NCBI RefSeq assembly: GCF_002563675.1
Contig: NZ_PDJC01000001.1
Location: 2,108,001-2,172,000 of the forward strand
Reading direction: 5' to 3'
Length of the DNA stretch: 64,000 bases
Source of the DNA: Propionicimonas paludicola
GTDB lineage: Bacteria; Actinomycetota; Actinomycetes; Propionibacteriales; Propionibacteriaceae
Shown: piece after piece, positions 1 to 64,000 of the stretch
How the letters are laid out: every line of letters begins with the position of its first letter
How positions within the stretch are numbered: the first letter of the stretch is position 1
The notes under the pieces: generated by a model
Told to the model about the DNA's origin: nothing
Database searches by the model: none
The model's input: the letters and a program-made list of their open reading frames with translations, nothing else
Program-made: the position numbers and the translations under genes

Positions 1-138
1 GTAGCTGTAGCTCGAGTCCATGTAGATGGGAGTTGCCGGCGTGCCGCCGCCGTCCTCCGCCTGCGCCAGCTGCGTCGGGATCAGCCCCACGCACAAGCTG
101 AGCGCAAGGGCCATCGAGACCCTCTTGAAATTCTTCAC
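1..138 (-). CDS. Secreted protein, N-terminal part only (runs off left edge)
   Basis: Reading the minus strand from a GTG at 138 gives a classical signal peptide: a basic start (KNFKR), a hydrophobic core (MALALSLCVGL) and an AQA cleavage site followed by an acidic mature start (EDGGG). A GGAGG lies about 11 bases upstream of this GTG. An ATG at 174 in the same frame would add 12 residues but has no ribosome binding site. Only the first ~20 mature residues are inside the window, ending in a Tyr/Ser-rich stretch, so the function cannot be named. Confidence 0.6.
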   Translation of the reverse strand, partial: MKNFKRVSMALALSLCVGLIPTQLAQAEDGGGTPATPIYMDSSYSY

Positions 139-1141
139 AGTGCCCAAGACCTCCGTCTGAGTGATTGCTGCCATGCCGGAAACCCATGACGCCGGCACCA
201 CGGCGAGATCTCCTGCGGGCACGCGCAATGGCCGCTGGCGATCGATGACGTGATGCGAGTTGGCCTCTTCTCCGCTGAAGTGGTCAGGGTGTTCGCGAGC
301 AGTTGCCGAGTGCCCTCTGTTGGGCAGACAACCCTCTACGACCGAGCGTCAGTGCCATGAAATCCTCACCCCAGAAAACGGGGTGCAATTAGGGCACGGC
401 CCTAGATTGCGGCTTGGTACTCGAATATGTCAAGCCGCCAAACAAATCTCACTGTAGCCAACCCCTCGTCGGCCCGCAGGCCCCTTCGGCCGCGACCCGC
501 AGGAGGTCAACCGCAGGCCCACTCGGCGCGCCGGATCCACCCTAATGCCTAGTCAGATGGGATTTTAGGACGGGCTGAGCCAGGCGGACGCGGCATGCCG
601 GCGGCAGGCCCACAGCCTGGCCAACCGTTGTAAATTCCGTATGAAGTCAGTACTAAATCGGGACGTAAAAAGCAGGATTAAAGGTGCACTGCTCGCACCT
701 TCCCAGGCGATTAGCAGATTGAGGGCGGCCAGCATTGTTCCGACCCCCGATGCGAGCCGACGAGACGGGGCGCGCCAGGATCACGGACTAGGCCAGACCA
801 CCCCTCCCGCGGGCACCACCGAGCGCCCGGCGTGACGAGCGCACCGACTCTGCAGCAGGAAGCCGGGACTGCAGGCCAGTGCAGGACGGACGGATCCGGA
901 TCGGCGGAGAGCCGACCGAGGCGTCCAGATAGCGACCACCCCGCAATTCATCGAGAAGCGATCTGGACGGCCCCAATGGATACCGCACACCGCAAACCAA
1001 CACGCACCCTGCGGGTCACCCCGCAATCTGTGGATTGCGCCGCCCAGCCACCAGGGCCGCGGAACGCGGCGCGATGGCGCGCAGACGCGCCCGGCCGAGG
1101 CGAAGGAGCTCGGCCGAGGTTCGACAGACAGGGGCCGGCTG
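139..1141. other. Gene-poor stretch with tandem hairpins near its left end
   Basis: About 1 kb without a convincing gene. The open frames are short and rich in Arg, Ser and Pro, as expected for shadows in GC-rich DNA. Around 540-720 the sequence is visibly less GC-rich than its surroundings. Three adjacent stem-loops lie at 367-438 and are listed separately. Confidence 0.5.
367..438. other. Three adjacent stem-loops
   Basis: Stem 1 pairs CACCCC (367-372) with GGGGTG (380-385). Stem 2 pairs GCAATTAGGGC (385-395) with GCCCTA-G-ATTGC (399-410), 11 pairs with one bulged G. Stem 3 pairs GCGGCTTG (409-416) with CAAGCCGC (431-438). They abut one another, which suggests a structured RNA or leader rather than chance. 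On the minus strand they would lie about 230 bases upstream of the secreted-protein start. No known riboswitch was recognised. Confidence 0.4.
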
Positions 1142-1669
1142 CTACAGCGCTCCACCGGCCGCCGGCGGCGCGGACGCGTCCTGCCCGCCGTCGCCGATGC
1201 TCTCCCGGGCCACGTAGTTCTCCAGGTCAAACCAGTTCTCGCCGGCTCGTTCGGCGATGTTCAGCAGAGTGGTCATCGAGGAGACCTCCTCCACCTGCTC
1301 CTTGAGGAACCACAACATGAACTGCTCCCCCAAGGGGTCGCCCTCGGCGCGAGCGGCCTCGAACAGCGCCTTGATGTCGGCGGTCACCTGCTTCTCCTGG
1401 GCCAGTGCCAGGCTGATCGGATCGGTGGGGCTGGTGAAGCTGTTGCGCACCGGATCGATGCCGGGAATCGTGACCTGAAGATCACGGTCGAGCATGTACT
1501 GAACCATCATCATCGCGTGGTTCCGCTCTTCCAAGGACTGCCGGTAGAAGTAGCGAGCCAGCTGCGGAAGGTCCTGGGAGTCGAACCAGACCGCGACCGC
1601 CGCGTACTGCTGGGAGGCCGCGAACTCGTTGCGGACCTGGGTGGCGAGGAGTTCGGTGAAGGTGCTCAT
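1142..1669 (-). CDS. Ferritin (non-heme iron storage)
   Basis: 175 residues, the usual size for actinobacterial ferritins of the BfrB/Ftn type. It oxidises Fe2+ and stores Fe3+ in a 24-subunit cage in the cytoplasm. Ferroxidase ligands are visible: Glu15, Tyr22, Glu48 in an ExxH motif with His51, and a later helix with the EQVEE motif. The C-terminus carries a short Ala/Gly/Pro tail. A GGAG lies just before the ATG. The gene is divergent from heme oxygenase, and the shared 179-bp intergenic region holds a DtxR/IdeR box. IdeR activates the bfrB ferritin in mycobacteria, so control by the same site is plausible here. Confidence 0.92.
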   Translation of the reverse strand: MSTFTELLATQVRNEFAASQQYAAVAVWFDSQDLPQLARYFYRQSLEERNHAMMMVQYMLDRDLQVTIPGIDPVRNSFTSPTDPISLALAQEKQVTADIKALFEAARAEGDPLGEQFMLWFLKEQVEEVSSMTTLLNIAERAGENWFDLENYVARESIGDGGQDASAPPAAGGAL

Positions 1670-1769
1670 GACTCCAGGCTAGGTGGGTTGTCCAGCGAGC
1701 AGCATCGGCAATCACTCCACCTCAGCGGACGTCCGGATACCGGCGAGACCCTCCCCGGAGGAGATTTGG

Positions 1770-1788
1770 TTAGGTTAGCCTTACCTAA
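1770..1788. promoter_or_regulatory. DtxR/IdeR iron box
   Basis: TTAGGTTAGCCTTACCTAA differs at one position from the DtxR consensus TTAGGTTAGSCTAACCTAA. It lies 61 bases before the heme oxygenase ATG and 101 bases before the ferritin ATG on the other side. Heme oxygenase (hmuO) is a classic DtxR-repressed gene in Corynebacterium. A complete DtxR protein is encoded at 62209-62895. Confidence 0.9.
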
Positions 1789-1848
1789 ATGACCGCAAGG
1801 AGGCGAGTACCGGACTCGCCGTGTGCGAGCCGACGAAGGGACCAGCAG

Positions 1849-2502
1849 ATGACCGCCGTGACCAGCATGACCTTGTCCGAACAGCTGCGCTCTGGCTCAG
1901 CTGCCGAGCACCGTCGCGCGGAGTCGTCCAGCTTCATGGCTGCCCTGGCCGAGGGCCGGGTCAACGCGGCCGGGTACGCCGCCTACCTCGGTCGGCTGCT
2001 GCCGGTCTACCTGCAGCTGGAGGAGGTCGGTGCTCAGCTGAACACCGACGAGCGCGTCCGCCAGTTGTTCGATGTGGCCCTGCTCCGGTCGTCGGCGATC
2101 GCCGACGACCTGCACCACTGGGGCGGGGTGGCGATCGACTCCCCCGCGGTACGCGCGTATGCCGAGAGGATCCACCAGACCCTGGCCGACCCGGTCTGCT
2201 ACCTGGCCCACCACTACACCCGCTACCTCGGCGACCTGTCCGGCGGCCAGGTGATCGGACGCGTGCTCGAGCGAGTCTTCCAGCTCAGCGACGGCCAGGG
2301 CACCGCTTTCTACCGGTTCCCCCAGATCGAGAAGGTCAAGCCGTACAAGGACGGCTACCGATCCCGGCTGGACGCACTGGCGCTGACCGAGGACGAGCAG
2401 GCGCGCGCCGTGGACGAAGTCCGGGTGGCATTCGCCCTGAACCAAGGTCTGTTCGACGAACTGACCGCCGAACTGCCGACCTACCTCACCCACACCGCCT
2501 GA
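1849..2502 (+). CDS. hmuO: Heme oxygenase (HmuO family)
   Basis: 217 residues from the ATG at 1849, chosen because GAAGGGA sits 7 bases upstream; an in-frame ATG at 1789 overlaps the end of the iron box and is less likely. The enzyme opens heme to biliverdin, CO and Fe2+, releasing iron from host or environmental heme. The proximal heme ligand His21 lies in the AAEHRRAE motif, and the glycine-rich distal helix is present as YLGDLSGGQ. Iron-box control is expected. No heme transporter is next to it. Confidence 0.93.
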   Translation: MTAVTSMTLSEQLRSGSAAEHRRAESSSFMAALAEGRVNAAGYAAYLGRLLPVYLQLEEVGAQLNTDERVRQLFDVALLRSSAIADDLHHWGGVAIDSPAVRAYAERIHQTLADPVCYLAHHYTRYLGDLSGGQVIGRVLERVFQLSDGQGTAFYRFPQIEKVKPYKDGYRSRLDALALTEDEQARAVDEVRVAFALNQGLFDELTAELPTYLTHTA

Positions 2503-2554
2503 GCCGCTCCCGGTGCCGGCACGAGCCACTCCGTGGCCGATCGCGCCGGGCACT

Positions 2555-2612
2555 GGCCTCTCCCTGTGAGTGGGGCGGCCACATTCACCGCCCAACTCAC
2601 AGCGGGGAGGCC
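2555..2612. terminator. Bidirectional hairpin between convergent genes
   Basis: The arm at 2555-2578 pairs with the arm at 2588-2612 over more than 20 bases with small mismatches, closing a 9-base loop. It separates heme oxygenase (plus) from the glpD-like gene (minus), whose stop codon is only 3 bases away. It can serve both transcripts. Confidence 0.75.
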
Positions 2613-2615
2613 GGG

Positions 2616-4241
2616 TCAGTCCTCTGGCAGGCTGACCGCCCGGCGGGCCAGCTCGAGTTCCTGGTTGCGCCGCTCGGCCGTCCAGCCCAGTTCGACCGCG
2701 ACGATGTCGGCGGCGGCGTCCAGGACGTCGGGGCCGGGGTTGCCCAGTTGCCCGATGCCGGTGCGGCGCAGCAGCGCATCGGTGAGGTGCACCACGGCCT
2801 CGTTCCGGGCCGCCCAGGCCACGGTGGCCAGCGGCTCACCGTCGGGAGTGCCGGGAAGCCGCAGCCGATCGTCGGTGCCCATCAGCTTCAACACCTCGGG
2901 CAGCTGCGAACCGTACAACTGCACCAGCACCTCCCCGGCCGACTCGGCCAGGCCACCGGCCACGACGGCCGTCTTCGCCCGCTCCACTTCGTGGGGCAGT
3001 TCGCCGAGCTGACAGCCGTCCAGCGGAGTGACCGCCGTTCGCGACGGACGGACGCCACCCCCGAGTTGGCGTCCGAGTGCCGTGACGATCCGGCTGGCGA
3101 AGGCGCGCGAACTGGTGTACTTGCCGCCCATGGCCGAGACCAGGCCGGTCACTCCCTGCCGGGAGTGGTCGATGAGTTCCGAGGCCCGCGACGCCGTGTA
3201 GGTGTCCACCTCCGCGCTCTCGGTGAGCGGACGCAGCCCGCCATAGGCCGCGACTACGTCATCGATGGTCAGCTTCACCCCCGCGGTGTTATTGGCGGCG
3301 ATCGAGGCCAGGAAGGCCTCGATCGCCGCCCTGGTCAGCCGCCACTCGTCCACGGGTCCGTGGTACGGAGTTTCGGTCGGGCCGACCAGACTGTGCCCCC
3401 GCCAGGGTGCGAAGCTGAAGTGTCCGTGCTTGCCCACAGTGAGCACCATCACGTCGCTGAGCTTGCGCGTGACCAGATAGATGCCCTCCGAGCGCACCTT
3501 GGGCGGCGGGCCGGCCAAGGCCTGGGTGGCCGGGGTCGCCGAGAGCAGGTCGTGCGCCCAGGCGCCGGTGGCGTTGACGGTCACCTTCGCCCGGATCAGG
3601 CCCGGGTTGCCGCTGACCAGGTCGGTGACCTCGGCGCCAGTGACCCGCTGCCCATCCAGCACCAGCCGATCCACCCGGACGTAGTTGGCCACCTGGGCAC
3701 CGGCGGCCACCGCCGTCCGCAGGAAGGCCAGAGTGAGCCGCTCCGGAGAGAGCATCATCGAGTCGTAGTAGAGGATCCCCTTGCTGACGTAGTCCAGGCC
3801 GAGTTCGTCCAGCGCGCTCCGGTGGAGCCGATGGTGGGCCGGGATCCGCTTGGAGGGATCGGAGAGCCGGTTCCGGTCGAAGGAGAGCACGTCGTAGGCG
3901 GTCAGGCCGAGCACTTCGACCAGGCCGGTCTCGGGCAGGACGATCGGGATCGGCGAGACCAGGTTCGGCGCGATCCGCATCAGGTTGCGCCGCTCGGCCA
4001 GCGACTCCCGGACCAGGCCCACCTCGAGCTTCTTCAGATAGCGCAGCCCGCCGTGGATCAGCTTGCCGGTGGCCGCGGAGGTGGCCGCTCCGAAGTCACC
4101 CTTCTCCACCAGGGCAACGGTCAAGCCACGGCTGGTCGCCTCGTGGGCCAGGGCGGCACCGGTGATGCCGCCGCCGATGATCAGCAGGTCGAACTCGTCG
4201 GCCCCCTCGAAGCTGGATCGGACGATCCTGGTCACGCTCAC
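2616..4241 (-). CDS. FAD-dependent glycerol-3-phosphate dehydrogenase/oxidase family (GlpD-like)
   Basis: 541 residues from a GTG that overlaps the stop of the kinase gene (GTGA). Glycerol-3-phosphate dehydrogenases of this family oxidise a sn-glycerol-3-phosphate-type secondary alcohol and pass electrons to the quinone pool at the membrane. The Rossmann FAD motif GGGITG is at residues 23-28, followed by the family motif TGKLIHGGLRYL. The C-terminal helical domain typical of GlpD is present. The third position in an aldolase-kinase-oxidase operon suggests the substrate may be another polyol phosphate (EryB-like) rather than glycerol-3-phosphate. No glpF or glpK is nearby. Confidence 0.88.
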   Translation of the reverse strand: MSVTRIVRSSFEGADEFDLLIIGGGITGAALAHEATSRGLTVALVEKGDFGAATSAATGKLIHGGLRYLKKLEVGLVRESLAERRNLMRIAPNLVSPIPIVLPETGLVEVLGLTAYDVLSFDRNRLSDPSKRIPAHHRLHRSALDELGLDYVSKGILYYDSMMLSPERLTLAFLRTAVAAGAQVANYVRVDRLVLDGQRVTGAEVTDLVSGNPGLIRAKVTVNATGAWAHDLLSATPATQALAGPPPKVRSEGIYLVTRKLSDVMVLTVGKHGHFSFAPWRGHSLVGPTETPYHGPVDEWRLTRAAIEAFLASIAANNTAGVKLTIDDVVAAYGGLRPLTESAEVDTYTASRASELIDHSRQGVTGLVSAMGGKYTSSRAFASRIVTALGRQLGGGVRPSRTAVTPLDGCQLGELPHEVERAKTAVVAGGLAESAGEVLVQLYGSQLPEVLKLMGTDDRLRLPGTPDGEPLATVAWAARNEAVVHLTDALLRRTGIGQLGNPGPDVLDAAADIVAVELGWTAERRNQELELARRAVSLPED

Positions 4242-5056
4242 GCCGCCATCACCTTCACTGCTGTTTGTACCCGGCGAAGCAGCCGGCCCCGCTCGCTCTC
4301 GATGTTCAGCAGGCCCAGTCGCAGCACCCGCGCACAGGTCATCCAGGCGTCCACCTCGCCGCGAGTCAGCTCAGTGGTCGCGAAGTAGCGAGCCAGGTAG
4401 AGCCGGCGCATCAGGCCGCGGACGATCTGGTAGAGCAACAGCTTCAGCGGCGGTGTGCCCGGGAACAGCTCGACCTCGCTCATCAGCAGGGCCGACATGG
4501 CCACGTCGGCGGCCGCCGGACCCCGGCAGGCCGAGTGCCAGTCGATGATGGCCCAGCCGTCCCGATGGTGGAAGACGTTCTGCGGGTGGTAGTCCAGGTG
4601 CAGCACCGAATCGCCCTCTGGCAAGGACTTCAGGTGCGCAGTCAGGGCCGTGCGCTCGTCGTCACTGAGCTGGTCCAGCGGGGCCGCTTCCAGCATCCCG
4701 ATGGCCAGGTCGCGGATGTCCGGCAGCTCGGTCGTGTGCGCGGCATGCATCTGCGCGTGACAGTCAGCCAGATCCCGGCAGACCTGGCCGAACTTGCGCA
4801 GATCCTTCTCGGCGACTTCGTTGAAGCTGGGGCCTTCGATCCGCTCGAAGATGATGCCGAGCAAGCCCTCGACCTCAGTGAGCCCGTCGCAGCGGACGCT
4901 GGGCACGCCCAGCTGGTGAACCAGGGTGGCGGCCTTCGCCTCCTGCTCGATCCCGGCCCGATCCTCGCTCGGCGGGTAGAGCTTGATGGCGCGATCCTCG
5001 CCGTAGGTGTACACGTCCGAGGTGCGGCCCCGTCCGATCTTCTCGGTGGTCATCAC
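4238..5056 (-). CDS. APH-family small-molecule kinase
   Basis: 272 residues with the aminoglycoside-phosphotransferase/choline-kinase fold. The catalytic loop is HLDYHPQNV and the metal-binding motif is IIDWHSA. These enzymes transfer phosphate from ATP to hydroxyl groups of small molecules. The gene overlaps the aldolase stop by 4 bases (ATGA) and its own stop overlaps the GlpD-like start, so the three are translationally coupled. The context argues for phosphorylating a polyol or sugar in a catabolic pathway and against antibiotic resistance. The substrate is not known. Confidence 0.8.
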   Translation of the reverse strand: MMTTEKIGRGRTSDVYTYGEDRAIKLYPPSEDRAGIEQEAKAATLVHQLGVPSVRCDGLTEVEGLLGIIFERIEGPSFNEVAEKDLRKFGQVCRDLADCHAQMHAAHTTELPDIRDLAIGMLEAAPLDQLSDDERTALTAHLKSLPEGDSVLHLDYHPQNVFHHRDGWAIIDWHSACRGPAAADVAMSALLMSEVELFPGTPPLKLLLYQIVRGLMRRLYLARYFATTELTRGEVDAWMTCARVLRLGLLNIESERGRLLRRVQTAVKVMAA

Positions 5057-5724
5057 TGGGCCTTCCGCGTGCTGCCGTAGCCGGACGCGGTGGCCGCGGC
5101 GATCACCGACTGCAGTTGCTCAGCGTTGAGTGCCCGCGGCTCGCCGATGGTCTTGGCTCGCACGTAGAGCTCGCACAGCCACTCGGTGAGCAGCGCATTC
5201 TCGACGGCTTTGGCCAGGTTGGCACCCAGAGCGACCGCACCGTGGTTGGCCATCAAGGCGGCCATCCGGCCGTCCAGCGCCTGGCCGACCGCGGCGGCCA
5301 ACTCGAGGCTGCCGAAGGCATGGAACGGTGCCACCCGCAGTGATCCGCCGAGGACCAACTGCTGGTAGTGGAGCACCGGCAGTTCGTCCAGCACCACCGA
5401 GACGGCCGTGGCCATCGTCGAGTGGGTGTGCACCACGGCCCGCACCTGATCGGCCGGCGCGTGCTGATAGATGCCCAAGTGAAGCGGCGACTCCGAGGTC
5501 GGGACCAGGTCGCCGTCGACGATCCGTCCGGCTGGATCGGTGATGGTGATCTGCTCGGGGGTGATCTCCCCCAGCACCGCACCGGTCGCGGTGAGCGCCA
5601 CCACGTCGCCGTGCCGGACGCTCAGGTTGCCGCCGGTGCCGATGAACAGCCCTTCGGCGGCGAGCTTGTGACAAGCCCGGACGAGGGAGTCCCGGAGCTC
5701 GTTGAAGTTCGACGACATTGTCAT
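5053..5724 (-). CDS. Class II aldolase/adducin family (fuculose-phosphate aldolase-like)
   Basis: 223 residues from ATG 5724; a second ATG at 5718 is equally possible. The zinc-dependent class II aldolase fold is shown by the HTHST metal motif, AFGSLELA and the NHGAVALG motif. Relatives cleave L-fuculose-1-P, L-rhamnulose-1-P or epimerise L-ribulose-5-P. As first gene of a three-gene operon it would cleave a ketose phosphate made by the downstream kinase and oxidase to a C3 phosphate plus an aldehyde. This pathway order is inferred. It is divergent from a TetR regulator with a possible operator between them. Confidence 0.85.
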   Translation of the reverse strand: MTMSSNFNELRDSLVRACHKLAAEGLFIGTGGNLSVRHGDVVALTATGAVLGEITPEQITITDPAGRIVDGDLVPTSESPLHLGIYQHAPADQVRAVVHTHSTMATAVSVVLDELPVLHYQQLVLGGSLRVAPFHAFGSLELAAAVGQALDGRMAALMANHGAVALGANLAKAVENALLTEWLCELYVRAKTIGEPRALNAEQLQSVIAAATASGYGSTRKAQ

Positions 5725-5746
5725 ATGCTCAGCATGGAGCTTGGAC

Positions 5747-5765
5747 CAAACCAAAATCAAGTTTG
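5747..5765. promoter_or_regulatory. Candidate TetR operator
   Basis: An interrupted palindrome, CAAAC-N9-GTTTG, sits in the 55-bp space between the divergent aldolase and tetR starts. The surrounding run is AT-rich compared with the genome. Size and position suit a TetR dimer site, but no second copy was seen to support it. Confidence 0.4.
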
Positions 5766-5779
5766 TTTTCAGGAGTTGG

Positions 5780-6427
5780 ATGCCGGATTCGGCCCTCGCA
5801 AGAGTGAACTGGGAGCACCTGCCACTGCGCCGGGTGCCGAGTCAGGCGCGCTCGCGCGACAAGGTGATTCGCGCCCTGAAGGCGGCCGACGAGATCGTCG
5901 CCGCCGACGGCGCGGCAGCGGTGAACCTGTCCAGCGTTGCCGAGCGGGCCGGGGTCAGCGTCGGAGCGCTCTACCAGTATCTGCCCGACCGGGACGCGAT
6001 CCTGGCTGCGCTGAGCTGGCGCTACCACGCCCGACTCGAGGCACTGCTGGACGAGGTGGTGGCCGATGCGCGGCGCCGTCCGCCCACTTCGAACCCGGTG
6101 GGCTACGTGATCGACGCGGTGGCCGAGATCTACCGCGAAGAGGCCTCGGCGCGCTCACTGCGTGGTTCGGCCGGACTCCCCTCCTTCGATGAACAGCGCC
6201 AGGCCCACCGAGCCCGGATGGCCGCCAAGGTGGCCGAGCTGCTGCAGGTGGCCGGGATCACCTCGTCGGGACGAAAGCCGACCCCGATGATCGCCGCTGT
6301 GGCCTTCACCACTGCGGACGCCCTGCTGCACGAAGCCTTCGCCGCTGCCGAGCCCGAGCGATCCCAGATCCTCGAGGAGCTCCGGCTCGTCGCCCGCGGC
6401 TACCTTCAGGCCCGCGCGGACGATTGA
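5780..6427 (+). CDS. TetR/AcrR family transcriptional regulator
   Basis: 215 residues from ATG 5780, chosen because AGGAG lies 4 bases upstream; longer frames would run back into the aldolase. The N-terminal helix-turn-helix is clear: LSSVAERAGVSVGALYQYLP, followed by the ligand-binding helical domain. It is divergent from the aldolase-kinase-oxidase operon, the usual arrangement for a local repressor that senses a pathway intermediate. Confidence 0.88.
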   Translation: MPDSALARVNWEHLPLRRVPSQARSRDKVIRALKAADEIVAADGAAAVNLSSVAERAGVSVGALYQYLPDRDAILAALSWRYHARLEALLDEVVADARRRPPTSNPVGYVIDAVAEIYREEASARSLRGSAGLPSFDEQRQAHRARMAAKVAELLQVAGITSSGRKPTPMIAAVAFTTADALLHEAFAAAEPERSQILEELRLVARGYLQARADD

Positions 6428-6428
6428 G

Positions 6429-6460
6429 CCTGCCGCAGCGCGACTGATGCTGCGGCTCGG
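6429..6460. terminator. Hairpin between convergent tetR and luxR genes
   Basis: GCCGCAGC (6432-6439) pairs perfectly with GCTGCGGC (6449-6456) over a 9-base loop, with further pairing possible at the base. It lies directly after the tetR stop and 15 bases beyond the convergent regulator stop. Confidence 0.55.
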
Positions 6461-6474
6461 CGCCGCGATCCGCC

Positions 6475-8415
6475 CTAGACCATGCCCTGGTCGCGGGCCT
6501 GACGAATCAGCTCACTGCGGCTCTTCGCGCCGAACTTCCGGCGCAGGTTCACCACCTGCTTGCGCACGGTGTGCGGCGAGACCTGCAAGCGGGCCGCGAT
6601 CTCGGGAATCGCATCGGCGCCGGCCAGCAGCGGGAGCAGTTCCTTCTCGCGTCGAGTGAGCCGGACCGGGGCGGTGACCACCTCTCCGACCGGCACCAGC
6701 CCGTCCAAGGCCGCCAGGAAGCTGTCCACGGAGGCGCGATCCAGCTGCGAGCGCCGGTGGGCCCGGAAGGCCGCCAGCATCGCCGACCGGACGCTGGCCG
6801 GAAGCATGCCCAGCGGCATCAGGGTCTGGTGCTCCACACATTCGGCGACCGCTTCCAGGACCGCCTCGATCGCGACCTCCTTGTCGGTGGCCGGATCCAG
6901 CAAGAGGGCTCCGGCACGCACGGCCCGGAGACCTACCCGATCCCCCAGCCGCGTCCCCTCAGCGAAGATCCCGGAGTCGGCAGCCCGGCGCGCGGCGTCG
7001 TAGCGTCCAGCCCAGAGCAGCGAGCGCGCCTCCGGCAGCCACCGCCAGCGCGGGTCCTGCCCGTGAGCAGCCTCCAGCGCCGCCGAGTCGGCACCGAGCC
7101 GGTCCAGGAGCGCGATTCGGGCCCGGGACAGCAGCAGCGAACCGAGCGGCTCGTTCTGCTCGGCCGAGGACAGACCGTGGCTGGTCTTGGCGGCGTCCAA
7201 GGCGGCCAGCGACTTGGCCGGCTCGCCCCACAGTGCCCCGTGCATCGCTTTCAGATAGACCGCGAAGGTCCACATCGCGCCGCCCGGAGTCATCTTGCTG
7301 AACGTCTGCAGGGCATCGTCGACCGCCGCTCGATCCAGCCGCCGTAGCGACCGCAGAGCGTCGGCCACGAAGCCGGCGGTGGCGTCCTCGGCCAACAGCC
7401 CGCGCTGATGAGCCATGTGTGACAGCTCGCCACGATGCTGCGCCGAGCCTTCCCCGGCCACGCCGGTCAGCTCCTTGGCCAACGCACCGGTGCCATCACA
7501 GATCCAGGCGGACGCCGCGGGATCCAGAGCCGCCGCCCGCTCCGCCTCGGCGACGCACTGCTCCAGTTCACCGCGAGCCAGGGCGACCTGGGCCGAGGCA
7601 GCCCGGAAGATCGCCTCCGCTCGCCGACTCGGGGCCGCCTCGCTGCCGCGCTGGCCTTCGATCATGCGGGCCGCGTCATCGTGAGCCGCCCAGGCAAGGT
7701 CGAGCGCGGCCGCCGAGCTCACCCCCGGCACGATCCGCTGCGTACTCATCCACAATGCGGCACCCAGCAGCGCGGCGTTGGGGTCAGTCAGGTCACGCCA
7801 GTAGGCATGTAGCGACAGGCCGTCGGCCAGGAGCCCGCGAGACACCTGGCGCTCCCACGCCGGCTGGCCCAGACCGTCCGCCTGCGCCAGCGCCCAGGCG
7901 ACGGTGAGCATCGGGGCTTCCCGACGCGCCTGCTCGGGCAACTTGGACAGCATCGTCAGCACCCGTGGCTCTCGCCAGTTGGCGGACGGAATCATCGCCG
8001 ACCAGATCTCCGCCATCCGGGTCCAGTCCTGCCGGATCCGCGCCCAGCACAGCGCGTCCACCGCCAGCTCGGGGTCGCGTTCGATCAGCCAGTGGTCCAG
8101 CAGCGCGGCTGCTGCAGCCTCAGCGGTGTCGCCCTCGGTCAGCGGCTCACGCACCCGCAGTGAGCCGTCGGCAGCCGGCGGTTCAGCGACTCCGACTGAC
8201 ACCAGCCACAGCTGATACTGCAGCCAGTCCAGCGCCGGCCCGCGCGCTCCAAGAGCCTCCCGCAGGAACCGGTAGCTGGTCTCGGTGATCCGCGACCAGA
8301 GCCGACTGGCCTCACCGAGTAGCTGATCACCCGCCGGGCTCGGATCAACGCTGCCGAAGTAACGCTGACGTGGAACCGCATGCATGGCGAAAGGGTCGAC
8401 TTCGTCCGTCTTCAT
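6475..8415 (-). CDS. Large LuxR-type regulator without ATPase domain (paralogue A1)
   Basis: 646 residues; GGGAG 6 bases before the ATG supports the start. The C-terminal ~65 residues are a LuxR/FixJ helix-turn-helix (LTRREKELLPLL ... SPHTVRKQVVNLRRKFGAKS). The remainder is Ala/Leu-rich helical repeat resembling the TPR-like region of LAL/MalT regulators, with the typical APMLTVAWA segment. No Walker A or B motif is present, so the N-terminal ATPase of true LAL proteins is missing. It belongs to a family of five such genes in the window. The effector and target genes are unknown. The next gene upstream is paralogue B1 in the same direction. Confidence 0.82.
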   Translation of the reverse strand: MKTDEVDPFAMHAVPRQRYFGSVDPSPAGDQLLGEASRLWSRITETSYRFLREALGARGPALDWLQYQLWLVSVGVAEPPAADGSLRVREPLTEGDTAEAAAAALLDHWLIERDPELAVDALCWARIRQDWTRMAEIWSAMIPSANWREPRVLTMLSKLPEQARREAPMLTVAWALAQADGLGQPAWERQVSRGLLADGLSLHAYWRDLTDPNAALLGAALWMSTQRIVPGVSSAAALDLAWAAHDDAARMIEGQRGSEAAPSRRAEAIFRAASAQVALARGELEQCVAEAERAAALDPAASAWICDGTGALAKELTGVAGEGSAQHRGELSHMAHQRGLLAEDATAGFVADALRSLRRLDRAAVDDALQTFSKMTPGGAMWTFAVYLKAMHGALWGEPAKSLAALDAAKTSHGLSSAEQNEPLGSLLLSRARIALLDRLGADSAALEAAHGQDPRWRWLPEARSLLWAGRYDAARRAADSGIFAEGTRLGDRVGLRAVRAGALLLDPATDKEVAIEAVLEAVAECVEHQTLMPLGMLPASVRSAMLAAFRAHRRSQLDRASVDSFLAALDGLVPVGEVVTAPVRLTRREKELLPLLAGADAIPEIAARLQVSPHTVRKQVVNLRRKFGAKSRSELIRQARDQGMV

Positions 8416-8628
8416 AGTGCACTCCCAAGGTCAAAGCACGCCGTAGAACCCGGCCGAGGGTTCTGCAGCGGCCCAGCACATCGCTGTGCCGACATCAGCA
8501 AGCTTGTAGGTAGACCGCCCCGGAACTCAGCCCGGTCCGGCACCAAATCGCGACCAATTAGTGATGCGGGGGGCAACTCACGTGGTCCTGTTCGCGGTAC
8601 TCCGGCTCTTCGCCGGTTTCAGTTGTGA

Positions 8629-10638
8629 CTACCTCGGATCTACGCCAGAGGCGGAAAGCAGACCCTTCTCGATTGCCCGGGAAACCAGCTCCTCGCGGGT
8701 CCGAGCGTTGAACTTCTCCCGCAGCGTGACCACCTGCTTGCGCACGGTGTTCACCGAGACGTAGAGCTGAGCGGCGATCTCGCGCAGTGAGGCGGACGTG
8801 GCCAGCAGCGGCAACAACACCTTCTCCCGCGGGGTGAGCCGCATCAGCGGCCCGGCCGCCCGATAGCCCGGACGGAGATCAGCCAGCTTGGCCGGCACCA
8901 GCCGCTCACGCAGATAGCACTCCCCCGAGAAGGGATGATCGACGTGGCGTTCCAGCACTGTGGTGAGCAGGCCCTTGGGCAGCAGCGCCACCGGCAGCAG
9001 GCTCCGGGCTTCGCGAGAAATCAGGCAGGCCGCCAGGATCGATTGCTCGATCTCGGCGTCGTCGTCCTCGTTGAGGATTCCGACTGCCGCCTTCAGCGCC
9101 TGCAGGGCCGCACGGTCGGCCAACGACAGCTGGGCCGCATGCAGCCCTTCCTCGGCCAACACCCTGGCCTGCTCCAGATCGCCGGCGCACAGATGCAGCC
9201 GGGCCGCCGGGGCCAGCGTGAGGAACCGGGCGCCGGCGTCGGTGATGGCAGCAAGCATGGTCGCAGCCAGGTCCACCTCGCCGAGGTTGATCAGCAGTTC
9301 AGCCCGGGTGCGCAACTGGACCGGGTCCACCTCGTCCGGCCTAGCTCCGCCCAGGGCCGCATCGAACGCGGCCAGGGCCGCCTCCGGCTCCTGCCACAGG
9401 ATGCCGGCATAGGCCCGAGTGCAGGCCATCAGCAGCGACTGATCGAACCAGTGCTGCGCCTGACGCCGTTCCAGGGCGGCGAGCTCGACCATCACCTCGG
9501 CTTTGTCGAGCTGGTGAATCCCGGCGAAGGCCTTCGACAGGTGCAGCAACTCGGCCAGCGAGGCGGCTGCCTGGCACCGGTGTCCGGTGTGGTCGGCGAT
9601 GTACAGCTCGCCACGAGTCCGCTGCCCGGCATTTCCGTTGAAGAAGCCGGACGCAGCCAGCAGGCTCGCTCCGATCACCCCGAGCAGGCTGCACCGAGGA
9701 CTGAGCAGCAGGACCAACTCGCTCTGCCGGGCGACCTCCGTCCAGCGTCCCACCGCGGTCGCCAACGCCGCCGAGCAGAGATGGAAGATGGCCACCGCGT
9801 ACGCGAAGGGCGGATGATGCTCGCGGTTGGCCTGCAGGATCCGCTCCTCGATGGCGCGCCTGGTCGCCGCCGCGGCCGTTCGTCCAGGATCGGCCAGGGC
9901 CGAGGTGGCGCACGCCTGGGTCAGCATCCAGAAGCTCCCCGCGACCAGGGCGGCATTCACGTCCTGATGGTCGGCCCAACCCGAGTGAAGGGCCGCTCCC
10001 TCCTTGATCAGTTCCCCGACCAGCTCGGCGATCGACAACTGGTTCCGCTCAACGTCCAGGGCGGCCAGCAAGGCCACCGAGGCGCTCAGGATCGGGTGGG
10101 CCTGGCGCTCCGAGCTGGCCAAGGTGTGCACCGCCCGCTGCAGGCGAAGATCCCAGCGCACCAAGCCGGGCTCGGTGAGCAGGATTCGCTCCAGTGCACC
10201 CCAGTCAGCCTCATCGGCCGCCCAGAGCGCCAGCTGCGGGATGGTGTCGGGCAGCCCGAGTCGCAATCCGGCCCGCAACATCTCGCGTCGGGGCCGGGAA
10301 AGGCCGTCGTAGCGTCCTTCCAGTTCGACCAGCATCGAGTCGCGGACAGCCGCGACCAGCTTCGGCTCCGGACCGTCGGCCAGGAACCCGGCCTCCTCAA
10401 GATGGCGGTAGAGCTCAGCCAACTCCGCACTCGACACCCGACTGCCGGTACTCTCCGCGGCCATCCGGAACAGGCCCTCGGTCAAGCTTTCGGCCAAGGC
10501 GATCCGGCTGAACCAGTCCGGAGCACCCAGCCCCTGCCACAGCTCACACCACTCCGCGACTGCGGGCGTCGCAAGCCGATGCACCAGCGGCAGCCGAGTC
10601 TGACTTCCCTCGGCGCGCTCCGCTTCAAACGCTCTCAC
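8629..10638 (-). CDS. Large LuxR-type regulator without ATPase domain (paralogue B1)
   Basis: 669 residues from a GTG with AAGGAGG 9 bases upstream. The C-terminal helix-turn-helix reads LTPREKVLLPLL ... VSVNTVRKQVVTLREKF. The central region is alpha-helical repeat without any P-loop. It is clearly closer to the gene at 36449-38515 than to its neighbour: both share WFDQSLL/WFDDSLL, RSLLP-(V/F)-LLP and the (V/G)PAKLA(D/T)L segment before the DNA-binding domain. An N-terminal segment around residues 65-115 could be a winged-helix remnant. Function unknown beyond DNA binding. Confidence 0.82.
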   Translation of the reverse strand: MRAFEAERAEGSQTRLPLVHRLATPAVAEWCELWQGLGAPDWFSRIALAESLTEGLFRMAAESTGSRVSSAELAELYRHLEEAGFLADGPEPKLVAAVRDSMLVELEGRYDGLSRPRREMLRAGLRLGLPDTIPQLALWAADEADWGALERILLTEPGLVRWDLRLQRAVHTLASSERQAHPILSASVALLAALDVERNQLSIAELVGELIKEGAALHSGWADHQDVNAALVAGSFWMLTQACATSALADPGRTAAAATRRAIEERILQANREHHPPFAYAVAIFHLCSAALATAVGRWTEVARQSELVLLLSPRCSLLGVIGASLLAASGFFNGNAGQRTRGELYIADHTGHRCQAAASLAELLHLSKAFAGIHQLDKAEVMVELAALERRQAQHWFDQSLLMACTRAYAGILWQEPEAALAAFDAALGGARPDEVDPVQLRTRAELLINLGEVDLAATMLAAITDAGARFLTLAPAARLHLCAGDLEQARVLAEEGLHAAQLSLADRAALQALKAAVGILNEDDDAEIEQSILAACLISREARSLLPVALLPKGLLTTVLERHVDHPFSGECYLRERLVPAKLADLRPGYRAAGPLMRLTPREKVLLPLLATSASLREIAAQLYVSVNTVRKQVVTLREKFNARTREELVSRAIEKGLLSASGVDPR

Positions 10639-11646
10639 TCCGATCAGCCTCCTTCACCGCTCGCTGCGTGCCAGATGTCCGCCTGGGCCGTCCACCACAT
10701 GGGGTCGGGCCCAATCGCCAGTTGCCTGACCGGTGTCTAGCCGGGCCTCCTCTGCGCGCAACCGAGCGACTGTCGGGGGTGAGGATGTGAGTCGAACTCA
10801 CGATGATCGGCGGGCCTGCGAACTGTCCTGGCGAACCGGGACGAAGACCTGCGCTCGCCTAGATGGTAACTGTGAATCGGCGTGGCGCCACCCACGGGCC
10901 GTCCGGCAGCGAATCGCTGAGACCGCAGCGTCCAGCCAATGGACGAACCTCCGCATGGCCGGGACGCAGCCCGCGACGTCCGCCCGAATGAGGCGCCGTC
11001 AGTACTCCCCCTCGAACTCATCGAGGTGTGAAACTCCACCGCCGCCATTGCCGTCTCCTTGCGATTCCTCGTCGAAATTCGACACATGCCGAGTGGGCCG
11101 ACTTTCCCAGGACCTCACTCGTTGATGCTCGCCCAGAGCATCTCCGTAGCTGACAGATCGGGACGCGGCCAGCCTCGCGAGAAGCTGGAAGCCGACGCCA
11201 TCGGGCCACCGTATGCAGAGATTTGTGGTGCCTCACAGCATATGTTTCGAAAACGGCTCCCGCTAGCCTTGACGTAACACCGATGTAGGTATCTGGTTGA
11301 GTACAGAGGGTACCAAAGTGGGACCCCGAACTCTGCCGACGGGCTGCCGTGGACCCCTCTGGAGGTGATCGCGGCGGCCTACCGATTGGCCCATGCCCGC
11401 CGGGGAAGCAGTCCCGACCGCCGGTTTGTTGCGGCGCGCCACTTATGGGATCCCACTGATACCGCAAACACCTGGATCTATCTCCGGATTTTCCCGAAGA
11501 ATGCCGGATCAATCACGAAAAGATAACTACCGCACGCGTCAGTGAAGAGGCACAACGATCCGTGCCGCGGCTCGGCCGGTCACGCCGCGCCGCGGCCCCT
11601 GGCCGCCGCATCGAATGCCTCGTCGACGAAACCCACCCAGATACGA
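10639..11646. other. Gene-poor stretch between regulator and ABC transporter
   Basis: About 1 kb with no convincing gene. Several small hairpins occur (for example GTCCTGG-CGAA-CCGGGAC near 10825). On the minus strand an AAGGAG (11055-11060) is placed 6 bases before an ATG at 11048, opening a 103-codon Arg/Ser-rich frame to 10737 that does not look like a protein. A short acidic frame in another phase (10999-11085) is discussed in the findings. Confidence 0.45.
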
Positions 11647-11692
11647 CAATCGGCAGCCCCGGCGGACTAGCGGTGGCCGGGACTGCCGATTG
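11647..11692 (-). terminator. Rho-independent-type terminator of the sugar ABC operon
   Basis: A 17-base stem with one mismatch pairs 11647-11663 with 11676-11692 around a 12-base loop. It begins 14 bases after the stop codon of the permease gene on the minus strand. Confidence 0.8.
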
Positions 11693-11706
11693 AGCTGTTG
11701 GTTACC

Positions 11707-12909
11707 TCACCCGCGGCGCTTGTTGATGAGGTCGAAGGCGACGGCCAGGAGGAGGACGAGTCCCTTGATGGCCATCTGCCAGGCGGCGTCGACCGAGAGG
11801 ATGGACAGGCCCATGTTGAGCACGCCCATGACCAGGCCGCCGATCATGGCTCCGGTGACGGTACCGACGCCGCCTTGGACGGCTGCGCCGCCGATGAACA
11901 CGGCTGCGATGGCGTCCAACTCGTAGTCCTTGCCGGCGGAGGCGACTGCGCTGCCGGCACGGGCGGTGGAGACGACGCCGGCCAGGGCGGCGAGGATGCC
12001 GATGTTGACGAACAGGGCGAAGTTCACTCGCTTGGTCTTGACGCCGCTCATGATGGCGGCGAACAGGTTGCCGCCCATGGCATAGATGTGGCGTCCGAAC
12101 ACCGACCGGTTGAGCAGGAAGTCATAGCCCAGGATCAGCACGGCCAGCAGGATCAAGATGATCGGGGTGCCGGAGTAGTTCGCCAACTGCCAGGCAATAC
12201 CGAGAATCGCCAACACAGCCACCACCAGCTTGCCCCAGAAGGACAGAGCCGGCTCGACCGGGAGGGTCAGCTTCTTGCGGTTGCTCCGCGCCTGGCTCTG
12301 GAAGAAGACCAGCAGAGCGCACGCGAGAATGGCCAGGGCCATGGTGAGCACGTCAGTGGTGCCGATTGTGCCCAGCCAGGAGGGGAGCCAGCCGGCGCCG
12401 ATGGCGACGAACTCGGCGGGCAGGCCTCCGATGGTGCCACCGTGCAGGAAGATCAGTGTGAGGCCACGGAACAGCAACTGGCCAGCAAGAGTCGCGATGA
12501 AGGCCGGAACTCCCACGTAGGCCACCCAGAAGCCTTGCCAGGCGCCGACCAGGGCACCGACCAGCAGCGAGATGATCACGGCGATCCACCACGGCAGATG
12601 CCATTCACTCATCGCCAACGCGGCGATTGCGCCGACCATGGCGACCACGGAGCCGACCGACAAGTCGATGTGACCGGCGATGATCACCATGACCATGCCG
12701 ATCGCCAGGATCAGCACGTAGGAGTTCTGCTGGATCAAGTTGTTGACGTTGCCGGGCAACAGCAGGCGTCCACCCGTGAGCACCTCGAACAACAAGATGA
12801 TGACGACCAGCGCAGCCAGAATGCCGTACTGACGGAAGTCGACGGCCATGTTCCGGTTGTTCTTCGTCTTTTCGCCCGTCGCTGGGGCGCTCGGGGTAAC
12901 GGTGCTCAT
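11707..12909 (-). CDS. Sugar ABC transporter permease (GguB/XylH/MmsB family)
   Basis: 400 residues with about ten hydrophobic segments, the RbsC-like fold of sugar permeases. It forms the membrane channel for the sugar delivered by the upstream binding protein. It contains the characteristic [13 protein letters not shown] segment and near the C-terminus [20 protein letters not shown]. The start overlaps the ATPase stop by 4 bases. The extra length against RbsC (about 320) is normal for the GguB/XylH branch. Confidence 0.92.
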
Positions 12910-14450
12910 CGCAGAGCTTCCTTTCCTGCGGTCATGAGGTACATGAGGTTTTCCTGGGTGGCCTCCGAACGCGGCACATCACCGGTGATGACGCCCTCGG
13001 AGATCGTGTAGATGCGATCACACATGCCGATCAGCTCAGGCAACTCGGAGGAGATCATCACCACCGCCTTGCCCTGATCGGCGAGCTCGTTGATCAGGCC
13101 ATAGATTTCGTACTTGGCGCCGACGTCGATGCCGCGGGTGGGCTCGTCGAGGATCAGCACATCAGGTCCGGCAGCCAGCCACTTGGACAAGACCACCTTC
13201 TGCTGATTGCCGCCGGACAACCGACCCACGATCTCCGAGACCGATGGCGTCTTGATGTTCATGCTGCGCCGGTACTCATCGGCGGTCAGGTACTCGCGGT
13301 TGCGATCGATGACCCCCCACTTGGCGAACTTGGCCAGTGCCACCGCAGTGATGTTGGTGCTGATCATCCCGATCAGATTCAACCCGTACCGCTTACGGTC
13401 CTCGGTCACATAGGCGATCCCATTAGCCACCGCCTCATCCACCGTGGCCGTGCTGATCTCGACACCGTTCTTGAACACGCGGCCCGAGATATTGGTCCCC
13501 CAGAGACGACCGAAAAGGCTCATAGCCAGTTCGGTACGGCCAGCACCCATCAGGCCGGCGAAGCCGACGATCTCGCCAGCGCGGACACTGAAGCTGGCAT
13601 GGTCCACGGCGACCCGGCTCGGATCGACGGGATGGTAGGCCGTCCAGTCCTCGACTCGGAACCGCTCTTCACCGATCTTCGACTCATGAGGCGGAAACAG
13701 GTTGCTGAGTTCGCGGCCGACCATGGACTTGATGATTCGGGCCTCGGTGGCGTCGGGGCCGCGCATGTCGATGGTCTCGATGGTCTTGCCGTCACGGATC
13801 ACCGTGACCCGATCAGCGATCCGACGGATCTCGCGCAGCTTGTGCGAAATCATGATGCAAGTGATCCCGTGATCACGCATACCCGCGATCAGATCCAGCA
13901 AGTGGTCGGAATCCTCATCGTTCAATGCGGCGGTCGGTTCGTCCAGGATCAGCAGGGAGACGTCCTTGGCCATGGCCTTGGCGATCTCAACCAGCTGCTG
14001 CTTGCCGACACCGATCTCGTAAATCTTGGTGGCCGGGTTCTCATTGAGCCCGACACGTTCCAGGAGCCGACCGGCCTCCAGAGTCGTACGATCCCAGTCG
14101 ATCACGCCGCCCTTGGCGCGTTCGTTACCCAGGAAGATGTTCTCTGCGATCGACTGCAGCGGGTTCAGCGCCAACTCCTGGTGGATGATGACGATCCCGG
14201 CCGACTCGCTGGAGTTGATATCGGCGAAAGTCGCCTCAACCCCATTGAACTCGATCGTTCCCGAGTACGTGCCGTGCGGGTACACCCCGGACAACACCTT
14301 CATCAACGTGGACTTACCAGCGCCGTTCTCACCACAGATCGCGTGGACCTCGCCCCGGGCAACCTCCAAAGAGACCCGATCCAAAGCCCGAACCCCACCA
14401 AAGTCTTTGGTGATCTCATGCATCCGCAGGATCGGTTCGTTCTCAACCAT
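12906..14450 (-). CDS. Sugar ABC transporter ATP-binding protein (GguA/XylG/MmsA family)
   Basis: 514 residues with two tandem ABC domains. The first has Walker [10 protein letters not shown] (residues 38-46) and Walker [13 protein letters not shown]. The second has the signature LSGGNQQKV and Walker [14 protein letters not shown]. As in this family, the second P-loop is degenerate ([10 protein letters not shown]). It powers uptake of a monosaccharide, and relatives handle xylose, galactose, arabinose or several sugars. It lies between the binding-protein and permease genes. Confidence 0.93.
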
Positions 14451-14483
14451 GCTTCACCCTCACATCAAGTTGACCAGGACATG

Positions 14484-14520
14484 CCGGTGGGGTGACGGCT
14501 CGAAACCGTCACCCCACCGG
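14484..14520 (-). promoter_or_regulatory. Intercistronic hairpin between binding protein and ATPase genes
   Basis: A perfect 15-bp stem (14484-14498 with 14506-14520) closes a 7-base loop. It lies 7 bases after the binding-protein stop and before the ATPase start. In sugar ABC operons such hairpins stabilise the binding-protein mRNA and lower transcription of the downstream genes, giving an excess of binding protein. That role is inferred from position. Confidence 0.7.
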
Positions 14521-14527
14521 TCACATG

Positions 14528-15658
14528 TCACAGACCGACGTCGGAGCCCTTGAGGAAGCCCGAATCGATCAGCTTGGACTGAACCAGGTCCTTGGTCACA
14601 ACCTCGGGCTCGATCAGGTAGGACGGGACGATCTTGACCTCATTGTTGTAGGTCTTCTCATCGTTCACGTCGACCTTCTCGCCCTTGATGATCTGCTGGA
14701 TCATCTTGAACACCTGGGCACCCAGCTTGCGGGTGTCCTTCCAGACGGTCATGGACTGCTCGCCAGCCAGGATCGCCTTGACGTTGGCCTTGTCGCCATC
14801 CTGACCGGTGATGATCGGCCAATCCGGACCCGGCTTGTAGCCAGCCGACTTCAGCGAAGCCTCGATGCCGATTGCCAGGGAGTCGTTGGGGGAAAGAACA
14901 GCCTGGACCTTCTTGCCACCGGCGTAGAAGGAGGACAGACGGTTGTCCATCTCGGACTGAGCGTTGGCCGACTTCCAGCCCTGGATGCCGATCGTGGTCC
15001 ACTCGTCAACGGACTTCGGAGCCTTGCCACTGGGGACCACGAGGGTGCCCTTGGTGACGTAGGGAAGCAGAACATCCCACGCACCGGCGAAGAAGAACTT
15101 CGCGTTGTTGTCGTCGGGGCTGCCGGCGAAGGGCTCGATGTTGATCGGCGAGGTGGCCGAATCAAGCTTGAGCTGGTCCTTCAGGAAGTTGCCCTGCAGC
15201 TGGCCGACCTTGTAGTTGTCGAAGGTGGCGTAGTAGTCGACGTTCGGGCTGCCCTTGATCAGGCGGTCGTAAGCGATGACCTTGATCTTCTGCTTGGCGG
15301 CCTGCTCGAGCACCGGGGTGAGCGCGGTGCCGTCGATGGAGGCGATCACGAGGATCTTCGAGCCACCAGCGATCTGGTTCTGGATCTGGCTGATCTGCTG
15401 ATCAACCTTGTCATCGGCGTACTGAAGATCAACGGTGCACTTGGCCTCTTCCAGCTGCTTCTTCAGCTGCTCGCCATCGTTGATCCACCGCTCCAGGCTC
15501 CGGGTCGGCATCGTGATGCCAACATTGCAGTCAGCAGCAGCCGGCGCCGGTGCGCTGCCCGACGTGGCGGGCTGGGCGGCACCGCCGCTGGAGCAAGCGC
15601 CAAGGGTCAGGGCAAGCACACTCGCGGCTGCGAGCGCGACATGAGTCTTCCGCGACAT
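14528..15658 (-). CDS. Sugar-binding lipoprotein (ChvE family)
   Basis: 376 residues from ATG 15658, chosen because GAGAGGA lies 5 bases upstream and a lipoprotein signal follows at once. The lipobox LGAC anchors the protein to the outer face of the membrane. The mature part is a periplasmic-binding-protein type 1 fold, with the ChvE-like opening VGITMPTRSLERW and the segment VIAYDRLI. It captures a pentose or hexose and delivers it to the permease/ATPase encoded downstream. A LacI-type operator lies about 170 bases upstream. Confidence 0.92.
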   Translation of the reverse strand: MSRKTHVALAAASVLALTLGACSSGGAAQPATSGSAPAPAAADCNVGITMPTRSLERWINDGEQLKKQLEEAKCTVDLQYADDKVDQQISQIQNQIAGGSKILVIASIDGTALTPVLEQAAKQKIKVIAYDRLIKGSPNVDYYATFDNYKVGQLQGNFLKDQLKLDSATSPINIEPFAGSPDDNNAKFFFAGAWDVLLPYVTKGTLVVPSGKAPKSVDEWTTIGIQGWKSANAQSEMDNRLSSFYAGGKKVQAVLSPNDSLAIGIEASLKSAGYKPGPDWPIITGQDGDKANVKAILAGEQSMTVWKDTRKLGAQVFKMIQQIIKGEKVDVNDEKTYNNEVKIVPSYLIEPEVVTKDLVQSKLIDSGFLKGSDVGL

Positions 15659-16270
15659 TCTGTTCCTCTCTGAATCTCTGTCGCCGGCCCGATAGAGCCC
15701 ACCCCCGGTGGACTGCATATGGGGCCGCCAGCTGCGATCGCAGCTTTTGTCTGTGCCCACAACATAAGCCCACAAAACGGCGTCCAGCAAACCCATGGCG
15801 GTAACGATCCAGTAACGCATGATGGAAATCGTTTTCCTAGATCCACCGCGGAGGGGGCGACCGTTTGCCCTAGTCGCAGGACTTTAGCCCCGCAGTACCA
15901 TCGGACATACCACCGCAATTACCGCAAAGTGGGCAGGTTTGTGGGATGTGTCCATGCATAAGTTGCTCTTTCCAACATTTTACTCGGATCGCCCCTCTTT
16001 TGGGCATCGGACGAGGCGGCCCGCGAGCCGGGGTCCGCCCTACCCACTCGGTGGCGTCTCGACACACCGACAGCGCTCGGTTCGGCAAATACTCGCAGCT
16101 CCGGGTCCCGTCAGCGGCCCGGAGCAGCCGGCTCAGGTAGCCTTCGCACTCGGATTGCCATCGGATGCCCGGCACGGTCGGGCGCCCAAAGGCGCGGCTG
16201 CCCCTGGCCCGCCCGGCCTGGGGTCCGGCAAGATTCGACGTAGCCAGCCAGACCCCATCAAGGAGGCCCG
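15659..16270. other. Intergenic region upstream of chvE-like and pyc genes
   Basis: 612 bases separating the divergent sugar-transport operon and pyruvate carboxylase. It contains the LacI-type operator at 15824-15837. The middle part (15840-16000) is less GC-rich than the flanks, as expected for promoters. No coding frame of plausible composition was found. Confidence 0.5.
15824..15837. promoter_or_regulatory. LacI/GalR-type operator
   Basis: GGAAATCGTTTTCC is palindromic except for the two bases flanking the centre, and has the central CG typical of LacI-family sites. It lies about 165 bases upstream of the sugar-binding lipoprotein start, in the right place to control the ABC operon. No LacI-family gene is encoded in the window. 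Confidence 0.65.
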
Positions 16271-19200
16271 GTGTTCAAGAAGATCCTGGTAGCCAACCGC
16301 GGCGAGATCGCCGTCCGCGCTTTCCGTGCGTCCACCGAGCTGGGGGTGACGACGGTCGCGGTCTTCCCGTACGAGGATCGGCACGCCGAGTACCGGCTGA
16401 AGGCCGATGAGTCCTACGAGATCGGCGAACACGGCCACCCGGTCCGCGCCTATCTGGACGTGGCCGGCATCATCGACGCGGCCAAGCATGCCGGCGCCGA
16501 TGCGATCTACCCCGGCTACGGCTTCCTCTCGGAGAACCCCGACCTGGCCCAGGCCTGCGAGGAGTCCGGGATCACCTTCATCGGCCCTCCGCATCAGGTC
16601 CTCGAGCTCACCGGAAACAAGGCCCGCGCCATCGAGGCGGCCCGGGCCGCCGGCCTGCCGACCCTGTCCGGTTCCGAGCCCAGCGATGACGTCGAGACCC
16701 TGTTGGCTGCTGCCGAGGCGGTCGGGTTCCCGCTGTTCGTGAAGGCTGTCTCCGGCGGTGGCGGACGCGGCATGCGCCGGGTCGCGTCTGCCGACAAGCT
16801 GCCCGCCGCGCTCGCCGAGGCCATGCGCGAGGCCGAGTCGTCCTTCGGCGACTCGCGGATGTACCTGGAACAGGCCGTGATCAACCCGCGGCACATCGAA
16901 GTGCAGGTGCTGGCCGATGCCACTGGTTCGGTGATCCACCTGTATGAGCGCGACTGTTCGGTGCAGCGCCGCCACCAGAAGGTGGTCGAGATCGCCCCGG
17001 CGCCGAACCTCGATCCGGCCTTGCGGGCCCGGATCTGCGACGACGCCGTCCGCTTCGCCCGGCAGATCGGTTATGTGAACGCCGGAACCGTGGAGTTCCT
17101 GGTCGGTGAGGACGGACGCTACGTCTTCATCGAGATGAACCCGCGGATTCAGGTCGAGCACACCGTCACCGAGGAGGTGACCAATGTCGACCTGGTCAGC
17201 AGCCAGATCCGGATCGCGGCCGGCGAGACTCTGGCCGGCATCGGCCTGACCCAGGACGACATCGCCGTCCGTGGCGCCGCGCTGCAGTGCCGGATCACCA
17301 CCGAGGACCCGGCCAACGGCTTCCGTCCCGACACCGGCACCATCTCGGTCTACCGGACCCCGGGCGGCGCCGGCGTCCGCCTCGACGGCGGTGTGGTCTT
17401 CGCCGGATCGACGGTCGGCGCCCACTTCGACTCGATGCTGGTCAAGGTCACCTGCCGTGGCAGCGACCTGCGCAGCGCGGCCCGCCGGGCCTACCGCGCC
17501 CTGACCGAGTTCCGGGTGCGCGGCGTCTCGACGAACATCCCGTTCTTGGAGGCGGTGATCTCCGATCCCGACTTCCTGGCCGGCCACACGACCACCAGCT
17601 TCATCGACGACCGTCCGCATCTGCTGAACTACCACATCCCGGCCGACCGGGGCACCAAGCTGCTCACCTACCTGGCCGAGATCAGCGTCAATCGTCCCAA
17701 CGGTGAGCCGCGCACCGAGCTGGTGCCGCGCACCAAGCTGCCCATCCTGCCCAGCGCGATCGCCAACGCCGCTCCCCCAGCCGGCTCGCGGCAGCGACTG
17801 CTCGAGGTCGGGCCGGCCCAGTGGGCCGCCGAGCTGCGCGCTCAGAGCGCCGTGGCCGTGACCGACACCACCTTCCGGGACGCCCACCAGTCACTGCTGG
17901 CCACCCGGGTGCGCACTCGCGACCTGATGCACGCCGCTCCGGTAATCGCCCGGACCCTGCCGCAGCTGTTCAGCGTCGAGGCCTGGGGTGGCGCCACCTA
18001 CGACGTGGCCCTGCGCTTCCTCAAGGAAGACCCATGGAACCGGCTGGACGAGCTGCACCAGGCGATGCCGAACCTGCCGCTGCAGATGCTGCTGCGCGGC
18101 GCGAACACGGTCGGCTACACCCACTATCCGCCCGCAGTGACCAAGGCCTTCGTGGCCGAGGCCGCCCGGTCCGGGCTGGACGTGTTCCGGATCTTCGATG
18201 CGCTGAACAATGTCTCCTCGATCCGTCCGGCCATCGAGGCGGTGCTGGAGACCGACCACGCCGTGGCCGAGGCGGCGCTGTGCTACACCGGCAACATGAC
18301 CTCGCCGAGCGAGCGTCTGTACACCCTGGACTACTACCTGCGACTGGCCGAGCAGCTGGTCGAGGCTGGGGCGCACATCCTGGCCATCAAGGACATGGCC
18401 GGCCTGCTCCGGGCTCCGGCGGCAGCGAAGCTGGTCTCGGCGCTGCGATCGCACTTCGACCTGCCGGTGCATCTGCACACTCACGACACGGCAGGTGGCC
18501 AACTGGGCACCCTGCTGGCCGCGATCGATGCCGGCGTGGACGCGGTCGATGTGGCCTCGGCGGCCCTGGCCGGCACCACCTCGCAGGTCTCGATGTCGGC
18601 CCTGGTCGCGGCCCTGGAGGGCACCGACCGGGACCCCGGGCTGAGTCTGAATGCGGTCACCGCGCTGGAGCCGTACTTCGAGGCCATGCGGGCCCTCTAC
18701 GCCCCGTTCGAGTCCGGCCTGCCCGGACCGACCGGACGGGTGTACGTCCATGAGATCCCCGGTGGGCAGCTGTCGAACCTGCGCCAGCAAGCGATCGCGC
18801 TCGGCCTGGGTGGCCGGTTCGAGGCCATCGAGAACATGTACGCGGCCGCGAACAGGATCCTGGGCAACATCGTCAAGGTCACCCCGTCCTCGAAGGTGGT
18901 CGGTGATTTGGCGTTGGCCCTGGTCGGGCAGCGGATCGACCCGGACGACTTCGAGGCCAACCCCGGCAAGTACGACATCCCCGACTCGGTGATCGGCTTC
19001 CTGAACGGCGACCTCGGAGATCCGCCGGGCGGCTGGCCCGAGCCGTTCCGGACTAAGGCTCTGGCCGGGCGCACCACCAAGCCGGCGGTGGCCCAGCTGA
19101 CCGAGGACGACACCGCCGAGCTGGCCAGCAACCCGCGCCGCGCCCTGAATCGGCTGCTGTTCCCGGGCCCGCTGCGGGACTACGAGGACGCCGTCGACGC

Positions 19201-19657
19201 CTACTCCGAGTTGTCGGTGCTGCCGACCCGAGAGTTCCTGCACGGCGTCCGTCAGGGCCAAGAGGTTGAGGTCAGCTTGGAGAAGGGCAAGTCCCTGCTG
19301 CTCGGCATTCAGGCGATCGGCGAGCCCGATGACCGCGGCATGCGGCAAGTCATGTGCACCGTCAACGGCCAGTTGCGCGTGATCTCGGTGCGCGACCTGG
19401 CCGCCAGCGCCACGGTTGCGGTTGCCGAGCGGGCCAACCCGTCGGCACCCGGCCACGTGCCAGCACCGTTCGCCGGGGTGGTCACGTTGATCGTGACCGA
19501 AGGCGAACAGGTCAGCATCGGCCAACAGGTGGCCACCATCGAGGCCATGAAGATGGAGGCGGCGATCACCAGCCCGGTGGCCGGGACGGTGAAGCGGTTG
19601 GCCATCGGCCACGCGCAGGCCGTCGAAGGCGGCGACCTGCTGCTCGAGATCGGCTAG
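16271..19657 (+). CDS. pyc: Pyruvate carboxylase
   Basis: 1128 residues from a GTG with AGGAGG 4 bases upstream, the normal length of the single-chain enzyme. It carboxylates pyruvate to oxaloacetate using ATP, bicarbonate and biotin, an anaplerotic step. Biotin carboxylase/ATP-grasp occupies residues ~1-450 (ILVANRGEIAVRAFRA; SGGGGRGMR; VEHTVTEE). The carboxyltransferase TIM barrel follows (TFRDAHQSLLATR; VFRIFDALNN; IKDMAGLL). The C-terminal carrier domain has the biotinylated lysine in EAMKMEA. A small membrane protein on the other strand ends 5 bases after its stop. Confidence 0.97.
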   Translation: MFKKILVANRGEIAVRAFRASTELGVTTVAVFPYEDRHAEYRLKADESYEIGEHGHPVRAYLDVAGIIDAAKHAGADAIYPGYGFLSENPDLAQACEESGITFIGPPHQVLELTGNKARAIEAARAAGLPTLSGSEPSDDVETLLAAAEAVGFPLFVKAVSGGGGRGMRRVASADKLPAALAEAMREAESSFGDSRMYLEQAVINPRHIEVQVLADATGSVIHLYERDCSVQRRHQKVVEIAPAPNLDPALRARICDDAVRFARQIGYVNAGTVEFLVGEDGRYVFIEMNPRIQVEHTVTEEVTNVDLVSSQIRIAAGETLAGIGLTQDDIAVRGAALQCRITTEDPANGFRPDTGTISVYRTPGGAGVRLDGGVVFAGSTVGAHFDSMLVKVTCRGSDLRSAARRAYRALTEFRVRGVSTNIPFLEAVISDPDFLAGHTTTSFIDDRPHLLNYHIPADRGTKLLTYLAEISVNRPNGEPRTELVPRTKLPILPSAIANAAPPAGSRQRLLEVGPAQWAAELRAQSAVAVTDTTFRDAHQSLLATRVRTRDLMHAAPVIARTLPQLFSVEAWGGATYDVALRFLKEDPWNRLDELHQAMPNLPLQMLLRGANTVGYTHYPPAVTKAFVAEAARSGLDVFRIFDALNNVSSIRPAIEAVLETDHAVAEAALCYTGNMTSPSERLYTLDYYLRLAEQLVEAGAHILAIKDMAGLLRAPAAAKLVSALRSHFDLPVHLHTHDTAGGQLGTLLAAIDAGVDAVDVASAALAGTTSQVSMSALVAALEGTDRDPGLSLNAVTALEPYFEAMRALYAPFESGLPGPTGRVYVHEIPGGQLSNLRQQAIALGLGGRFEAIENMYAAANRILGNIVKVTPSSKVVGDLALALVGQRIDPDDFEANPGKYDIPDSVIGFLNGDLGDPPGGWPEPFRTKALAGRTTKPAVAQLTEDDTAELASNPRRALNRLLFPGPLRDYEDAVDAYSELSVLPTREFLHGVRQGQEVEVSLEKGKSLLLGIQAIGEPDDRGMRQVMCTVNGQLRVISVRDLAASATVAVAERANPSAPGHVPAPFAGVVTLIVTEGEQVSIGQQVATIEAMKMEAAITSPVAGTVKRLAIGHAQAVEGGDLLLEIG

Positions 19658-19661
19658 GCGG

Positions 19662-19841
19662 TCAGCTCTCGCGGTTCAGCCGGACGAAATCGCGGACGCC
19701 CAGGAAGATCGCGACGGCTCCACAGATCACCAGCAGGTAGTCGAGGGTCTGGCCTCCCTGGGTGATCACCAGGTAGCCGCCGCCGACCACTGCGAGCACG
19801 CCGAGGACGAGGTACGAGATGGCTTGGCTGCGCGGACTCAC
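19662..19841 (-). CDS. Small two-helix membrane protein
   Basis: A 59-residue frame from GTG 19841 fills the gap between pyc and the GNAT gene. It has two hydrophobic helices (YLVLGVLAVVGGGYLVI and YLLVICGAVAIFLGV), followed by a basic tail RDFVRLNRE. This pattern of two helices and a positive end is a convincing inner-membrane protein. No good ribosome binding site is seen. Small proteins of this shape are common in actinobacteria and unnamed. Confidence 0.6.
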   Translation of the reverse strand: MSPRSQAISYLVLGVLAVVGGGYLVITQGGQTLDYLLVICGAVAIFLGVRDFVRLNRES

Positions 19842-19901
19842 GTGCCGAAGACTACGCCAGCGACCCCGGCTTCAGCGACCCGGCGTTGCCGAAACCTGAG
19901 C

Positions 19902-20495
19902 TCAGCGTGGCAACGGGTACGTGACCCAGATCTGAAGTCGGCCGGAGTCCTCGGCGCCCCACGGCTCGGCGTCCCGGGTCTCTTCCAGCAGGTAGCCCAG
20001 CCGCCGGGCAACCGCAGAACTGGCCAGATTCGTCTCGTCGGTGTGCAACTCGACCCGCTCGATGCCGGGAAGGGCCAGGCCGATCTCGGTGATCGCCCGC
20101 ACCGCATCGGTGATCAGGCCTCGTCCGGTGTGCCGGGCGTCCAGCCAGTAGCCCACCTCGGTCGCGCCGGGTCCGACCCGATTGTGCAAACCACACGCGC
20201 CGATGATCGGTCCATCGGGCTGCTCGCGGACCGCCCACGCGTACAACGAACCGTCCTGCCAGCCCAGTTCAGCCTGATCGCAGCGCTCCTGCTGGAACTC
20301 CAGCGATGTGCCCTCGGGAGTGCCCCAGCGAATGTGCGGGCTTAGGTGTGTCATGTTCGCCCGGGTGGCTGCGGCCATGGCCGGGCCGTCAGCCGAGCGC
20401 ATCCGGGCGAGCTGAATCCTGCCCAGGTCGATCAGTTCCGGCGGACGGACGATCGCGCTTCCTGCACCGCCCGAGCCGGCCGGCTCAGCCGACAT
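19902..20495 (-). CDS. GNAT acetyltransferase, RimJ-like
   Basis: 197 residues of the GCN5-related N-acetyltransferase fold, RimJ/RimL branch, which acetylates protein N-termini or small amines with acetyl-CoA. The GYWLDARHTGRGLITDA segment is the acetyl-CoA binding loop, and ERVELHTDETNLASSAVARRLGY is split as the usual N-terminal part of the last strand and helix. It overlaps the SepX/GlpR gene by 11 bases, so it is the last gene of the Glp operon. It is distinct from the second RimJ-like gene at 21271-21903. Confidence 0.85.
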   Translation of the reverse strand: MSAEPAGSGGAGSAIVRPPELIDLGRIQLARMRSADGPAMAAATRANMTHLSPHIRWGTPEGTSLEFQQERCDQAELGWQDGSLYAWAVREQPDGPIIGACGLHNRVGPGATEVGYWLDARHTGRGLITDAVRAITEIGLALPGIERVELHTDETNLASSAVARRLGYLLEETRDAEPWGAEDSGRLQIWVTYPLPR

Positions 20496-21210
20496 CCTCT
20501 TGGGCGGCCGGTTCCTCGGCCGCAGGAGCGGTGATCGGGTCGGCGGTGACCGGCAAGGCCGGCGGAACGATCGGAGCCGAGAGGTCGACGGTGCGCACCG
20601 TCCGAGCCGGAAGCGGCTTGGACACGTAGGTCGGACGAGTGATCGGGATCGGCTCCCACAACGAGCCGACCGGAACGATCGGACCGGTCAGTTCGACGGC
20701 GTGAGCGTGGGTGGCCACGTCCGCCGGGCTCAACGAGATCGCAATGGTGTCCTCCGACGGGCACTCCCGGATCGCCTCGGCGCGGCGCGCCAGATCGGCC
20801 CGCATGGCGCGCACGCTGAACCTGGCCACCACGAGGAACGCGATCACCAGGGCGGCCGGGATCAGCACCGTCCACCACTGCAGAAGCTGCAGAAGGACCA
20901 ACGTGGCCACCACCAGCTGCCCCAGCAGCAAGACCAACAGCACCCGACGGCGGCGCTGAGCGGCCCGAGCATCGATCTGTGTGAGTTCGCGCAGCTGCGC
21001 ACGCCTGGTCAACGGGGTGGAGACCTCAGCCAGTCCGGGGTCAGCCTCGGCCAGCGAGGCCCCGGTGGTCACGATGGTCACCGCAGAACCGAACGGAACC
21101 TCGGACTCCTCTGCCTCGAGATCCTCGCCGCGTTGACGCAGAAAGTACGGGACCAGAAAGACCAGCCAGATCGCCGCAATGGCGCCGAAGATCAGACCGG
21201 TGAGACCCAT
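20485..21210 (-). CDS. Actinobacterial divisome membrane protein SepX/GlpR
   Basis: 241 residues from ATG 21210, where the protein begins GLTGLIFGAIAAIWLVFLVP, the characteristic first helix of the SepX/GlpR family. A basic LRQRGEDLE follows, then a second pair of helices around residues 90-140. The C-terminal half is a Pro-rich cytoplasmic tail. In Streptomyces SepX stabilises division septa, and in Corynebacterium GlpR is the membrane receptor of the gephyrin-like protein Glp. The neighbouring Glp and RimJ genes make the same conserved block, which supports the assignment more than sequence alone. Confidence 0.8.
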   Translation of the reverse strand: MGLTGLIFGAIAAIWLVFLVPYFLRQRGEDLEAEESEVPFGSAVTIVTTGASLAEADPGLAEVSTPLTRRAQLRELTQIDARAAQRRRRVLLVLLLGQLVVATLVLLQLLQWWTVLIPAALVIAFLVVARFSVRAMRADLARRAEAIRECPSEDTIAISLSPADVATHAHAVELTGPIVPVGSLWEPIPITRPTYVSKPLPARTVRTVDLSAPIVPPALPVTADPITAPAAEEPAAQEDVG

Positions 21211-21270
21211 GGGGCAACGGTATGTGTCCGGCCCTGTGATCCTGGCCACCAGCGGCGGAGTGTCGGTGAT

Positions 21271-21903
21271 TCACCCCCACGAAGACAAGCCATGACGTTG
21301 TTCGTAGCGGGCCAGCAGTCCGCCGGGCATCTCCTCGGGGGTGGCCACGAAGACCTCGTGATCGCGCCAGTCACCGTCCACATGCATGTAGCGCTCACGG
21401 CGTCCCTCGTAGCGCAGCCCGAGCTTGCGCACCACGGCCAGGCTGTTGGTGTTCTCCGGGCGGATCGCGATCTCGATCCGGTGCAGTCCGAGCACGTCGA
21501 AGCAGTAGTCGATGGCCATGGCGGTGGCGGTCGGGACGATCCCCCGTCCGGCCCACTGCGGATCGATCCAGTAGCCGATGTGGGCCCAGCTGGCCGAGCC
21601 GTAGGTGATCCCGGAGACTGTCAGCTGCCCGGCGAAGACTGGACGACGGGACTGCGGCGGCTGGTACTCGATCGCCCATGGCAGCAGCAAGCCGCGCCGG
21701 GCTCGCTCGCTGAACGAGGAGACCAGTTGAGTGAAGGTCAGCGCCGGCTCGGCCGAATCCAGCGGACGGGTGGAATCCCACGGCCGGAACCACTGCGGCG
21801 AGCGATCCCGGATCTGCGCCCAGGCGGCTTCGTCGCGACGGCGCAGCGGCCGCAAGGTGATCGCCTGATGCGTCAGGCGCACCGGCCAGGTGGCTCTCCC
21901 CAC
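21271..21903 (-). CDS. GNAT acetyltransferase of the Glp operon (RimJ/RimL-like)
   Basis: 210 residues. The acetyl-CoA site is seen as IGYWIDPQWAGRGIVPTA, and the C-terminal part EIAIRPENTNSLAVVRKLG is typical of RimJ/RimL enzymes. It begins 10 bases after the Glp stop and precedes the SepX/GlpR gene, the conserved actinobacterial order. Its physiological substrate, perhaps ribosomal proteins, is not known. Confidence 0.88.
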   Translation of the reverse strand: MGRATWPVRLTHQAITLRPLRRRDEAAWAQIRDRSPQWFRPWDSTRPLDSAEPALTFTQLVSSFSERARRGLLLPWAIEYQPPQSRRPVFAGQLTVSGITYGSASWAHIGYWIDPQWAGRGIVPTATAMAIDYCFDVLGLHRIEIAIRPENTNSLAVVRKLGLRYEGRRERYMHVDGDWRDHEVFVATPEEMPGGLLARYEQRHGLSSWG

Positions 21904-21913
21904 GCAGCGCAGA

Positions 21914-23188
21914 CTAGCCCAGCAACCAGCAATCCACCTCGGTCTGCGCGGAGATCGGCTCGGCCGAGGGTTCGATCAGGATCGCGGCGTTGGCACTGGC
22001 CAGTTCAATGGCACCCACTTCGCCGACCGCGGGCAGCGGTCGAACCAGCTCACCGGTGTAGTCGGCCAGCAGAATAGAGCTCCGGGTGGGATCGGCTGCG
22101 ACCTCGACGGTCAGCGTGGCCACCACCTGTTCCGGCTCGGACGGCTCGCGACCGCCCAGCTGCTCGACCACCGGACGGGCGAACAGCTGATAGGCCAGGA
22201 AGCCGGCGACCGGATTGGCCGGCAGGATCAAGGTCGGGACGCGCTCGGCGCCGGCCAGCCCGAAGGCCAGCGGCGCCGTGAAGCCGTCCACTCGGCAGAC
22301 CTCGAAGTCGCCCAGCTCGGGCAGTGCGGCCAGCAGCTCCGGGCCAAGCTCGGCGTTGACCAGCACCAGGTCGGCGCGGACCAGCTGCTCACCCAGGTTG
22401 GTGGCGATGACGGCCGGCCTGGCCGGCAGGATGCCGGCCGGGAAGGTCTGGGCACCGTCGGCGCGGGCAGCGGCAGCGATCATGGCCACCGATGCGTCGT
22501 AGCGCTGGTCGATCCGGGTCAGCGGCAGCCCGGGCTCCACCAGGTTGTCTCCGATCGAGAGCACAACGACCCGTGGGCGCGGGCGGGCCAGCACCTTGTC
22601 ATGGCCGACTTCGGCGATCAGGCCCAGCGCCCGAGGGCTGAGTTCGGTGCCGTTGTCGAGGATCCGGTCGCCGTCGAGAATGCGGGAACCGGCCAGCACC
22701 AGGTTCTGCTGTACCCGGGCCTCGCCGGTCACTCGAATCGCCTCGGCCAGCACCTGGACGATGTCGTCGCGGATGACCGCGTCCACCCCGGGCGGAATCG
22801 GCGCACCGGCGGCCACCTTGACCGCAGCTCCCGGCGGCAGCGCCTCCCCGGGGAAGTCACCGACCCCGATCTCGTCGAGGACCGGTAGGACCACCGGGTG
22901 ATCCGGTCCGGCACCGACGATGTTGGCCGCTCGAATCCCCCAGCCGGAGGCCGTGGCGTGACTGTGAATGGGGAGGTCCAGATCGGCGGAAAGCGACTCG
23001 CACAGGCTCAGCCCGGCGGCGTCCAGCAGGCCGATGCCGAACGGACGCAGCGGCACCACCTCGCCCAGGAGGTAGTCGCGGAAATCCTCGATGGAGCGCT
23101 CGACAGCGACGTCTGACCGGACCGAATTCTGCGATGGGCGGGCAGACTCCGGCTCCGGAGTGCGCTTGGGGCGGGCAAACAAAGGCAT
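21914..23188 (-). CDS. MoeA/gephyrin-like protein (Glp type)
   Basis: 424 residues from ATG 23188; an upstream TTG at 23206 is also possible. The fold is MoeA, normally the molybdenum-insertion enzyme. Three sites expected in a working MoeA look changed: the SAMDGYA segment reads TASGWGIRA, the TGDE motif reads IGDNL, and the PGNP motif reads PANP. In Corynebacterium the homologue Glp is a cell-division protein that binds FtsZ and the receptor GlpR. The SepX/GlpR gene lies two genes downstream, so a structural role in division is more likely than cofactor synthesis. Confidence 0.82.
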   Translation of the reverse strand: MPLFARPKRTPEPESARPSQNSVRSDVAVERSIEDFRDYLLGEVVPLRPFGIGLLDAAGLSLCESLSADLDLPIHSHATASGWGIRAANIVGAGPDHPVVLPVLDEIGVGDFPGEALPPGAAVKVAAGAPIPPGVDAVIRDDIVQVLAEAIRVTGEARVQQNLVLAGSRILDGDRILDNGTELSPRALGLIAEVGHDKVLARPRPRVVVLSIGDNLVEPGLPLTRIDQRYDASVAMIAAAARADGAQTFPAGILPARPAVIATNLGEQLVRADLVLVNAELGPELLAALPELGDFEVCRVDGFTAPLAFGLAGAERVPTLILPANPVAGFLAYQLFARPVVEQLGGREPSEPEQVVATLTVEVAADPTRSSILLADYTGELVRPLPAVGEVGAIELASANAAILIEPSAEPISAQTEVDCWLLG

Positions 23189-23205
23189 GGATTTACCATA
23201 GGTCA

Positions 23206-23805
23206 ATGCAGGTTCCCGGTTCGGAAGGCCAGCCGCGCGCGGGTGTCGACCCCGCGAAGGCCCGACTGCGAGCCACCATCAACCATTCCCGGACGACGAC
23301 CGCCGAGACCGCCGCCGACAGCGCGGCCCGGACGGCTCGCGCTGTGACGGCCTGCACCCGAGCCGAGGTCGTCGCCTGCTACCTCTCCCGTCCCGAAGAG
23401 CCGGACACCGCGGCTTTGATCGCAGCCCTGACGTCGGCCGGCGTCCGAGTACTGGTGCCGCTGCTGCGCCGGGAGCCGGACTGGGCTTGGTTCACCGGGG
23501 CCGACGACCTGGTGCCGGGCCCGCACCGGATTCGGCAGCCGCGCGGAACCGGGCTCGGCGGCGCCGCGCTCGCCCGGGCCGACTGGATCTGGCTGCCCGG
23601 GCTGGCCGGCACGGCGGACGGACGCCGGCTGGGCACCGGTGGTGGCTGGTACGACCGGGCCCTCGGCCAGGCCCGACCAGACGCCGTGCGCGGGCTACTG
23701 CTGTTCGACCGCGAGGTGCTCGACGACGTACCCACCCAGAGCTGGGATCTCCCGGTGGACCTGTTGGTCACCGAGCGCCGGACGATCCGGGTCCGACCGG
23801 AATAG
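23206..23805 (+). CDS. 5-formyltetrahydrofolate cyclo-ligase
   Basis: 199 residues from ATG 23206. The enzyme converts 5-formyl-THF to 5,10-methenyl-THF with ATP, recycling folate. The family motif LGTGGGWYDRAL is intact, and the N-terminal basic region (KARLRATI) matches the usual start. It is divergent from the Glp gene with almost no space between them, as in other actinobacteria. There is no strong ribosome binding site before the ATG. Confidence 0.92.
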   Translation: MQVPGSEGQPRAGVDPAKARLRATINHSRTTTAETAADSAARTARAVTACTRAEVVACYLSRPEEPDTAALIAALTSAGVRVLVPLLRREPDWAWFTGADDLVPGPHRIRQPRGTGLGGAALARADWIWLPGLAGTADGRRLGTGGGWYDRALGQARPDAVRGLLLFDREVLDDVPTQSWDLPVDLLVTERRTIRVRPE

Positions 23806-23878
23806 CGGACCCGGATTCGGCCGTTGTTAGCGGCGACGATAGAATCTGTCTGAAACCGGACCTTCTCAGGAAGTACCC

Positions 23879-24154
23879 ATGCCCACGTATCAGTACCGCT
23901 GCACCTCGTGCAATGAGGAGCTGGAGGTCGTCCAAAAGTTCACCGACGACCCGCTGACGGTCTGCCCGCAATGCGACGGCAGCCTGCGCAAGGTGTTCAA
24001 CGCGGTCGGCGTCGTGTTCAAGGGTTCGGGTTTCTACGCCACAGACAACCGCTCCAAGGGGAAGCTGAACGCCGCCAAGCCGGCCGAGCCGAAGCCGGTC
24101 GACAGCAAGCCGGCCGCCAGCACGTCGTCCACAGGATCGACCTCTGCGGCCTGA
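23879..24154 (+). CDS. FmdB-family zinc-ribbon protein
   Basis: 91 residues with AGGAAG 5 bases before the ATG. The N-terminal ~50 residues form a zinc ribbon with two Cys pairs (CTSC and CPQC) and the PTYQYRC opening of the FmdB/CxxC_CxxC_SSSS family. The tail is a Lys/Pro/Ser/Thr-rich disordered region. Proposed roles are regulatory, but no activity is established. A TAGAAT about 40 bases upstream is a possible -10 element. Confidence 0.9.
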   Translation: MPTYQYRCTSCNEELEVVQKFTDDPLTVCPQCDGSLRKVFNAVGVVFKGSGFYATDNRSKGKLNAAKPAEPKPVDSKPAASTSSTGSTSAA

Positions 24155-24203
24155 GGCTGTGGACGGCTGAACATGTCGGTGCCGCAGTGCCCACTGTGAG
24201 GGC

Positions 24204-24827
24204 ATGAAGCAGGCGAGTCATTTCACCGGGTTGTTGCGTGCCTTTCGCTGGCATCGGCGCTGGTTCGCTGCGATCTTCGCCGCGATTGCCGTCCTGGCTG
24301 GGCTGAACGCCATCAATGCCAACGCCGCCGGGCTGCGCGAAGTCGTGGTCGCGGCCCGGCAGCTGAACGGCGGAGCCACCCTGGCCGAGGGCGATCTGCG
24401 GTTGGTCCGGCTCCCCAATGACGCCGTCCCGGCCGGTGCCCTCACCGATCCGACCGGTCTGATCGGACGGACCGTCACCGCAACCCTCCCCGAACGGCGA
24501 GTGCTGGTCGAGGCAGATCTGCTGGGCGGCATCGACGGACTGAGCTCCGGACACCTGGCACTCCCGGTCCAGTTCGCAGACGGGCCGGCGGTGGCGTTGC
24601 TCCGCACCGGCGTCCGGATCGACGTGCTCGGCCCGCAGGCCGGCAGCGGCGGCTATCGGGCCGTGGCCAGCAACGTCCGCGTGATCACAGTGGTGGCCGA
24701 CGCGGCCTCGTCCGGGCCGTTCGGCGGCGACGAGTCCGGTCCGGTGCTGCTGGAAGTGGACGCCGAGCAGGCGGCCGCGATCCTGGCCGCGGCCTCGATC
24801 GGGTCGGTCAGCTTCGCCCTGCGCTGA
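24204..24827 (+). CDS. SAF-domain membrane protein (CpaB/RcpC-like)
   Basis: 207 residues. A basic N-terminus leads into one membrane helix (FAAIFAAIAVLAGLNAI), followed by a SAF domain (residues ~45-110, VVVAARQLNGGATL and VLVEADLLGG) and a second extracytoplasmic beta-rich segment. CpaB proteins guide Flp pilus assembly, but no other pilus gene is present. Co-location with FmdB is common in actinobacteria and the role there is unknown. Confidence 0.8.
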   Translation: MKQASHFTGLLRAFRWHRRWFAAIFAAIAVLAGLNAINANAAGLREVVVAARQLNGGATLAEGDLRLVRLPNDAVPAGALTDPTGLIGRTVTATLPERRVLVEADLLGGIDGLSSGHLALPVQFADGPAVALLRTGVRIDVLGPQAGSGGYRAVASNVRVITVVADAASSGPFGGDESGPVLLEVDAEQAAAILAAASIGSVSFALR

Positions 24828-24829
24828 GC

Positions 24830-25192
24830 TCAGGAGCCGTGGTGCGGCGGCACCTCGCGCATCAGGCGCAGTTCATCGGCGTTCAGCCGGGTTCGGGTGG
24901 ACGGTGCCCTGGTCTCCAGCGTGGCCACACCGGCCAGTTCGCGGGCCCGTCCGAGTGCGGCGGCGAACTGGGCCGCACCACAGCCGGCACGCAGCGCGGT
25001 CGGCACCGGATGCGGCCAGACCTGCTCGGCGGACAGCACCTGCCGGGCGTGATCACCGATCCGCTCTGTCGACCAGCCGGCCGCTGCCAACTCGGTGACC
25101 AGCAGTTCGGGGTCCGGACGTCCCGGTTCGTCCACGGCCAGCTCGGCCCCGACCAGGGCGTAGCCGATGGCGGCCTGCCAGCGCGGGCTCAT
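24830..25192 (-). CDS. Hypothetical protein coupled to UDP-glucose pyrophosphorylase
   Basis: 120 residues starting at ATG 25192, which overlaps the pyrophosphorylase stop as ATGA. Mostly helical and rich in Ala, Leu and Glu, with a basic C-terminal segment ending RLMREVPPHHGS. It has no signal peptide or membrane helix. Translational coupling suggests a linked role, but no family was recognised. Confidence 0.7.
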   Translation of the reverse strand: MSPRWQAAIGYALVGAELAVDEPGRPDPELLVTELAAAGWSTERIGDHARQVLSAEQVWPHPVPTALRAGCGAAQFAAALGRARELAGVATLETRAPSTRTRLNADELRLMREVPPHHGS

Positions 25193-26541
25193 CGGTAGTG
25201 CCGCGGCTCTCCGGCATCCTCCAGCACGACATCGCCGATAACCGCGGCTGCCGCGTCGAAGTGCCACTCCCCCTTCACGATCAGCGAGGTGGCCTCGCGC
25301 AGAGAGGGAACCACCGGCACCAGCGCGTCGAAGTCGTCGACCAGCTTGTAGTGGCCGTCCAGTGACACCTCCGGGATCGGCGCCTGGGCGATCAGCCGGC
25401 CGTCGTCGTCCAGCTCGAACAGGTCCGAACGCAACAGCATCAACTCGTTGGTGGTCTTGACCGGGAGGAACCGATCGCGGCCCACCACGATGGCGGTCGA
25501 GCCCGGGAAGACTTCGATGGCCGCACCCATGGCACTCTCCAGTTGGTACACCGGGGTCGAGGCCGGATCGGCGGGGTCCACAGTCTTGTCGTTGCGGATC
25601 AGCGGCAGCCCGAGCACTCCGCGCCGGGTCTCCAGCAGCGAGCGCAGCGCCACCAGCTCCACCCACAGGTTGTTGGTGTGGAAGTAGGGGTGCCGGAACT
25701 CGTCGGTGAAGTAGGCCATCTCCTCCGGCGCGGTCTGGGCGGTGTCGCGCAGGATCAGCTGATCGTCGGCGACCCGGACGGCCAGATGCCCGCCCTTGCG
25801 GTCGTTGACGGTCCGCGGACAGAGCTCGGCGGCATAGGGTGCGCCGCTGGCGGCGAACCAGCCGGCCAGGGTGGCGTCCGGGGTGGCACCGAGGTTGTCA
25901 CCGTTGGCGATGGACGCGTAGCGGAAGCCGGCCTCGATCAGGGCATCGAGCAGGCCACTCCCCCACAGCGCCGGATACAGGTCACCATGACCCGGCGGAC
26001 ACCACTCCAGGCTCGGATCGGCCGGCCACTGCACCGGGCTGAGGTCGTCGGTGCGGATCTTGGGCTCGGCGTTCTGAAGGAAGTCCAGCGGCAGCCCGTC
26101 CACGGCCAGATCGGGGTAGCCGGCCAGATGGGCCAGGGTGTCGTCCCTGGTCCGGAAGCTGTTCATGAAGACCAGTGGCAGCCGGGCGCCGTGGCGTCGT
26201 CGGGCGCTGCGGACCTGCTCGATGATCAGGTCGAGGAAGTTCTTCCCATCGCGGACCGGCAGCAGAGTCTTGGCCTGGTCCAGACCCATCGAGGTGCCCA
26301 GGCCACCGTTCAACTTGATGATCACAGTCTTGCCCAGTGCCTCGGCGGCGTCGGCTTCGCTCAGCTGGACCTGCGCCAGCGCGGCGACCTCGGTCAGCGG
26401 GCGGATGCTCCCTTCCGAAATGACTCCAGTCACGCCGTCGGCGCACTGACTCCAGTAGTGGGCGAAGTTGTCGATGGCCAGCTGGCTGATGCCCGCGGCC
26501 GCCATCTTGTCCAGGCATTGCTGGAGGGCGTCTGCGCTCAT
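25189..26541 (-). CDS. UTP-glucose-1-phosphate uridylyltransferase (eukaryotic-type UDPGP family)
   Basis: 450 residues from ATG 26541. It makes UDP-glucose from glucose-1-phosphate and UTP, a precursor for polysaccharides and glycolipids. The nucleotide-binding motif is LNGGLGTSMGLDQAK, with FLQNAEPKI and KGGHLAVR also typical of the eukaryotic UGP2 branch rather than of bacterial GalU. The protein ends in the expected beta-helix region. It would supply glucose units for the polysaccharide locus 12 kb away. Ribosome binding site weak. Confidence 0.9.
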   Translation of the reverse strand: MSADALQQCLDKMAAAGISQLAIDNFAHYWSQCADGVTGVISEGSIRPLTEVAALAQVQLSEADAAEALGKTVIIKLNGGLGTSMGLDQAKTLLPVRDGKNFLDLIIEQVRSARRRHGARLPLVFMNSFRTRDDTLAHLAGYPDLAVDGLPLDFLQNAEPKIRTDDLSPVQWPADPSLEWCPPGHGDLYPALWGSGLLDALIEAGFRYASIANGDNLGATPDATLAGWFAASGAPYAAELCPRTVNDRKGGHLAVRVADDQLILRDTAQTAPEEMAYFTDEFRHPYFHTNNLWVELVALRSLLETRRGVLGLPLIRNDKTVDPADPASTPVYQLESAMGAAIEVFPGSTAIVVGRDRFLPVKTTNELMLLRSDLFELDDDGRLIAQAPIPEVSLDGHYKLVDDFDALVPVVPSLREATSLIVKGEWHFDAAAAVIGDVVLEDAGEPRHYR

Positions 26542-26872
26542 GCCAGGAATGCTAGGCCACGCTCGGAGGCTCCCGAATCGCCGCCGGTCCGACAAGACCA
26601 CAGGCCCCCGGGAGTGATCGCCGAGGGCCTGGACAAACAAAAGTGAGAGTGACGCACTTCGAAGGGCTTTTAGCCGTCTACCCACCCCCAGGAGACAACA
26701 TCGCGTGCGTCACTCTCGTTACCGACCTTAGCGGAACCGCAGTCGAATTGAAAACCCGGGTACGCCAATCTGACCAAGCTCACAGCTTCTAGCTAGGTTC
26801 GGGGCCACACGTCCCGCTGGGCGGCCTCCATAGCATAGGCGCTAGGCTTGCTCAGCCTCCTCAGCGAGGCGT
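26542..26872. other. Intergenic region with long inverted repeat
   Basis: 331 bases between the pyrophosphorylase start and tRNA-Arg. It contains a smaller hairpin (CAGGCCC/GGGCCTG, about 26600-26631) and the perfect 13-base inverted repeat listed separately. No coding frame. Confidence 0.5.
26645..26717. ncRNA. Candidate structured small RNA bounded by a perfect 13-bp inverted repeat
   Basis: GAGAGTGACGCAC (26645-26657) pairs with GTGCGTCACTCTC (26705-26717), enclosing 47 bases. Inside, on the plus strand, GTCT and AGAC close a C-rich loop (acccacccccagg), and GGGC/GCC forms another small stem. On the minus strand the outer stem is followed by ACTTTTGTTTG, resembling a terminator tail. C-rich loops recall the actinobacterial 6C small RNA, but only one such loop is present and I cannot confirm the family or the strand. 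Confidence 0.4.
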
Positions 26873-26948
26873 GGCCCCATAGCTCAGGGGATAGAGCAGA
26901 GGTTTCCTAAACCTTGTGTCGCAAGTTCGAATCTTGCTGGGGTCGCCA
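26873..26948 (+). tRNA. tRNA-Arg (anticodon CCU)
   Basis: Full cloverleaf of 76 bases including encoded CCA. Acceptor stem GGCCCCA/TGGGGTC (one G-U), D arm GCTC...GAGC, anticodon stem GAGGT/ACCTT with loop TTCCTAA (anticodon CCT at 26906-26908), T arm GCAAG-TTCGAAT-CTTGC, discriminator G. It reads AGG codons for arginine. Confidence 0.97.
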
Positions 26949-27035
26949 CCTGCTCTGCGCCTGACGCACCGGGCTGACGAGCCGGAACACGGCACCTCAG
27001 CTGCCCTCCGAAGCAACATCATCGAGTACCGGCAG

Positions 27036-27248
27036 CTACTGCTGAGCGGAGCCACCGCCGGCGCACTGCGCAGCTGAGCTCGGGCGAACGTGACCGCCGA
27101 GGCTCGAGATCCAGGCGGCCAGCAGGATCAGCCCGGCGATCGTGGTTGTGATGGTCCTGTGATGTTGCCGTGAGGCTGGTGAGACGTCCGAGACGCAGGC
27201 TGATTGCGAGGTCGGGACGTCCGGCTGGATCGAGGAGAAGTGCGCCAT
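27036..27248 (-). CDS. Possible small membrane protein
   Basis: A 70-codon frame from ATG 27248 down to 27036, divergent from and overlapping the start of the next gene. It contains one good hydrophobic helix (TIAGLILLAAWISSL) with a basic residue before it, and codon third positions are mostly G or C. There is only a distant GGAG upstream. It could be a shadow; low confidence. Confidence 0.25.
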   Translation of the reverse strand: MAHFSSIQPDVPTSQSACVSDVSPASRQHHRTITTTIAGLILLAAWISSLGGHVRPSSAAQCAGGGSAQQ

Positions 27249-27738
27249 GGTTCGTTTGGCTCCAGAACTCATCGGGATCGCCACACTGGCGGCGGCGGGT
27301 CTGCTGGCCGGCTGCGCCATCACCGATGCGGCCGCCGTCGCCGGCGGACAGGTGCCGTCGGCCCTGCCGGTGGCCCAAGAGGTCTACCTGAACGAGTGCG
27401 GCCACGAACTGGTCTCGAAGCCGGGTACTTTCACTCTGACCTGCGCGGACGCCGGCCAGACCCTGCAAGGCCTGACTTGGAGCGGCTGGGGCACTCCGGA
27501 AGCCATCGCCACCGGAACCGAGGTGGTGAACCTTTGTACGCCGTCCTGCGTGGCCGGACGAGTGGCCAGCCTTCCGGTCGAGGTTCGCGCCTCTCAGCTG
27601 GTGACCGGCAAGTCGGCGATCGCCTACACCCGGCTGACTGTGACCGTGACCGGGCGGCTCCCCGCCGGGCTCAGTTCACCGGAGGACTTCACTCTCGACA
27701 GTCCCGACACCAGGCACGACGCACAGGGTGGGAAGTGA
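27247..27738 (+). CDS. Putative lipoprotein
   Basis: 163 residues with AGGAG 9 bases before the ATG. A signal peptide ends in the lipobox LLAGC, so the mature protein should be anchored outside the membrane. The mature part has three further cysteines in two clusters (NECGHE, LTCADAG, LCTPSC) and is rich in Thr/Val strand-like segments. No family recognised. The polysaccharide deacetylase begins 2 bases after its stop, so the two are probably co-transcribed. Confidence 0.75.
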   Translation: MVRLAPELIGIATLAAAGLLAGCAITDAAAVAGGQVPSALPVAQEVYLNECGHELVSKPGTFTLTCADAGQTLQGLTWSGWGTPEAIATGTEVVNLCTPSCVAGRVASLPVEVRASQLVTGKSAIAYTRLTVTVTGRLPAGLSSPEDFTLDSPDTRHDAQGGK

Positions 27739-27740
27739 TC

Positions 27741-28649
27741 ATGGTTACGTCATCCCTGCATCGCGCGCTGCTGATCGTCCCGCTGGCCATCACTCTGGCA
27801 CTCGGTGGCTGTGCGGCAGCTCCGGCACAGCACCACCGAAGCGACGTACCGGCCAGCGGCGCGGTGGTCGCCGAACCCAGCCCGAGGAGCACGTTCACGG
27901 CCCACGCCAGCGCGACTCCGTCCGGCTCCCCCGGCTCGCCGACCGCAAGCCCCGCCACGCCGACGACCGCGAGCCCGACGGGCCCGGCAACACCGTCCCC
28001 CAACGCCTCCACGATGGCCGCGATGCCGGAGCAGTCCGCCAAAGTGAACTGCCGCAAGGTGAAGTGCATTGCACTGACCTTCGACGACGGCCCCGGCCCC
28101 TACACCCTGCACCTGCTGCACTACCTACGAGCCGCGGACGCCCGGGCCACCTTCTTCATGGTGGGCACTCAGGTGGCGTCCCACCCGTCGGTAGCCCATG
28201 CCGTCGCGGCGGACGGCAACGAGATCGGGATCCATACCTGGGACCACCCGAACCTCACCAAGCTCAGCCCGGCTCGAATCAATCAGGAGATCACCTCGAC
28301 CGCTCGGGAGATCGAGAAGGTGGCTGGGTTCCACCCACGGTTCCTGCGCCCGCCCTACGGGGCGATGAACGCCCAGGTGCACACCGTGGCCGGAGAGGAC
28401 GGCCTGGCGATGGCCCTGTGGAGCGTGGACACCCTGGACTGGAAGACCCGGAGCACCTCGAAGACCGTGGCGGCTGCGCTCGGTGGAGCTCGCCGGGGCG
28501 GAATCATCCTGCTCCACGACATCCATCCCTGGTCGGTGGCGGCGGTACCGCAGATCCTCCAGGGTCTGCAGAAGCAGGGCTACACCCTGGTCACCGTCAG
28601 CGAGCTGCTCGGCAAAGTGAAGCCCGGCCGCGCCTATGCCCACCGGTGA
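27741..28649 (+). CDS. Polysaccharide deacetylase (NodB/CE4 family), lipoprotein
   Basis: 302 residues. Lipobox LGGC, then a Ser/Thr/Pro-rich linker of about 70 residues, then a CE4 domain. Motif 1 is TFDDGPG (catalytic and metal Asp), motif 2 is HTWDHP (metal His pair), motif 3 is RPPYGAMN, motif 4 is WSVDTLDW and motif 5 is ILLHDIHP: all complete. It removes N-acetyl groups from peptidoglycan or another GlcNAc polymer outside the cell. Start chosen at ATG 27741 after GGGAAG. Confidence 0.92.
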   Translation: MVTSSLHRALLIVPLAITLALGGCAAAPAQHHRSDVPASGAVVAEPSPRSTFTAHASATPSGSPGSPTASPATPTTASPTGPATPSPNASTMAAMPEQSAKVNCRKVKCIALTFDDGPGPYTLHLLHYLRAADARATFFMVGTQVASHPSVAHAVAADGNEIGIHTWDHPNLTKLSPARINQEITSTAREIEKVAGFHPRFLRPPYGAMNAQVHTVAGEDGLAMALWSVDTLDWKTRSTSKTVAAALGGARRGGIILLHDIHPWSVAAVPQILQGLQKQGYTLVTVSELLGKVKPGRAYAHR

Positions 28650-28698
28650 ACCGCGTCGGGTTCGCCGACTCCTGAGGGCCGTCGGGTAGAACTGAGTC

Positions 28699-29373
28699 AT
28701 GACATCGTCGGTAGTACTGCTCGTCGAGGACGACGCGGATCTGCGACTGACCACCCGCCTGGTGCTGGAGCGCCAGGGGTTCACGGTGGTCACCGCAGAG
28801 GACGGCGTGGACGCTCTGGACCGCCTGCGCGACCAGAGCGTCGACGTCGCCGTGGTCGATGTGCTGATGCCGAGGATGGACGGGCTGACCCTGCTGCGCG
28901 AGCTGCGGACCTCCGTTGAGCACGCCGAGCTTCCGGTGCTGCTGCTCACAGCGCGGGACCTGCCCAGCGACCAGGTCGGTGGCCTGGACGCCGGCGCGGA
29001 CGATTACGTGGTCAAGCCCTTCGACTCGGCGGTCCTGGCGGCCCGGCTTCGAGTACTGCTGCGTCACCGAGGCCCGTCGGCGGCGCCGACGTGGCACGAG
29101 CTCGGCGAGTTGCGGATCGACCGCGAGGGCATGGTCGTAGAGCGAGCCGGGCAGCCGGTCGAGCTCAGCGCCACCGAGTTCCGGCTGCTCGATGCGCTGC
29201 TGGAACACGCCGGCCAAGTGCTTTCCCGCGAGCAACTCCTTCATCTGGTCTGGGGCAGTGCGGACTGGGGTGAGCCGCGGGTGGTCGATGTGAACGTCCA
29301 GCGGCTGCGCGCCAAGATCGGTGCGGACAAGATCGTCACCCTGCGTGGCAGCGGCTACAAGCTCGTCCGATGA
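28699..29373 (+). CDS. OmpR-family response regulator
   Basis: 224 residues. Receiver domain with acidic pair EDD at the start, phospho-acceptor Asp54 (VVDVLMP) and the conserved Lys in VVKPFD. C-terminal winged helix of the OmpR type (ELSATEFRLLDALL, RVVDVNVQRLRAKIG). The histidine kinase start overlaps its stop by 4 bases, so the pair forms one system. Targets unknown; the nearby cell-wall deacetylase is a candidate. Confidence 0.94.
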   Translation: MTSSVVLLVEDDADLRLTTRLVLERQGFTVVTAEDGVDALDRLRDQSVDVAVVDVLMPRMDGLTLLRELRTSVEHAELPVLLLTARDLPSDQVGGLDAGADDYVVKPFDSAVLAARLRVLLRHRGPSAAPTWHELGELRIDREGMVVERAGQPVELSATEFRLLDALLEHAGQVLSREQLLHLVWGSADWGEPRVVDVNVQRLRAKIGADKIVTLRGSGYKLVR

Positions 29374-30644
29374 GTCCGGCGAAGATCCCCTGGTGGCGGT
29401 CACTGGGCTCGCGGATCGCCCTGGCCGTCGTCGCGGTCACTCTGGCCGTCCTGCTGCCGGTCGGAGCCTATGTCGACTACCAGGCCGCCGTGGACGCCCG
29501 GGAGCGGCTGCGCGCCGACACTCTCAACCGCCTCGATACCGCCAGTGCGCTCTTCCGCTCCTTCGGACAGCTGCGCTACTCAGCCACCACTGACCCCGCT
29601 CTGGTCCCGACCGAACTGCGTCGGGTGGCGGTCGGCCAGCGCGAGACCTACTTCGACGGCGACACCATGTGGGCGGTCGAACGGCTGAGTGCGGAGCAGA
29701 TCCTCGCGGTGAACACCGGCGCGGCCACCCTGCAGCAGCAGCGTGCCCAACTTGAGCGCAGCCTTGGTGTCGCCGGACTGGCCGCGGCGGTACTCGGCGG
29801 CAGCTTGGGTTGGCTGGCCGGCTCGCGGCTCTCCCGCCGGGCCCGGCGGGGAGCCGCAGCGGCGCTGCGGATCGCGGCGATGGAACCAGGGGTGACCGCG
29901 ACCCAACCCGGTCGCGACGAGGTCGCCGCGCTGACCCGATCGGTGGACCAACTGGCCGATGCGCTGAACGGCCGGATCGATCGCGAGCGGGCCTTCACCG
30001 CCTATGCCGCGCATGAGCTACGGACGCCGGTGACCGCGCTGGTCAGCGCGGCCGAACTACTTGGCGAGGACGAGGCCAGCCGACTGGTCCGCGGTCAGGC
30101 GGGGCGCCTGCGGGTCTTGGTCGCCGACCTCCTGGAGATCTCCCGGATCGACTCCGACGAGCCGGCCCAGTTAACGCCGACCGATGCCGCCGAAGCGGTC
30201 CGGGCCAGTCTGGCTGGGACCGGGATCAGCGGCCTGGTTCGGCTTGTCGTCGCGTCATCCGGGCCGGTACTGGTCGAACAGCGTCGACTAGATCGAGTGC
30301 TGGCCAATGTGATCGCGAACGCGCACCGGCACGGACGTCCACCGGTGGTGCTCACCGTCGACCGAGCGCAGATCACCGTCGAGGATCACGGTGCCGGCTT
30401 CCCCGACTGGCTACTCAGCGGTGGCCCCCGGCGCTTCGGAGCCGACGGCCCGACCCGCGGGCATGGCCTGGGTCTGGCGATCGCCCAAGCGCAGGCAACC
30501 GCGATGGGCGGCGGTCTGAGCTTCTCCAACCCGATCGGCGACGACGGATCGGTCTCCGGCGCCAGGGTGACCGTGACGCTGGCCGAGCCGGCCACCGCAC
30601 CGTCCCGCGACGGGGTTGTGCCAGTCAGGCCGTCCGCGACCTGA
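29370..30644 (+). CDS. Sensor histidine kinase
   Basis: 424 residues. Membrane helices at about 16-36 and 133-152 enclose an extracytoplasmic sensor of ~95 residues, followed by HAMP-like sequence. The H-box AAHELRTP has the phospho-accepting His215; the N-box is NVIANAHRHG, with G-boxes VEDHGAGFP and GHGLGLAI. It pairs with the response regulator upstream. Its 3' end overlaps the convergent gene by 20 bases. The signal is unknown. Confidence 0.94.
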   Translation: MSPAKIPWWRSLGSRIALAVVAVTLAVLLPVGAYVDYQAAVDARERLRADTLNRLDTASALFRSFGQLRYSATTDPALVPTELRRVAVGQRETYFDGDTMWAVERLSAEQILAVNTGAATLQQQRAQLERSLGVAGLAAAVLGGSLGWLAGSRLSRRARRGAAAALRIAAMEPGVTATQPGRDEVAALTRSVDQLADALNGRIDRERAFTAYAAHELRTPVTALVSAAELLGEDEASRLVRGQAGRLRVLVADLLEISRIDSDEPAQLTPTDAAEAVRASLAGTGISGLVRLVVASSGPVLVEQRRLDRVLANVIANAHRHGRPPVVLTVDRAQITVEDHGAGFPDWLLSGGPRRFGADGPTRGHGLGLAIAQAQATAMGGGLSFSNPIGDDGSVSGARVTVTLAEPATAPSRDGVVPVRPSAT

Positions 30645-31188
30645 GGTCGGCACCGGCCATCTGCGGTCGAGGCGCCACCCGAGCGGTGCGGATCTCGAGT
30701 TGGGGCAGCCAATGCAGATCGAGCGTGTCGGCGAAGGTGCACACCGGGTCCGGCTCGACTTGTGACTGTTGCGCCTGGCGCGCCTTGAGAGCCACCAAGT
30801 AGAGCGCCCTGGCCCCGAGAGACACCGCCGAAGCGCTCGCGGCCAGGACGAGACATCCGCGCCAGTCGGTGGCCAGCTGCGCGCTCACGGCCAGCGCGAA
30901 GCCGGACGCGGTCGCCACCGCGACGATCAGCCCGAGGACGACCGTACGGAGTCTGAGCTGGTGGCCGGCTGCGGCCTGACCAACGGCGAGCTGGGTCATG
31001 GCGGCGACCAGGGCGAACCAGACCAGACCCGGCTGAACGGGAGCCGAGAGCATGGCCACTGCCAGGCCGAGTCCCCAGGCCAGGGTGTCGGTGACGAGGA
31101 CCAACACTGCGCGACGCAGTCCGTCCGGCCAGGTCTGCTCAAGAGAGCCGACCAGCTCGCCGGGTACCGGCTCGTGGATGCCGTTCAT
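30625..31188 (-). CDS. Four-helix membrane protein resembling the N-terminal domain of CapD/WbpM proteins
   Basis: 187 residues whose ATG overlaps the stop of the LuxR-type gene before it (ATGA), so the two should be translated together. Four hydrophobic helices lie between residues ~25 and 135, followed by a soluble tail. The layout (LVTDTLAW in helix 1, a final helix ending LGARALYLVALKAR) resembles the membrane part of the nucleotide-sugar dehydratase at 53948-55765, but the catalytic domain is absent. Function unknown. Its 3' end overlaps the convergent histidine kinase. Confidence 0.65.
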   Translation of the reverse strand: MNGIHEPVPGELVGSLEQTWPDGLRRAVLVLVTDTLAWGLGLAVAMLSAPVQPGLVWFALVAAMTQLAVGQAAAGHQLRLRTVVLGLIVAVATASGFALAVSAQLATDWRGCLVLAASASAVSLGARALYLVALKARQAQQSQVEPDPVCTFADTLDLHWLPQLEIRTARVAPRPQMAGADLRSRTA

Positions 31189-33149
31189 CGACGGAGCAAT
31201 CCGGAGTCGCGGGCCTTGCGTACCAGTTCCGAGCGAGACGTCGCCCCGAATTTGGCGCGCAGCGCCACCACCTGCTTGCGGACCGTGTTCACCGAGACCT
31301 GGAGAGTCGCGGCAATGTCGGGGACGGACTCAGAACTCGCCAGCAACGGCAGCAGGATCTGCTCCCGCTTGGTGAGCGAGATGGCCCGCGGCAGGCTCTC
31401 CCCCACTCGCGGCAGTTGCCGCAGTGCCTTGAGGACCTTGGTGTCGATGAGCCGTCCGGCGCCCGGCTGACTCTCCACACAGTCGAGCAGCGCGTCCCGC
31501 ACGTTGGCCGGCAGAAGTCCGATCGGCAGCCAGTAGCTGTGCGCCGAGCACAGCGACACCGCCTCGACCGCCGCCAAGGTTCGCGACGTCTCGTCCGCCT
31601 CGACGTCGACCAGCATCGAGCCGGCCCGAATCAACTTCAGCGAGACCCGATCGGTGAGCAGCGTGGTGCCGTCGAAGATGCCCGAGTCGCACGACCGGAT
31701 CGCCTCTTCGGCATCGCCGGCCCAGAGCTGAGCCAATGCCAGCGGCGCCCAGCGCCACGGCGTCGGGATCGCCTTCAACCCGTCGAGCGCGGCTGCGGAG
31801 GCACCCAGCCGGGACAGCAGCAGACTCCGGGCCCGCCGCAGCAGCGTGGATCCGAGGCCTTCCTGATGCTCGGTCGAGGCGACGCCTTGGCGAACCTTGG
31901 CGGAGTCGAGCTGGCCCAAGGCCATCGCCGCATCGCCCCAGAGTGCGGCGTAGACGGCCTGCACGTAGATGATGATTGTCCACTGCGGTTGCCCCAGTGC
32001 GAGGCCGTCCAGCTCGACCATCGCGGCCCGGGCGCCCTCGCGGTCCAGGGTGCGCAGGCAGGCGATGACGCGCACCAGGACTCTCGACAGGGCATCCTGC
32101 GAGCCGAGCCCTCGCCGGAACCAGGCCAGCCGGAGCGGCGGGCCCACCTGCCGGCCGTCAGCATCCGAACAGCCGAGCATCTCCAGAGCGAGGTCACGAG
32201 TGCCGACCGCGAAGTCTTCGGCAAGGCGCGGCTCGAGGGTGATCGCGAACTCCGCCTCGGCAACACAGCGGGCCAGCTCGCCGCCGGCCAAGGCCAGCTG
32301 TGCCGAGGCCGACCGGAAGGCGGCCTCCACCGCGGGGCTCGGCGCCCGACCCTCGGCGCGGCGCTCCGCGATGAAGGTGGACACCTCTGCGCCAGTCCTG
32401 TTGGCGTCCTCGATTCCGCTACCCCCATGGCCGGCCGGCAGCATCCGCTGGGCAAGCATCCACATCGTGCCTGCGGCAACAGCTGTGTCGGTGCGCGGCG
32501 CATTGGCCCAGTGGGAGTGGAAGGCCAGGCCGTCCGCCACAACGCTGCGGACGTACTCACCATCGGAGCGATAGCCCTGGGCGTTGGTGGCCCGGGCCGC
32601 GGCCCAGGCGAAGGTGAGCATCGGGTTCATGGCACGTGCCGACCGCGGCAGATCCTCGAACACCGCGCGCACCGGCAACTCGTCGACGAGATCGAGCGAA
32701 GGCAGGTGATCGGTCCAGATCCTGCCGACGGCCTCCCATGCCTCCAGCAGAATGGCCCAGCGCAAGGCATCGGCCATCAGGGCCGGCTCAGGATTGGCGA
32801 ACCAGCAGGTCATCAAGCGACGGGCCGCCTGCGCCTCCAGCGCATCGGCGGACGGCTTGGCCAGGCCGCCCACGATCGGGCGACGGATGGCGATCGAGCG
32901 CGGCTGATCGATCCAGTCGGCGATGCCGGCCTGGAGCGCCCACGACGAGAGTTCCGACCACGAGCTGGGTACCGGGAGATGCTGGCCCAGGGCTTCGCGC
33001 ATGAAGGCCAGCCGGTGCTCATCCAACTCCAGCCAGAGCCCCAGCATCTCGCGCACTTGGATCCCATCGGTGACAGGAATGCTCGGTGGGGCCACGATCA
33101 CAGGACGATCGTTGCGGCGCGTCCCGTTCATCTCACTCTGATCAATCAT
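31185..33149 (-). CDS. Large LuxR-type regulator without ATPase domain (paralogue A2)
   Basis: 654 residues from ATG 33149, preceded by GGGGAG; an in-frame GTG at 33170 lacks a site. The C-terminal DNA-binding domain reads LTKREQILLPLL ... VSVNTVRKQVVALRAKFGATSRSELVRKA. The body is helical repeat with the NPMLTFAWAAARA segment seen in the other A-type paralogues. No P-loop. It is the only one of the five with a translationally coupled partner, the four-helix membrane protein downstream. Confidence 0.82.
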   Translation of the reverse strand: MIDQSEMNGTRRNDRPVIVAPPSIPVTDGIQVREMLGLWLELDEHRLAFMREALGQHLPVPSSWSELSSWALQAGIADWIDQPRSIAIRRPIVGGLAKPSADALEAQAARRLMTCWFANPEPALMADALRWAILLEAWEAVGRIWTDHLPSLDLVDELPVRAVFEDLPRSARAMNPMLTFAWAAARATNAQGYRSDGEYVRSVVADGLAFHSHWANAPRTDTAVAAGTMWMLAQRMLPAGHGGSGIEDANRTGAEVSTFIAERRAEGRAPSPAVEAAFRSASAQLALAGGELARCVAEAEFAITLEPRLAEDFAVGTRDLALEMLGCSDADGRQVGPPLRLAWFRRGLGSQDALSRVLVRVIACLRTLDREGARAAMVELDGLALGQPQWTIIIYVQAVYAALWGDAAMALGQLDSAKVRQGVASTEHQEGLGSTLLRRARSLLLSRLGASAAALDGLKAIPTPWRWAPLALAQLWAGDAEEAIRSCDSGIFDGTTLLTDRVSLKLIRAGSMLVDVEADETSRTLAAVEAVSLCSAHSYWLPIGLLPANVRDALLDCVESQPGAGRLIDTKVLKALRQLPRVGESLPRAISLTKREQILLPLLASSESVPDIAATLQVSVNTVRKQVVALRAKFGATSRSELVRKARDSGLLRR

Positions 33150-33752
33150 CCCGACTCCCCACGGCTGCACGGCACTCGGGGCAGTGGTCCGAGTGAGAAG
33201 CGGTGGGGAACAAGGGGTGCCTGCTCCCCACCACCCGCCTCTGGGCCAACGTCCAGCCGCAGGCCACCGTCATGGCCTGCGGGGCGGACCTCGGGCGGTA
33301 TGTCCGCTCGAACGTCGGCACCTTCCTTGGCCGCCGCATGAATCGGCGACTCAGTTGAGCCTCCGTGCGGAAGGCCACCTTCCCGGCTGCCCCATTGGGC
33401 AAAAACTGTCAGCGACCCAGCCGTCGGGCCCGGCGGGAACAGCAAGTAGCGCCGCGATTGGTACAGGATGGGTCGACCGGCTACCACAACTTGGCCAACA
33501 GGGATGGCGCCGCTGTCGGGTGCGCTGACCAGATCGATACCGTCTCGATGCACCCAGCTGAACCATCTTCGGCACCCTTTGCTGGTCTCGGCTCAGCCAG
33601 CCGCCGAACAGCCCAACCCCGCCACCTAGCGTCACTTGCGAGAGACGTGGACTTGCCGGGGATCGTTGCCAATCCACTGGATCAGGTTTGGTCAAGGGAC
33701 TGGTGCACCGGTGTGGCCACGGCGACAGCGACGAGCGAAAGCGTGGCGCCAG
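33150..33752. other. Gene-poor stretch upstream of LuxR-type paralogue A2
   Basis: About 600 bases. Frames present are short and Arg/Pro-rich. A TTGACCAAAC on the minus strand near 33686-33695 resembles the repeat found upstream of paralogue B2 at 36063-36152. Confidence 0.4.
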
Positions 33753-33965
33753 ATGTCCGAGTTGATCCTGATCGGGGCAGCGATTCTCGCCGCCGCCGCC
33801 GGGGCAGCCTGGCTCGGCATCCACAGGGCGCCCGAGACACCGACCTGGGTATGCCGATACTGCCGAGTGGACTTCGCCAGCGAGCCGGAGGCGATCCTTC
33901 ACTGCCAGCTCATGCACCCCGACGAGTTCGCCGAGCAGCAGCGCTGGTCAGCCGGTCTGCTCTGA
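33753..33965 (+). CDS. Small membrane-anchored protein with a C2H2-like zinc finger
   Basis: 70 residues from ATG 33753. An N-terminal membrane helix (LILIGAAILAAAAGAAWLG) is followed by a short linker and a finger-like sequence, CRYCRVDFASEPEAILHCQLMH, which has CxxC then HCxxxH at C2H2 spacing (listed here over its 22 residues only by its ends CRYC and HCQLMH). It lies between two LuxR-type regulator genes and is convergent with the next one. No family is known to me. A longer upstream frame lacks this clean membrane start. Confidence 0.6.
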   Translation: MSELILIGAAILAAAAGAAWLGIHRAPETPTWVCRYCRVDFASEPEAILHCQLMHPDEFAEQQRWSAGLL

Positions 33966-33969
33966 GCGG

Positions 33970-35919
33970 CTACAGATCGCCGGCTTCCTGAGCCAGGCGG
34001 ACCAACTCGCTGCGGCTCTTCGCGCCGTACTTCTGCCGCAGAGCAACGACCTGCTTACGCACAGTGTGCGGTGACAGATGAAGCTTGGCGGCAACCTCCG
34101 GAACCGGATCATCACCGACCAGCAGGGGCAACAGCGAGCGTTCCCGACGAGTCAGGTGTACCTGTGCCACGATCGCACCCCCACCGGCTTCCAGGGCCGC
34201 AAGCCGCGCCAGCCACTCCTGCTGCTCGTCGTCCAGCACTGGTTCGGTTGCGAGGAAGCGTCCGACCAGAGCATCGATCGCCTCGCGCGGTAGTAGCGCC
34301 AGCGCGAGCATGTTGCGCCGGTGGAGGCACTCCCCAACCACCTCGGCGAGTTGCGCATCCCGCTCGCCTGAGGTGTCGCCGAGCAGCGCCTCCACCGCGG
34401 CCCGGATCACCCGCAGGGACAGCCGATCGTTGTGCGTAGGGGACGGGTCGAACAGACCTTCTTCGGCCACCCGGCCAGCTGCGGCGAACTCACCAGACCA
34501 CATCAAAGCGCGCGCATGGGCTACCCAGCGCATCGCACTCGGGACCCGCTCGGCAGCCTTGACCGCCGCCCCACGGGCACCCAGCCGATCCAGCAGATCG
34601 ATCCGAGCCCGCCGAACCAGCGCCGCCCCCAGTGGCTCGTGAGCCTCTACCGAGACCATGGAATGGCGAGTGAGCTCGGCGTCCAGCCAGCGCAGCGCCT
34701 CAGCCGGGTCGCCCCAGAGCGTCGCGGCGAGAGAAGCCACCCACATCAACACCGTCCAGCGCGGAGTGCCGGCGGGGAGGGCTCCGATCGCCTGCAGCTG
34801 TCGCTCGCAAGCTTCTCGGTCGAGTTCACGCAGCGCGCCGAGTGCATCGGCAAGCCGACCCGCAGTGAGGTCCGCCGCGACGAGGTCCAGCGGGCATTCC
34901 GGCGAGACCCAGGCCTCAACCTCTCGACTCTCGATCTGCCGCTCGACGCAGCCGGCCAGCTCCCTGGCCAAGGCTCCGGTCCCAGTGGCGATCACCGCAC
35001 CCACGCGGGCCGATAGCGCCAGGCAGTAGCTGGCCTCGCTGGCCGTGCGCGCATAGTCACCTCGCGACAAGGCGGTTTGAGCAGAGGCAGCCCGGAACAT
35101 CGCCTCTGCCATGCGGCTCGGTGGCCAGCCGAGCGCACGCTGCCGATCAATCAGCTCGGCCACCTCCGACTGTGTGGCGGTCGCTGCGTCCAGGGCGCCG
35201 GCCGGTGAGCTTCCCGGCGCGATCCGCTGGACCAACATCCACAGCGTGGCAGCCTGCACGGCGGCGTCCGCACTTGTCGCCTGCCGCCAACTCGAATGCA
35301 GTTCCGTCGCATCTGAGATCAGGTGGCGGCGCAACTCGGACGGCCGAGATGCTCGTCCGGACAGTTCTGCTCGAGACTGTGCCCAGGCCACGCTGAGCAG
35401 AGGAGCCGCGGCTCGGGCATCGGCCGGCAGCCAGGCCAGCAACTCAGTCACGCCGTCGTTCTGCCAGGCGGCCCCCGGGAGCAGATGGCGCATCCAGATC
35501 GTCGCCAGCACCTCCCAGGACTCACTGGTCACCGCCCACTGCACTGCGTCAGCGACGAACTCCGGAGCCGGGCAGAGCACCCAGTAGTCCAAGAGAACCT
35601 TGCTCGCGGACGCCCGCTCGGCGGAGCTCGCCACCGAGCTGGACCAGGCCCGCGACACGCGAACCGGCTCGCCCGAGCTCGTGTCACTCACACCGAGCTC
35701 GTCCAGCCACTGACGGATCGCCGACCAGTCTGCGGCCAAACTGCGCGGGCCTGCGGCCGCTTTGGTGAAGGCGAGGCGCGCGGCATCCAGTTCGGTCCAG
35801 CTGGCCAGCATTGCCAGCACCTCACTCGTCCTGTCATTCACCGATTGTCTCGGCTTCCACCGCTGATACCTGGCTGCCGATGCCATCGGATCAGGTCCGG
35901 CTGAAGCTTCGGAATGCAT
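33970..35919 (-). CDS. Large LuxR-type regulator without ATPase domain (paralogue A3)
   Basis: 649 residues; GAGGGAG lies 6 bases before the ATG. DNA-binding domain LTRRERSLLPLL ... SPHTVRKQVVALRQKYGAKS is nearly the same as in the gene at 6475-8415, marking these two as close relatives. The body has APLLSVAWAQSRAE and other LAL-like helical repeats, and no Walker motifs. It is divergent from paralogue B2 across a 530-bp region with direct repeats. Confidence 0.82.
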   Translation of the reverse strand: MHSEASAGPDPMASAARYQRWKPRQSVNDRTSEVLAMLASWTELDAARLAFTKAAAGPRSLAADWSAIRQWLDELGVSDTSSGEPVRVSRAWSSSVASSAERASASKVLLDYWVLCPAPEFVADAVQWAVTSESWEVLATIWMRHLLPGAAWQNDGVTELLAWLPADARAAAPLLSVAWAQSRAELSGRASRPSELRRHLISDATELHSSWRQATSADAAVQAATLWMLVQRIAPGSSPAGALDAATATQSEVAELIDRQRALGWPPSRMAEAMFRAASAQTALSRGDYARTASEASYCLALSARVGAVIATGTGALARELAGCVERQIESREVEAWVSPECPLDLVAADLTAGRLADALGALRELDREACERQLQAIGALPAGTPRWTVLMWVASLAATLWGDPAEALRWLDAELTRHSMVSVEAHEPLGAALVRRARIDLLDRLGARGAAVKAAERVPSAMRWVAHARALMWSGEFAAAGRVAEEGLFDPSPTHNDRLSLRVIRAAVEALLGDTSGERDAQLAEVVGECLHRRNMLALALLPREAIDALVGRFLATEPVLDDEQQEWLARLAALEAGGGAIVAQVHLTRRERSLLPLLVGDDPVPEVAAKLHLSPHTVRKQVVALRQKYGAKSRSELVRLAQEAGDL

Positions 35920-36448
35920 GGTTGGCTCCCTCGTGCGTGGTGGTGGCGGTCAGCCGCCGAAGTGACCGAGCCCCTGGTGCACTCATGCGTCACACCTAGA
36001 AAAGGGCATATTGAAGCTATCGGCAGCGACACTGCTGTGGGCGGCCAGCTAGGGACCATCCTGTGACCAAATTCGGCAGCCCTCCCATGCAAAAGCGGTG
36101 CGACAGGTTCGAATTGCCGACAAATCGGTCGATGAATAGTGACCAAACACGGACCATAAGGGTAGCCAATATACTTAGCACATCCCACAAAGATAGCCGC
36201 CACTAGGGAATTCGCATCTGTGTGCTGCACACTGAGAACGCTCTCCCAAGGCAGATCAACATCGGCCCCTACTGATCGCTGCCAGCGGCGTTTCCGCCTC
36301 AGGAGCCAACTTGGGTCGCCAACCAGCCAGACCTGTAGCCTTCTGTCCCGGGTAGGCCCGCTCAGCCTCAGGATTCGCGCCGGTCGGGGCTCCCGCCATT
36401 AGCCGCCACTTGGCGGCCGAGATACCCGGCGATCTGAGGAGTGCGGAC
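35920..36448. other. Divergent regulatory region between two LuxR-type genes
   Basis: 529 bases, AT-richer than the flanks between about 36000 and 36200. It holds a direct repeat (listed below) and a TATACT at 36170-36175 that could be a -10 element on the plus strand. No convincing coding frame. Confidence 0.5.
36063..36152 (+). repeat. Direct repeat GTGACCAAANNCGG upstream of paralogue B2
   Basis: GTGACCAAATTCGG at 36063-36076 and GTGACCAAACACGG at 36139-36152 agree at 12 of 14 positions and are 76 bases apart. The second copy ends 17 bases before TATACT, so it covers the -35 position of a possible promoter. Candidate regulator-binding sites. Confidence 0.4.
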
Positions 36449-38515
36449 ATGGGCGGATTCAACGCTCAACGCTCACCCTCTTCTGACCCCGCCGAATTCC
36501 GCGATCATGCGAATAGACACGCTGGCCGCACTGGCGCCGAGCCGATCGCAGAACAGCTGGATCACGCCGCAGCTGGGACCTCCGATCACCGCTGGGCAGA
36601 GCTCGGGCTTCCACCATGGATCTCACGAATCTCGCTTTTCGGGTCGATCACCAGCCGCGCTGTCCGGATCGCGGCGGCCAGCGCAGGCGAGCCCCTGCAG
36701 ACGCCCCGGGTGCGGGACATGTTGCAGCGTCTCGAGGAATCCGGCTTGCTGGTCACCGCGGTTGCCGGGGATCCCATCCGGCGGCTCCGGCCGGGTACTC
36801 GGCGGGACATGATCGAGACTCTCGAGCGCGAGCACGGCGATCTGAAAGGTCTGCGCCACGCCCTGCTAAGCGCTGCTGCCCCCCTCAATGCCGACCACTC
36901 CCAGCTCATCCCAGAGCAGGGCGAGACCGATGACTGGTCAGTGCTGGAGCAGCTCATCTTGACCTCATCGGCCGAGTTCGAGTGCATCTCTCACGGCGAA
37001 CTGGCCGGCACGGCGGAAATCCCCCGGATCGAACGCCAGCGGCGTCCGATCCTGAGCATCGCCTTCGCCGTGACGGCCTCACTCGGCATCGAATCAGATC
37101 GACTGGATCTCAACCTGCTGACGCGGCTTCTCCTGCGAGACGCCCGCGAGCTCCACGGCAACTGGCGGGAGCATTCCGGCATCGACGCCGCTGTGGTCGG
37201 CGGGACGCTGTGGATGATCAGCCAGGCCAGCTCCGATCTCACCGCCTCAAGCCCTCAGCTCGACGATGCGTGGTCCACTCATCAAGAGCTGGAGGCATTG
37301 ATCCGCGGCGCGAACCGGACCGGCCCACTCCCCTCGGGAGCGTCACTGGCCGTGTTCCATACCCTCTCCGCAGTGGTCTCCGTGCTGCGGGCCGACTGGA
37401 CCGAAGCGACGCGCCACGCCGAGCCAGCGATGCTGCTGGCGCCTGAGTGCGGGGTAGTGGGCTTCGTCGCCGCCAGCATGCTCTCCGTGGCGAGTTTTTT
37501 CGCCGGTTCACCGATCGGCCGCGAACGTAGCGAGCGGTTCTTCCACGTCCACCAGTCCCACAACTGCCGATCGTTGGCCTGGCTACCGAATGTGGCCGCG
37601 CTGCCCGGGTTCCTCGGTGCGCTCAACGACCTGGACCGCGCCCGCGCGGAGGCGAACCTGGCGGCTTTCAGCGACTTCGATGCGGCGCGTTGGTTCGACG
37701 ACTCGCTGCTGCTGCACTGCGCAGCGGCCAAGGCAGGAATCCTGTGGATGGATCCCCAGCGGGCTCTCGCCGCCTTCGACGGAGCGGTGGGCAACCGCTG
37801 GGAGTCAGCGACGCCCAGCGGTGGCGCGCAGCTCGAGGTGGGGAAGACCCGCGTCCAACTGCTGCTCAACCTGCGCGACTTCGACCAAGCCGCGCAGCTC
37901 CTGGATCGGCTCGAGGAGGCGTACGGCGCGGAGCCGTTGATCTCACTGACCGCGAGGCTGCATCTGGGCCGCGGAGATGCTCAAGCCGCATTGAGTCTGA
38001 TCGACGATGGCCTGAACGCGTCCGGCAACCCTGCACGCCAGGCCAGCCTGCTGGCGATGAAGGCTGCCGCACTACTCATGGGCAACAGCAGCGACGCCGC
38101 GGTCGACCGAATGATCACCGCTGCGTGCGTCGTGTGCGAAGAAACCAGGAGCCTGTTGCCGTTCGTCCTGCTCCCGCTCCCGCTGTTGACCGACCTGCTC
38201 GCGGTCCACGGCCCACACCCGGACGGCCACCCGTGCTTCCTGAAACGGAACCTCGGTCCCGCGAAGCTCGCTACGCTGCAACCGGCCTATCTCGGGATCG
38301 GACAACCGATCCGGCTGACCCCTCGGGAGCGCACTCTGCTGCCTCTGCTGGCCACTCCGGACACTCTGGGCGAGATCGCCGACCAGCTGTACGTCTCGAT
38401 CAACACCGTGCGCAAGCAGGTGGCCACGCTGCGCGAGAAGCTCGGCGCAAAGGACCGGCGCGAGCTCATCGCCAGGGCCGCCGAACTGCGGCTGCTACCC
38501 GAGAGTTCGGTCTAG
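36449..38515 (+). CDS. Large LuxR-type regulator without ATPase domain (paralogue B2)
   Basis: 688 residues from ATG 36449, where GAGGAG lies 7 bases upstream; an earlier ATG at 36410 has no site. The DNA-binding domain is LTPRERTLLPLL ... VSINTVRKQVATLREKLGAKD. It matches paralogue B1 through WFDDSLL, AGILW(M/Q)(D/E)P and the LLP-rich segment before the DNA-binding domain. No P-loop. It reads toward the polysaccharide locus and ends 248 bases before its first glycosyltransferase, so regulation of that locus is an attractive guess. Confidence 0.82.
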   Translation: MGGFNAQRSPSSDPAEFRDHANRHAGRTGAEPIAEQLDHAAAGTSDHRWAELGLPPWISRISLFGSITSRAVRIAAASAGEPLQTPRVRDMLQRLEESGLLVTAVAGDPIRRLRPGTRRDMIETLEREHGDLKGLRHALLSAAAPLNADHSQLIPEQGETDDWSVLEQLILTSSAEFECISHGELAGTAEIPRIERQRRPILSIAFAVTASLGIESDRLDLNLLTRLLLRDARELHGNWREHSGIDAAVVGGTLWMISQASSDLTASSPQLDDAWSTHQELEALIRGANRTGPLPSGASLAVFHTLSAVVSVLRADWTEATRHAEPAMLLAPECGVVGFVAASMLSVASFFAGSPIGRERSERFFHVHQSHNCRSLAWLPNVAALPGFLGALNDLDRARAEANLAAFSDFDAARWFDDSLLLHCAAAKAGILWMDPQRALAAFDGAVGNRWESATPSGGAQLEVGKTRVQLLLNLRDFDQAAQLLDRLEEAYGAEPLISLTARLHLGRGDAQAALSLIDDGLNASGNPARQASLLAMKAAALLMGNSSDAAVDRMITAACVVCEETRSLLPFVLLPLPLLTDLLAVHGPHPDGHPCFLKRNLGPAKLATLQPAYLGIGQPIRLTPRERTLLPLLATPDTLGEIADQLYVSINTVRKQVATLREKLGAKDRRELIARAAELRLLPESSV

Positions 38516-38763
38516 GTCCGGCCTCGATCCTCGTCGGGTAACCGAGAGCCTCCTGCGGCGGCGTCCGGCCAGTTGAGCCCTCGGCGAGGGATTCTGTGCA
38601 CCATCACGGTGCCAAACCTGGCTTCACAAGTATCGATGCGCGCCACTTCGGATCGAATTCGATGGCATCCCACGATGCGGCTGGGCATCCGGTTCTGCTG
38701 AACGAGTTCTTGACGTTCGGAACGGGTATCGGGCTGCGCAGACGACATCACCAGGAGCGATGC

Positions 38764-39702
38764 ATGCCCGGAGCACAACCGCGAGTCGGCGCGATCGTAG
38801 TCACCCACCAGTCGGCGCCTTCGATCGCGGACTGCCTCACGAGCATCCTCGCCGACGAGGCGGTTGCTGCCGTCGTGGTGATCGACAATGCCGGAGACGA
38901 GGCAACCCGGACAGTCGTGACAGAGGTCGGCCTGCGCGACTCTCGGGTCTGCCACTTCGACCCGCACAAGAACCTGGGACTGGCCGGAGGCTGCAACCTC
39001 GGCGCCGCCCTGCTTCCTGACGTCGACTTCATCTGTCTGGTCAACCCACGGCTGAAGCTGCGCCGCGGGCTGTCTGAGTTGTGCGCGGATGCGCCGGCGA
39101 CCTCGGCAGTGTGGGCCGGTGCGGTGATCAGCGACCAACGACAAGGAATGGCCAATGTGCGCCAGACCGCGACTGTGCACAGAGAGCTGTCCAGGATCCT
39201 GCACGGCGAGCGCAGCTACGCAGCTCAGGTCCGGGGCGGCTCGGACGGCCCGGTGAAAGTCGAGCGGCTGAGCGGGGACCTGTTGTGCCTGCGGCGGACC
39301 ACTTTCGAGGCATTGGGCGGGTTCGACGAGAGCCTCGAGCTCCACTTCGAGGATGACGACCTGTGCCGGCGGGCGCAGCGACAAGGCGGGGTCTGGTTGT
39401 TGCCGGTCGAGGCGGGCCGACTGATCCCGCGGCCCGGGGGGTCGACACCGTCCGTCCAGGACCGTCAGGCTCGCGCCGTGAGCCGCGTCCGCTACCTTCG
39501 CAAGGTCCGTGGAGACTGCCCAGCGACGTCCGCAGTGGCCAGGCTGCTGGCCATGCTCGACGCCGTGGCCCGAGCCGTCACACCCGGTGTGGGCTGGAAG
39601 GCGAGCCGGCAGGTCTTGGGCGTCGAGCTGGCCGAGATCCGGCTGCCGGAGTCGCAGTGGGTCCTGCGGTGGCCGGGAGGCCGCCCTCCGGCGGGCCGGT
39701 GA
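38764..39702 (+). CDS. Family 2 glycosyltransferase
   Basis: 312 residues from ATG 38764 with AGGAG 6 bases upstream. The GT-A fold is shown by VGAIVVTHQSAPSI, VVVIDNAGD, the NLGLAGGCN motif of rhamnosyl-type GT2 enzymes and the acidic FDESLELHFEDDD near the active site. The usual DxD is replaced by NPR in the LVNPRLKLR segment, which is a common variant in this subgroup. Likely adds one sugar to the repeat unit in the cytoplasm. Sugar unknown. Confidence 0.85.
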   Translation: MPGAQPRVGAIVVTHQSAPSIADCLTSILADEAVAAVVVIDNAGDEATRTVVTEVGLRDSRVCHFDPHKNLGLAGGCNLGAALLPDVDFICLVNPRLKLRRGLSELCADAPATSAVWAGAVISDQRQGMANVRQTATVHRELSRILHGERSYAAQVRGGSDGPVKVERLSGDLLCLRRTTFEALGGFDESLELHFEDDDLCRRAQRQGGVWLLPVEAGRLIPRPGGSTPSVQDRQARAVSRVRYLRKVRGDCPATSAVARLLAMLDAVARAVTPGVGWKASRQVLGVELAEIRLPESQWVLRWPGGRPPAGR

Positions 39703-39919
39703 CCAGACCCTGACCAACTCGGGCGGGCACAGTCACGGAGGTGGACCAGCAGCCGGACCAAGTCCACGACCACCGCTCGAATCAGCTCTGCGCCAATTGC
39801 GGGCATCCCCCGCTCATCGCCGCAATCGCCGAGCACAGTGTTGCCTCGGAGCTTCAGCCATCAGTCGACGGCCGAAACTAACGGACGAGTCCGCGCTACC
39901 GACCAACCCGTAAGGATCG

Positions 39920-40543
39920 ATGATGTCCAACTCACTTCAAGAGCGTCGAGCTTCGCTGGTGTCCGTCGGTGGCACGTCGACGGAGGAGTCACGGTCAGGT
40001 CGGCAGCGGGTCGCCGACCAGGTGGACGGCCCGGAGATGCGCAGAATCCTGCTGGCCGACGCCTCCGACCAGGCCACGCTGCTCCTGGCTCGGACCGCAG
40101 CCTTGACCGACGAGCTCGCCATCCAGGCGCATGCCGAGGCCTACAAGATCGAGAAGACGGCCCGGGACCGCGCCCAGCGAATCGTCGAAGATGCCCGCGC
40201 CGAGCGGGAGCGCCTGCTGTCCAGCGCCCGCCAGCGGGCCAGCCAAATCGAGTCGGAGGTGTCCAGCACGCTCGATGACTTGCAGTACTTGGACGCCGTG
40301 CGCAGCGGGCAGTTCGCCGAGCATCTAGGCAGCCAGCGTGCCGCCCACCTGGCCGAGTTCGTCGAGTTCCTGACCCGGGCCGCTGCTGAGTTGGAGCGGC
40401 TCCGGTCGGTCGCCACCGCGGAGTTGTCACGCTCGGGGACCAACGCCGACGACCCCGACCAGTCAACTCGGGAGCTCCGAGCGAGCGGGCCGGCGGCCGA
40501 CCACCGGGCGCTGGGTCTCCGGCCGACTTCCGCAGCCGGCTGA
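39920..40543 (+). CDS. DivIVA-like coiled-coil protein
   Basis: 207 residues, preceded by AAGGA; two ATGs in a row (39920, 39923) can serve. Residues ~60-170 are a long amphipathic helix rich in Ala, Glu, Arg and Gln (for example KIEKTARDRAQRIVEDARAERERLL), typical of DivIVA/Wag31-type or ATP-synthase-b-like coiled coils. The N-terminus lacks the DivIVA membrane-binding motif, so it is not a canonical DivIVA. Lying inside the polysaccharide locus it may be a scaffold placing the assembly machinery. That role is inferred. Confidence 0.6.
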   Translation: MMSNSLQERRASLVSVGGTSTEESRSGRQRVADQVDGPEMRRILLADASDQATLLLARTAALTDELAIQAHAEAYKIEKTARDRAQRIVEDARAERERLLSSARQRASQIESEVSSTLDDLQYLDAVRSGQFAEHLGSQRAAHLAEFVEFLTRAAAELERLRSVATAELSRSGTNADDPDQSTRELRASGPAADHRALGLRPTSAAG

Positions 40544-40656
40544 GCGGGCGCCCGGACCGCAGCGACGCGCGCAAAGGTGACCATGTGCGTGGGTAAGTTT
40601 CGTGCCTGGCTCCGTTCGGTAATGCAGCGAAACCGTCGGTCAGCGATGCTGACGAG

Positions 40657-42045
40657 GTGACCCATCGGATAGAAGAGACGCTGGACCGAGGCATCTGCGT
40701 CGGCTGCGGAGCCTGCGAAGTCGCATCGGGGGGCGCGGTGAGGGTGACCCTGGGTGACCTTCGGATGTACCGAGCAGAGTTGGGTGACGCGACGCAGGAC
40801 CAGATCCGCGCAGCAAGCAGGGTGTGCCCGTTCTCCGACGAGGCCCCCAGCGAAGACAGCCTCGGCGCCGCCAGCTCGGAAGCCCCGGCCCAACACCACG
40901 CCCTGCTCGGCCAGTACAGCGCAATCTTCGCGGGCCGAGTGAGCGACCCCGGCTACACCCTCGCCAGCAGCTCCGGTGGGCTCGCCTCGTGGTTCGCCCA
41001 ACGGCTGATTGACAGCGGACGTGTGGCCGGCGTGATCAGCGTTGGGCATGCCGACGACGGCCCCGGCATCTACGCCTACCAGATCACGGCCGACCCGGCG
41101 TCGCCTACCTCGCGCAAGTCCGCGTACTACGCGTCCACGATGAGCGAGGTCCTCTCCCGCGTGGAGAACCTGGACGGACAGTTCGCGCTGGTCGGGCTGC
41201 CCTGCTTCATCAAAGCGGCGCGCGCCTTGTGCGTGGAACGGCCGGCCCTGGCCCAGAAGCTGACAGTCTTCGTCGGCCTCGTGTGTGGCCACTACAAGAC
41301 CCAGGCCTTCGCCGAGTCTCTGGCTTGGCAGATCGGGGTGCCGCCTCAAGAACTGGAGGACATCGACTTCCGGGTGAAGCGGCCCGACCGTCCCGCCAGT
41401 GATTACGACTTCGGGGCCAAACGCGCCGGCGAAACCGACTGGCACTTCGGCCAGGTACGTTCGCTGGTGGGCGGTAGTTGGGGACATGGCCTGTTCCAGC
41501 CGGAGTGCTGCAACTTCTGCGATGACGTGGTGGCCGAGACCGCAAGCATCAGCTTCGGCGACGCGTGGCTGCCCCGATTCACGGCCAACTCGAACGGCAC
41601 CAACGTTGTGATCTGTCGGGATCCATCACTGCAGAGTTACTTCGACGATGCCGCAGCGACCGGCGAGATCGGGATCGAGAGCCTCAGCGCCGACGACGCC
41701 GCGCTGACTCAGGCCGGAGGCTTCCGGCATCGCCGCGAGGGCCTGGCCGTGCGACTGGCCGACGATCTAGCCGCGGGACTATCAGTCCCCCAGAAGCGAG
41801 TGTCGCCCGACGCATCGGCGGTGTCGAAACGACGGGTTCGGCTGATCAGGCAGCGCCGACGACTCTCCGCCGACAGCCATGCGGCATTTGCCGCGGCGAG
41901 AGCGACCGGCGACCTTTCCGGCTACCTTCGCACGACAATGGCCGGGATCACCCGCTACCAACGGCTGGACACCTCCCTGGGTCGACGGATCATCCGTCGC
42001 CTCCAGTACACTGTCCGGCTGGTCGCCGACCGGTTCAGCTCCTGA
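40657..42045 (+). CDS. FrhB-type [4Fe-4S] flavoprotein of polysaccharide loci
   Basis: 462 residues from a GTG. N-terminal cluster motif CVGCGAC (Cys14, 17, 20) with a fourth Cys57 in VCP; the coenzyme F420 hydrogenase/dehydrogenase beta-subunit domain follows, with a further ECCNFCDD cluster. Homologues often sit beside polysaccharide pyruvyl transferases, as here, where the convergent pyruvyl transferase overlaps by 11 bases. The reaction is not known; reductive modification of a sugar or ketal is one idea. Confidence 0.85.
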   Translation: MTHRIEETLDRGICVGCGACEVASGGAVRVTLGDLRMYRAELGDATQDQIRAASRVCPFSDEAPSEDSLGAASSEAPAQHHALLGQYSAIFAGRVSDPGYTLASSSGGLASWFAQRLIDSGRVAGVISVGHADDGPGIYAYQITADPASPTSRKSAYYASTMSEVLSRVENLDGQFALVGLPCFIKAARALCVERPALAQKLTVFVGLVCGHYKTQAFAESLAWQIGVPPQELEDIDFRVKRPDRPASDYDFGAKRAGETDWHFGQVRSLVGGSWGHGLFQPECCNFCDDVVAETASISFGDAWLPRFTANSNGTNVVICRDPSLQSYFDDAAATGEIGIESLSADDAALTQAGGFRHRREGLAVRLADDLAAGLSVPQKRVSPDASAVSKRRVRLIRQRRRLSADSHAAFAAARATGDLSGYLRTTMAGITRYQRLDTSLGRRIIRRLQYTVRLVADRFSS

Positions 42046-43189
42046 ACCGAGAGGCGCCGTCCACGTCCAGCGAGCGACTCAGGAAGTCCCAACTCGTCGC
42101 GCGCTGATCGGCGATCGCTGCCCGGACGCCGTCCCACGCAATCGGCTCACCGAGGTCCGGAAGCGGGTCGCCTTCACAGATCAGGCGCGATCTCAGGCCG
42201 ACTCGGCCCAGCAGCGACTCGAAGCGGGTCAGGCCTCGGTCGACATTGCCGATCGCAAGGAACTGCTTGCCGAACAGTAGCGAGAGGACGACGCCATGGA
42301 AGGAGTCCGTGACCACGAACTCCGCGCGGGTAAAGCCGGAGAGCCAGGTCTCCATGGACGGTCGCTGCCAGCGCTGAGGTTCTGCTCGATAGTCGCGAGC
42401 TGATCGCACCTCCGGCGGCGCCGCCACCATGACCGGCAGGTCCAGCCGAGCGGCTGCCTCGGCGATCAGTGCACCCTTGGCCGCGCTGTCGTCCAGCACG
42501 TAGGTGAGCAGGCCCGTCCCCGCACGTTCCTCCGCACCGATGAGGTCGAGATAGTGATCGGCCGGCAGCAGCAGGACCGGATCGATGACCCACTGCGCCC
42601 TCACACCCCACAGGTCCTGGCACAGCTGAACCCCGGACTCCTCGCGCACCGAGACGGCAGCGAACCTGCGGATCAGCGGCCCCCGTGCCTCGAGCCGGCC
42701 GCGCTCGCCCTCTTCAAGGGTGTCGACTCCGAAGGAGACCCCATAGGCCACCCGGCGGGGAGCGGGGTCATCTCCGAGGAAGTCGAGGCAGAGCGAGTCC
42801 AGCCAGGGGTTCGGACGCCAGACCTGGTCGCTGCCGACGATGTACTGTCCGACGCCGTCGAGCCGGGCCGGAACCGGCTGGCTGCCGAGCCGATACAGGC
42901 TGACCGTGCGAAGCTTCGACGCCACGAAGGGGTCCAGGGCGGCATGCACCTTACGCAGCGCAGCTCCGTCTGTTAGCGGCGGGCCGCCGATACGTGAGAC
43001 GGCCCGCTGCGCCAGCTGGGCGAGCGCGTGCTGGCGGCTTGCGATCGGCGTCGACTCGTCGGTCGCCGCCTCGATGCCCAGACTTCGGACAGCGGTCTGC
43101 AAGGCATAGGCCTGCAGGACCCCGCCGTAGTTGCCGCCGTGCAGAGAGGTGGTCCGGATGATCGCCTGGAGAGGCCGGTCAGGATGCAT
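42035..43189 (-). CDS. Polysaccharide pyruvyl transferase family protein
   Basis: 384 residues from ATG 43189 with GGAG 7 bases upstream. The PS_pyruv_trans fold is shown by GGNYGGVLQAYALQ, VGSDQVWRPN, and the late segment TDSFHGVVLSLLFGKQF. Such enzymes transfer pyruvate from phosphoenolpyruvate to a sugar, giving a negatively charged ketal on the polymer. The gene ends inside the FrhB-type gene on the other strand and probably continues the long minus-strand operon, 86 bases after the flippase stop. Confidence 0.88.
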   Translation of the reverse strand: MHPDRPLQAIIRTTSLHGGNYGGVLQAYALQTAVRSLGIEAATDESTPIASRQHALAQLAQRAVSRIGGPPLTDGAALRKVHAALDPFVASKLRTVSLYRLGSQPVPARLDGVGQYIVGSDQVWRPNPWLDSLCLDFLGDDPAPRRVAYGVSFGVDTLEEGERGRLEARGPLIRRFAAVSVREESGVQLCQDLWGVRAQWVIDPVLLLPADHYLDLIGAEERAGTGLLTYVLDDSAAKGALIAEAAARLDLPVMVAAPPEVRSARDYRAEPQRWQRPSMETWLSGFTRAEFVVTDSFHGVVLSLLFGKQFLAIGNVDRGLTRFESLLGRVGLRSRLICEGDPLPDLGEPIAWDGVRAAIADQRATSWDFLSRSLDVDGASRFRS

Positions 43190-43275
43190 GGCTTCGCTCC
43201 AGGGGTGAGATGGTGGCGGTGGACGGGCTGGCCTGGCCGCCACCACGACGGCCCGAGCGGGCGGGCGGGCGACTG

Positions 43276-44772
43276 TCACCTGCCGGCAGCATTGCCCAAT
43301 CCCATCATCCGGCTGACATCGTAGACCGCGGTCCGCAGAGTGGCTCGACCTGAGGTCGTCACCGCAATGAAGCCCAGGTACAGCGCGGCAGCGGCGCCGA
43401 TCGAGATCAGTGCCAGCGCATGATCGGCAAGCGCGGCCCCCACGACGAACTGGAAGAGCCGGACCAGCACGTAGCTGGCCAGGGCCGGCACCAGGATGGC
43501 CGCTCCGTTGCGCAGGAACGCCGACGCAGTCAGCCCAGCCTTTCGGTCCAGCCACCAGACGTTCAGTGGCCAGCTCAACATCAGCGAGACGGTGAACGCC
43601 CAGGCAACCGCTTCTGCACCGAAGCTGGATGCGATCACGATCATCACGATCGTCGCGGTCTTGGTGACCAGGTTGTAGCGGAGCAGCTCGCGGCTCTCAC
43701 ACAGCACTACGAATGACCACAAACTCACATTCGACAGCGCCCAGAAGCAGCCACCAGCCGCGAGCGCATTGAAGATGGGGATGCTGGGTGCCCATTGGTT
43801 GCCCAGCACCCACGGGATCAGCCACTGGCTGGCGGTGGCCAGGGTCATGAAGACCCCGACGAGGACGAGCGCGAGTAACGACTGAGCGCGCAGCAGCAGT
43901 GGCTGGACGCTGCGACGCTCCGCCACCGAGCCTTGCAGGGTCGGGATGGCAACCTCGGACAGTGGGGCCACCAGTCGCGAGATCGGGCTCATCAGCAGCT
44001 GGAAGGCACGGTTGTAGAAGCCCAACTCGACAGCCCCCAACCGTGCGCCGATCATCACCGTGTCGATGTTGGATGAGGCGAAGGTGAGCAGGTTGGCGAT
44101 GCCGAAGTTCACGCCGTTCCGGACGAGGGCAAAAGTCCCCTGCCGCCGCTGCGGCCACTGCGGACGCCAGCCGGCAAGGACCCACCGGGCAACCAGCTGA
44201 ACAGCAGCGCCCAGCAGCGCCTGGACGACCAGCGCACGGTACCCCATCCCGAAGGCTGCACAGGCGATCCCGGCGGCATAAGCGGCGGTCTGCGCGGTCA
44301 CATCGGTCACAGCCAACGCCAGGAAGCGCATGCTCTTGACCAGCCCCACCTGGATCTGCGCCTGCATCCCGTTGAGCACAGAGACTGCGGCCATCACCGG
44401 CAGGATCTCCTGCAACCGCGGCTCGGCATAGAGGAGAGCGATCAATGGCCCGCAGACCACCAGAACCCCGGCGACAAGCAGCCCGAGAGCCGTGTTGGCC
44501 CAAAACAGGTTGCTGGCCTGCGGATGGGTGAGCTCGGATCGCTGCAGAGCCGCGGTCGGCAGTCCGAAGTCTCGTAACAGCTCTCCCAGCGAGACGAACA
44601 CCGCCACCATCGCGAACAACCCGAAGTCGGCCGGGGACAACAGCCGGGACAGCACCACCGTCCCGACCACCTGAAGGATGATCTTCGCGCCCTGGCCGGC
44701 GATGCTGATCCCACCGCCGCGCACTCCACGCCTGGCTGCGCTGGAGGCCATGTCCGCCGAGGCCGCCTTCAT
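43276..44772 (-). CDS. Polysaccharide flippase (Wzx/MATE-like, PST family)
   Basis: 498 residues, about 14 hydrophobic helices. The opening GGGISIAGQGAKIILQVVGTVVLSRLLSPADFGLFAM is typical of WzxC/AmsL-type lipopolysaccharide flippases (only its ends are diagnostic: ISIAGQ and LLSPADFGLFAM). It moves the lipid-linked repeat unit across the membrane. Start overlaps the glycosyltransferase stop by 4 bases. Confidence 0.92.
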   Translation of the reverse strand: MKAASADMASSAARRGVRGGGISIAGQGAKIILQVVGTVVLSRLLSPADFGLFAMVAVFVSLGELLRDFGLPTAALQRSELTHPQASNLFWANTALGLLVAGVLVVCGPLIALLYAEPRLQEILPVMAAVSVLNGMQAQIQVGLVKSMRFLALAVTDVTAQTAAYAAGIACAAFGMGYRALVVQALLGAAVQLVARWVLAGWRPQWPQRRQGTFALVRNGVNFGIANLLTFASSNIDTVMIGARLGAVELGFYNRAFQLLMSPISRLVAPLSEVAIPTLQGSVAERRSVQPLLLRAQSLLALVLVGVFMTLATASQWLIPWVLGNQWAPSIPIFNALAAGGCFWALSNVSLWSFVVLCESRELLRYNLVTKTATIVMIVIASSFGAEAVAWAFTVSLMLSWPLNVWWLDRKAGLTASAFLRNGAAILVPALASYVLVRLFQFVVGAALADHALALISIGAAAALYLGFIAVTTSGRATLRTAVYDVSRMMGLGNAAGR

Positions 44773-45845
44773 CGACCCAGAATCAGGTCGGTGAAGCTCT
44801 CCGCGGCCCGCTGCGGCGTGTAGGCCTGCAGTTCGGCGCGTCCCTGAAGTGCTCGGAGCCGGGCCGCTTCAGGGTCGTCCATCAGCGTGCGCACCGCGTC
44901 CACCGTGACCTCCACGTCGGGAGTTCCGGTGAACACCACGAAGGACTGGCCGTAACTGTCCACTCCGCCGTTGTTGGTCGAGACCACTGCCGAGCCGCAG
45001 AGGGTTGCCTCCACCGGGGTCAGGCCGAAGCCCTCCTGTTCGCTGACGCAGAAGAACACCCGCGAGCGCTGATAGATGCTCACCAGCAACTCCCGGCTCG
45101 GGTTCTGGTGGAACAGCACGCGCTCGTCCAGCTCAGCAGGACGATCACAGGTGCCGAAGGCCATCGCCGGCACCTGCGCCTCGGCCAGCCGGTTCAGGAC
45201 CTGGATCGCCACATCGGTGCGCTTACGCGGGATCCCCGGCGAGAGCAGGGCACAGGCGTAGCTCCGCGCCGGGCCGAACTCACCGAGCGGGAAGCCATCC
45301 GCGTCCACAGCATTCATGACCAGCTCGCAGGGCTCGCCGACATCCAGGCAGTAGTCGCGAATCCACGGGGCCACCGCGATCTTGCGCAGCGGCAGCCGCA
45401 TCGTCTGCTTCAGGTAGGGCTCCCCCACCCCCCAGTCTTCGATCGCCTGCAGGAAATACCAGCCGGAGCAGCCAGTCCGGCGGGCCGCGTCCGTGACAAA
45501 CTCTGCGGTCTCGACCGCAGTCGCGATCAGCACATCGGCGGGAGAGAGTCGCAGCCGGCGCAGGTGAGCCAGCGAACCATGACACTGAACCCGCTGATCC
45601 AGGCTCTCCCACGGCCGGAACCGGGCAAGGCCGGTCCTGCCGAGGGCTCGATAGGCGCTGTGAATGGCGTGCTTGATCGCGACGGTGGACAGCTGCTTGC
45701 CCGGATAACTCAGCCGGAGCTGGTCATAGTAGATATGCACTTCGACGCCGTTGATGGCGCTGAGGTAGTTCGCATACTGGTGGACGATTGCGTACCCGCC
45801 GACCGGGCTAGTGGCATAGCCCGGCAAGACGAAGACCACTCTCAC
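44769..45845 (-). CDS. Family 4 glycosyltransferase
   Basis: 358 residues, GT-B fold. N-terminal acceptor domain with LPGYATSPVGGYAIVHQYA; the donor domain has the EQEGFGLTPVEATLCG motif (GT4 EX7E). It adds a sugar to the repeat unit. Coupled by 4-base overlaps to the flippase downstream and the GT2 gene upstream. Confidence 0.9.
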   Translation of the reverse strand: MRVVFVLPGYATSPVGGYAIVHQYANYLSAINGVEVHIYYDQLRLSYPGKQLSTVAIKHAIHSAYRALGRTGLARFRPWESLDQRVQCHGSLAHLRRLRLSPADVLIATAVETAEFVTDAARRTGCSGWYFLQAIEDWGVGEPYLKQTMRLPLRKIAVAPWIRDYCLDVGEPCELVMNAVDADGFPLGEFGPARSYACALLSPGIPRKRTDVAIQVLNRLAEAQVPAMAFGTCDRPAELDERVLFHQNPSRELLVSIYQRSRVFFCVSEQEGFGLTPVEATLCGSAVVSTNNGGVDSYGQSFVVFTGTPDVEVTVDAVRTLMDDPEAARLRALQGRAELQAYTPQRAAESFTDLILGR

Positions 45846-46744
45846 CGCTGCCCCCGATCTGCGATCCGCTGGACGACCACTGCCGGGCCGGCTGCCAGCA
45901 AGCGGACACCGATAAGTGCTCCGGCGAGCTGCCCACGGTTACCCGCAAGGAGCGGGTACAGCACCGTCGACAGTACGGCCTCGGCTCGCCAGCGCCACTT
46001 GCTCGGGCCGCGCCGCTGACCGGCGATCAACAAGGCATTTCGCGCCATGAAGGCACCACCCAGGGCGCCGGCCGTGGAGCCGGTGGTCGCACCGACCTCA
46101 TGATCGACAAGGCACTCTCGGACCAACACTGCACGGGCGGCGGGGGTGCGCAACTGCCACTCCAACTCCTCCTTATAGAGGAACAGGTTCTCGTCGAACC
46201 GGCCGCGGGTCAGGATGGCGCTGACCGGAATCAGCATGCTCGCACCGTTGATCCAGTCGGTCGTCACTACTCCGCCTCGCGGAAGAGTGTCGATCGGCAC
46301 CCCGAAGTGAAGGTGCCAGGGTCGGCCTGTGCGCCAGTTGAAGCCGCCGCCGCCGTAGTAGCAGTGCCCCCCACTGGACACATACGAGCCGACGATGTCG
46401 GCCTCTGGGTGCGCGGCGAGTGCCTGGGCGAAGTGCTGCAATGCATCCTCCGCCACGGTGACGTCGTTGTTCAGCACCCAGAGGTAGTCGAAGCCACCCT
46501 CATGTGCGGCATCGGCGGCCAGGTTCACCGCGCCGGCGTAACCGAGGTTCCGCCCCGGCCGGAGGACCCGATAGTCACCGGTGTCGTCGAGTGGCCAGTT
46601 GCCGGAGTTGTCGATCAGGAAGAGCGCCCCGAACCCCGGGTCCAGGGCGCGGCACGACGCCAACGCCTGCACCGATCGTTCCGGATCGCCGTAATGCACG
46701 ACGAACACCGCCACAGAAAGACCGAACTGCCGATCCTTCGCCAT
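45842..46744 (-). CDS. Family 2 glycosyltransferase, rhamnosyltransferase-like
   Basis: 300 residues. GT-A fold with VAVFVVHYGDP, the NLGYAGAVN motif and a metal-binding LNNDVTV (the usual DxD is NND). The C-terminal part has ENLFLYKEELEW. It overlaps the next gene by 4 bases and starts 1 base after the polymerase stop, so it belongs to the same operon. Confidence 0.9.
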   Translation of the reverse strand: MAKDRQFGLSVAVFVVHYGDPERSVQALASCRALDPGFGALFLIDNSGNWPLDDTGDYRVLRPGRNLGYAGAVNLAADAAHEGGFDYLWVLNNDVTVAEDALQHFAQALAAHPEADIVGSYVSSGGHCYYGGGGFNWRTGRPWHLHFGVPIDTLPRGGVVTTDWINGASMLIPVSAILTRGRFDENLFLYKEELEWQLRTPAARAVLVRECLVDHEVGATTGSTAGALGGAFMARNALLIAGQRRGPSKWRWRAEAVLSTVLYPLLAGNRGQLAGALIGVRLLAAGPAVVVQRIADRGQR

Positions 46745-46745
46745 C

Positions 46746-48026
46746 TCAGACCACCCCCGATGTCAGCTGGAACTCAGTCGCCGCCGGCACAGCCGGTTCA
46801 TCGCGCGATCGGAACCGACCTCCGCAGTCCAGGATGAACGCCAGTAGAAGCCACAGCGGCAGCAGCGCCAGGTAGCCGGTGGTGGCACCTACGCTGACCA
46901 GCCAGGCAACCAGTGCGATCCGAGCCGAGCTCGTCTCGGCTCGACGCCAGGCCATCACGACCAGCGCCACCACACCAACAGCCACGATGAGTCCGCCCTC
47001 CAGCCACCAGCTCATCAGGATCGAAACCACGGCGGAGATGCCGTGATTGCTGCTCCCGAGGGCAGCCACCCCTTGGCCTGGGCCGAACCCGGCCAGCAGC
47101 CGGGGAAAGCTCTCCATCGGGAGTTGCAGTGCCGAGACCAGCGCCTCGTAGCGGTACTGGGTCGAAGCGTCCCCTCCGCTGCTCAAGCGACCAGAGGACG
47201 GAACCAGGCTGACGCCCCAAATCACGGCTCCCAGCGCAGCCACCGCCCCCAGCGCCATGGCGCTGCGGTATCTGCTGAACAGGAGCACAGCGGCGTATCC
47301 GGCCATGACCACGACGACGTAGACCGAGGTGCTGAGAACCACCGCAACTCCCGCGGCGAAGGCCCCGACCAGCGAGATGACGCGGTATCTCCCTTTGGCA
47401 TCGACCGCATTGCCGAGCAACACGATGCCCCATGGCCCCAGACAGGCCGACATGGCCGACGGCTCCGGGAACACCCCACCGGGCCGGGCGACGTATGCGG
47501 TGTAGACGTCGGTGATCGACTGCAGATCGGCGAAGCTCGGGTTGTGGAAGTACTCGATGAACGGGAACACCCCGCGGCCGAACTCGATGATCTGGTAGAT
47601 GGCTAGGGCCAGGTTGATCATCATCGCGATCGCCACCGGGAACGGCAGCCAGTCCTTGACGAAGCTGCGTAGGAGATCTCCGAACACCGGCAGCGCCAGC
47701 AGCGTCACTGCAGTCACGATGAACGTGCGGAATGCGGTGTCCGGGCTCTCGAGCTGATTGGCGAAGGCAGCCAGGCCATAGGCCAGCAGGATCGGACCCA
47801 CCAGCCAGAAGTAGGCCACGGCCGACCTTGTCTTGATGACGTGCGGGAGCCGCACCACCAGCAGCAGCAAGCAGACCAGCTGTGCGGCTTGGAAGCCCCA
47901 ACTGTTGCCAAGGGAGAACACCGCCGGGTACGGGAAGAACGCGAGAAAGACCAAGCCACAGGCCCAAACCGAGGCGTACTCGTCGCCGATCCGGCGCCCG
48001 GACCGCTGGTCAGGCAGATCGGGCAT
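46746..48026 (-). CDS. Polysaccharide polymerase (Wzy/O-antigen ligase-like)
   Basis: 426 residues from ATG 48026; a longer frame overlaps the preceding gene more deeply. About ten to eleven hydrophobic helices with a large external loop containing GGVFPEPSAMSACLGPWG, a motif of this membrane family. It joins repeat units outside the membrane. Overlaps the upstream glycosyltransferase by 17 bases. Wzy proteins vary greatly in sequence, so topology and context carry the call. Confidence 0.8.
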   Translation of the reverse strand: MPDLPDQRSGRRIGDEYASVWACGLVFLAFFPYPAVFSLGNSWGFQAAQLVCLLLLVVRLPHVIKTRSAVAYFWLVGPILLAYGLAAFANQLESPDTAFRTFIVTAVTLLALPVFGDLLRSFVKDWLPFPVAIAMMINLALAIYQIIEFGRGVFPFIEYFHNPSFADLQSITDVYTAYVARPGGVFPEPSAMSACLGPWGIVLLGNAVDAKGRYRVISLVGAFAAGVAVVLSTSVYVVVVMAGYAAVLLFSRYRSAMALGAVAALGAVIWGVSLVPSSGRLSSGGDASTQYRYEALVSALQLPMESFPRLLAGFGPGQGVAALGSSNHGISAVVSILMSWWLEGGLIVAVGVVALVVMAWRRAETSSARIALVAWLVSVGATTGYLALLPLWLLLAFILDCGGRFRSRDEPAVPAATEFQLTSGVV

Positions 48027-49119
48027 GGTTGGCTCTCTCGTAGACCTCGACGGTGGACGCGGCGACGGCATCGATGGATAGCTTGGCCAACGCGTCGGTG
48101 AAGCCCTGTTCATATGCGTGGTGTTGTTGACGCAGACCGGCCTTGTGCATGGTCAGGGCGAGCCCTTCGGCGAGGTCGGGGGCGATCTCGCCGACGCCGT
48201 ACTTCTTGACCGGCTCGGCCAAACCGCCGATATCGGTGACCACGATCGGCCGGCGGTGCGCAATCGCTAGATGGGTCACGCCGCTCTGAGCCGCGAACCC
48301 CTGATACGGCGCCACCAGCACCCTGTGCGCGGCGAACAGCGGCGCTACCTCTTCGTCGACGAGGTAGCCCGGTCGGAAGTCGCAGCGAGTAAGTCCGAGG
48401 TCTTCAATCCGTCGCTGAATGTCGTCGACCATCTTCTGCGAGCCACCCCCGGCCACAGTGGCGGTCGGGTTGTCCAGCGCCGCCAAGGCGTTCAAGAAAT
48501 GCAGAATGCCTTTGTTCTCCCGCAGCACGCCGAAGAAGAGGTAGTCGCTGGGCTGGTCCGGTTCAGGGGACGGCGCGACCGGCCAGATCGGATGCGGGAC
48601 CACCGCGACCTGCGCACTCGGCAGGATCTGGAGCAACTGTGACCGAAGCGTCTCGGTGTGCACGATGAGCTGGTCGGCGCGCGCCCAGGCCGCCACGGCG
48701 TCCCGCTGCCGCAGCCGGGCCAGCAGGTCCGTCTCGTGTGGCTGGACGTTGTGCACGGTGACCACCGTCCGGTATCCGGCGCGTCGCGCCACGTCCACTG
48801 CGGCCGCGCCGAGAAAGGTCGGGAACTCCTGGAAGTGGATGACCCCAGGCCCGGACTCCTGCGCATCACGGCCTAGGAGCGCCTTCAGCTGTCGCAGGTG
48901 TCGGCCGTAGACCAGCTGCCGGTCGACGATGCGTGCGATGCCATGGGCGCCTTCGTCGATCGGCGACAACACCGGGAGGGTGGTGACCCCGTCGGCCGGC
49001 TCGGCACCACTGGCGCAGACCACGGCCATCCGGGTGTGGTCGCCGAGGCCCCGTGCCAACTCACAGGAGTAGCGCCAGTGGCCTCCGCTGCGCGTATGCA
49101 GGTACATCAACGCTCTCAT
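48010..49119 (-). CDS. Family 4 glycosyltransferase
   Basis: 369 residues from ATG 49119 with AGGAG 6 bases upstream. The acceptor domain opens MYLHTRSGGHWRY, and the donor domain has FFGVLRENKGI and APYQGFAAQSGVTHLAIAH, where the usual EGFG is replaced by FAAQSG. The loop IHFQEFPTF lies in the acceptor site. It probably adds one sugar of the repeat unit. Confidence 0.87.
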   Translation of the reverse strand: MRALMYLHTRSGGHWRYSCELARGLGDHTRMAVVCASGAEPADGVTTLPVLSPIDEGAHGIARIVDRQLVYGRHLRQLKALLGRDAQESGPGVIHFQEFPTFLGAAAVDVARRAGYRTVVTVHNVQPHETDLLARLRQRDAVAAWARADQLIVHTETLRSQLLQILPSAQVAVVPHPIWPVAPSPEPDQPSDYLFFGVLRENKGILHFLNALAALDNPTATVAGGGSQKMVDDIQRRIEDLGLTRCDFRPGYLVDEEVAPLFAAHRVLVAPYQGFAAQSGVTHLAIAHRRPIVVTDIGGLAEPVKKYGVGEIAPDLAEGLALTMHKAGLRQQHHAYEQGFTDALAKLSIDAVAASTVEVYERANHARSA

Positions 49120-49207
49120 CTGCGACTCCTGGGTCGTCACGACGCATCGGCTCTCGTCGAGCAGCCTGCGGCTACCGTGACATCGGCGTGCGCACAGCGC
49201 CGGCCAG

Positions 49208-50275
49208 TCACCGACGGCTCCCGCCGCCACACCGGCCGGGAGTGGCCCGCTGGTAGAGCTTGTCGATCGCATCGCGGTATCCGGCCTCGTCACTGAGCTG
49301 ATGGAAGCGCTCGGTGGCGGCGGACGCCGTACGCGCTCGCAGGCCTTCATCGCCGATCAGACAAACCAGGGCATCCACGAGCGCGTCGTCCTCACTCTCC
49401 AGGTAACCGGTGACCGCAGGAGCGACCAGATCCCGCATCCCGTCCACCGGGGTGCTGACAATGGGCAGGCCCAGGTACATGGCCTCGAGTGCCGCGATCG
49501 GCCGACCCTCGAAGCGCGAGCACATCAGCATCGCCTTGCTTTCCTTCATGATCTGATAGGGCGCATTGAGGAAGCCGAGATAGCTGGTTCGATCGTGCAC
49601 CCCCATCTCCTGGGACACCGCCTGCATCTGTGCGAGTAGTGGCCCATCCCCGACCACCCCGAACCTGGCCTCGTCGAGCCGCTGCAGTACGGCACAGGCG
49701 ACCCGCGCCACCCTCACCGGGTCCTTCTGGTCGGTGATCCTGCCAACGAACAACACGTCGAATCCGCCACCGGACTGCGCGGTTCCGGTGAGGGTATCGA
49801 TCCGCTTCGCGCTCACCACATTGGGCAGCACCGTCGTCCGTTCCGCGAGCACCCGACGAAGCGCATAGCCATCGAAGCACGCCTGATCGACCATCACGAC
49901 AGCGGCGGCCCGTCGTGCGGCCAAGGCATAGACCACCGCCTTTGGACCCAGAGTGCGCATGTCATCGCTGTTGACGTGCAGGTGGGAGATGAACGGCACG
50001 CCCGTCCCGGCGGCCGCGGCAAGCGCGGTTGCCCGGACGTCGTGGGCGTGGATCAGGTCGGGCCGAAACTGCCGAACGACCTGCCGCAGACCTCGGACGG
50101 TCAGACCGCTGATCGGGATGAAGTCGATACCGCGATCCTGGAGCGCTTCGCGCACCGGACCCTCCGGCGAGCAGTAGGCGAACTCGTGTTCCTCGGCCAG
50201 CATCAGGCAGATGTCCGCGGCAACGTTCTCCGCCCCGGACAAGGCCGGGCTGGAGAGCAGCTGTAGCACCCTCAT
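49208..50275 (-). CDS. Family 4 glycosyltransferase
   Basis: 355 residues from ATG 50275 with GAGGAGG upstream. Starts RVLQLLSSPALSGAENVA; the donor domain has LFVGRITDQKDPVR and SRFEGRPIAALEAMYLGLPIVST split over the EX7E motif (E-G-R-P-I-A-A-L-E). Cytoplasmic enzyme of repeat-unit assembly; sugar unknown. Confidence 0.9.
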   Translation of the reverse strand: MRVLQLLSSPALSGAENVAADICLMLAEEHEFAYCSPEGPVREALQDRGIDFIPISGLTVRGLRQVVRQFRPDLIHAHDVRATALAAAAGTGVPFISHLHVNSDDMRTLGPKAVVYALAARRAAAVVMVDQACFDGYALRRVLAERTTVLPNVVSAKRIDTLTGTAQSGGGFDVLFVGRITDQKDPVRVARVACAVLQRLDEARFGVVGDGPLLAQMQAVSQEMGVHDRTSYLGFLNAPYQIMKESKAMLMCSRFEGRPIAALEAMYLGLPIVSTPVDGMRDLVAPAVTGYLESEDDALVDALVCLIGDEGLRARTASAATERFHQLSDEAGYRDAIDKLYQRATPGRCGGGSRR

Positions 50276-50369
50276 CTGATCGTCCCTCCTCGCAGGCATG
50301 ACTCGCCCTCGCTGCGCCGACCGCCCGGGGCTGCGCCCATCGGGTAGCCCTGCGGGAGCCGAACGGATG

Positions 50370-51479
50370 TCACGAGGTCACCTTCCGGTACACCTGACGC
50401 ATCTCCTCGGCCACCGCGTCCAGGTCAAAGGAACCGGCCAACTCCAGGCTCCGGGCACCGAGGGCGGCCCGGTAGTCCGAGTCCTGCGCGAGTTCATCAA
50501 GGAGACGGGCCAGGCCGCGAGGCTCGGCCGGGTCAAAGAGCCAGCCGTTGCCGCCTTCGGCGACCAGGTCGCGGTGCCCGCGAATGTCCGAACAGAGCAC
50601 CGGAAGCCCGGCGAACATCGCCTCGATAACTGAGATCGGCAGCCCTTCCTGCCGTGACGACGCCACGTACACATCGGCGGCCGCGCAGACTCGCTCGATG
50701 TCCGAGCGGTAGCCGAGAAAGTGCACCCGCTGGTCGACGTGAAGCTCGGCAGCGAGTTCTCGCAGGCCGGCCTCCTCGGCCCCCACCCCGCATAGCAGCA
50801 AGTGGGCAGGCGCCTCGGCCAGGGCTAGGCCTCGCAAGGTGGCAGCGTGGTTCTTGCGGCGGCTCAACTCACCGACACTGGCTGCCACGAAGGTGTCGTC
50901 CGAAATCCCCAGCTCGCGGCGGACGTCGTCCCGGGCTTGCCGGCTCGGCCCGAACCGGCCGCGGTCGACGCCCACGCCGGGAATCAACACCGTCGCGCCA
51001 GCATGCAGTCGCTGCGCTGCCCGATAGTCCTCATCGTTGATCGTGATCAGCAGGTCTGTGGCGAACGACGCCAGCCACTCGACCGGATAGAAGGTCGCCC
51101 AGCTCCGCGCGCCGGAACCCCGGAAGAAGTGGAAGCCGTGCGCGGTGTAGACCACCTTCGGCACGCCGGCCAGCCGCGCCGCAAGACGTCCGACCACCCC
51201 ACCGACTGGGGAGTGGCAGTGCACCAGGTCCGGCTTCAGGCGGGTCATCAGGCGGACCAGTTCGATCAGGGCGATCAGATTCTTCGGTGACAGCGGACCG
51301 CGCTCGAACCGAATGTGGTGCGTAGTGATGTCGACCGCGTCGAGGCGTCGCCGATCCTCATTGGCCAGGTTGGCTGCTCCATGGATCTCGTAGCCAAGTT
51401 CCTTCAGAACCCGGATGTTGGCCGCCTCAAACAGAAAGAACTGGCGACCGACAGTGGACACAATCAGGGCACGCTTCAT
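50370..51479 (-). CDS. Family 4 glycosyltransferase, CapM/EpsD-like
   Basis: 369 residues. Acceptor domain with HCHSPVGGVVGRLAA and VVYTAHGFHFF, a signature of transferases that act right after the priming step. Donor domain EX7E is SRQEGLPISVIEAMFAG. It starts 2 bases after the priming transferase stop, and enzymes of this type usually add the second sugar. Confidence 0.92.
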   Translation of the reverse strand: MKRALIVSTVGRQFFLFEAANIRVLKELGYEIHGAANLANEDRRRLDAVDITTHHIRFERGPLSPKNLIALIELVRLMTRLKPDLVHCHSPVGGVVGRLAARLAGVPKVVYTAHGFHFFRGSGARSWATFYPVEWLASFATDLLITINDEDYRAAQRLHAGATVLIPGVGVDRGRFGPSRQARDDVRRELGISDDTFVAASVGELSRRKNHAATLRGLALAEAPAHLLLCGVGAEEAGLRELAAELHVDQRVHFLGYRSDIERVCAAADVYVASSRQEGLPISVIEAMFAGLPVLCSDIRGHRDLVAEGGNGWLFDPAEPRGLARLLDELAQDSDYRAALGARSLELAGSFDLDAVAEEMRQVYRKVTS

Positions 51480-51481
51480 CG

Positions 51482-52132
51482 TCAGTTCTCACTCTCCAGG
51501 ATCGCGTCGGCGGGCAGCGCTGCCGGCCTCAGCACGACCAGGACGGTCTGGATCAGGATCCGCCAGTCGCCCAACATCGAGCGGCTACGGACGTAGTCGG
51601 CGTAGGCCCGTGCCTTACGCGGCAGAAGCCAGGAGACATAGGCCTCGGCCGGGTCGTCGAACCGACTGAGGATCTCCTCCTCGTTTCTGAGCAGGGCGGT
51701 CGCCGGATCGGTGATGCCGGGACGCACCGAGACAATCGCCTCAGCCAACTCGCTGGGCCACTGGGCGGCCATCTCCGGCACCTCAGGACGCGGCCCGACC
51801 AGGCTCATCTCGCCCTTCAGCACATTCACCAGTTGAGGCAACTCGTCAATCTTGGTCGCCCGGAGGACGCGACCGACGCCGGTCACCCGTCGATCCCCCG
51901 CGACTGTGACCAGGGATCCGCCCACGCTCGCCCGCATGGTACGGAACTTGTGGAGCCGAAACTCGGTTCCGTATCGGCCGGTTCGTACTTGGCTGAAGAT
52001 GATCGGGCCCGGCGAACTCAGCGCAACCGCCACCGCGGCCACCAGCAAGATCGGCGACACTACGATCAACCCCACCGCAGAAAGCAGCACATCGCGAGCA
52101 CGAAAGACCGCCTCGCTGCCAGATCTGGTCAC
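51482..52132 (-). CDS. Priming sugar transferase (undecaprenyl-phosphate; WcaJ/PglC family)
   Basis: 216 residues, the short form without the extra N-terminal helices. One membrane hairpin (LLSAVGLIVVSPILLVAAVAVAL region), then HKFRTMR and the catalytic KIDELPQLVNVLKGEMSLVGPRPE block, written here by its ends KIDELPQ and LVGPRPE. It moves a sugar phosphate from a nucleotide sugar onto undecaprenyl phosphate, starting the repeat unit. It overlaps the upstream GNAT gene by 4 bases. Confidence 0.94.
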   Translation of the reverse strand: MTRSGSEAVFRARDVLLSAVGLIVVSPILLVAAVAVALSSPGPIIFSQVRTGRYGTEFRLHKFRTMRASVGGSLVTVAGDRRVTGVGRVLRATKIDELPQLVNVLKGEMSLVGPRPEVPEMAAQWPSELAEAIVSVRPGITDPATALLRNEEEILSRFDDPAEAYVSWLLPRKARAYADYVRSRSMLGDWRILIQTVLVVLRPAALPADAILESEN

Positions 52133-52764
52133 CGCATCGTCCTCGCAGCGTCCCGGTCGTTCACCTCGGACAGCCGCCGACAGTAGCGGTTCATCCGCCT
52201 GCCTCGGCTGGTCACGAAGTCGTCCAGGAGCTCCCAGCCACAGCGCAGGTAGAACTGGTTGACGGCCTCGTTATCGACGGCATCAGTAGTCAGGAAGGCG
52301 ACGCTGGCACCCCGGCTCTTCGCCTCCAGCTCCCACACTGCGAGCAGGCTGCGACCGATCCCCCCGCCACGCAGGTCGGGATCCACGCAGATCGAACTGA
52401 GCAGTCCGCCCTCGCTCTGGGCTGGTCCGTCTCCGCGGTAGCGCACCGCTGCGAAGAGGCGTCCGGCGATGCTCGGCCGTCGCAGCACCGCCAGTGCACT
52501 GACCATCATGAATGGGAACAGCCTGCGCAGGAGTAGGCGACGGAAGAAGCGCTCCGGTCGGGTGGTGCCCACTACGGCGCCGACGATCCGTCCGTGCTTG
52601 TTGCGGGCGACGACGACGGCCGCGGTGGGATCACCCACGAAGCCTCGGTAGAACTGCTCTAGGAAGCCCACTCCGAGACTGGACAGGAAGAAGGTGGGGA
52701 AGGCGCGCCGATGCAACTCGGCCAGCTCCCGAGTGTCGGCCTTCTTGATCCCGGTCTCGATCAC
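52129..52764 (-). CDS. GNAT acetyltransferase of the polysaccharide locus
   Basis: 211 residues. The acetyl-CoA loop is DLRGGGIGRSLL, and FYLRCGWELLD closes the fold. With the aminotransferase directly upstream, the likely reaction is N-acetylation of a nucleotide amino-sugar before the priming transferase, as WecD or PglD do. The substrate is inferred. It overlaps both neighbours by 4 bases. Confidence 0.85.
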   Translation of the reverse strand: MIETGIKKADTRELAELHRRAFPTFFLSSLGVGFLEQFYRGFVGDPTAAVVVARNKHGRIVGAVVGTTRPERFFRRLLLRRLFPFMMVSALAVLRRPSIAGRLFAAVRYRGDGPAQSEGGLLSSICVDPDLRGGGIGRSLLAVWELEAKSRGASVAFLTTDAVDNEAVNQFYLRCGWELLDDFVTSRGRRMNRYCRRLSEVNDRDAARTMR

Positions 52765-53948
52765 TGCGCTCCCGCGGTGCCGAGGAGCACCTCACGGGTC
52801 GCCGCGATCACGCGCTGGACGTCGTGATCGGTCATCGAGGAGAAGATCGGCAGGCTAACAACCCTGCCGAACGCCTCGGTCGCCACCGGGAAGTGTTCCG
52901 GAGCCAGGTGGTATGTGTCTCGCCAGTAGGGGTGCAGATGGAGCGGGATGAAGTGGACGCTCGTGCCCACTCCGCGCTCGACCAATGCTTCGATGAACCC
53001 ATCGCGCGATATCGGCGCGTCGCTGCCCAATCGGATCGAGTACACATGCCAGGCATGGCCGTTCGCCTCCACCGGGCCCTGCGGCAAGGTCAGCGGGAGC
53101 CCGGCCAGGCCGTAGTTGTAGCGGTCGGCGATGCTCTTGCGAGCCGATGCCATCTCCCGCGCCCGGCGCAACTGCACGCGTCCCATGGCAGCAGCGAGGT
53201 CGGTCAAGTTGTACTTAAACCCCGGCGCAACCACCTCGTAGTGCCAGCTGGGCTTGGTCGAGGTGTACCTGTCGAAGACGTCACGACTAATGCCGTGCAG
53301 CCGCATGGTCCGGGCTCGCTTGGCCAGCTCCGGTCGACTGGTGACCAGCATTCCGCCCTCGCCGGTCGTGATGGTCTTGGTCGAGTAGAAGGAGAAGATC
53401 ACAGCATCGCTGGCACTGTCTCCGACCAGGCGTGACTCGGAGTAGACCGGGAAGGCGTGCGCGGCATCTTCGACGACCCGCAGATCGTGAGCAGCAGCGA
53501 AGTCCGCCAGCGTCGTCCGCGAGACCGGAAGGCCGGAGAAGTGGACCGGGATGATGGCTCTAGTTCGGGGTGTGACTGCCCGAGCGGCCGCCTCGAAGTC
53601 GAGGTTGAGCGAGCCCGGCTCGACGTCGACCAGCACCGGCGTGGCGCCCAGATAGCGGACGACCTCGGCAGTCGCGGTGAACGTCCAGGTGGGTACCAGG
53701 ACCTCATCGCCGGGACCGATGCCAAGCGCCTCCAGGGCCAGATGGAGTCCAGCCGTGGCGGAGTTCACCGCGACGGCATGAAGATCCGGTCCGAGGAAGT
53801 CCGCGAACTCCCGCTCGAAGGCCGCCGCACTCGGCCCCGTGGTGATCCAGCCCGATCGCAGAGCTGTCGTGACGGCTTCGACCTCGTCCTCTGTGATGTC
53901 GGGCCGAGCAAAGGGAAGGAACTCCTCGGCGACTTCGGTCGGGGTCAT
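52761..53948 (-). CDS. DegT/DnrJ/EryC1 sugar aminotransferase
   Basis: 395 residues, PLP-dependent. The internal aldimine Lys is in FSFYSTKTITTGEGGM, with VEDAAHA before it and NSATAGLHLALEAL near the start. It converts a 4-keto nucleotide sugar to the 4-amino sugar. Gene order dehydratase, aminotransferase, acetyltransferase, priming transferase is that of the bacillosamine (PglFEDC) type pathway, which suggests a di-N-acetyl sugar at the reducing end. That is inferred. Confidence 0.93.
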   Translation of the reverse strand: MTPTEVAEEFLPFARPDITEDEVEAVTTALRSGWITTGPSAAAFEREFADFLGPDLHAVAVNSATAGLHLALEALGIGPGDEVLVPTWTFTATAEVVRYLGATPVLVDVEPGSLNLDFEAAARAVTPRTRAIIPVHFSGLPVSRTTLADFAAAHDLRVVEDAAHAFPVYSESRLVGDSASDAVIFSFYSTKTITTGEGGMLVTSRPELAKRARTMRLHGISRDVFDRYTSTKPSWHYEVVAPGFKYNLTDLAAAMGRVQLRRAREMASARKSIADRYNYGLAGLPLTLPQGPVEANGHAWHVYSIRLGSDAPISRDGFIEALVERGVGTSVHFIPLHLHPYWRDTYHLAPEHFPVATEAFGRVVSLPIFSSMTDHDVQRVIAATREVLLGTAGAQ

Positions 53949-55765
53949 CAGACTGCTTCCTTCAACTCGGAGGGCTGCCGTAGATCGACGATCACTCGCT
54001 CACTCTGCGTGCCCCAGGCCTCCTGGATGCGGCCCCAATCCAGGTCACCCGGATCAACAGGATCCACAGTGGTGTGGGAGATCTTCGGATGGATTCGGCG
54101 CTCGTCGAGCTCGCCGTCGGCGTAGAGCACCTCGTGCAGCTTCTCGCCGGGGCGCAGGCCGGTGAACACGATCTCCACGTCGCCGCGCCCGGACATCGCC
54201 ACCATCCTGCGTGCGACGTCGAGGATCCGCACCGGCTCACCCATGTCGAGGACCAGGACCTCCCCGGGCTTGCCGATCGCACCGGCCTGAATCACCAGCT
54301 GGCAAGCCTCCGGGATTGTCATGAAGAACCTGGTCACATCAGGATGAGTGACCGTCAGCGGCCCACCGGCCTCGATCATCTTGGTGAACAGCGGCAGCAT
54401 CGAGCCACGCGATCCGAGAACGTTCCCGAAACGCACCGACAAGTAGGTGAGCCCGGTGCGCTGTGCCGCATGGGCGGTGAGCCGCTCGGCCAGCCGCTTG
54501 GAGTGACCGAGGACGCTGGTGGGATCGGCTGCCTTGTCAGTGGAGATGTTCACGAATGTCTGTACCCCGGCGCGCCGGGCGGCCTCCAGCACATTGCTGG
54601 TGCCCAAGACATTGGTCTTCCACGCCTCCTTCGGGTACTGCTGCAGCATCGGAAGGTGCTTCAGCGCCGCCGCGTGGAAGACGACCTCGGGTCGACGTTC
54701 GTCGAAGATTCGGAACAGCGCCTCCTGATCGCGAATGTCGGCCAGCACCACTTCTTGCCCGGTCAGCAGCCCATTGCCGCAGATCGCCAGGTCGGTGGAC
54801 TGCAGGCCTGTCTCATCACGGTCCAAGAGGATCAGCTCCGACGGCCCGAACTTGTGAATCTGCACGCAGAGCTCACTGCCGATTGACCCGCCGGCGCCGG
54901 TGACCAACACCCGCCTCCCGGTGAGATAGCTGGCGATCGACATCAGGTCGGTGTCCACCGGACGCCGCCCGAGAATGTCCTCGATGGAGAGGTCCCGCAG
55001 ATCTCCGACCTGAGGGTCTCCGGCCAGCACCCGATTCAGCGGGGGAAGAACCTTGACCTTGATCCCCAACGGCGCAGCCAAGGCGTTGACCCTGGTCAGC
55101 AGCGTGGAATCGGCCTCGGCGATGGCCACCACCAAGACTCGAGAGCCGGTGCTCTCTGCGACCCGTCCGAGGTCCTGCAGGCCGCCGAGCACATCGACAT
55201 TCCGGACTCGCGCATGGCGTCGGCTCGGGTCGTCATCCAGCAACCCGACCGGCCGATAGGGCGAGCTGGCGTCGGTGATCATCCGGCTGACCAGGTAGGT
55301 GCCCATATCACCGGCACCGAAGATCAGGGCGGGCTCGGTCGCCCGGTCCCCCAGCCGCGCCTCGCGGCTCAGCCGCGCCAGATAGCGAACCGAGAACATG
55401 AGCAGCACGGCGATCGGGAGTGCGATCAGCATCGTGCTGCGCGGTGCGTTCAGCGACGGTGCCAGGAGCAGCAGGGCCACGAAGCTCGTCGCTCCGCTGA
55501 CCAGCGCCGCGTAGGAGAGCGCCCGTACCTCTTCGAAGCAGCCGTACTGGTACCGGCCCTGATAGAGCTTCAGAGCAAGGCCGGTTGCTCCCTGACAGAC
55601 AGCCGCGAGGGCGGCCAGCCACAGCGTTGCCGGAGTGTCGATCCCCGCGAAGGAGAACTCCAGCCTGAGTACCTGAGCGGCGGCAATGGCCACCACCCAG
55701 GCGGATGCGTCGAGAAGCCACTGGCCCAGGTACCGCAGCCCGGGCCGCGCAACAGTGGCCCTCAC
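53948..55765 (-). CDS. Membrane nucleotide-sugar 4,6-dehydratase (CapD/WbpM/PglF family)
   Basis: 605 residues from GTG 55765, preceded by GGAG; a longer reading from GTG 55840 is possible. Four N-terminal membrane helices, a first Rossmann-like domain (LIFGAGDMGTYLV), then the SDR catalytic domain (VLVTGAGGSIGSELC). The active-site segment is STDKAADPTSVLGHSKRLAE: Leu stands where short-chain dehydratases have Tyr and PglF/FlaA1 has Met. It makes the UDP-4-keto-6-deoxy sugar used by the aminotransferase, whose start overlaps its stop by 1 base. Confidence 0.92.
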   Translation of the reverse strand: MRATVARPGLRYLGQWLLDASAWVVAIAAAQVLRLEFSFAGIDTPATLWLAALAAVCQGATGLALKLYQGRYQYGCFEEVRALSYAALVSGATSFVALLLLAPSLNAPRSTMLIALPIAVLLMFSVRYLARLSREARLGDRATEPALIFGAGDMGTYLVSRMITDASSPYRPVGLLDDDPSRRHARVRNVDVLGGLQDLGRVAESTGSRVLVVAIAEADSTLLTRVNALAAPLGIKVKVLPPLNRVLAGDPQVGDLRDLSIEDILGRRPVDTDLMSIASYLTGRRVLVTGAGGSIGSELCVQIHKFGPSELILLDRDETGLQSTDLAICGNGLLTGQEVVLADIRDQEALFRIFDERRPEVVFHAAALKHLPMLQQYPKEAWKTNVLGTSNVLEAARRAGVQTFVNISTDKAADPTSVLGHSKRLAERLTAHAAQRTGLTYLSVRFGNVLGSRGSMLPLFTKMIEAGGPLTVTHPDVTRFFMTIPEACQLVIQAGAIGKPGEVLVLDMGEPVRILDVARRMVAMSGRGDVEIVFTGLRPGEKLHEVLYADGELDERRIHPKISHTTVDPVDPGDLDWGRIQEAWGTQSERVIVDLRQPSELKEAV

Positions 55766-56059
55766 TGCTGGCTCCACATGGCGGCAAGACGGCAGGGCCC
55801 AGCCCCCGACTCCGGCGTGTGAACGCTCAAGATCCCCCACTTCCGTTACGACTCACCCGTTCGTGGCGCGGGCGGATAACCTTCACCGAAGGTGAGTCCG
55901 GCTGCCGACAACACGTTGACTATTAGGCACATTGGAGAATTGAGGGACGGCCGGTGGACGCTTGGTGCACCTGCTCACCCCGTAGTTGGTACAGGCCTGG
56001 CCAGCCGATTGGCACGGCGAGACCCGAGTCTCGATACGGCGGTCGAGCGCTGTCTCGCG

Positions 56060-57520
56060 CTAGTCGCCGGAGAGAACTTGGACTGGCGAAATCGGCTCTG
56101 CTCGGTGCCCCTCGCGCTTCACCGAGTTGTCCATCGTCAGCACCGAGTCCTTGCTCGCCGTGACATACGAGCGGTAGTTGTAGCGGTAGCTGGCCCGCCC
56201 GTACCCGTTCACCTTCTCCGGCAGCTTGTTGATCACGGAGCCGAGCAGGTTCGCGTCCACTGCCCGCAACGAGTTCATTGCGGTCTCCAGCTGATGGCGG
56301 GAGACGCACGACGAGCCGACGATCATCAAAGCCCCGCCGACCAGACGCGCGATCACGGCCGCGTCGGTGACCGGCAGCAGTGGCGGCGAGTCGAGAATCA
56401 CCATGTCGTAGCGATCGACGGCCTCGGCCAGAATGTCTCGCATCGACTGAGAGCCAAGGAGCTCGGACGGGTTCGGCGGGATCTGGCCGCCGGGCAGGAC
56501 GTGTAGGTTGCCGTTCCCGACCGCTCGAACAGCCTCGGTGAGGCTGGCCTTACCGATGATCACCGCCGTCAGGCCCGGCGAGTCATCCAGGTCGAACAGG
56601 CGGTGGACGCTCGGTCGGCGCAGATCGGCGTCGATCACCAGCACCGACTCGCCGGCGTCTGCGAAGGCGGTAGCAAGGTTCAGCACGGTGGTTGTCTTGC
56701 CCTCACCGGGAACCGTTGAAGTCACCACCATGGAGCGACCATGGCCGGTGAACTTGAGGAACTGCAGGTTCGTCCGCAACCGCCGGTAGGCCTCGGCTCG
56801 AGCCGAATGTGGGTTGGTCTGGAAGACCACCGGGTGACGCTGCGTGTCCTGGTCCAGGTTGATCACGCTGATCACCCCGCTCTTGCCCACCACCGGGACG
56901 TCCTGCGGAACCACCACTCGAGTGTCCAACCGGTTTCGCAGCAGCGCCTGGCTGAACCCGATGAGGAGGCCTAACAGGAAGCCGAGCAGGATGTTCTGCA
57001 CAACCTTCGGCGACTTCCATGACTCCGGTACTCGAGCCCGCTCGACCACCGTCGCCTTGACCGCATCGGTGCTGTTCACTCCTGCGGGCGACAGTTCCGC
57101 CACAGCGATGGTGAGCTGATCGGCCACTGCGTTGGCAATGTTGGCGGCGGCGTTCGGGTCGGTGCTGGTCACCTCGAGGTCGATGATGGCCGTGTCGTTG
57201 GGTGCGCTGGCACTGACCAGGGTGGCCAGCTCCTGAGAGTCCATCGAGAGGCCCAGACTCTTGATCACCGGGTCTAGGACGATCGGCTTCTGGGCCAGCA
57301 TGGCGTAGGAGGCGACCTGGTTGCGGGCAAACAGCGAGCCTTGCTGCAGTTCGCCGGCCGAGCCGCCGCTCTCCACGGTCAAGAAGATGGCTGCCGTGGC
57401 GCCGTACACCGGCGTCACCAAATAGGACGCGCCCGCTCCCGCCCCAGCACCGAGGATCACGGCGATCACGATGCTCTTCCAGTAGTGGCGGAACAGGTCC
57501 AGGTAGGCCTTCAGCTCCAC
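56060..57520 (-). CDS. Polysaccharide co-polymerase / bacterial tyrosine kinase (Wzc-like)
   Basis: 486 residues from GTG 57520; a TTG at 57529 is also possible. Wzz-type chain-length domain with two membrane helices (near residues 20-38 and 175-195) joined to a BY-kinase: Walker A VPGEGKTTT, Walker A' VLVIDADLRRP and Walker B MVILDSPPLLPVTDA. Near the C-terminus is a tyrosine cluster, YGRASYRYNYRSY, the likely autophosphorylation site. It sets polymer length and controls export. The single-chain Wzz-kinase form is normal in actinobacteria. Confidence 0.93.
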   Translation of the reverse strand: MELKAYLDLFRHYWKSIVIAVILGAGAGAGASYLVTPVYGATAAIFLTVESGGSAGELQQGSLFARNQVASYAMLAQKPIVLDPVIKSLGLSMDSQELATLVSASAPNDTAIIDLEVTSTDPNAAANIANAVADQLTIAVAELSPAGVNSTDAVKATVVERARVPESWKSPKVVQNILLGFLLGLLIGFSQALLRNRLDTRVVVPQDVPVVGKSGVISVINLDQDTQRHPVVFQTNPHSARAEAYRRLRTNLQFLKFTGHGRSMVVTSTVPGEGKTTTVLNLATAFADAGESVLVIDADLRRPSVHRLFDLDDSPGLTAVIIGKASLTEAVRAVGNGNLHVLPGGQIPPNPSELLGSQSMRDILAEAVDRYDMVILDSPPLLPVTDAAVIARLVGGALMIVGSSCVSRHQLETAMNSLRAVDANLLGSVINKLPEKVNGYGRASYRYNYRSYVTASKDSVLTMDNSVKREGHRAEPISPVQVLSGD

Positions 57521-57773
57521 TGCAGCCAACTCTCAGGTCGTCGGGGGTACGGGCGCGCCAGCGCACATGCACCGCCTGAGGCCGACGATCCGTCGTCCCA
57601 TGCATCGCTAACACGCCAGCGTCGACGGTCAGTCTGATTCACCGCGCAGTAAGCGCCGGTGGTCGTGACGGAAGTCCCGCCGGCTTTGGTGCACCCGGTG
57701 GTCACGCCAATGGTCACCAGGTATCGGGGAAACTGGTCAGGTTCAGATGAACCGGGCCCGACCCACCGGACAC

Positions 57774-58808
57774 TCAGGGTGAGTCGGCCTTGGCGACCTC
57801 GTCCAGGTACTCGTCGACCGAGTCCGAGTCCAGCGCCTGGATGAGTCGGTCGAGCTTCTTGCGATCCACCAGATCGATCGACTGTCCGGTCGACGAACGC
57901 CCGTAGCCCGCGATCGGAACCTGCATGGTCACCACGCTCCTGCCGTCATCGAGGTGCATGCTGCCGGCCAGGTCGATGATCGCCTCATTGGTCAGTGAGG
58001 CATCCACCGTGACCAGCCCGCTCAGTTGGTCGAGAACTGCCAGCAACTCCGTCGGGTGCGACAGCGCCTCCTTCGAGAAGAGCTTCGCGGCCAGCGCCTT
58101 GAGCACCCGGCGCTGGCGCTCGGCTCGCCCGAGATCACCGCCTGACACGCCATGACGCTGGCGCACAAAGGTGAGCAGGGCGTCCCCGCTGAGCCTGATC
58201 GAACCACGGGCGAAGTGGTAGGGACCCACGCTCGAGGCCTCGGAGTTCCAGACGGTGATCTCACCGAGCTTCTCGCTGACCGCGACCAGTCCGTCAAAGT
58301 CCAGCCAGGCGGCGTGCTCGATGTGGGTGTCCAGCAACTTCTCGACGGTCCGTACTGCCAGCGGCATGCCGCCGAAGGCGAAGGCGGCGTTGATCTTGTT
58401 CTTGCCGTGCCCCGGAATCGGCACATAGAGGTCTCGGGGCAGCGACATCAGGTACACCGAACGTCGATCGGCGGAGATGTGCCCCAGGATCAGAACGTCG
58501 CTACGGGAGATCCCGCCGTCCGAGGCATCGGCTCCCGCAACCAGGAAGTTCATCGGGCTGTCCGGGGTGGGCGGCAGCACCGGGATCTCCGGCGTCGGCA
58601 ACATGTCCGGGTCCCGGGCAATCCCGGACAGCATGCTGGATGCCTTCCAGACCACCGCCCCCGCGCCGAGGCCGACGACCAGCACTGCAGACAGCAGGAC
58701 GATCAGCAGGATCCGGCGGCGTCGCCGCCGAACCGGGATCGGCTCGACGCGCGCCGGACCGGCTTCGAGATCGCCGAGCAAGACATCCTCCCGAGCAACT
58801 CGCCGCAT
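57774..58808 (-). CDS. LytR-CpsA-Psr (LCP) family protein
   Basis: 344 residues. Short basic cytoplasmic tail (RRRRRR), one membrane helix (LLIVLLSAVLVVGLGAGAV), then an LCP domain outside the membrane: RSDVLILGHI, LMSLPRDLYVPIPGHG, KINAAFAFGG and FVRQRHG carry the conserved Asp and Arg residues that bind the pyrophosphate. LCP enzymes transfer the finished polymer from its lipid carrier to the cell wall. It ends the polysaccharide locus, giving it a wall-anchoring step. Confidence 0.93.
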   Translation of the reverse strand: MRRVAREDVLLGDLEAGPARVEPIPVRRRRRRILLIVLLSAVLVVGLGAGAVVWKASSMLSGIARDPDMLPTPEIPVLPPTPDSPMNFLVAGADASDGGISRSDVLILGHISADRRSVYLMSLPRDLYVPIPGHGKNKINAAFAFGGMPLAVRTVEKLLDTHIEHAAWLDFDGLVAVSEKLGEITVWNSEASSVGPYHFARGSIRLSGDALLTFVRQRHGVSGGDLGRAERQRRVLKALAAKLFSKEALSHPTELLAVLDQLSGLVTVDASLTNEAIIDLAGSMHLDDGRSVVTMQVPIAGYGRSSTGQSIDLVDRKKLDRLIQALDSDSVDEYLDEVAKADSP

Positions 58809-58925
58809 GGGTGAAACCTGAGGCTAGTTGGCGGTCGGAGGTGCCGAAACCTCCAGGTGAACCACGCACAGCACCAAATGCCGAACGAACGGCACCCGGT
58901 TTGCTCGGCGGGTGCCGGGGTCGGA

Positions 58926-61523
58926 TCAGCCGAACCAGACCTCATTGCCCGCCGCGTCGACGGCATGGACTCGGAAGCTCTCAGCGGCAAGGTCGGCGCT
59001 CAAAGTGGCCGTCGCGCCCTGCCTGCGCCAGGTGATCTCCAGCTGCTCGGAACCGGTCTGACCCACCTCGCAGTCAGCATCGAAGCCGAAGGCCGGGAAG
59101 CTGTTGCGGAACTTCAGCAGGTCAAGCTGCGCAGTGACGACTGGACGGTTCAGTCCCTCGGCGATCTGCGCGGCACTCAAGTTCGTCCGGTTGATCTCCT
59201 TGTGCCCGCCCTCGCCGGCGCGCTCGACCGCGGCATGGTCGTTCGGCCCGGCGAACAGGTCCAGGTACCAGACCTGGGGCTTGCCGGGCATGAAGAGCTG
59301 GATCGCCCGGGCCAGCAACAACCGAGCATCGCTCTCCCCCAGCGCGCTGTAGTAGGTGGCGTTCACCTGGTAATAGATGTTCTTGGCGCCATGCAGGTCC
59401 TTCACGTACCCACCGCGGCCCTTCACGGTCTCGATCAGCGACTCGATCCGCGCGGACGGCAGTAGCCCACCCAGATCCAGCAGCGGGATGCCGTCATGGC
59501 AGCCGAGCATGTTCACCGTATGGATCCGCTTGCTCAACAGCTCACCGATCCAGCGTTTCAGGGTGCTGGCATCGCGACTCTCGAAGGCGTCGATGAGCAG
59601 GCCGGGCAGGAAGAAGTCGTAGGTCAGGAAGCCCTTGCCGGCCAGCAGCTCGTGGATGCCCTCGGCGTAGCTGGCATGGATCTCCGGAAGCAGGATCAGT
59701 CCTCGGGCATCGGCCAGCTGCTTGACCTTGGCCAGCACCTCCCAGGTGCCGGGCTCGTTCAGGAAGTTGCGCTGACCAGGGGCCTTGGGGGCGTAGGCGA
59801 AGGCGTCCAGCCGGACGATCTTGGCACCGTAGCCGGCCAGCTTGTCCAAGGTGTCGGCGTAGAACTGCCAGACGAGCGGCGAGTTGATGTTCAGGTCCAT
59901 CTGGCCCAGGTAGCGTCGCCGAGCCTCAACGGCGTCCACCACAGCATCCCGGACGTCCTCGAAGCCGCTGAAGTCCGCATCCCCGGGACGCCCACCTGCG
60001 CTCAACGTGGTCGCCAACCGGGCGGCCAGCAGCTCGGCCCGTCCGTACTGCAGGCCGGCGGCGGCCATCAGCTCCTGCGGATCGGGCTGTGAGTAACGGA
60101 CCTCCTGGTAGAAGGTGTTCCAGTAGGGCACCTCGCGGCCGTCGGGGAACCGGACCATCAGGATCGGCAGCCCCGGTTTGCGGAAGAACATGTCCTTGAT
60201 CAGGTAGTCGTCGGGCTGCAGGTAGCCACCCTCGGTCAGGTCACCGTGCCCGGCCCAGAACTTGTTCCAGTCGATGAAGAAGTCCACATAGGGCGAACGG
60301 TCGCCACGGGCCAGGACGTCCTGGAACTGCGGGGACAACACCGAGGCGTGGTTGAGGATGAAATCGAGCTTCAGGTCGATGCCGGCTTCAGCGAGCGCCG
60401 GCAGATCGTCCGGGCCGACCAGGGTCTGGCTGAGCTCGTAATCGATCACCGAGAAGCCGCGGTCCAGATCGGTGTTGAACACGCTCGGCAGCAGGTAGGC
60501 CGACTCGAAGGCGCCGGCCACAGCCGGATCGCGAACCACGTCCACCAGTCCGCTCAGCTGACCGGCCAGGCTGTCGGGGTAGGCGTTCAGCATCGGGCCG
60601 GCACCGGGCAGGTCAAGGCCCATCGAGGCCTGGTACTCGGCGAAATCGAGCAGCTCACCGGAGCGGGAGACGATGATCTTGGCCCGATGTGCTGCGGCGG
60701 CCAGCTTGGCCTGCTCCAGCTCCAGGACCATGGTGGTGAACGGGGAGTCGACGGCACCGTCCCGGCTTCGGGCCCGGCGGTGGGCCAGGGTCTCGGCCGG
60801 AGTGCTGTTCAGCAGGATCGGGACGTCCACGCCGACCAGATGATCGGAGTTGCCGTGGGTCCACTCCACCACCATCACCCGAACCGCGGACAGATCTACC
60901 CGGTCGTACCAGAGCTGGCCATCGGAGCGTCCCATCCGCTTCAGCATCAGAGTGTCCGCGCCGGCGTGGAAGTCGGCCAGAATCGCGTTCAGCTCGGCGA
61001 AGTCGATCTCGGCCGGCGTACCGAGGTAGTCGGCCAGTGCGGCCCGTCCTGCGCGCAGGTAGCCGGCCAGCCAGGGATGCTCGCCGAGCTGGGACGGGTC
61101 GGCGTCCGCCCCATCGGCCTGCAACTGGGCGAGCAGGTCGCGGACGTGGCCGTCGTAGCCACCGGCCTCGACCAGGCCACGCAGGCCGGCCGACCGGAAC
61201 ACCCGCAGCCGCTCGGCATCGTTGGCTTCCGGGAATCGGCGCGGATAGTTGTCCCCGGACAGCAGGTAGGAGCCGATGCCGTGCTGAGCCAGGCCATAGG
61301 CCAGCAGGGAGCCGGTCTCGGACTTGCCCACGCCCGAGCCGCCGCACACCGAGACGACCGGACGGTGGCCGGCAGCCAGTTCGGGGCTGAGCAGTTCGAT
61401 CAACCGGGGGAAGATGTGCTCGGCTTTGGCGAGATGGTCGTGGCTGATCTGCACCTTGTCCCCCGGCATGTCGCCGACGGGAATGGCAGACAGGTCGCTG
61501 ACGACCGGGAAACTGACTGTCAT
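58926..61523 (-). CDS. Fusion of a P-loop kinase and a GH13 (subfamily 18-type) phosphorylase
   Basis: 865 residues; GAGGAG precedes the ATG. Residues ~50-300 form a P-loop kinase of the uridine-kinase/phosphoribulokinase/APS-kinase class: Walker A GGSGVGKS (61-68), SGDNYPRRFPEANDAERLR and VEWTHGNSDHL. Residues ~310-865 are a GH13 barrel of the sucrose-phosphorylase type: nucleophile Asp573 in IVRLDAFAYA, acid/base Glu614 in LLPEIHAS, and Asp677 in LGCHDGIP. An extended insert at ~480-540 recalls glucosylglycerate phosphorylase. A phosphorylase would release glucose-1-phosphate and an acceptor that the kinase could then phosphorylate, but both substrates are unknown. Confidence 0.82.
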   Translation of the reverse strand: MTVSFPVVSDLSAIPVGDMPGDKVQISHDHLAKAEHIFPRLIELLSPELAAGHRPVVSVCGGSGVGKSETGSLLAYGLAQHGIGSYLLSGDNYPRRFPEANDAERLRVFRSAGLRGLVEAGGYDGHVRDLLAQLQADGADADPSQLGEHPWLAGYLRAGRAALADYLGTPAEIDFAELNAILADFHAGADTLMLKRMGRSDGQLWYDRVDLSAVRVMVVEWTHGNSDHLVGVDVPILLNSTPAETLAHRRARSRDGAVDSPFTTMVLELEQAKLAAAAHRAKIIVSRSGELLDFAEYQASMGLDLPGAGPMLNAYPDSLAGQLSGLVDVVRDPAVAGAFESAYLLPSVFNTDLDRGFSVIDYELSQTLVGPDDLPALAEAGIDLKLDFILNHASVLSPQFQDVLARGDRSPYVDFFIDWNKFWAGHGDLTEGGYLQPDDYLIKDMFFRKPGLPILMVRFPDGREVPYWNTFYQEVRYSQPDPQELMAAAGLQYGRAELLAARLATTLSAGGRPGDADFSGFEDVRDAVVDAVEARRRYLGQMDLNINSPLVWQFYADTLDKLAGYGAKIVRLDAFAYAPKAPGQRNFLNEPGTWEVLAKVKQLADARGLILLPEIHASYAEGIHELLAGKGFLTYDFFLPGLLIDAFESRDASTLKRWIGELLSKRIHTVNMLGCHDGIPLLDLGGLLPSARIESLIETVKGRGGYVKDLHGAKNIYYQVNATYYSALGESDARLLLARAIQLFMPGKPQVWYLDLFAGPNDHAAVERAGEGGHKEINRTNLSAAQIAEGLNRPVVTAQLDLLKFRNSFPAFGFDADCEVGQTGSEQLEITWRRQGATATLSADLAAESFRVHAVDAAGNEVWFG

Positions 61524-61677
61524 GCGCTCTCCTCGGCCTCCACGCCCGAGCGGAACCCCGGCGGTCCCACGTGGTGGCTAAATCGTTTGACCAGAGAGTA
61601 CAGGGCGGCCCCCGGCGTGTGCATCTGAGAGGGGCGATGTCCCTTGTCGGACCCCGAGCTCCAGCCGGAAATAGATA

Positions 61678-61710
61678 GGGTTCCTGCCCGGGGGGATGGG
61701 GCAGGAACCC
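61678..61710 (-). terminator. Terminator after thioredoxin
   Basis: A perfect 12-bp stem (GGGTTCCTGCCC with GGGCAGGAACCC) closes a 9-base loop. On the minus strand it is followed by TATCTATTTCC, a moderately T-rich tail. It lies 73 bases after the thioredoxin stop and upstream of the kinase-phosphorylase start. Confidence 0.75.
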
Positions 61711-61782
61711 TGCGCGCAACTATAGGGAAGACGTCCCGGCGTTGTCACTCCTATGGGGGACACGCCGAGAATTCGTGCAGAC

Positions 61783-62145
61783 TCAGTGGCCAGCCGCGGT
61801 CGCGGCCTCTTCCTTGAGCTTGTCCATGTCGAGTTCCTTGACCTGAGAGATCACATTCTCGAAGGCGGACTTGCTCAGCGCACCGGCCTGGCGGAAGACC
61901 AGGTACCCGTCCCGGAAGGCCATCAGGGTCGGGATCGAGCTGATCTCCAGTGCGCCGGCCAGCTCCCCCTCGGCGTCGGTGTCCACCTTGGCGAAGACCG
62001 CGTCGGTGTGGTTGTTCGAGGCCGACTCGAAGATCGGGCCGAACATCCGGCACGGCGGGCACCAGGTGGCCCAGAAGTCGATGAAGACAATGCCGGACTC
62101 GATGGTCTTGCCGAAATCCGCAGCGGTCAGGGTGATGGTTGCCAT
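61783..62145 (-). CDS. Thioredoxin with WCPPC active site
   Basis: 120 residues, AAGGAAG before the ATG. The redox site WATWCPPCRMF has Cys29 and Cys32; most thioredoxins have WCGPC, so the redox potential may differ. The cis-Pro is in SSIPTL. A C-terminal extension of about 15 residues is Glu/Ala-rich. No signal peptide, so it acts in the cytoplasm. It follows dtxR in the same direction by 63 bases. Confidence 0.93.
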   Translation of the reverse strand: MATITLTAADFGKTIESGIVFIDFWATWCPPCRMFGPIFESASNNHTDAVFAKVDTDAEGELAGALEISSIPTLMAFRDGYLVFRQAGALSKSAFENVISQVKELDMDKLKEEAATAAGH

Positions 62146-62208
62146 GACTTCCTTCAGTAGGTTTCAGTCCTAGACAACGCTGGGAGTTCGGTGGGGTATT
62201 CCAGAGGC

Positions 62209-62895
62209 TCAGTCGACAACGACGAACAGTTGGTCGCCCAGTTCGACCGGAACCAGCACCTGCTCCTGCTCCCCCAGGACGATCTTGCGGCCACGGAGCT
62301 GGGCTTGTATCGGGCGCCGCTCGGCCACTCCGAGGGCGGCGAGATGCCCAAGCAACTCGATATCACCCTGGGCCGCCTCACTCATCCGGGCGAAGACCAC
62401 CTCGTGGACCTCGCCGTCGGCCAGCCGCAGGGAGAGCAGTTCCACGCCGTCCAGGAAGTCTTCCGCCGCGGCCGGAGCACCCAGCTCGGTCAGTCCGGGA
62501 ATCGGGTTGCCGTAGGGGGAATGCACGGGGTTGTCCAGCAGCCGCAACAGCTGGCGCTCGACCTGGTCGGAGATCACATGCTCCCAGCGGCAGGCTTCCT
62601 CGTGGACCAGCCGCCAGTCCAGGCCGATCACATCCACCAGCAGCCGCTCGGCGAGCCGATGCTTGCGCATCACTTGCTCGGCCAGCTGCCGGCCCCGCTC
62701 GCTGAGGACCAGATGCCGATCCGGATGCACCGCGACCAGACCGTCGCGTTCCATCCGGGCCACCGTCTGCGAGACCGTCGGGCCGCTCTGTCCCAGCCGC
62801 TCAGCGATCCGGGCGCGCAACGGCGGCACGCCTTCCTCACCGAGCTCGTAAATGGTCCGCAGATACATCTCAGTGGTATCGATGAGATCGCTCAT
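62209..62895 (-). CDS. dtxR: Iron-dependent repressor DtxR/IdeR
   Basis: 228 residues, GGGAGGAG before the ATG. The N-terminus ([15 protein letters not shown]) and helix-turn-helix ([15 protein letters not shown]) are those of DtxR. Every metal ligand of the Corynebacterium protein is at the same number: Met10, Cys102, Glu105 and His106 in the primary site, His79, Glu83 and His98 in the ancillary site. The C-terminal SH3-like domain is present. With Fe2+ it binds iron boxes, one of which is at 1770-1788. A TATAGT at 62922-62927 may be its -10 element. Confidence 0.96.
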
Positions 62896-62930
62896 CTGAC
62901 TCCTCCCGCGGTTCCAGCCAGACTATAGCT

Positions 62931-63572
62931 ATGTCCGACACGCAAATGGCTCGGCTGGTGCCGGTAGCTCCGGAAAGACTCGCCGGTTGGCTGACCGGAT
63001 TCACCGACCGGCACGGCCGCCCGGAGCTACGTCTGGCTCCCGATGCGCTGCATCTGGACGCCCCCGACGGCGCCCGCGCGGCGGTCCGGCTGCCCTGGGG
63101 GCCGCTACCCGGTCTGGATCCGCTGGCTGAGCTGGTCGCCGATGCGCTGCGACCCAGGCTGGTCGGCGGGCTGATCGTGCGGCGCCGAGCGCATGCCATC
63201 GGCATCTTCTCCGGCGCGGAGCTGATCACCGGTCATCACGCCAGCCACTACGTCCAGGGACGGACGAAGGCCGGCGGCTGGTCGCAGCAGCGCTACGCCC
63301 GCAGGCGGGCCAATCAGGCAGATCACGCCTTCAGCGCGGCGGCCGACGACGTTGCCGCGATCCTGCTCCCCGAAGCCGGGCGCTTGGACGCGGTGGTGGC
63401 CGGCGGCGACGCCGCAGCTGTCAACGAGGTGCTGAGCCGGCCCGAGTTCGAGCCGTTGCGCCAACTGAGAGTGGGTTCGGTGCTTCCCGTCCCGGATCCG
63501 AATCGGACGGTGCTGGTCGGTTTCGGACAGCAGCTACGCCAGGTCCGGATCGGGCTGAACGAGCTGGCCTAA
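62931..63572 (+). CDS. Actinobacterial Vms1-like release factor (acVLRF1)
   Basis: 213 residues. It belongs to the eRF1/Vms1 fold: the loop GRTKAGGWSQQRYARRR (residues 110-126) carries the catalytic Gln119/120 that hydrolyses peptidyl-tRNA. The family is proposed to rescue stalled 50S ribosomal subunits in actinobacteria, with a role in antibiotic tolerance. It is divergent from dtxR with only 35 bp between the starts, and no ribosome binding site is visible, so translation may begin with little or no leader. Confidence 0.9.
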   Translation: MSDTQMARLVPVAPERLAGWLTGFTDRHGRPELRLAPDALHLDAPDGARAAVRLPWGPLPGLDPLAELVADALRPRLVGGLIVRRRAHAIGIFSGAELITGHHASHYVQGRTKAGGWSQQRYARRRANQADHAFSAAADDVAAILLPEAGRLDAVVAGGDAAAVNEVLSRPEFEPLRQLRVGSVLPVPDPNRTVLVGFGQQLRQVRIGLNELA

Positions 63573-63579
63573 GGCTTCG

Positions 63580-63894
63580 TCAGCGGCGCAACAGGACGAC
63601 GGCCGCAGCGATCACAGCCAGCAACCCGGCTGCGCCGAGCGCCCAGGCCTGACGCGAGTCGTCCGGCGCAGCGCCCTGGCTGTCGTCGGGGCCCGAGCCG
63701 TCATCACTGTCATCGGTGGACTCCGCGGTCGGTGAGGCCTTGGCGGTCGCCCCGGGGCTGAGCGTGCTCGCCGCACTCGGCGACGGCTTTGGCGAGGTCG
63801 TCTCAGCGGCAGCGATCGACGGGATCGACACTCCGAGCAGCACCACCAGGGCTGCCACAACGCCCGCCACCGCGCGGCGCACCAGCGAAATCAT
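63580..63894 (-). CDS. Small surface protein with signal peptide and C-terminal membrane helix
   Basis: 104 residues. A signal peptide (basic start, VVAALVVLLGVSI, then AAA) is followed by a Ser/Thr/Pro/Asp-rich linker of about 45 residues and a C-terminal hydrophobic helix (LGAAGLLAVIAAAVVLL) ending in RR. This is the layout of sortase substrates, but no LPXTG motif is seen. It may simply span the membrane with a short cell-wall stalk. Family unknown. It converges on acVLRF1 with 7 bases between the ends. Confidence 0.7.
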   Translation of the reverse strand: MISLVRRAVAGVVAALVVLLGVSIPSIAAAETTSPKPSPSAASTLSPGATAKASPTAESTDDSDDGSGPDDSQGAAPDDSRQAWALGAAGLLAVIAAAVVLLRR

Positions 63895-64000
63895 GTCGTT
63901 GAGCCTACCGGGCCTCGCGAAGAACTCACGAACCGCCCACCTGAACGACCGCCGCTAGCGGCGGAGCGGCGGCGGCCCAGAGCCATTCGGAGCCGACGCA

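Follow-up and report, generated by a model that had tools for sequence, protein, structure and literature searches.

What is the function of a protein that carries a P-loop kinase and a GH13 phosphorylase in one chain? Such a protein, of 865 amino acids, is encoded in Propionicimonas paludicola by a single open reading frame with an ATG start (58926..61523 on the minus strand of the window, by which we mean the whole stretch of 64,000 nucleotides that was analyzed; all features below are on the minus strand). Judging from its homologs, this protein is very likely to be a bifunctional ATP-dependent sucrose 6F-kinase and sucrose 6F-phosphate phosphorylase (SPP). In the pathway that we propose, the N-terminal P-loop kinase would use ATP to convert cytosolic sucrose to sucrose 6F-phosphate, with the phosphate on C6 of the fructosyl unit, and the SPP half would then convert sucrose 6F-phosphate and phosphate to glucose 1-phosphate and fructose 6-phosphate (Fru6P). 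The net reaction would be sucrose + ATP + phosphate → glucose 1-phosphate + fructose 6-phosphate + ADP. This pathway would cost one ATP and would involve neither a PTS nor free fructose, and the intermediate would stay local to the fused chain.

The open reading frame does not reflect chance, because it has relatives in other genomes and because both halves are under purifying selection. In a sample of 97 genomes from its family (Propionibacteriaceae), 20 have matches with 62–100% identity; 18 of these matches are one open frame and the other two (in G064 and G090) are split over contigs. Matches of any strength are found in 40 of the 97 genomes, and those beyond the 20 are weaker GH13 matches. 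The host's own genome contains one match. Relative to a homolog with 90% identity (L021), dN and dS are 0.075 and 0.61 for the kinase half and 0.054 and 0.48 for the SPP half. AlphaFold gave a mean pLDDT of 87.9 and a pTM of 0.80 for the whole protein, and a mean pLDDT of 93.8 for the kinase half. Pfam at E = 0.001 found nothing for the 865-residue protein, and the top curated model was TIGR03852 (sucrose phosphorylase), with a score of 298 bits, which is below its cut-off of 334.4. By sequence, the protein contains two complete and conserved catalytic domains, one akin to a sucrose kinase and one akin to a strict SPP.

The C-terminal half (residues 307–865; 58926..60605) is a GH13_18 barrel. 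Its best match in the PDB is the strict SPP from Ilumatobacter coccineus (IcSPP; 6s9u), with 584 bits, as compared to 256 bits for the runner-up, and 288 of the 513 residues aligned with IcSPP are identical. To map functional residues, we used L155 (523 amino acids, from genome G415), which matches 6s9u at full length without a difference (1205 bits). All nine of the residues that we mapped are kept: R152, R221, D223, E264, D327, K364, Y377, Q378, and K434 of IcSPP correspond to R448, R571, D573, E614, D677, K708, Y718, Q719, and K775. These include the putative catalytic nucleophile Asp573 (59805..59807), general acid/base Glu614 (59682..59684), and transition-state stabilizer Asp677 (59493..59495), so the complete GH13 barrel described by the first-pass annotation is confirmed. 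Also, R448, K708, Y718, and K775 match the residues of IcSPP that bind the Fru6P group (Arg152, Lys364, Tyr377, and Lys434). Mutating Arg152, Lys364, or Lys434 is reported to loosen the specificity of IcSPP (PMC6720575).

Strict SPPs are described as having KXXYYQ in loop A (PMC7178133), and loop A of this protein (residues 714–719; 59367..59384) is KNIYYQ. KXXYYQ is present in 86 of the 95 SPPs that are linked to the kinase; the other nine deviate from it or were not parsed. In a tree of 92 GH13_18 sequences without the window's, the branch that separates IcSPP and the kinase-linked SPPs from seven other members of GH13_18 has a support of 100. In a tree of 94 sequences that includes it, the window's protein is placed with L021 among the actinobacterial fusions. 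We conclude that the GH13 half belongs, by sequence, to the strict SPP clade. The first-pass annotation had called it a sucrose-phosphorylase type: that it is a GH13_18 phosphorylase stands, while its type should be revised to strict SPP.

This half also contains an insert in domain B (about residues 478–531; 59931..60092), which varies within the family. Residues 477–528 have no counterpart in IcSPP and are mostly helices in the AlphaFold model. The insert had been read as pointing to glucosylglycerate. It is present in most of the relatives that we compared and is absent from L018, L074, L092, L096, L098, and IcSPP. Because L018, which is a fused relative from the same genus, keeps the SPP loop (KNVYYQ) without the insert, we rejected the insert as a mark of specificity.

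The N-terminal half (residues 1–306; 60606..61523) contains the Walker A motif that had been noted at residues 61–68 (GGSGVGKS; 61320..61343). We aligned it with other kinases, including the short AgaSK-type and Ilumatobacter-type forms (96 sequences in all; AgaSK is the GH36 alpha-galactosidase-sucrose kinase of Ruminococcus gnavus). Besides G61, S63, G64, G66, and K67 of Walker A, the residues that are identical in all 96 are D91, P98, N101, D102, R105, G168, E172, E220, T222, D233, T245, R249, R252, and R254. By analogy with uridine kinase, we take Asp91 (of SGDNYP; 61251..61253) to be a candidate for the catalytic base and R249–R254 to be a candidate lid. A helical insert at about residues 111–156 (61056..61193) is probably dispensable for the basic function, as it is missing from the AgaSK-type and Ilumatobacter-type kinases in the alignment and from the fused relative L017.

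Sequence searches with the kinase half as a single protein gave weak matches only, over the P-loop stretch, and no Pfam or NCBIfam model reached its cut-off in this half of the window's protein. A profile built from 28 kinases matched entries for SRP54 and APS kinase, in the P-loop region alone, with a best E of 2.5e-6; for D-glycerate 3-kinase, this comparison gave E = 0.13. When we compared the structural model to other structures with Foldseek, the 50 matches listed (E = 3e-7 to 2e-4) included pantothenate kinases, uridine-cytidine kinases, phosphoribulokinases, a putative fructose transport system kinase, and D-glycerate 3-kinase.

The informative similarity is to AgaSK. The best comparison is with L157, a protein of 938 amino acids (with its own start) that is nearly identical to the crystallized AgaSK (2yfn; 1638 bits over 720 residues). 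When aligned with the kinase domain of this protein, the kinase half shows 38% identity (E = 3e-50). Since 2yfn holds the galactosidase part only, the likeness of L157 to AgaSK refers to that part. Another such protein (L156) matches 2yfn with 1220 bits. L156 and L157 correspond to L124 and L125, two of the 18 clear kinases from Lachnospiraceae (see below), in which the kinase is the C-terminal part of frames of 932 and 942 amino acids, and the N-terminal part is a melibiase (GH36). PF00485 scored above its cut-off in both of the AgaSK-type proteins that we scanned. The isolated kinase domain of R. gnavus AgaSK is reported to phosphorylate sucrose with a Km of 1.0 mM (PMC7688924). The alignments indicate that the kinase half, with its Walker A motif kept, is homologous to the AgaSK-type sucrose kinase.

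Fusions of the kinase to SPP occur in Propionibacteriaceae, Nitriliruptoraceae, and a few Lachnospiraceae. In other Clostridia, Bacteroidia, two alphaproteobacterial MAGs, and Ilumatobacter, the two genes lie side by side. A scan of genome contigs with the fused protein as the query found at least 591 stretches that encode a relative, and we took the best 80 of these. Among these 80, 24 have the kinase and SPP in one frame (all from Actinobacteria; L038 ends at a contig edge), and 56 have two separate genes, with that for the kinase directly preceding that for SPP. Those 56 are from Clostridia, Erysipelotrichaceae, Bacteroidales, and the two alphaproteobacterial MAGs. Because they were ranked with a fused query, these 80 favor linked pairs, and searching genomes with each half separately is a less biased test.

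Across 200 genomes of Lachnospiraceae (the family of Oliverpabstia), the kinase profile had matches in 36 genomes, of which 18 encode clear kinases (E ≤ 1e-50) and 18 have weak P-loop matches only (E = 3e-6 to 8e-4). SPP (E ≤ 1e-150) was found in 18 of the 200 genomes, and these are the same 18 genomes that have clear kinases. The two are fused in four of them (L109, L116, L118, and L121) and are adjacent on the same strand in the other 14. For independent draws, the odds of this exact overlap would be 5e-26, with the proviso that related genomes are not independent. Another ten Lachnospiraceae have other members of GH13_18 only (E = 6e-71 to 1e-79) and no clear kinase.

Among 296 genomes of Actinomycetota, eight have an SPP-type match (E ≤ 1e-60). 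Five of the eight score E ≤ 1e-137, and all five have KXXYYQ in loop A. Of these, the two in G000 and G474 are fusions, and in the other three (G549, G479, and G415) a kinase gene directly precedes the SPP gene. G415 is the IcSPP locus, where the kinase and SPP genes overlap. The kinase search found 4/296 genomes at E ≤ 1e-12; it missed the kinases of G479 and G415, which we found by reading the loci. The lower-scoring matches to GH13_18 are from G377, G496, and G524, and we saw no linked kinase in the loci around the matches in G496 and G524. On a different contig, G524 also contains a fragment that resembles the kinase and includes a stop.

Among 395 genomes of Bacteroidia (the class of Mangrovibacterium), SPP was found at E ≤ 1e-60 in G101, G660, and G912, and the kinase was found at E ≤ 1e-8 in G101, G660, and G891. 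The gene order in G660 is LacI, TonB receptor, MFS, kinase, SPP, and its MFS protein matches a sucrose/proton symporter model (below the cut-off). G912 has the same order, but a PfkB sugar kinase (the closest protein in the PDB is the fructokinase 3hj6) replaces the P-loop kinase. In G891, the kinase gene lies between a GH100 invertase-like gene and an MFS gene, and we found no SPP in the genome. The link between the kinase and SPP is very strong and is not absolute, since G912 encodes SPP but not the P-loop kinase and G891 has the kinase without SPP. The presence of an unrelated, fructokinase-like kinase next to the same SPP hints that it is the fructosyl unit that receives the phosphate. Evolutionary distances between kinases and between SPPs are correlated (r = 0.68 across 95 loci), but we set this aside as evidence because the value is uncorrected for the relatedness of the species.

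Other neighbors were less informative. We scanned 95 of the 115 open reading frames listed beside 23 fused loci (the 20 that were left out are mostly very long or are small doubtful frames), and no sugar gene recurred beside the actinobacterial fusions beyond MFS_1, the top family, in 4 of the 95. The host genome has two matches to GH32. Because of these neighborhoods and the host's GH32 matches, the idea that the Actinobacteria with the fusion use it for sucrose rests on homology. A search of the host for PF05116 (sucrose-phosphate phosphatase) gave five matches, of which four are above the cut-off of 20.3 (maximum 29.7 bits), and this family also has matches in 11 of 14 control genomes, which makes the result uninformative. 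Beside 53 separate pairs, we scanned 110 of 117 neighbors and found LacI (11), SBP_bac_1 (5), MFS_1 (5), and melibiase (2). We consider these neighbors to be no more than suggestive.

To examine the history of the fusion, we started from 113 candidate sequences and removed 21 near-duplicates or repeats; truncated sequences (L038, L086, L091, and L100) and L186, which is the same gene as L109, were left out beforehand. The 94-row tree, which was built with a quick method and LG+G4, contains 25 fused proteins (including the window's), 60 separate SPPs, two SPPs beside a GH36-kinase, and seven other members of GH13_18. Fused versus separate state changes four times on this tree, and all four changes are forced by the branches starred in it. 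The four fused groups are the actinobacterial group, L158, L159 with L160, and L109, which lies at a contig edge. Without the window's protein and L109 (the 92-row tree), there are three changes. These counts do not distinguish gains from losses. Repeated fusion seems the simpler reading because the first branch of the rooted 92-row tree leads to the Ilumatobacter-type pairs, whose genes are separate. The kinase may also have alternative partners: L159, from Lachnospiraceae, has an apparent lone GH36 protein (a putative alpha-galactosidase) and ABC transporter genes beside its kinase-SPP fusion. In L156 and L157, it is GH36 that carries the kinase, and SPP is a separate protein. These loci appear to encode one common set of activities and to differ in the partner to which the kinase is joined.

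The kinase and SPP genes are in the same reading frame in all 56 of the separate pairs from the best 80 of at least 591, so we considered whether SPP might be made by reading through the kinase's stop codon. We rejected this, as the stops are mixed (26 TAA, 16 TAG, and 14 TGA), at most of the junctions listed the stop is followed by a start codon for SPP, and other frames occur in Lachnospiraceae loci that were found with the kinase alone (L111 to L115). The shared frame is a selection effect, because the pairs were ranked by their match to a fused query.

The first-pass annotation had phosphorolysis before the kinase, and in its specific form, the GH13 half would release glycerate from glucosylglycerate and the kinase would be a glycerate kinase. 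Neither sequence mark of the glucosylglycerate phosphorylases, which are described as Glu in loop A and (T/S)ETN at strand 5 (PMC7178133), is present: the protein has Gln719 and, around Glu614, PEIHA. The residues of the +1 subsite are those of strict SPPs, and the domain B insert is dispensable in close relatives. D-glycerate 3-kinase does turn up in the fold comparison of the kinase half, at rank 23 (E = 1.5e-5), and pantothenate and uridine kinases match as well or better. We consider glucosylglycerate to be highly improbable. Another version of phosphorolysis first has the GH13 half cleaving sucrose, as ordinary sucrose phosphorylases do, with the kinase acting as a fructokinase. The net reaction would be identical, and this would fit with the PfkB fructokinase-like gene in G912 and with the kinase beside the invertase-like gene in G891. 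Against this, the sucrose phosphorylase motif in loop A, given as N(L/V)D(I/L/V)YQ (PMC7178133), is absent, and TIGR03852 scores below its cut-off. Furthermore, Fru6P was reported as the sole acceptor that IcSPP used among more than 30 tried, and action on fructose was described for mutants only (PMC6720575). We doubt this version strongly. Because the strict SPP that was assayed takes only Fru6P and the AgaSK kinase phosphorylates sucrose, the kinase probably acts first, on sucrose.

A challenge to our proposed pathway is that the product of AgaSK was stated to be phosphorylated at C6 of glucose, that is, sucrose 6G-phosphate (PMC7688924), which conflicts with our inference of phosphate on C6 of fructose. 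If the published assignment is right, then the two halves do not form a simple relay, as SPP should not use sucrose 6G-phosphate. The kinase half might make sucrose 6G-phosphate, the SPP half might use separate, imported sucrose 6F-phosphate, and the fusion might only co-regulate them; Tauzin et al. drew these as separate pathways (PMC7688924; PMC6521584). This would leave it unexplained why both genes are in the same 18 of 200 Lachnospiraceae genomes, adjacent or fused, and why the fusion seems to have arisen repeatedly (94-row tree). The 2020 paper (PMC7688924) used mass spectrometry to identify the product as S6P, and in our judgment this method alone gives the mass and not the position. 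We view separate substrates as unlikely. The linkage favors the view that sucrose 6F-phosphate is made by the kinase. The activities of both halves, which we infer from their homologs, are likely to be coupled, and the intermediate may be channeled between the halves.

More broadly, this kinase is likely to represent a widespread family of P-loop sucrose 6F-kinases, most of it without annotation, whose members in Actinomycetota, Bacillota, Bacteroidota, and alphaproteobacterial MAGs are linked to strict SPP in a PTS-independent pathway for sucrose (kinase and then phosphorolysis). On this view, there were about four fusions, and the product of AgaSK is phosphorylated at C6 of fructose. The two activities were already known. 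What seems to be new is the wider distribution and the fusion: our searches of the open literature (with subscription journals and preprints outside the scope) brought up the papers on AgaSK and RgSPP, IcSPP, and reviews, and in these we saw no mention of a kinase-SPP fusion or of the kinase beside IcSPP. The relatives of the fused protein suggest where sucrose 6F-phosphate, a poorly understood sugar, comes from, and the fusion offers a direct and testable answer to that question. A possible role also emerges for a kinase family that goes unclaimed by Pfam and NCBIfam models in the window's protein and that neighbors SPP even where IcSPP is encoded. Finally, the fusion questions the published product in the raffinose pathway of a gut symbiont.

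Compared with known systems, the kinase half is predicted to share its fold with pantothenate kinase, uridine-cytidine kinase, and phosphoribulokinase, but unlike those families, it reaches no Pfam or NCBIfam cut-off. The promiscuous SPP from Thermoanaerobacterium (TtSPP) is reported to catalyze the same reaction that we predict for the GH13 half, but it has GFDVHQ in loop A, belongs to another clade, and shares its operon with genes for a PTS and for phosphofructokinase (PMC7178133). IcSPP (PDB 6S9U, also in GH13_18) shares the catalytic triad, KXXYYQ, and the mapped phosphate-binding residues; it differs in being unfused, with a 217-residue kinase whose gene overlaps the start of IcSPP, and in lacking the insert in domain B (about 54 residues). 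AgaSK from R. gnavus differs in that its kinase is fused to an alpha-galactosidase and not to SPP, in that the kinase of its near-identical relative lacks the helical insert, and in its published product, sucrose 6G-phosphate (PMC7688924). What it shares with the window's protein is the kinase family (38% identity, via that relative) and the same type of SPP, RgSPP, which is encoded next door.

In the actinomycetote genome G415, a 217-amino-acid P-loop kinase gene lies upstream of the gene with the sequence of IcSPP (PDB 6S9U), the strict sucrose 6F-phosphate phosphorylase (SPP) of Ilumatobacter coccineus, and the two overlap by one base (L155:5501-7719). In the portions of the IcSPP paper available to us, we found no mention of this kinase gene.

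Two Bacteroidia loci depart from the kinase-SPP pairing. Beside the strict SPP in a sucrose-type locus of G912 (L212:5844-8524), a PfkB-type, fructokinase-like gene stands where the P-loop kinase would be; the P-loop kinase has apparently been displaced by an unrelated kinase. G891 encodes a member of the P-loop kinase family without SPP; on one side of this kinase is a GH100 alkaline/neutral invertase-like gene, on the other an MFS gene resembling sucrose symporters (L213:6198-9405).

Another actinomycetote genome, G524, has a kinase-like fragment (C23:29-250) that carries a stop where its contig ends; genes close by apparently encode an ABC transporter. An SPP-like frame is on a different contig (C202), and one ORF beyond it is a protein that resembles GH32 by motif.

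In P. paludicola, none of the four scanned neighbors of the fused gene (a LytR-CpsA-Psr protein, a thioredoxin, a DtxR-like repressor, and an acVLRF1 protein) is sugar-catabolic. Judging from ORF translations, the fused gene adjoins a putative exopolysaccharide cluster (window 49208-58808) with glycosyltransferases, a sugar transferase, and a tyrosine kinase-like protein; within this cluster, the Pfam scan covered the LytR-CpsA-Psr protein only.

A 252-kb plasmid of Agathobacter rectalis (NZ_CP143948.1; L204) is annotated with an ABC transporter, an alpha-galactosidase, and a sucrose phosphorylase. At 947 codons, the alpha-galactosidase is the size of AgaSK, the alpha-galactosidase/sucrose kinase fusion of Ruminococcus gnavus; the annotation leaves the kinase part unnamed. 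Kinase-SPP fusions are found in four Lachnospiraceae genomes (L159 in G301, L158 in G302, L160 in G233, and L109 in G273), and these are separate from the actinobacterial fusion in the tree. At L159, a lone GH36-like gene adjoins the fusion, which reverses the arrangement of AgaSK: the GH36-like gene is alone and the kinase is joined to SPP.
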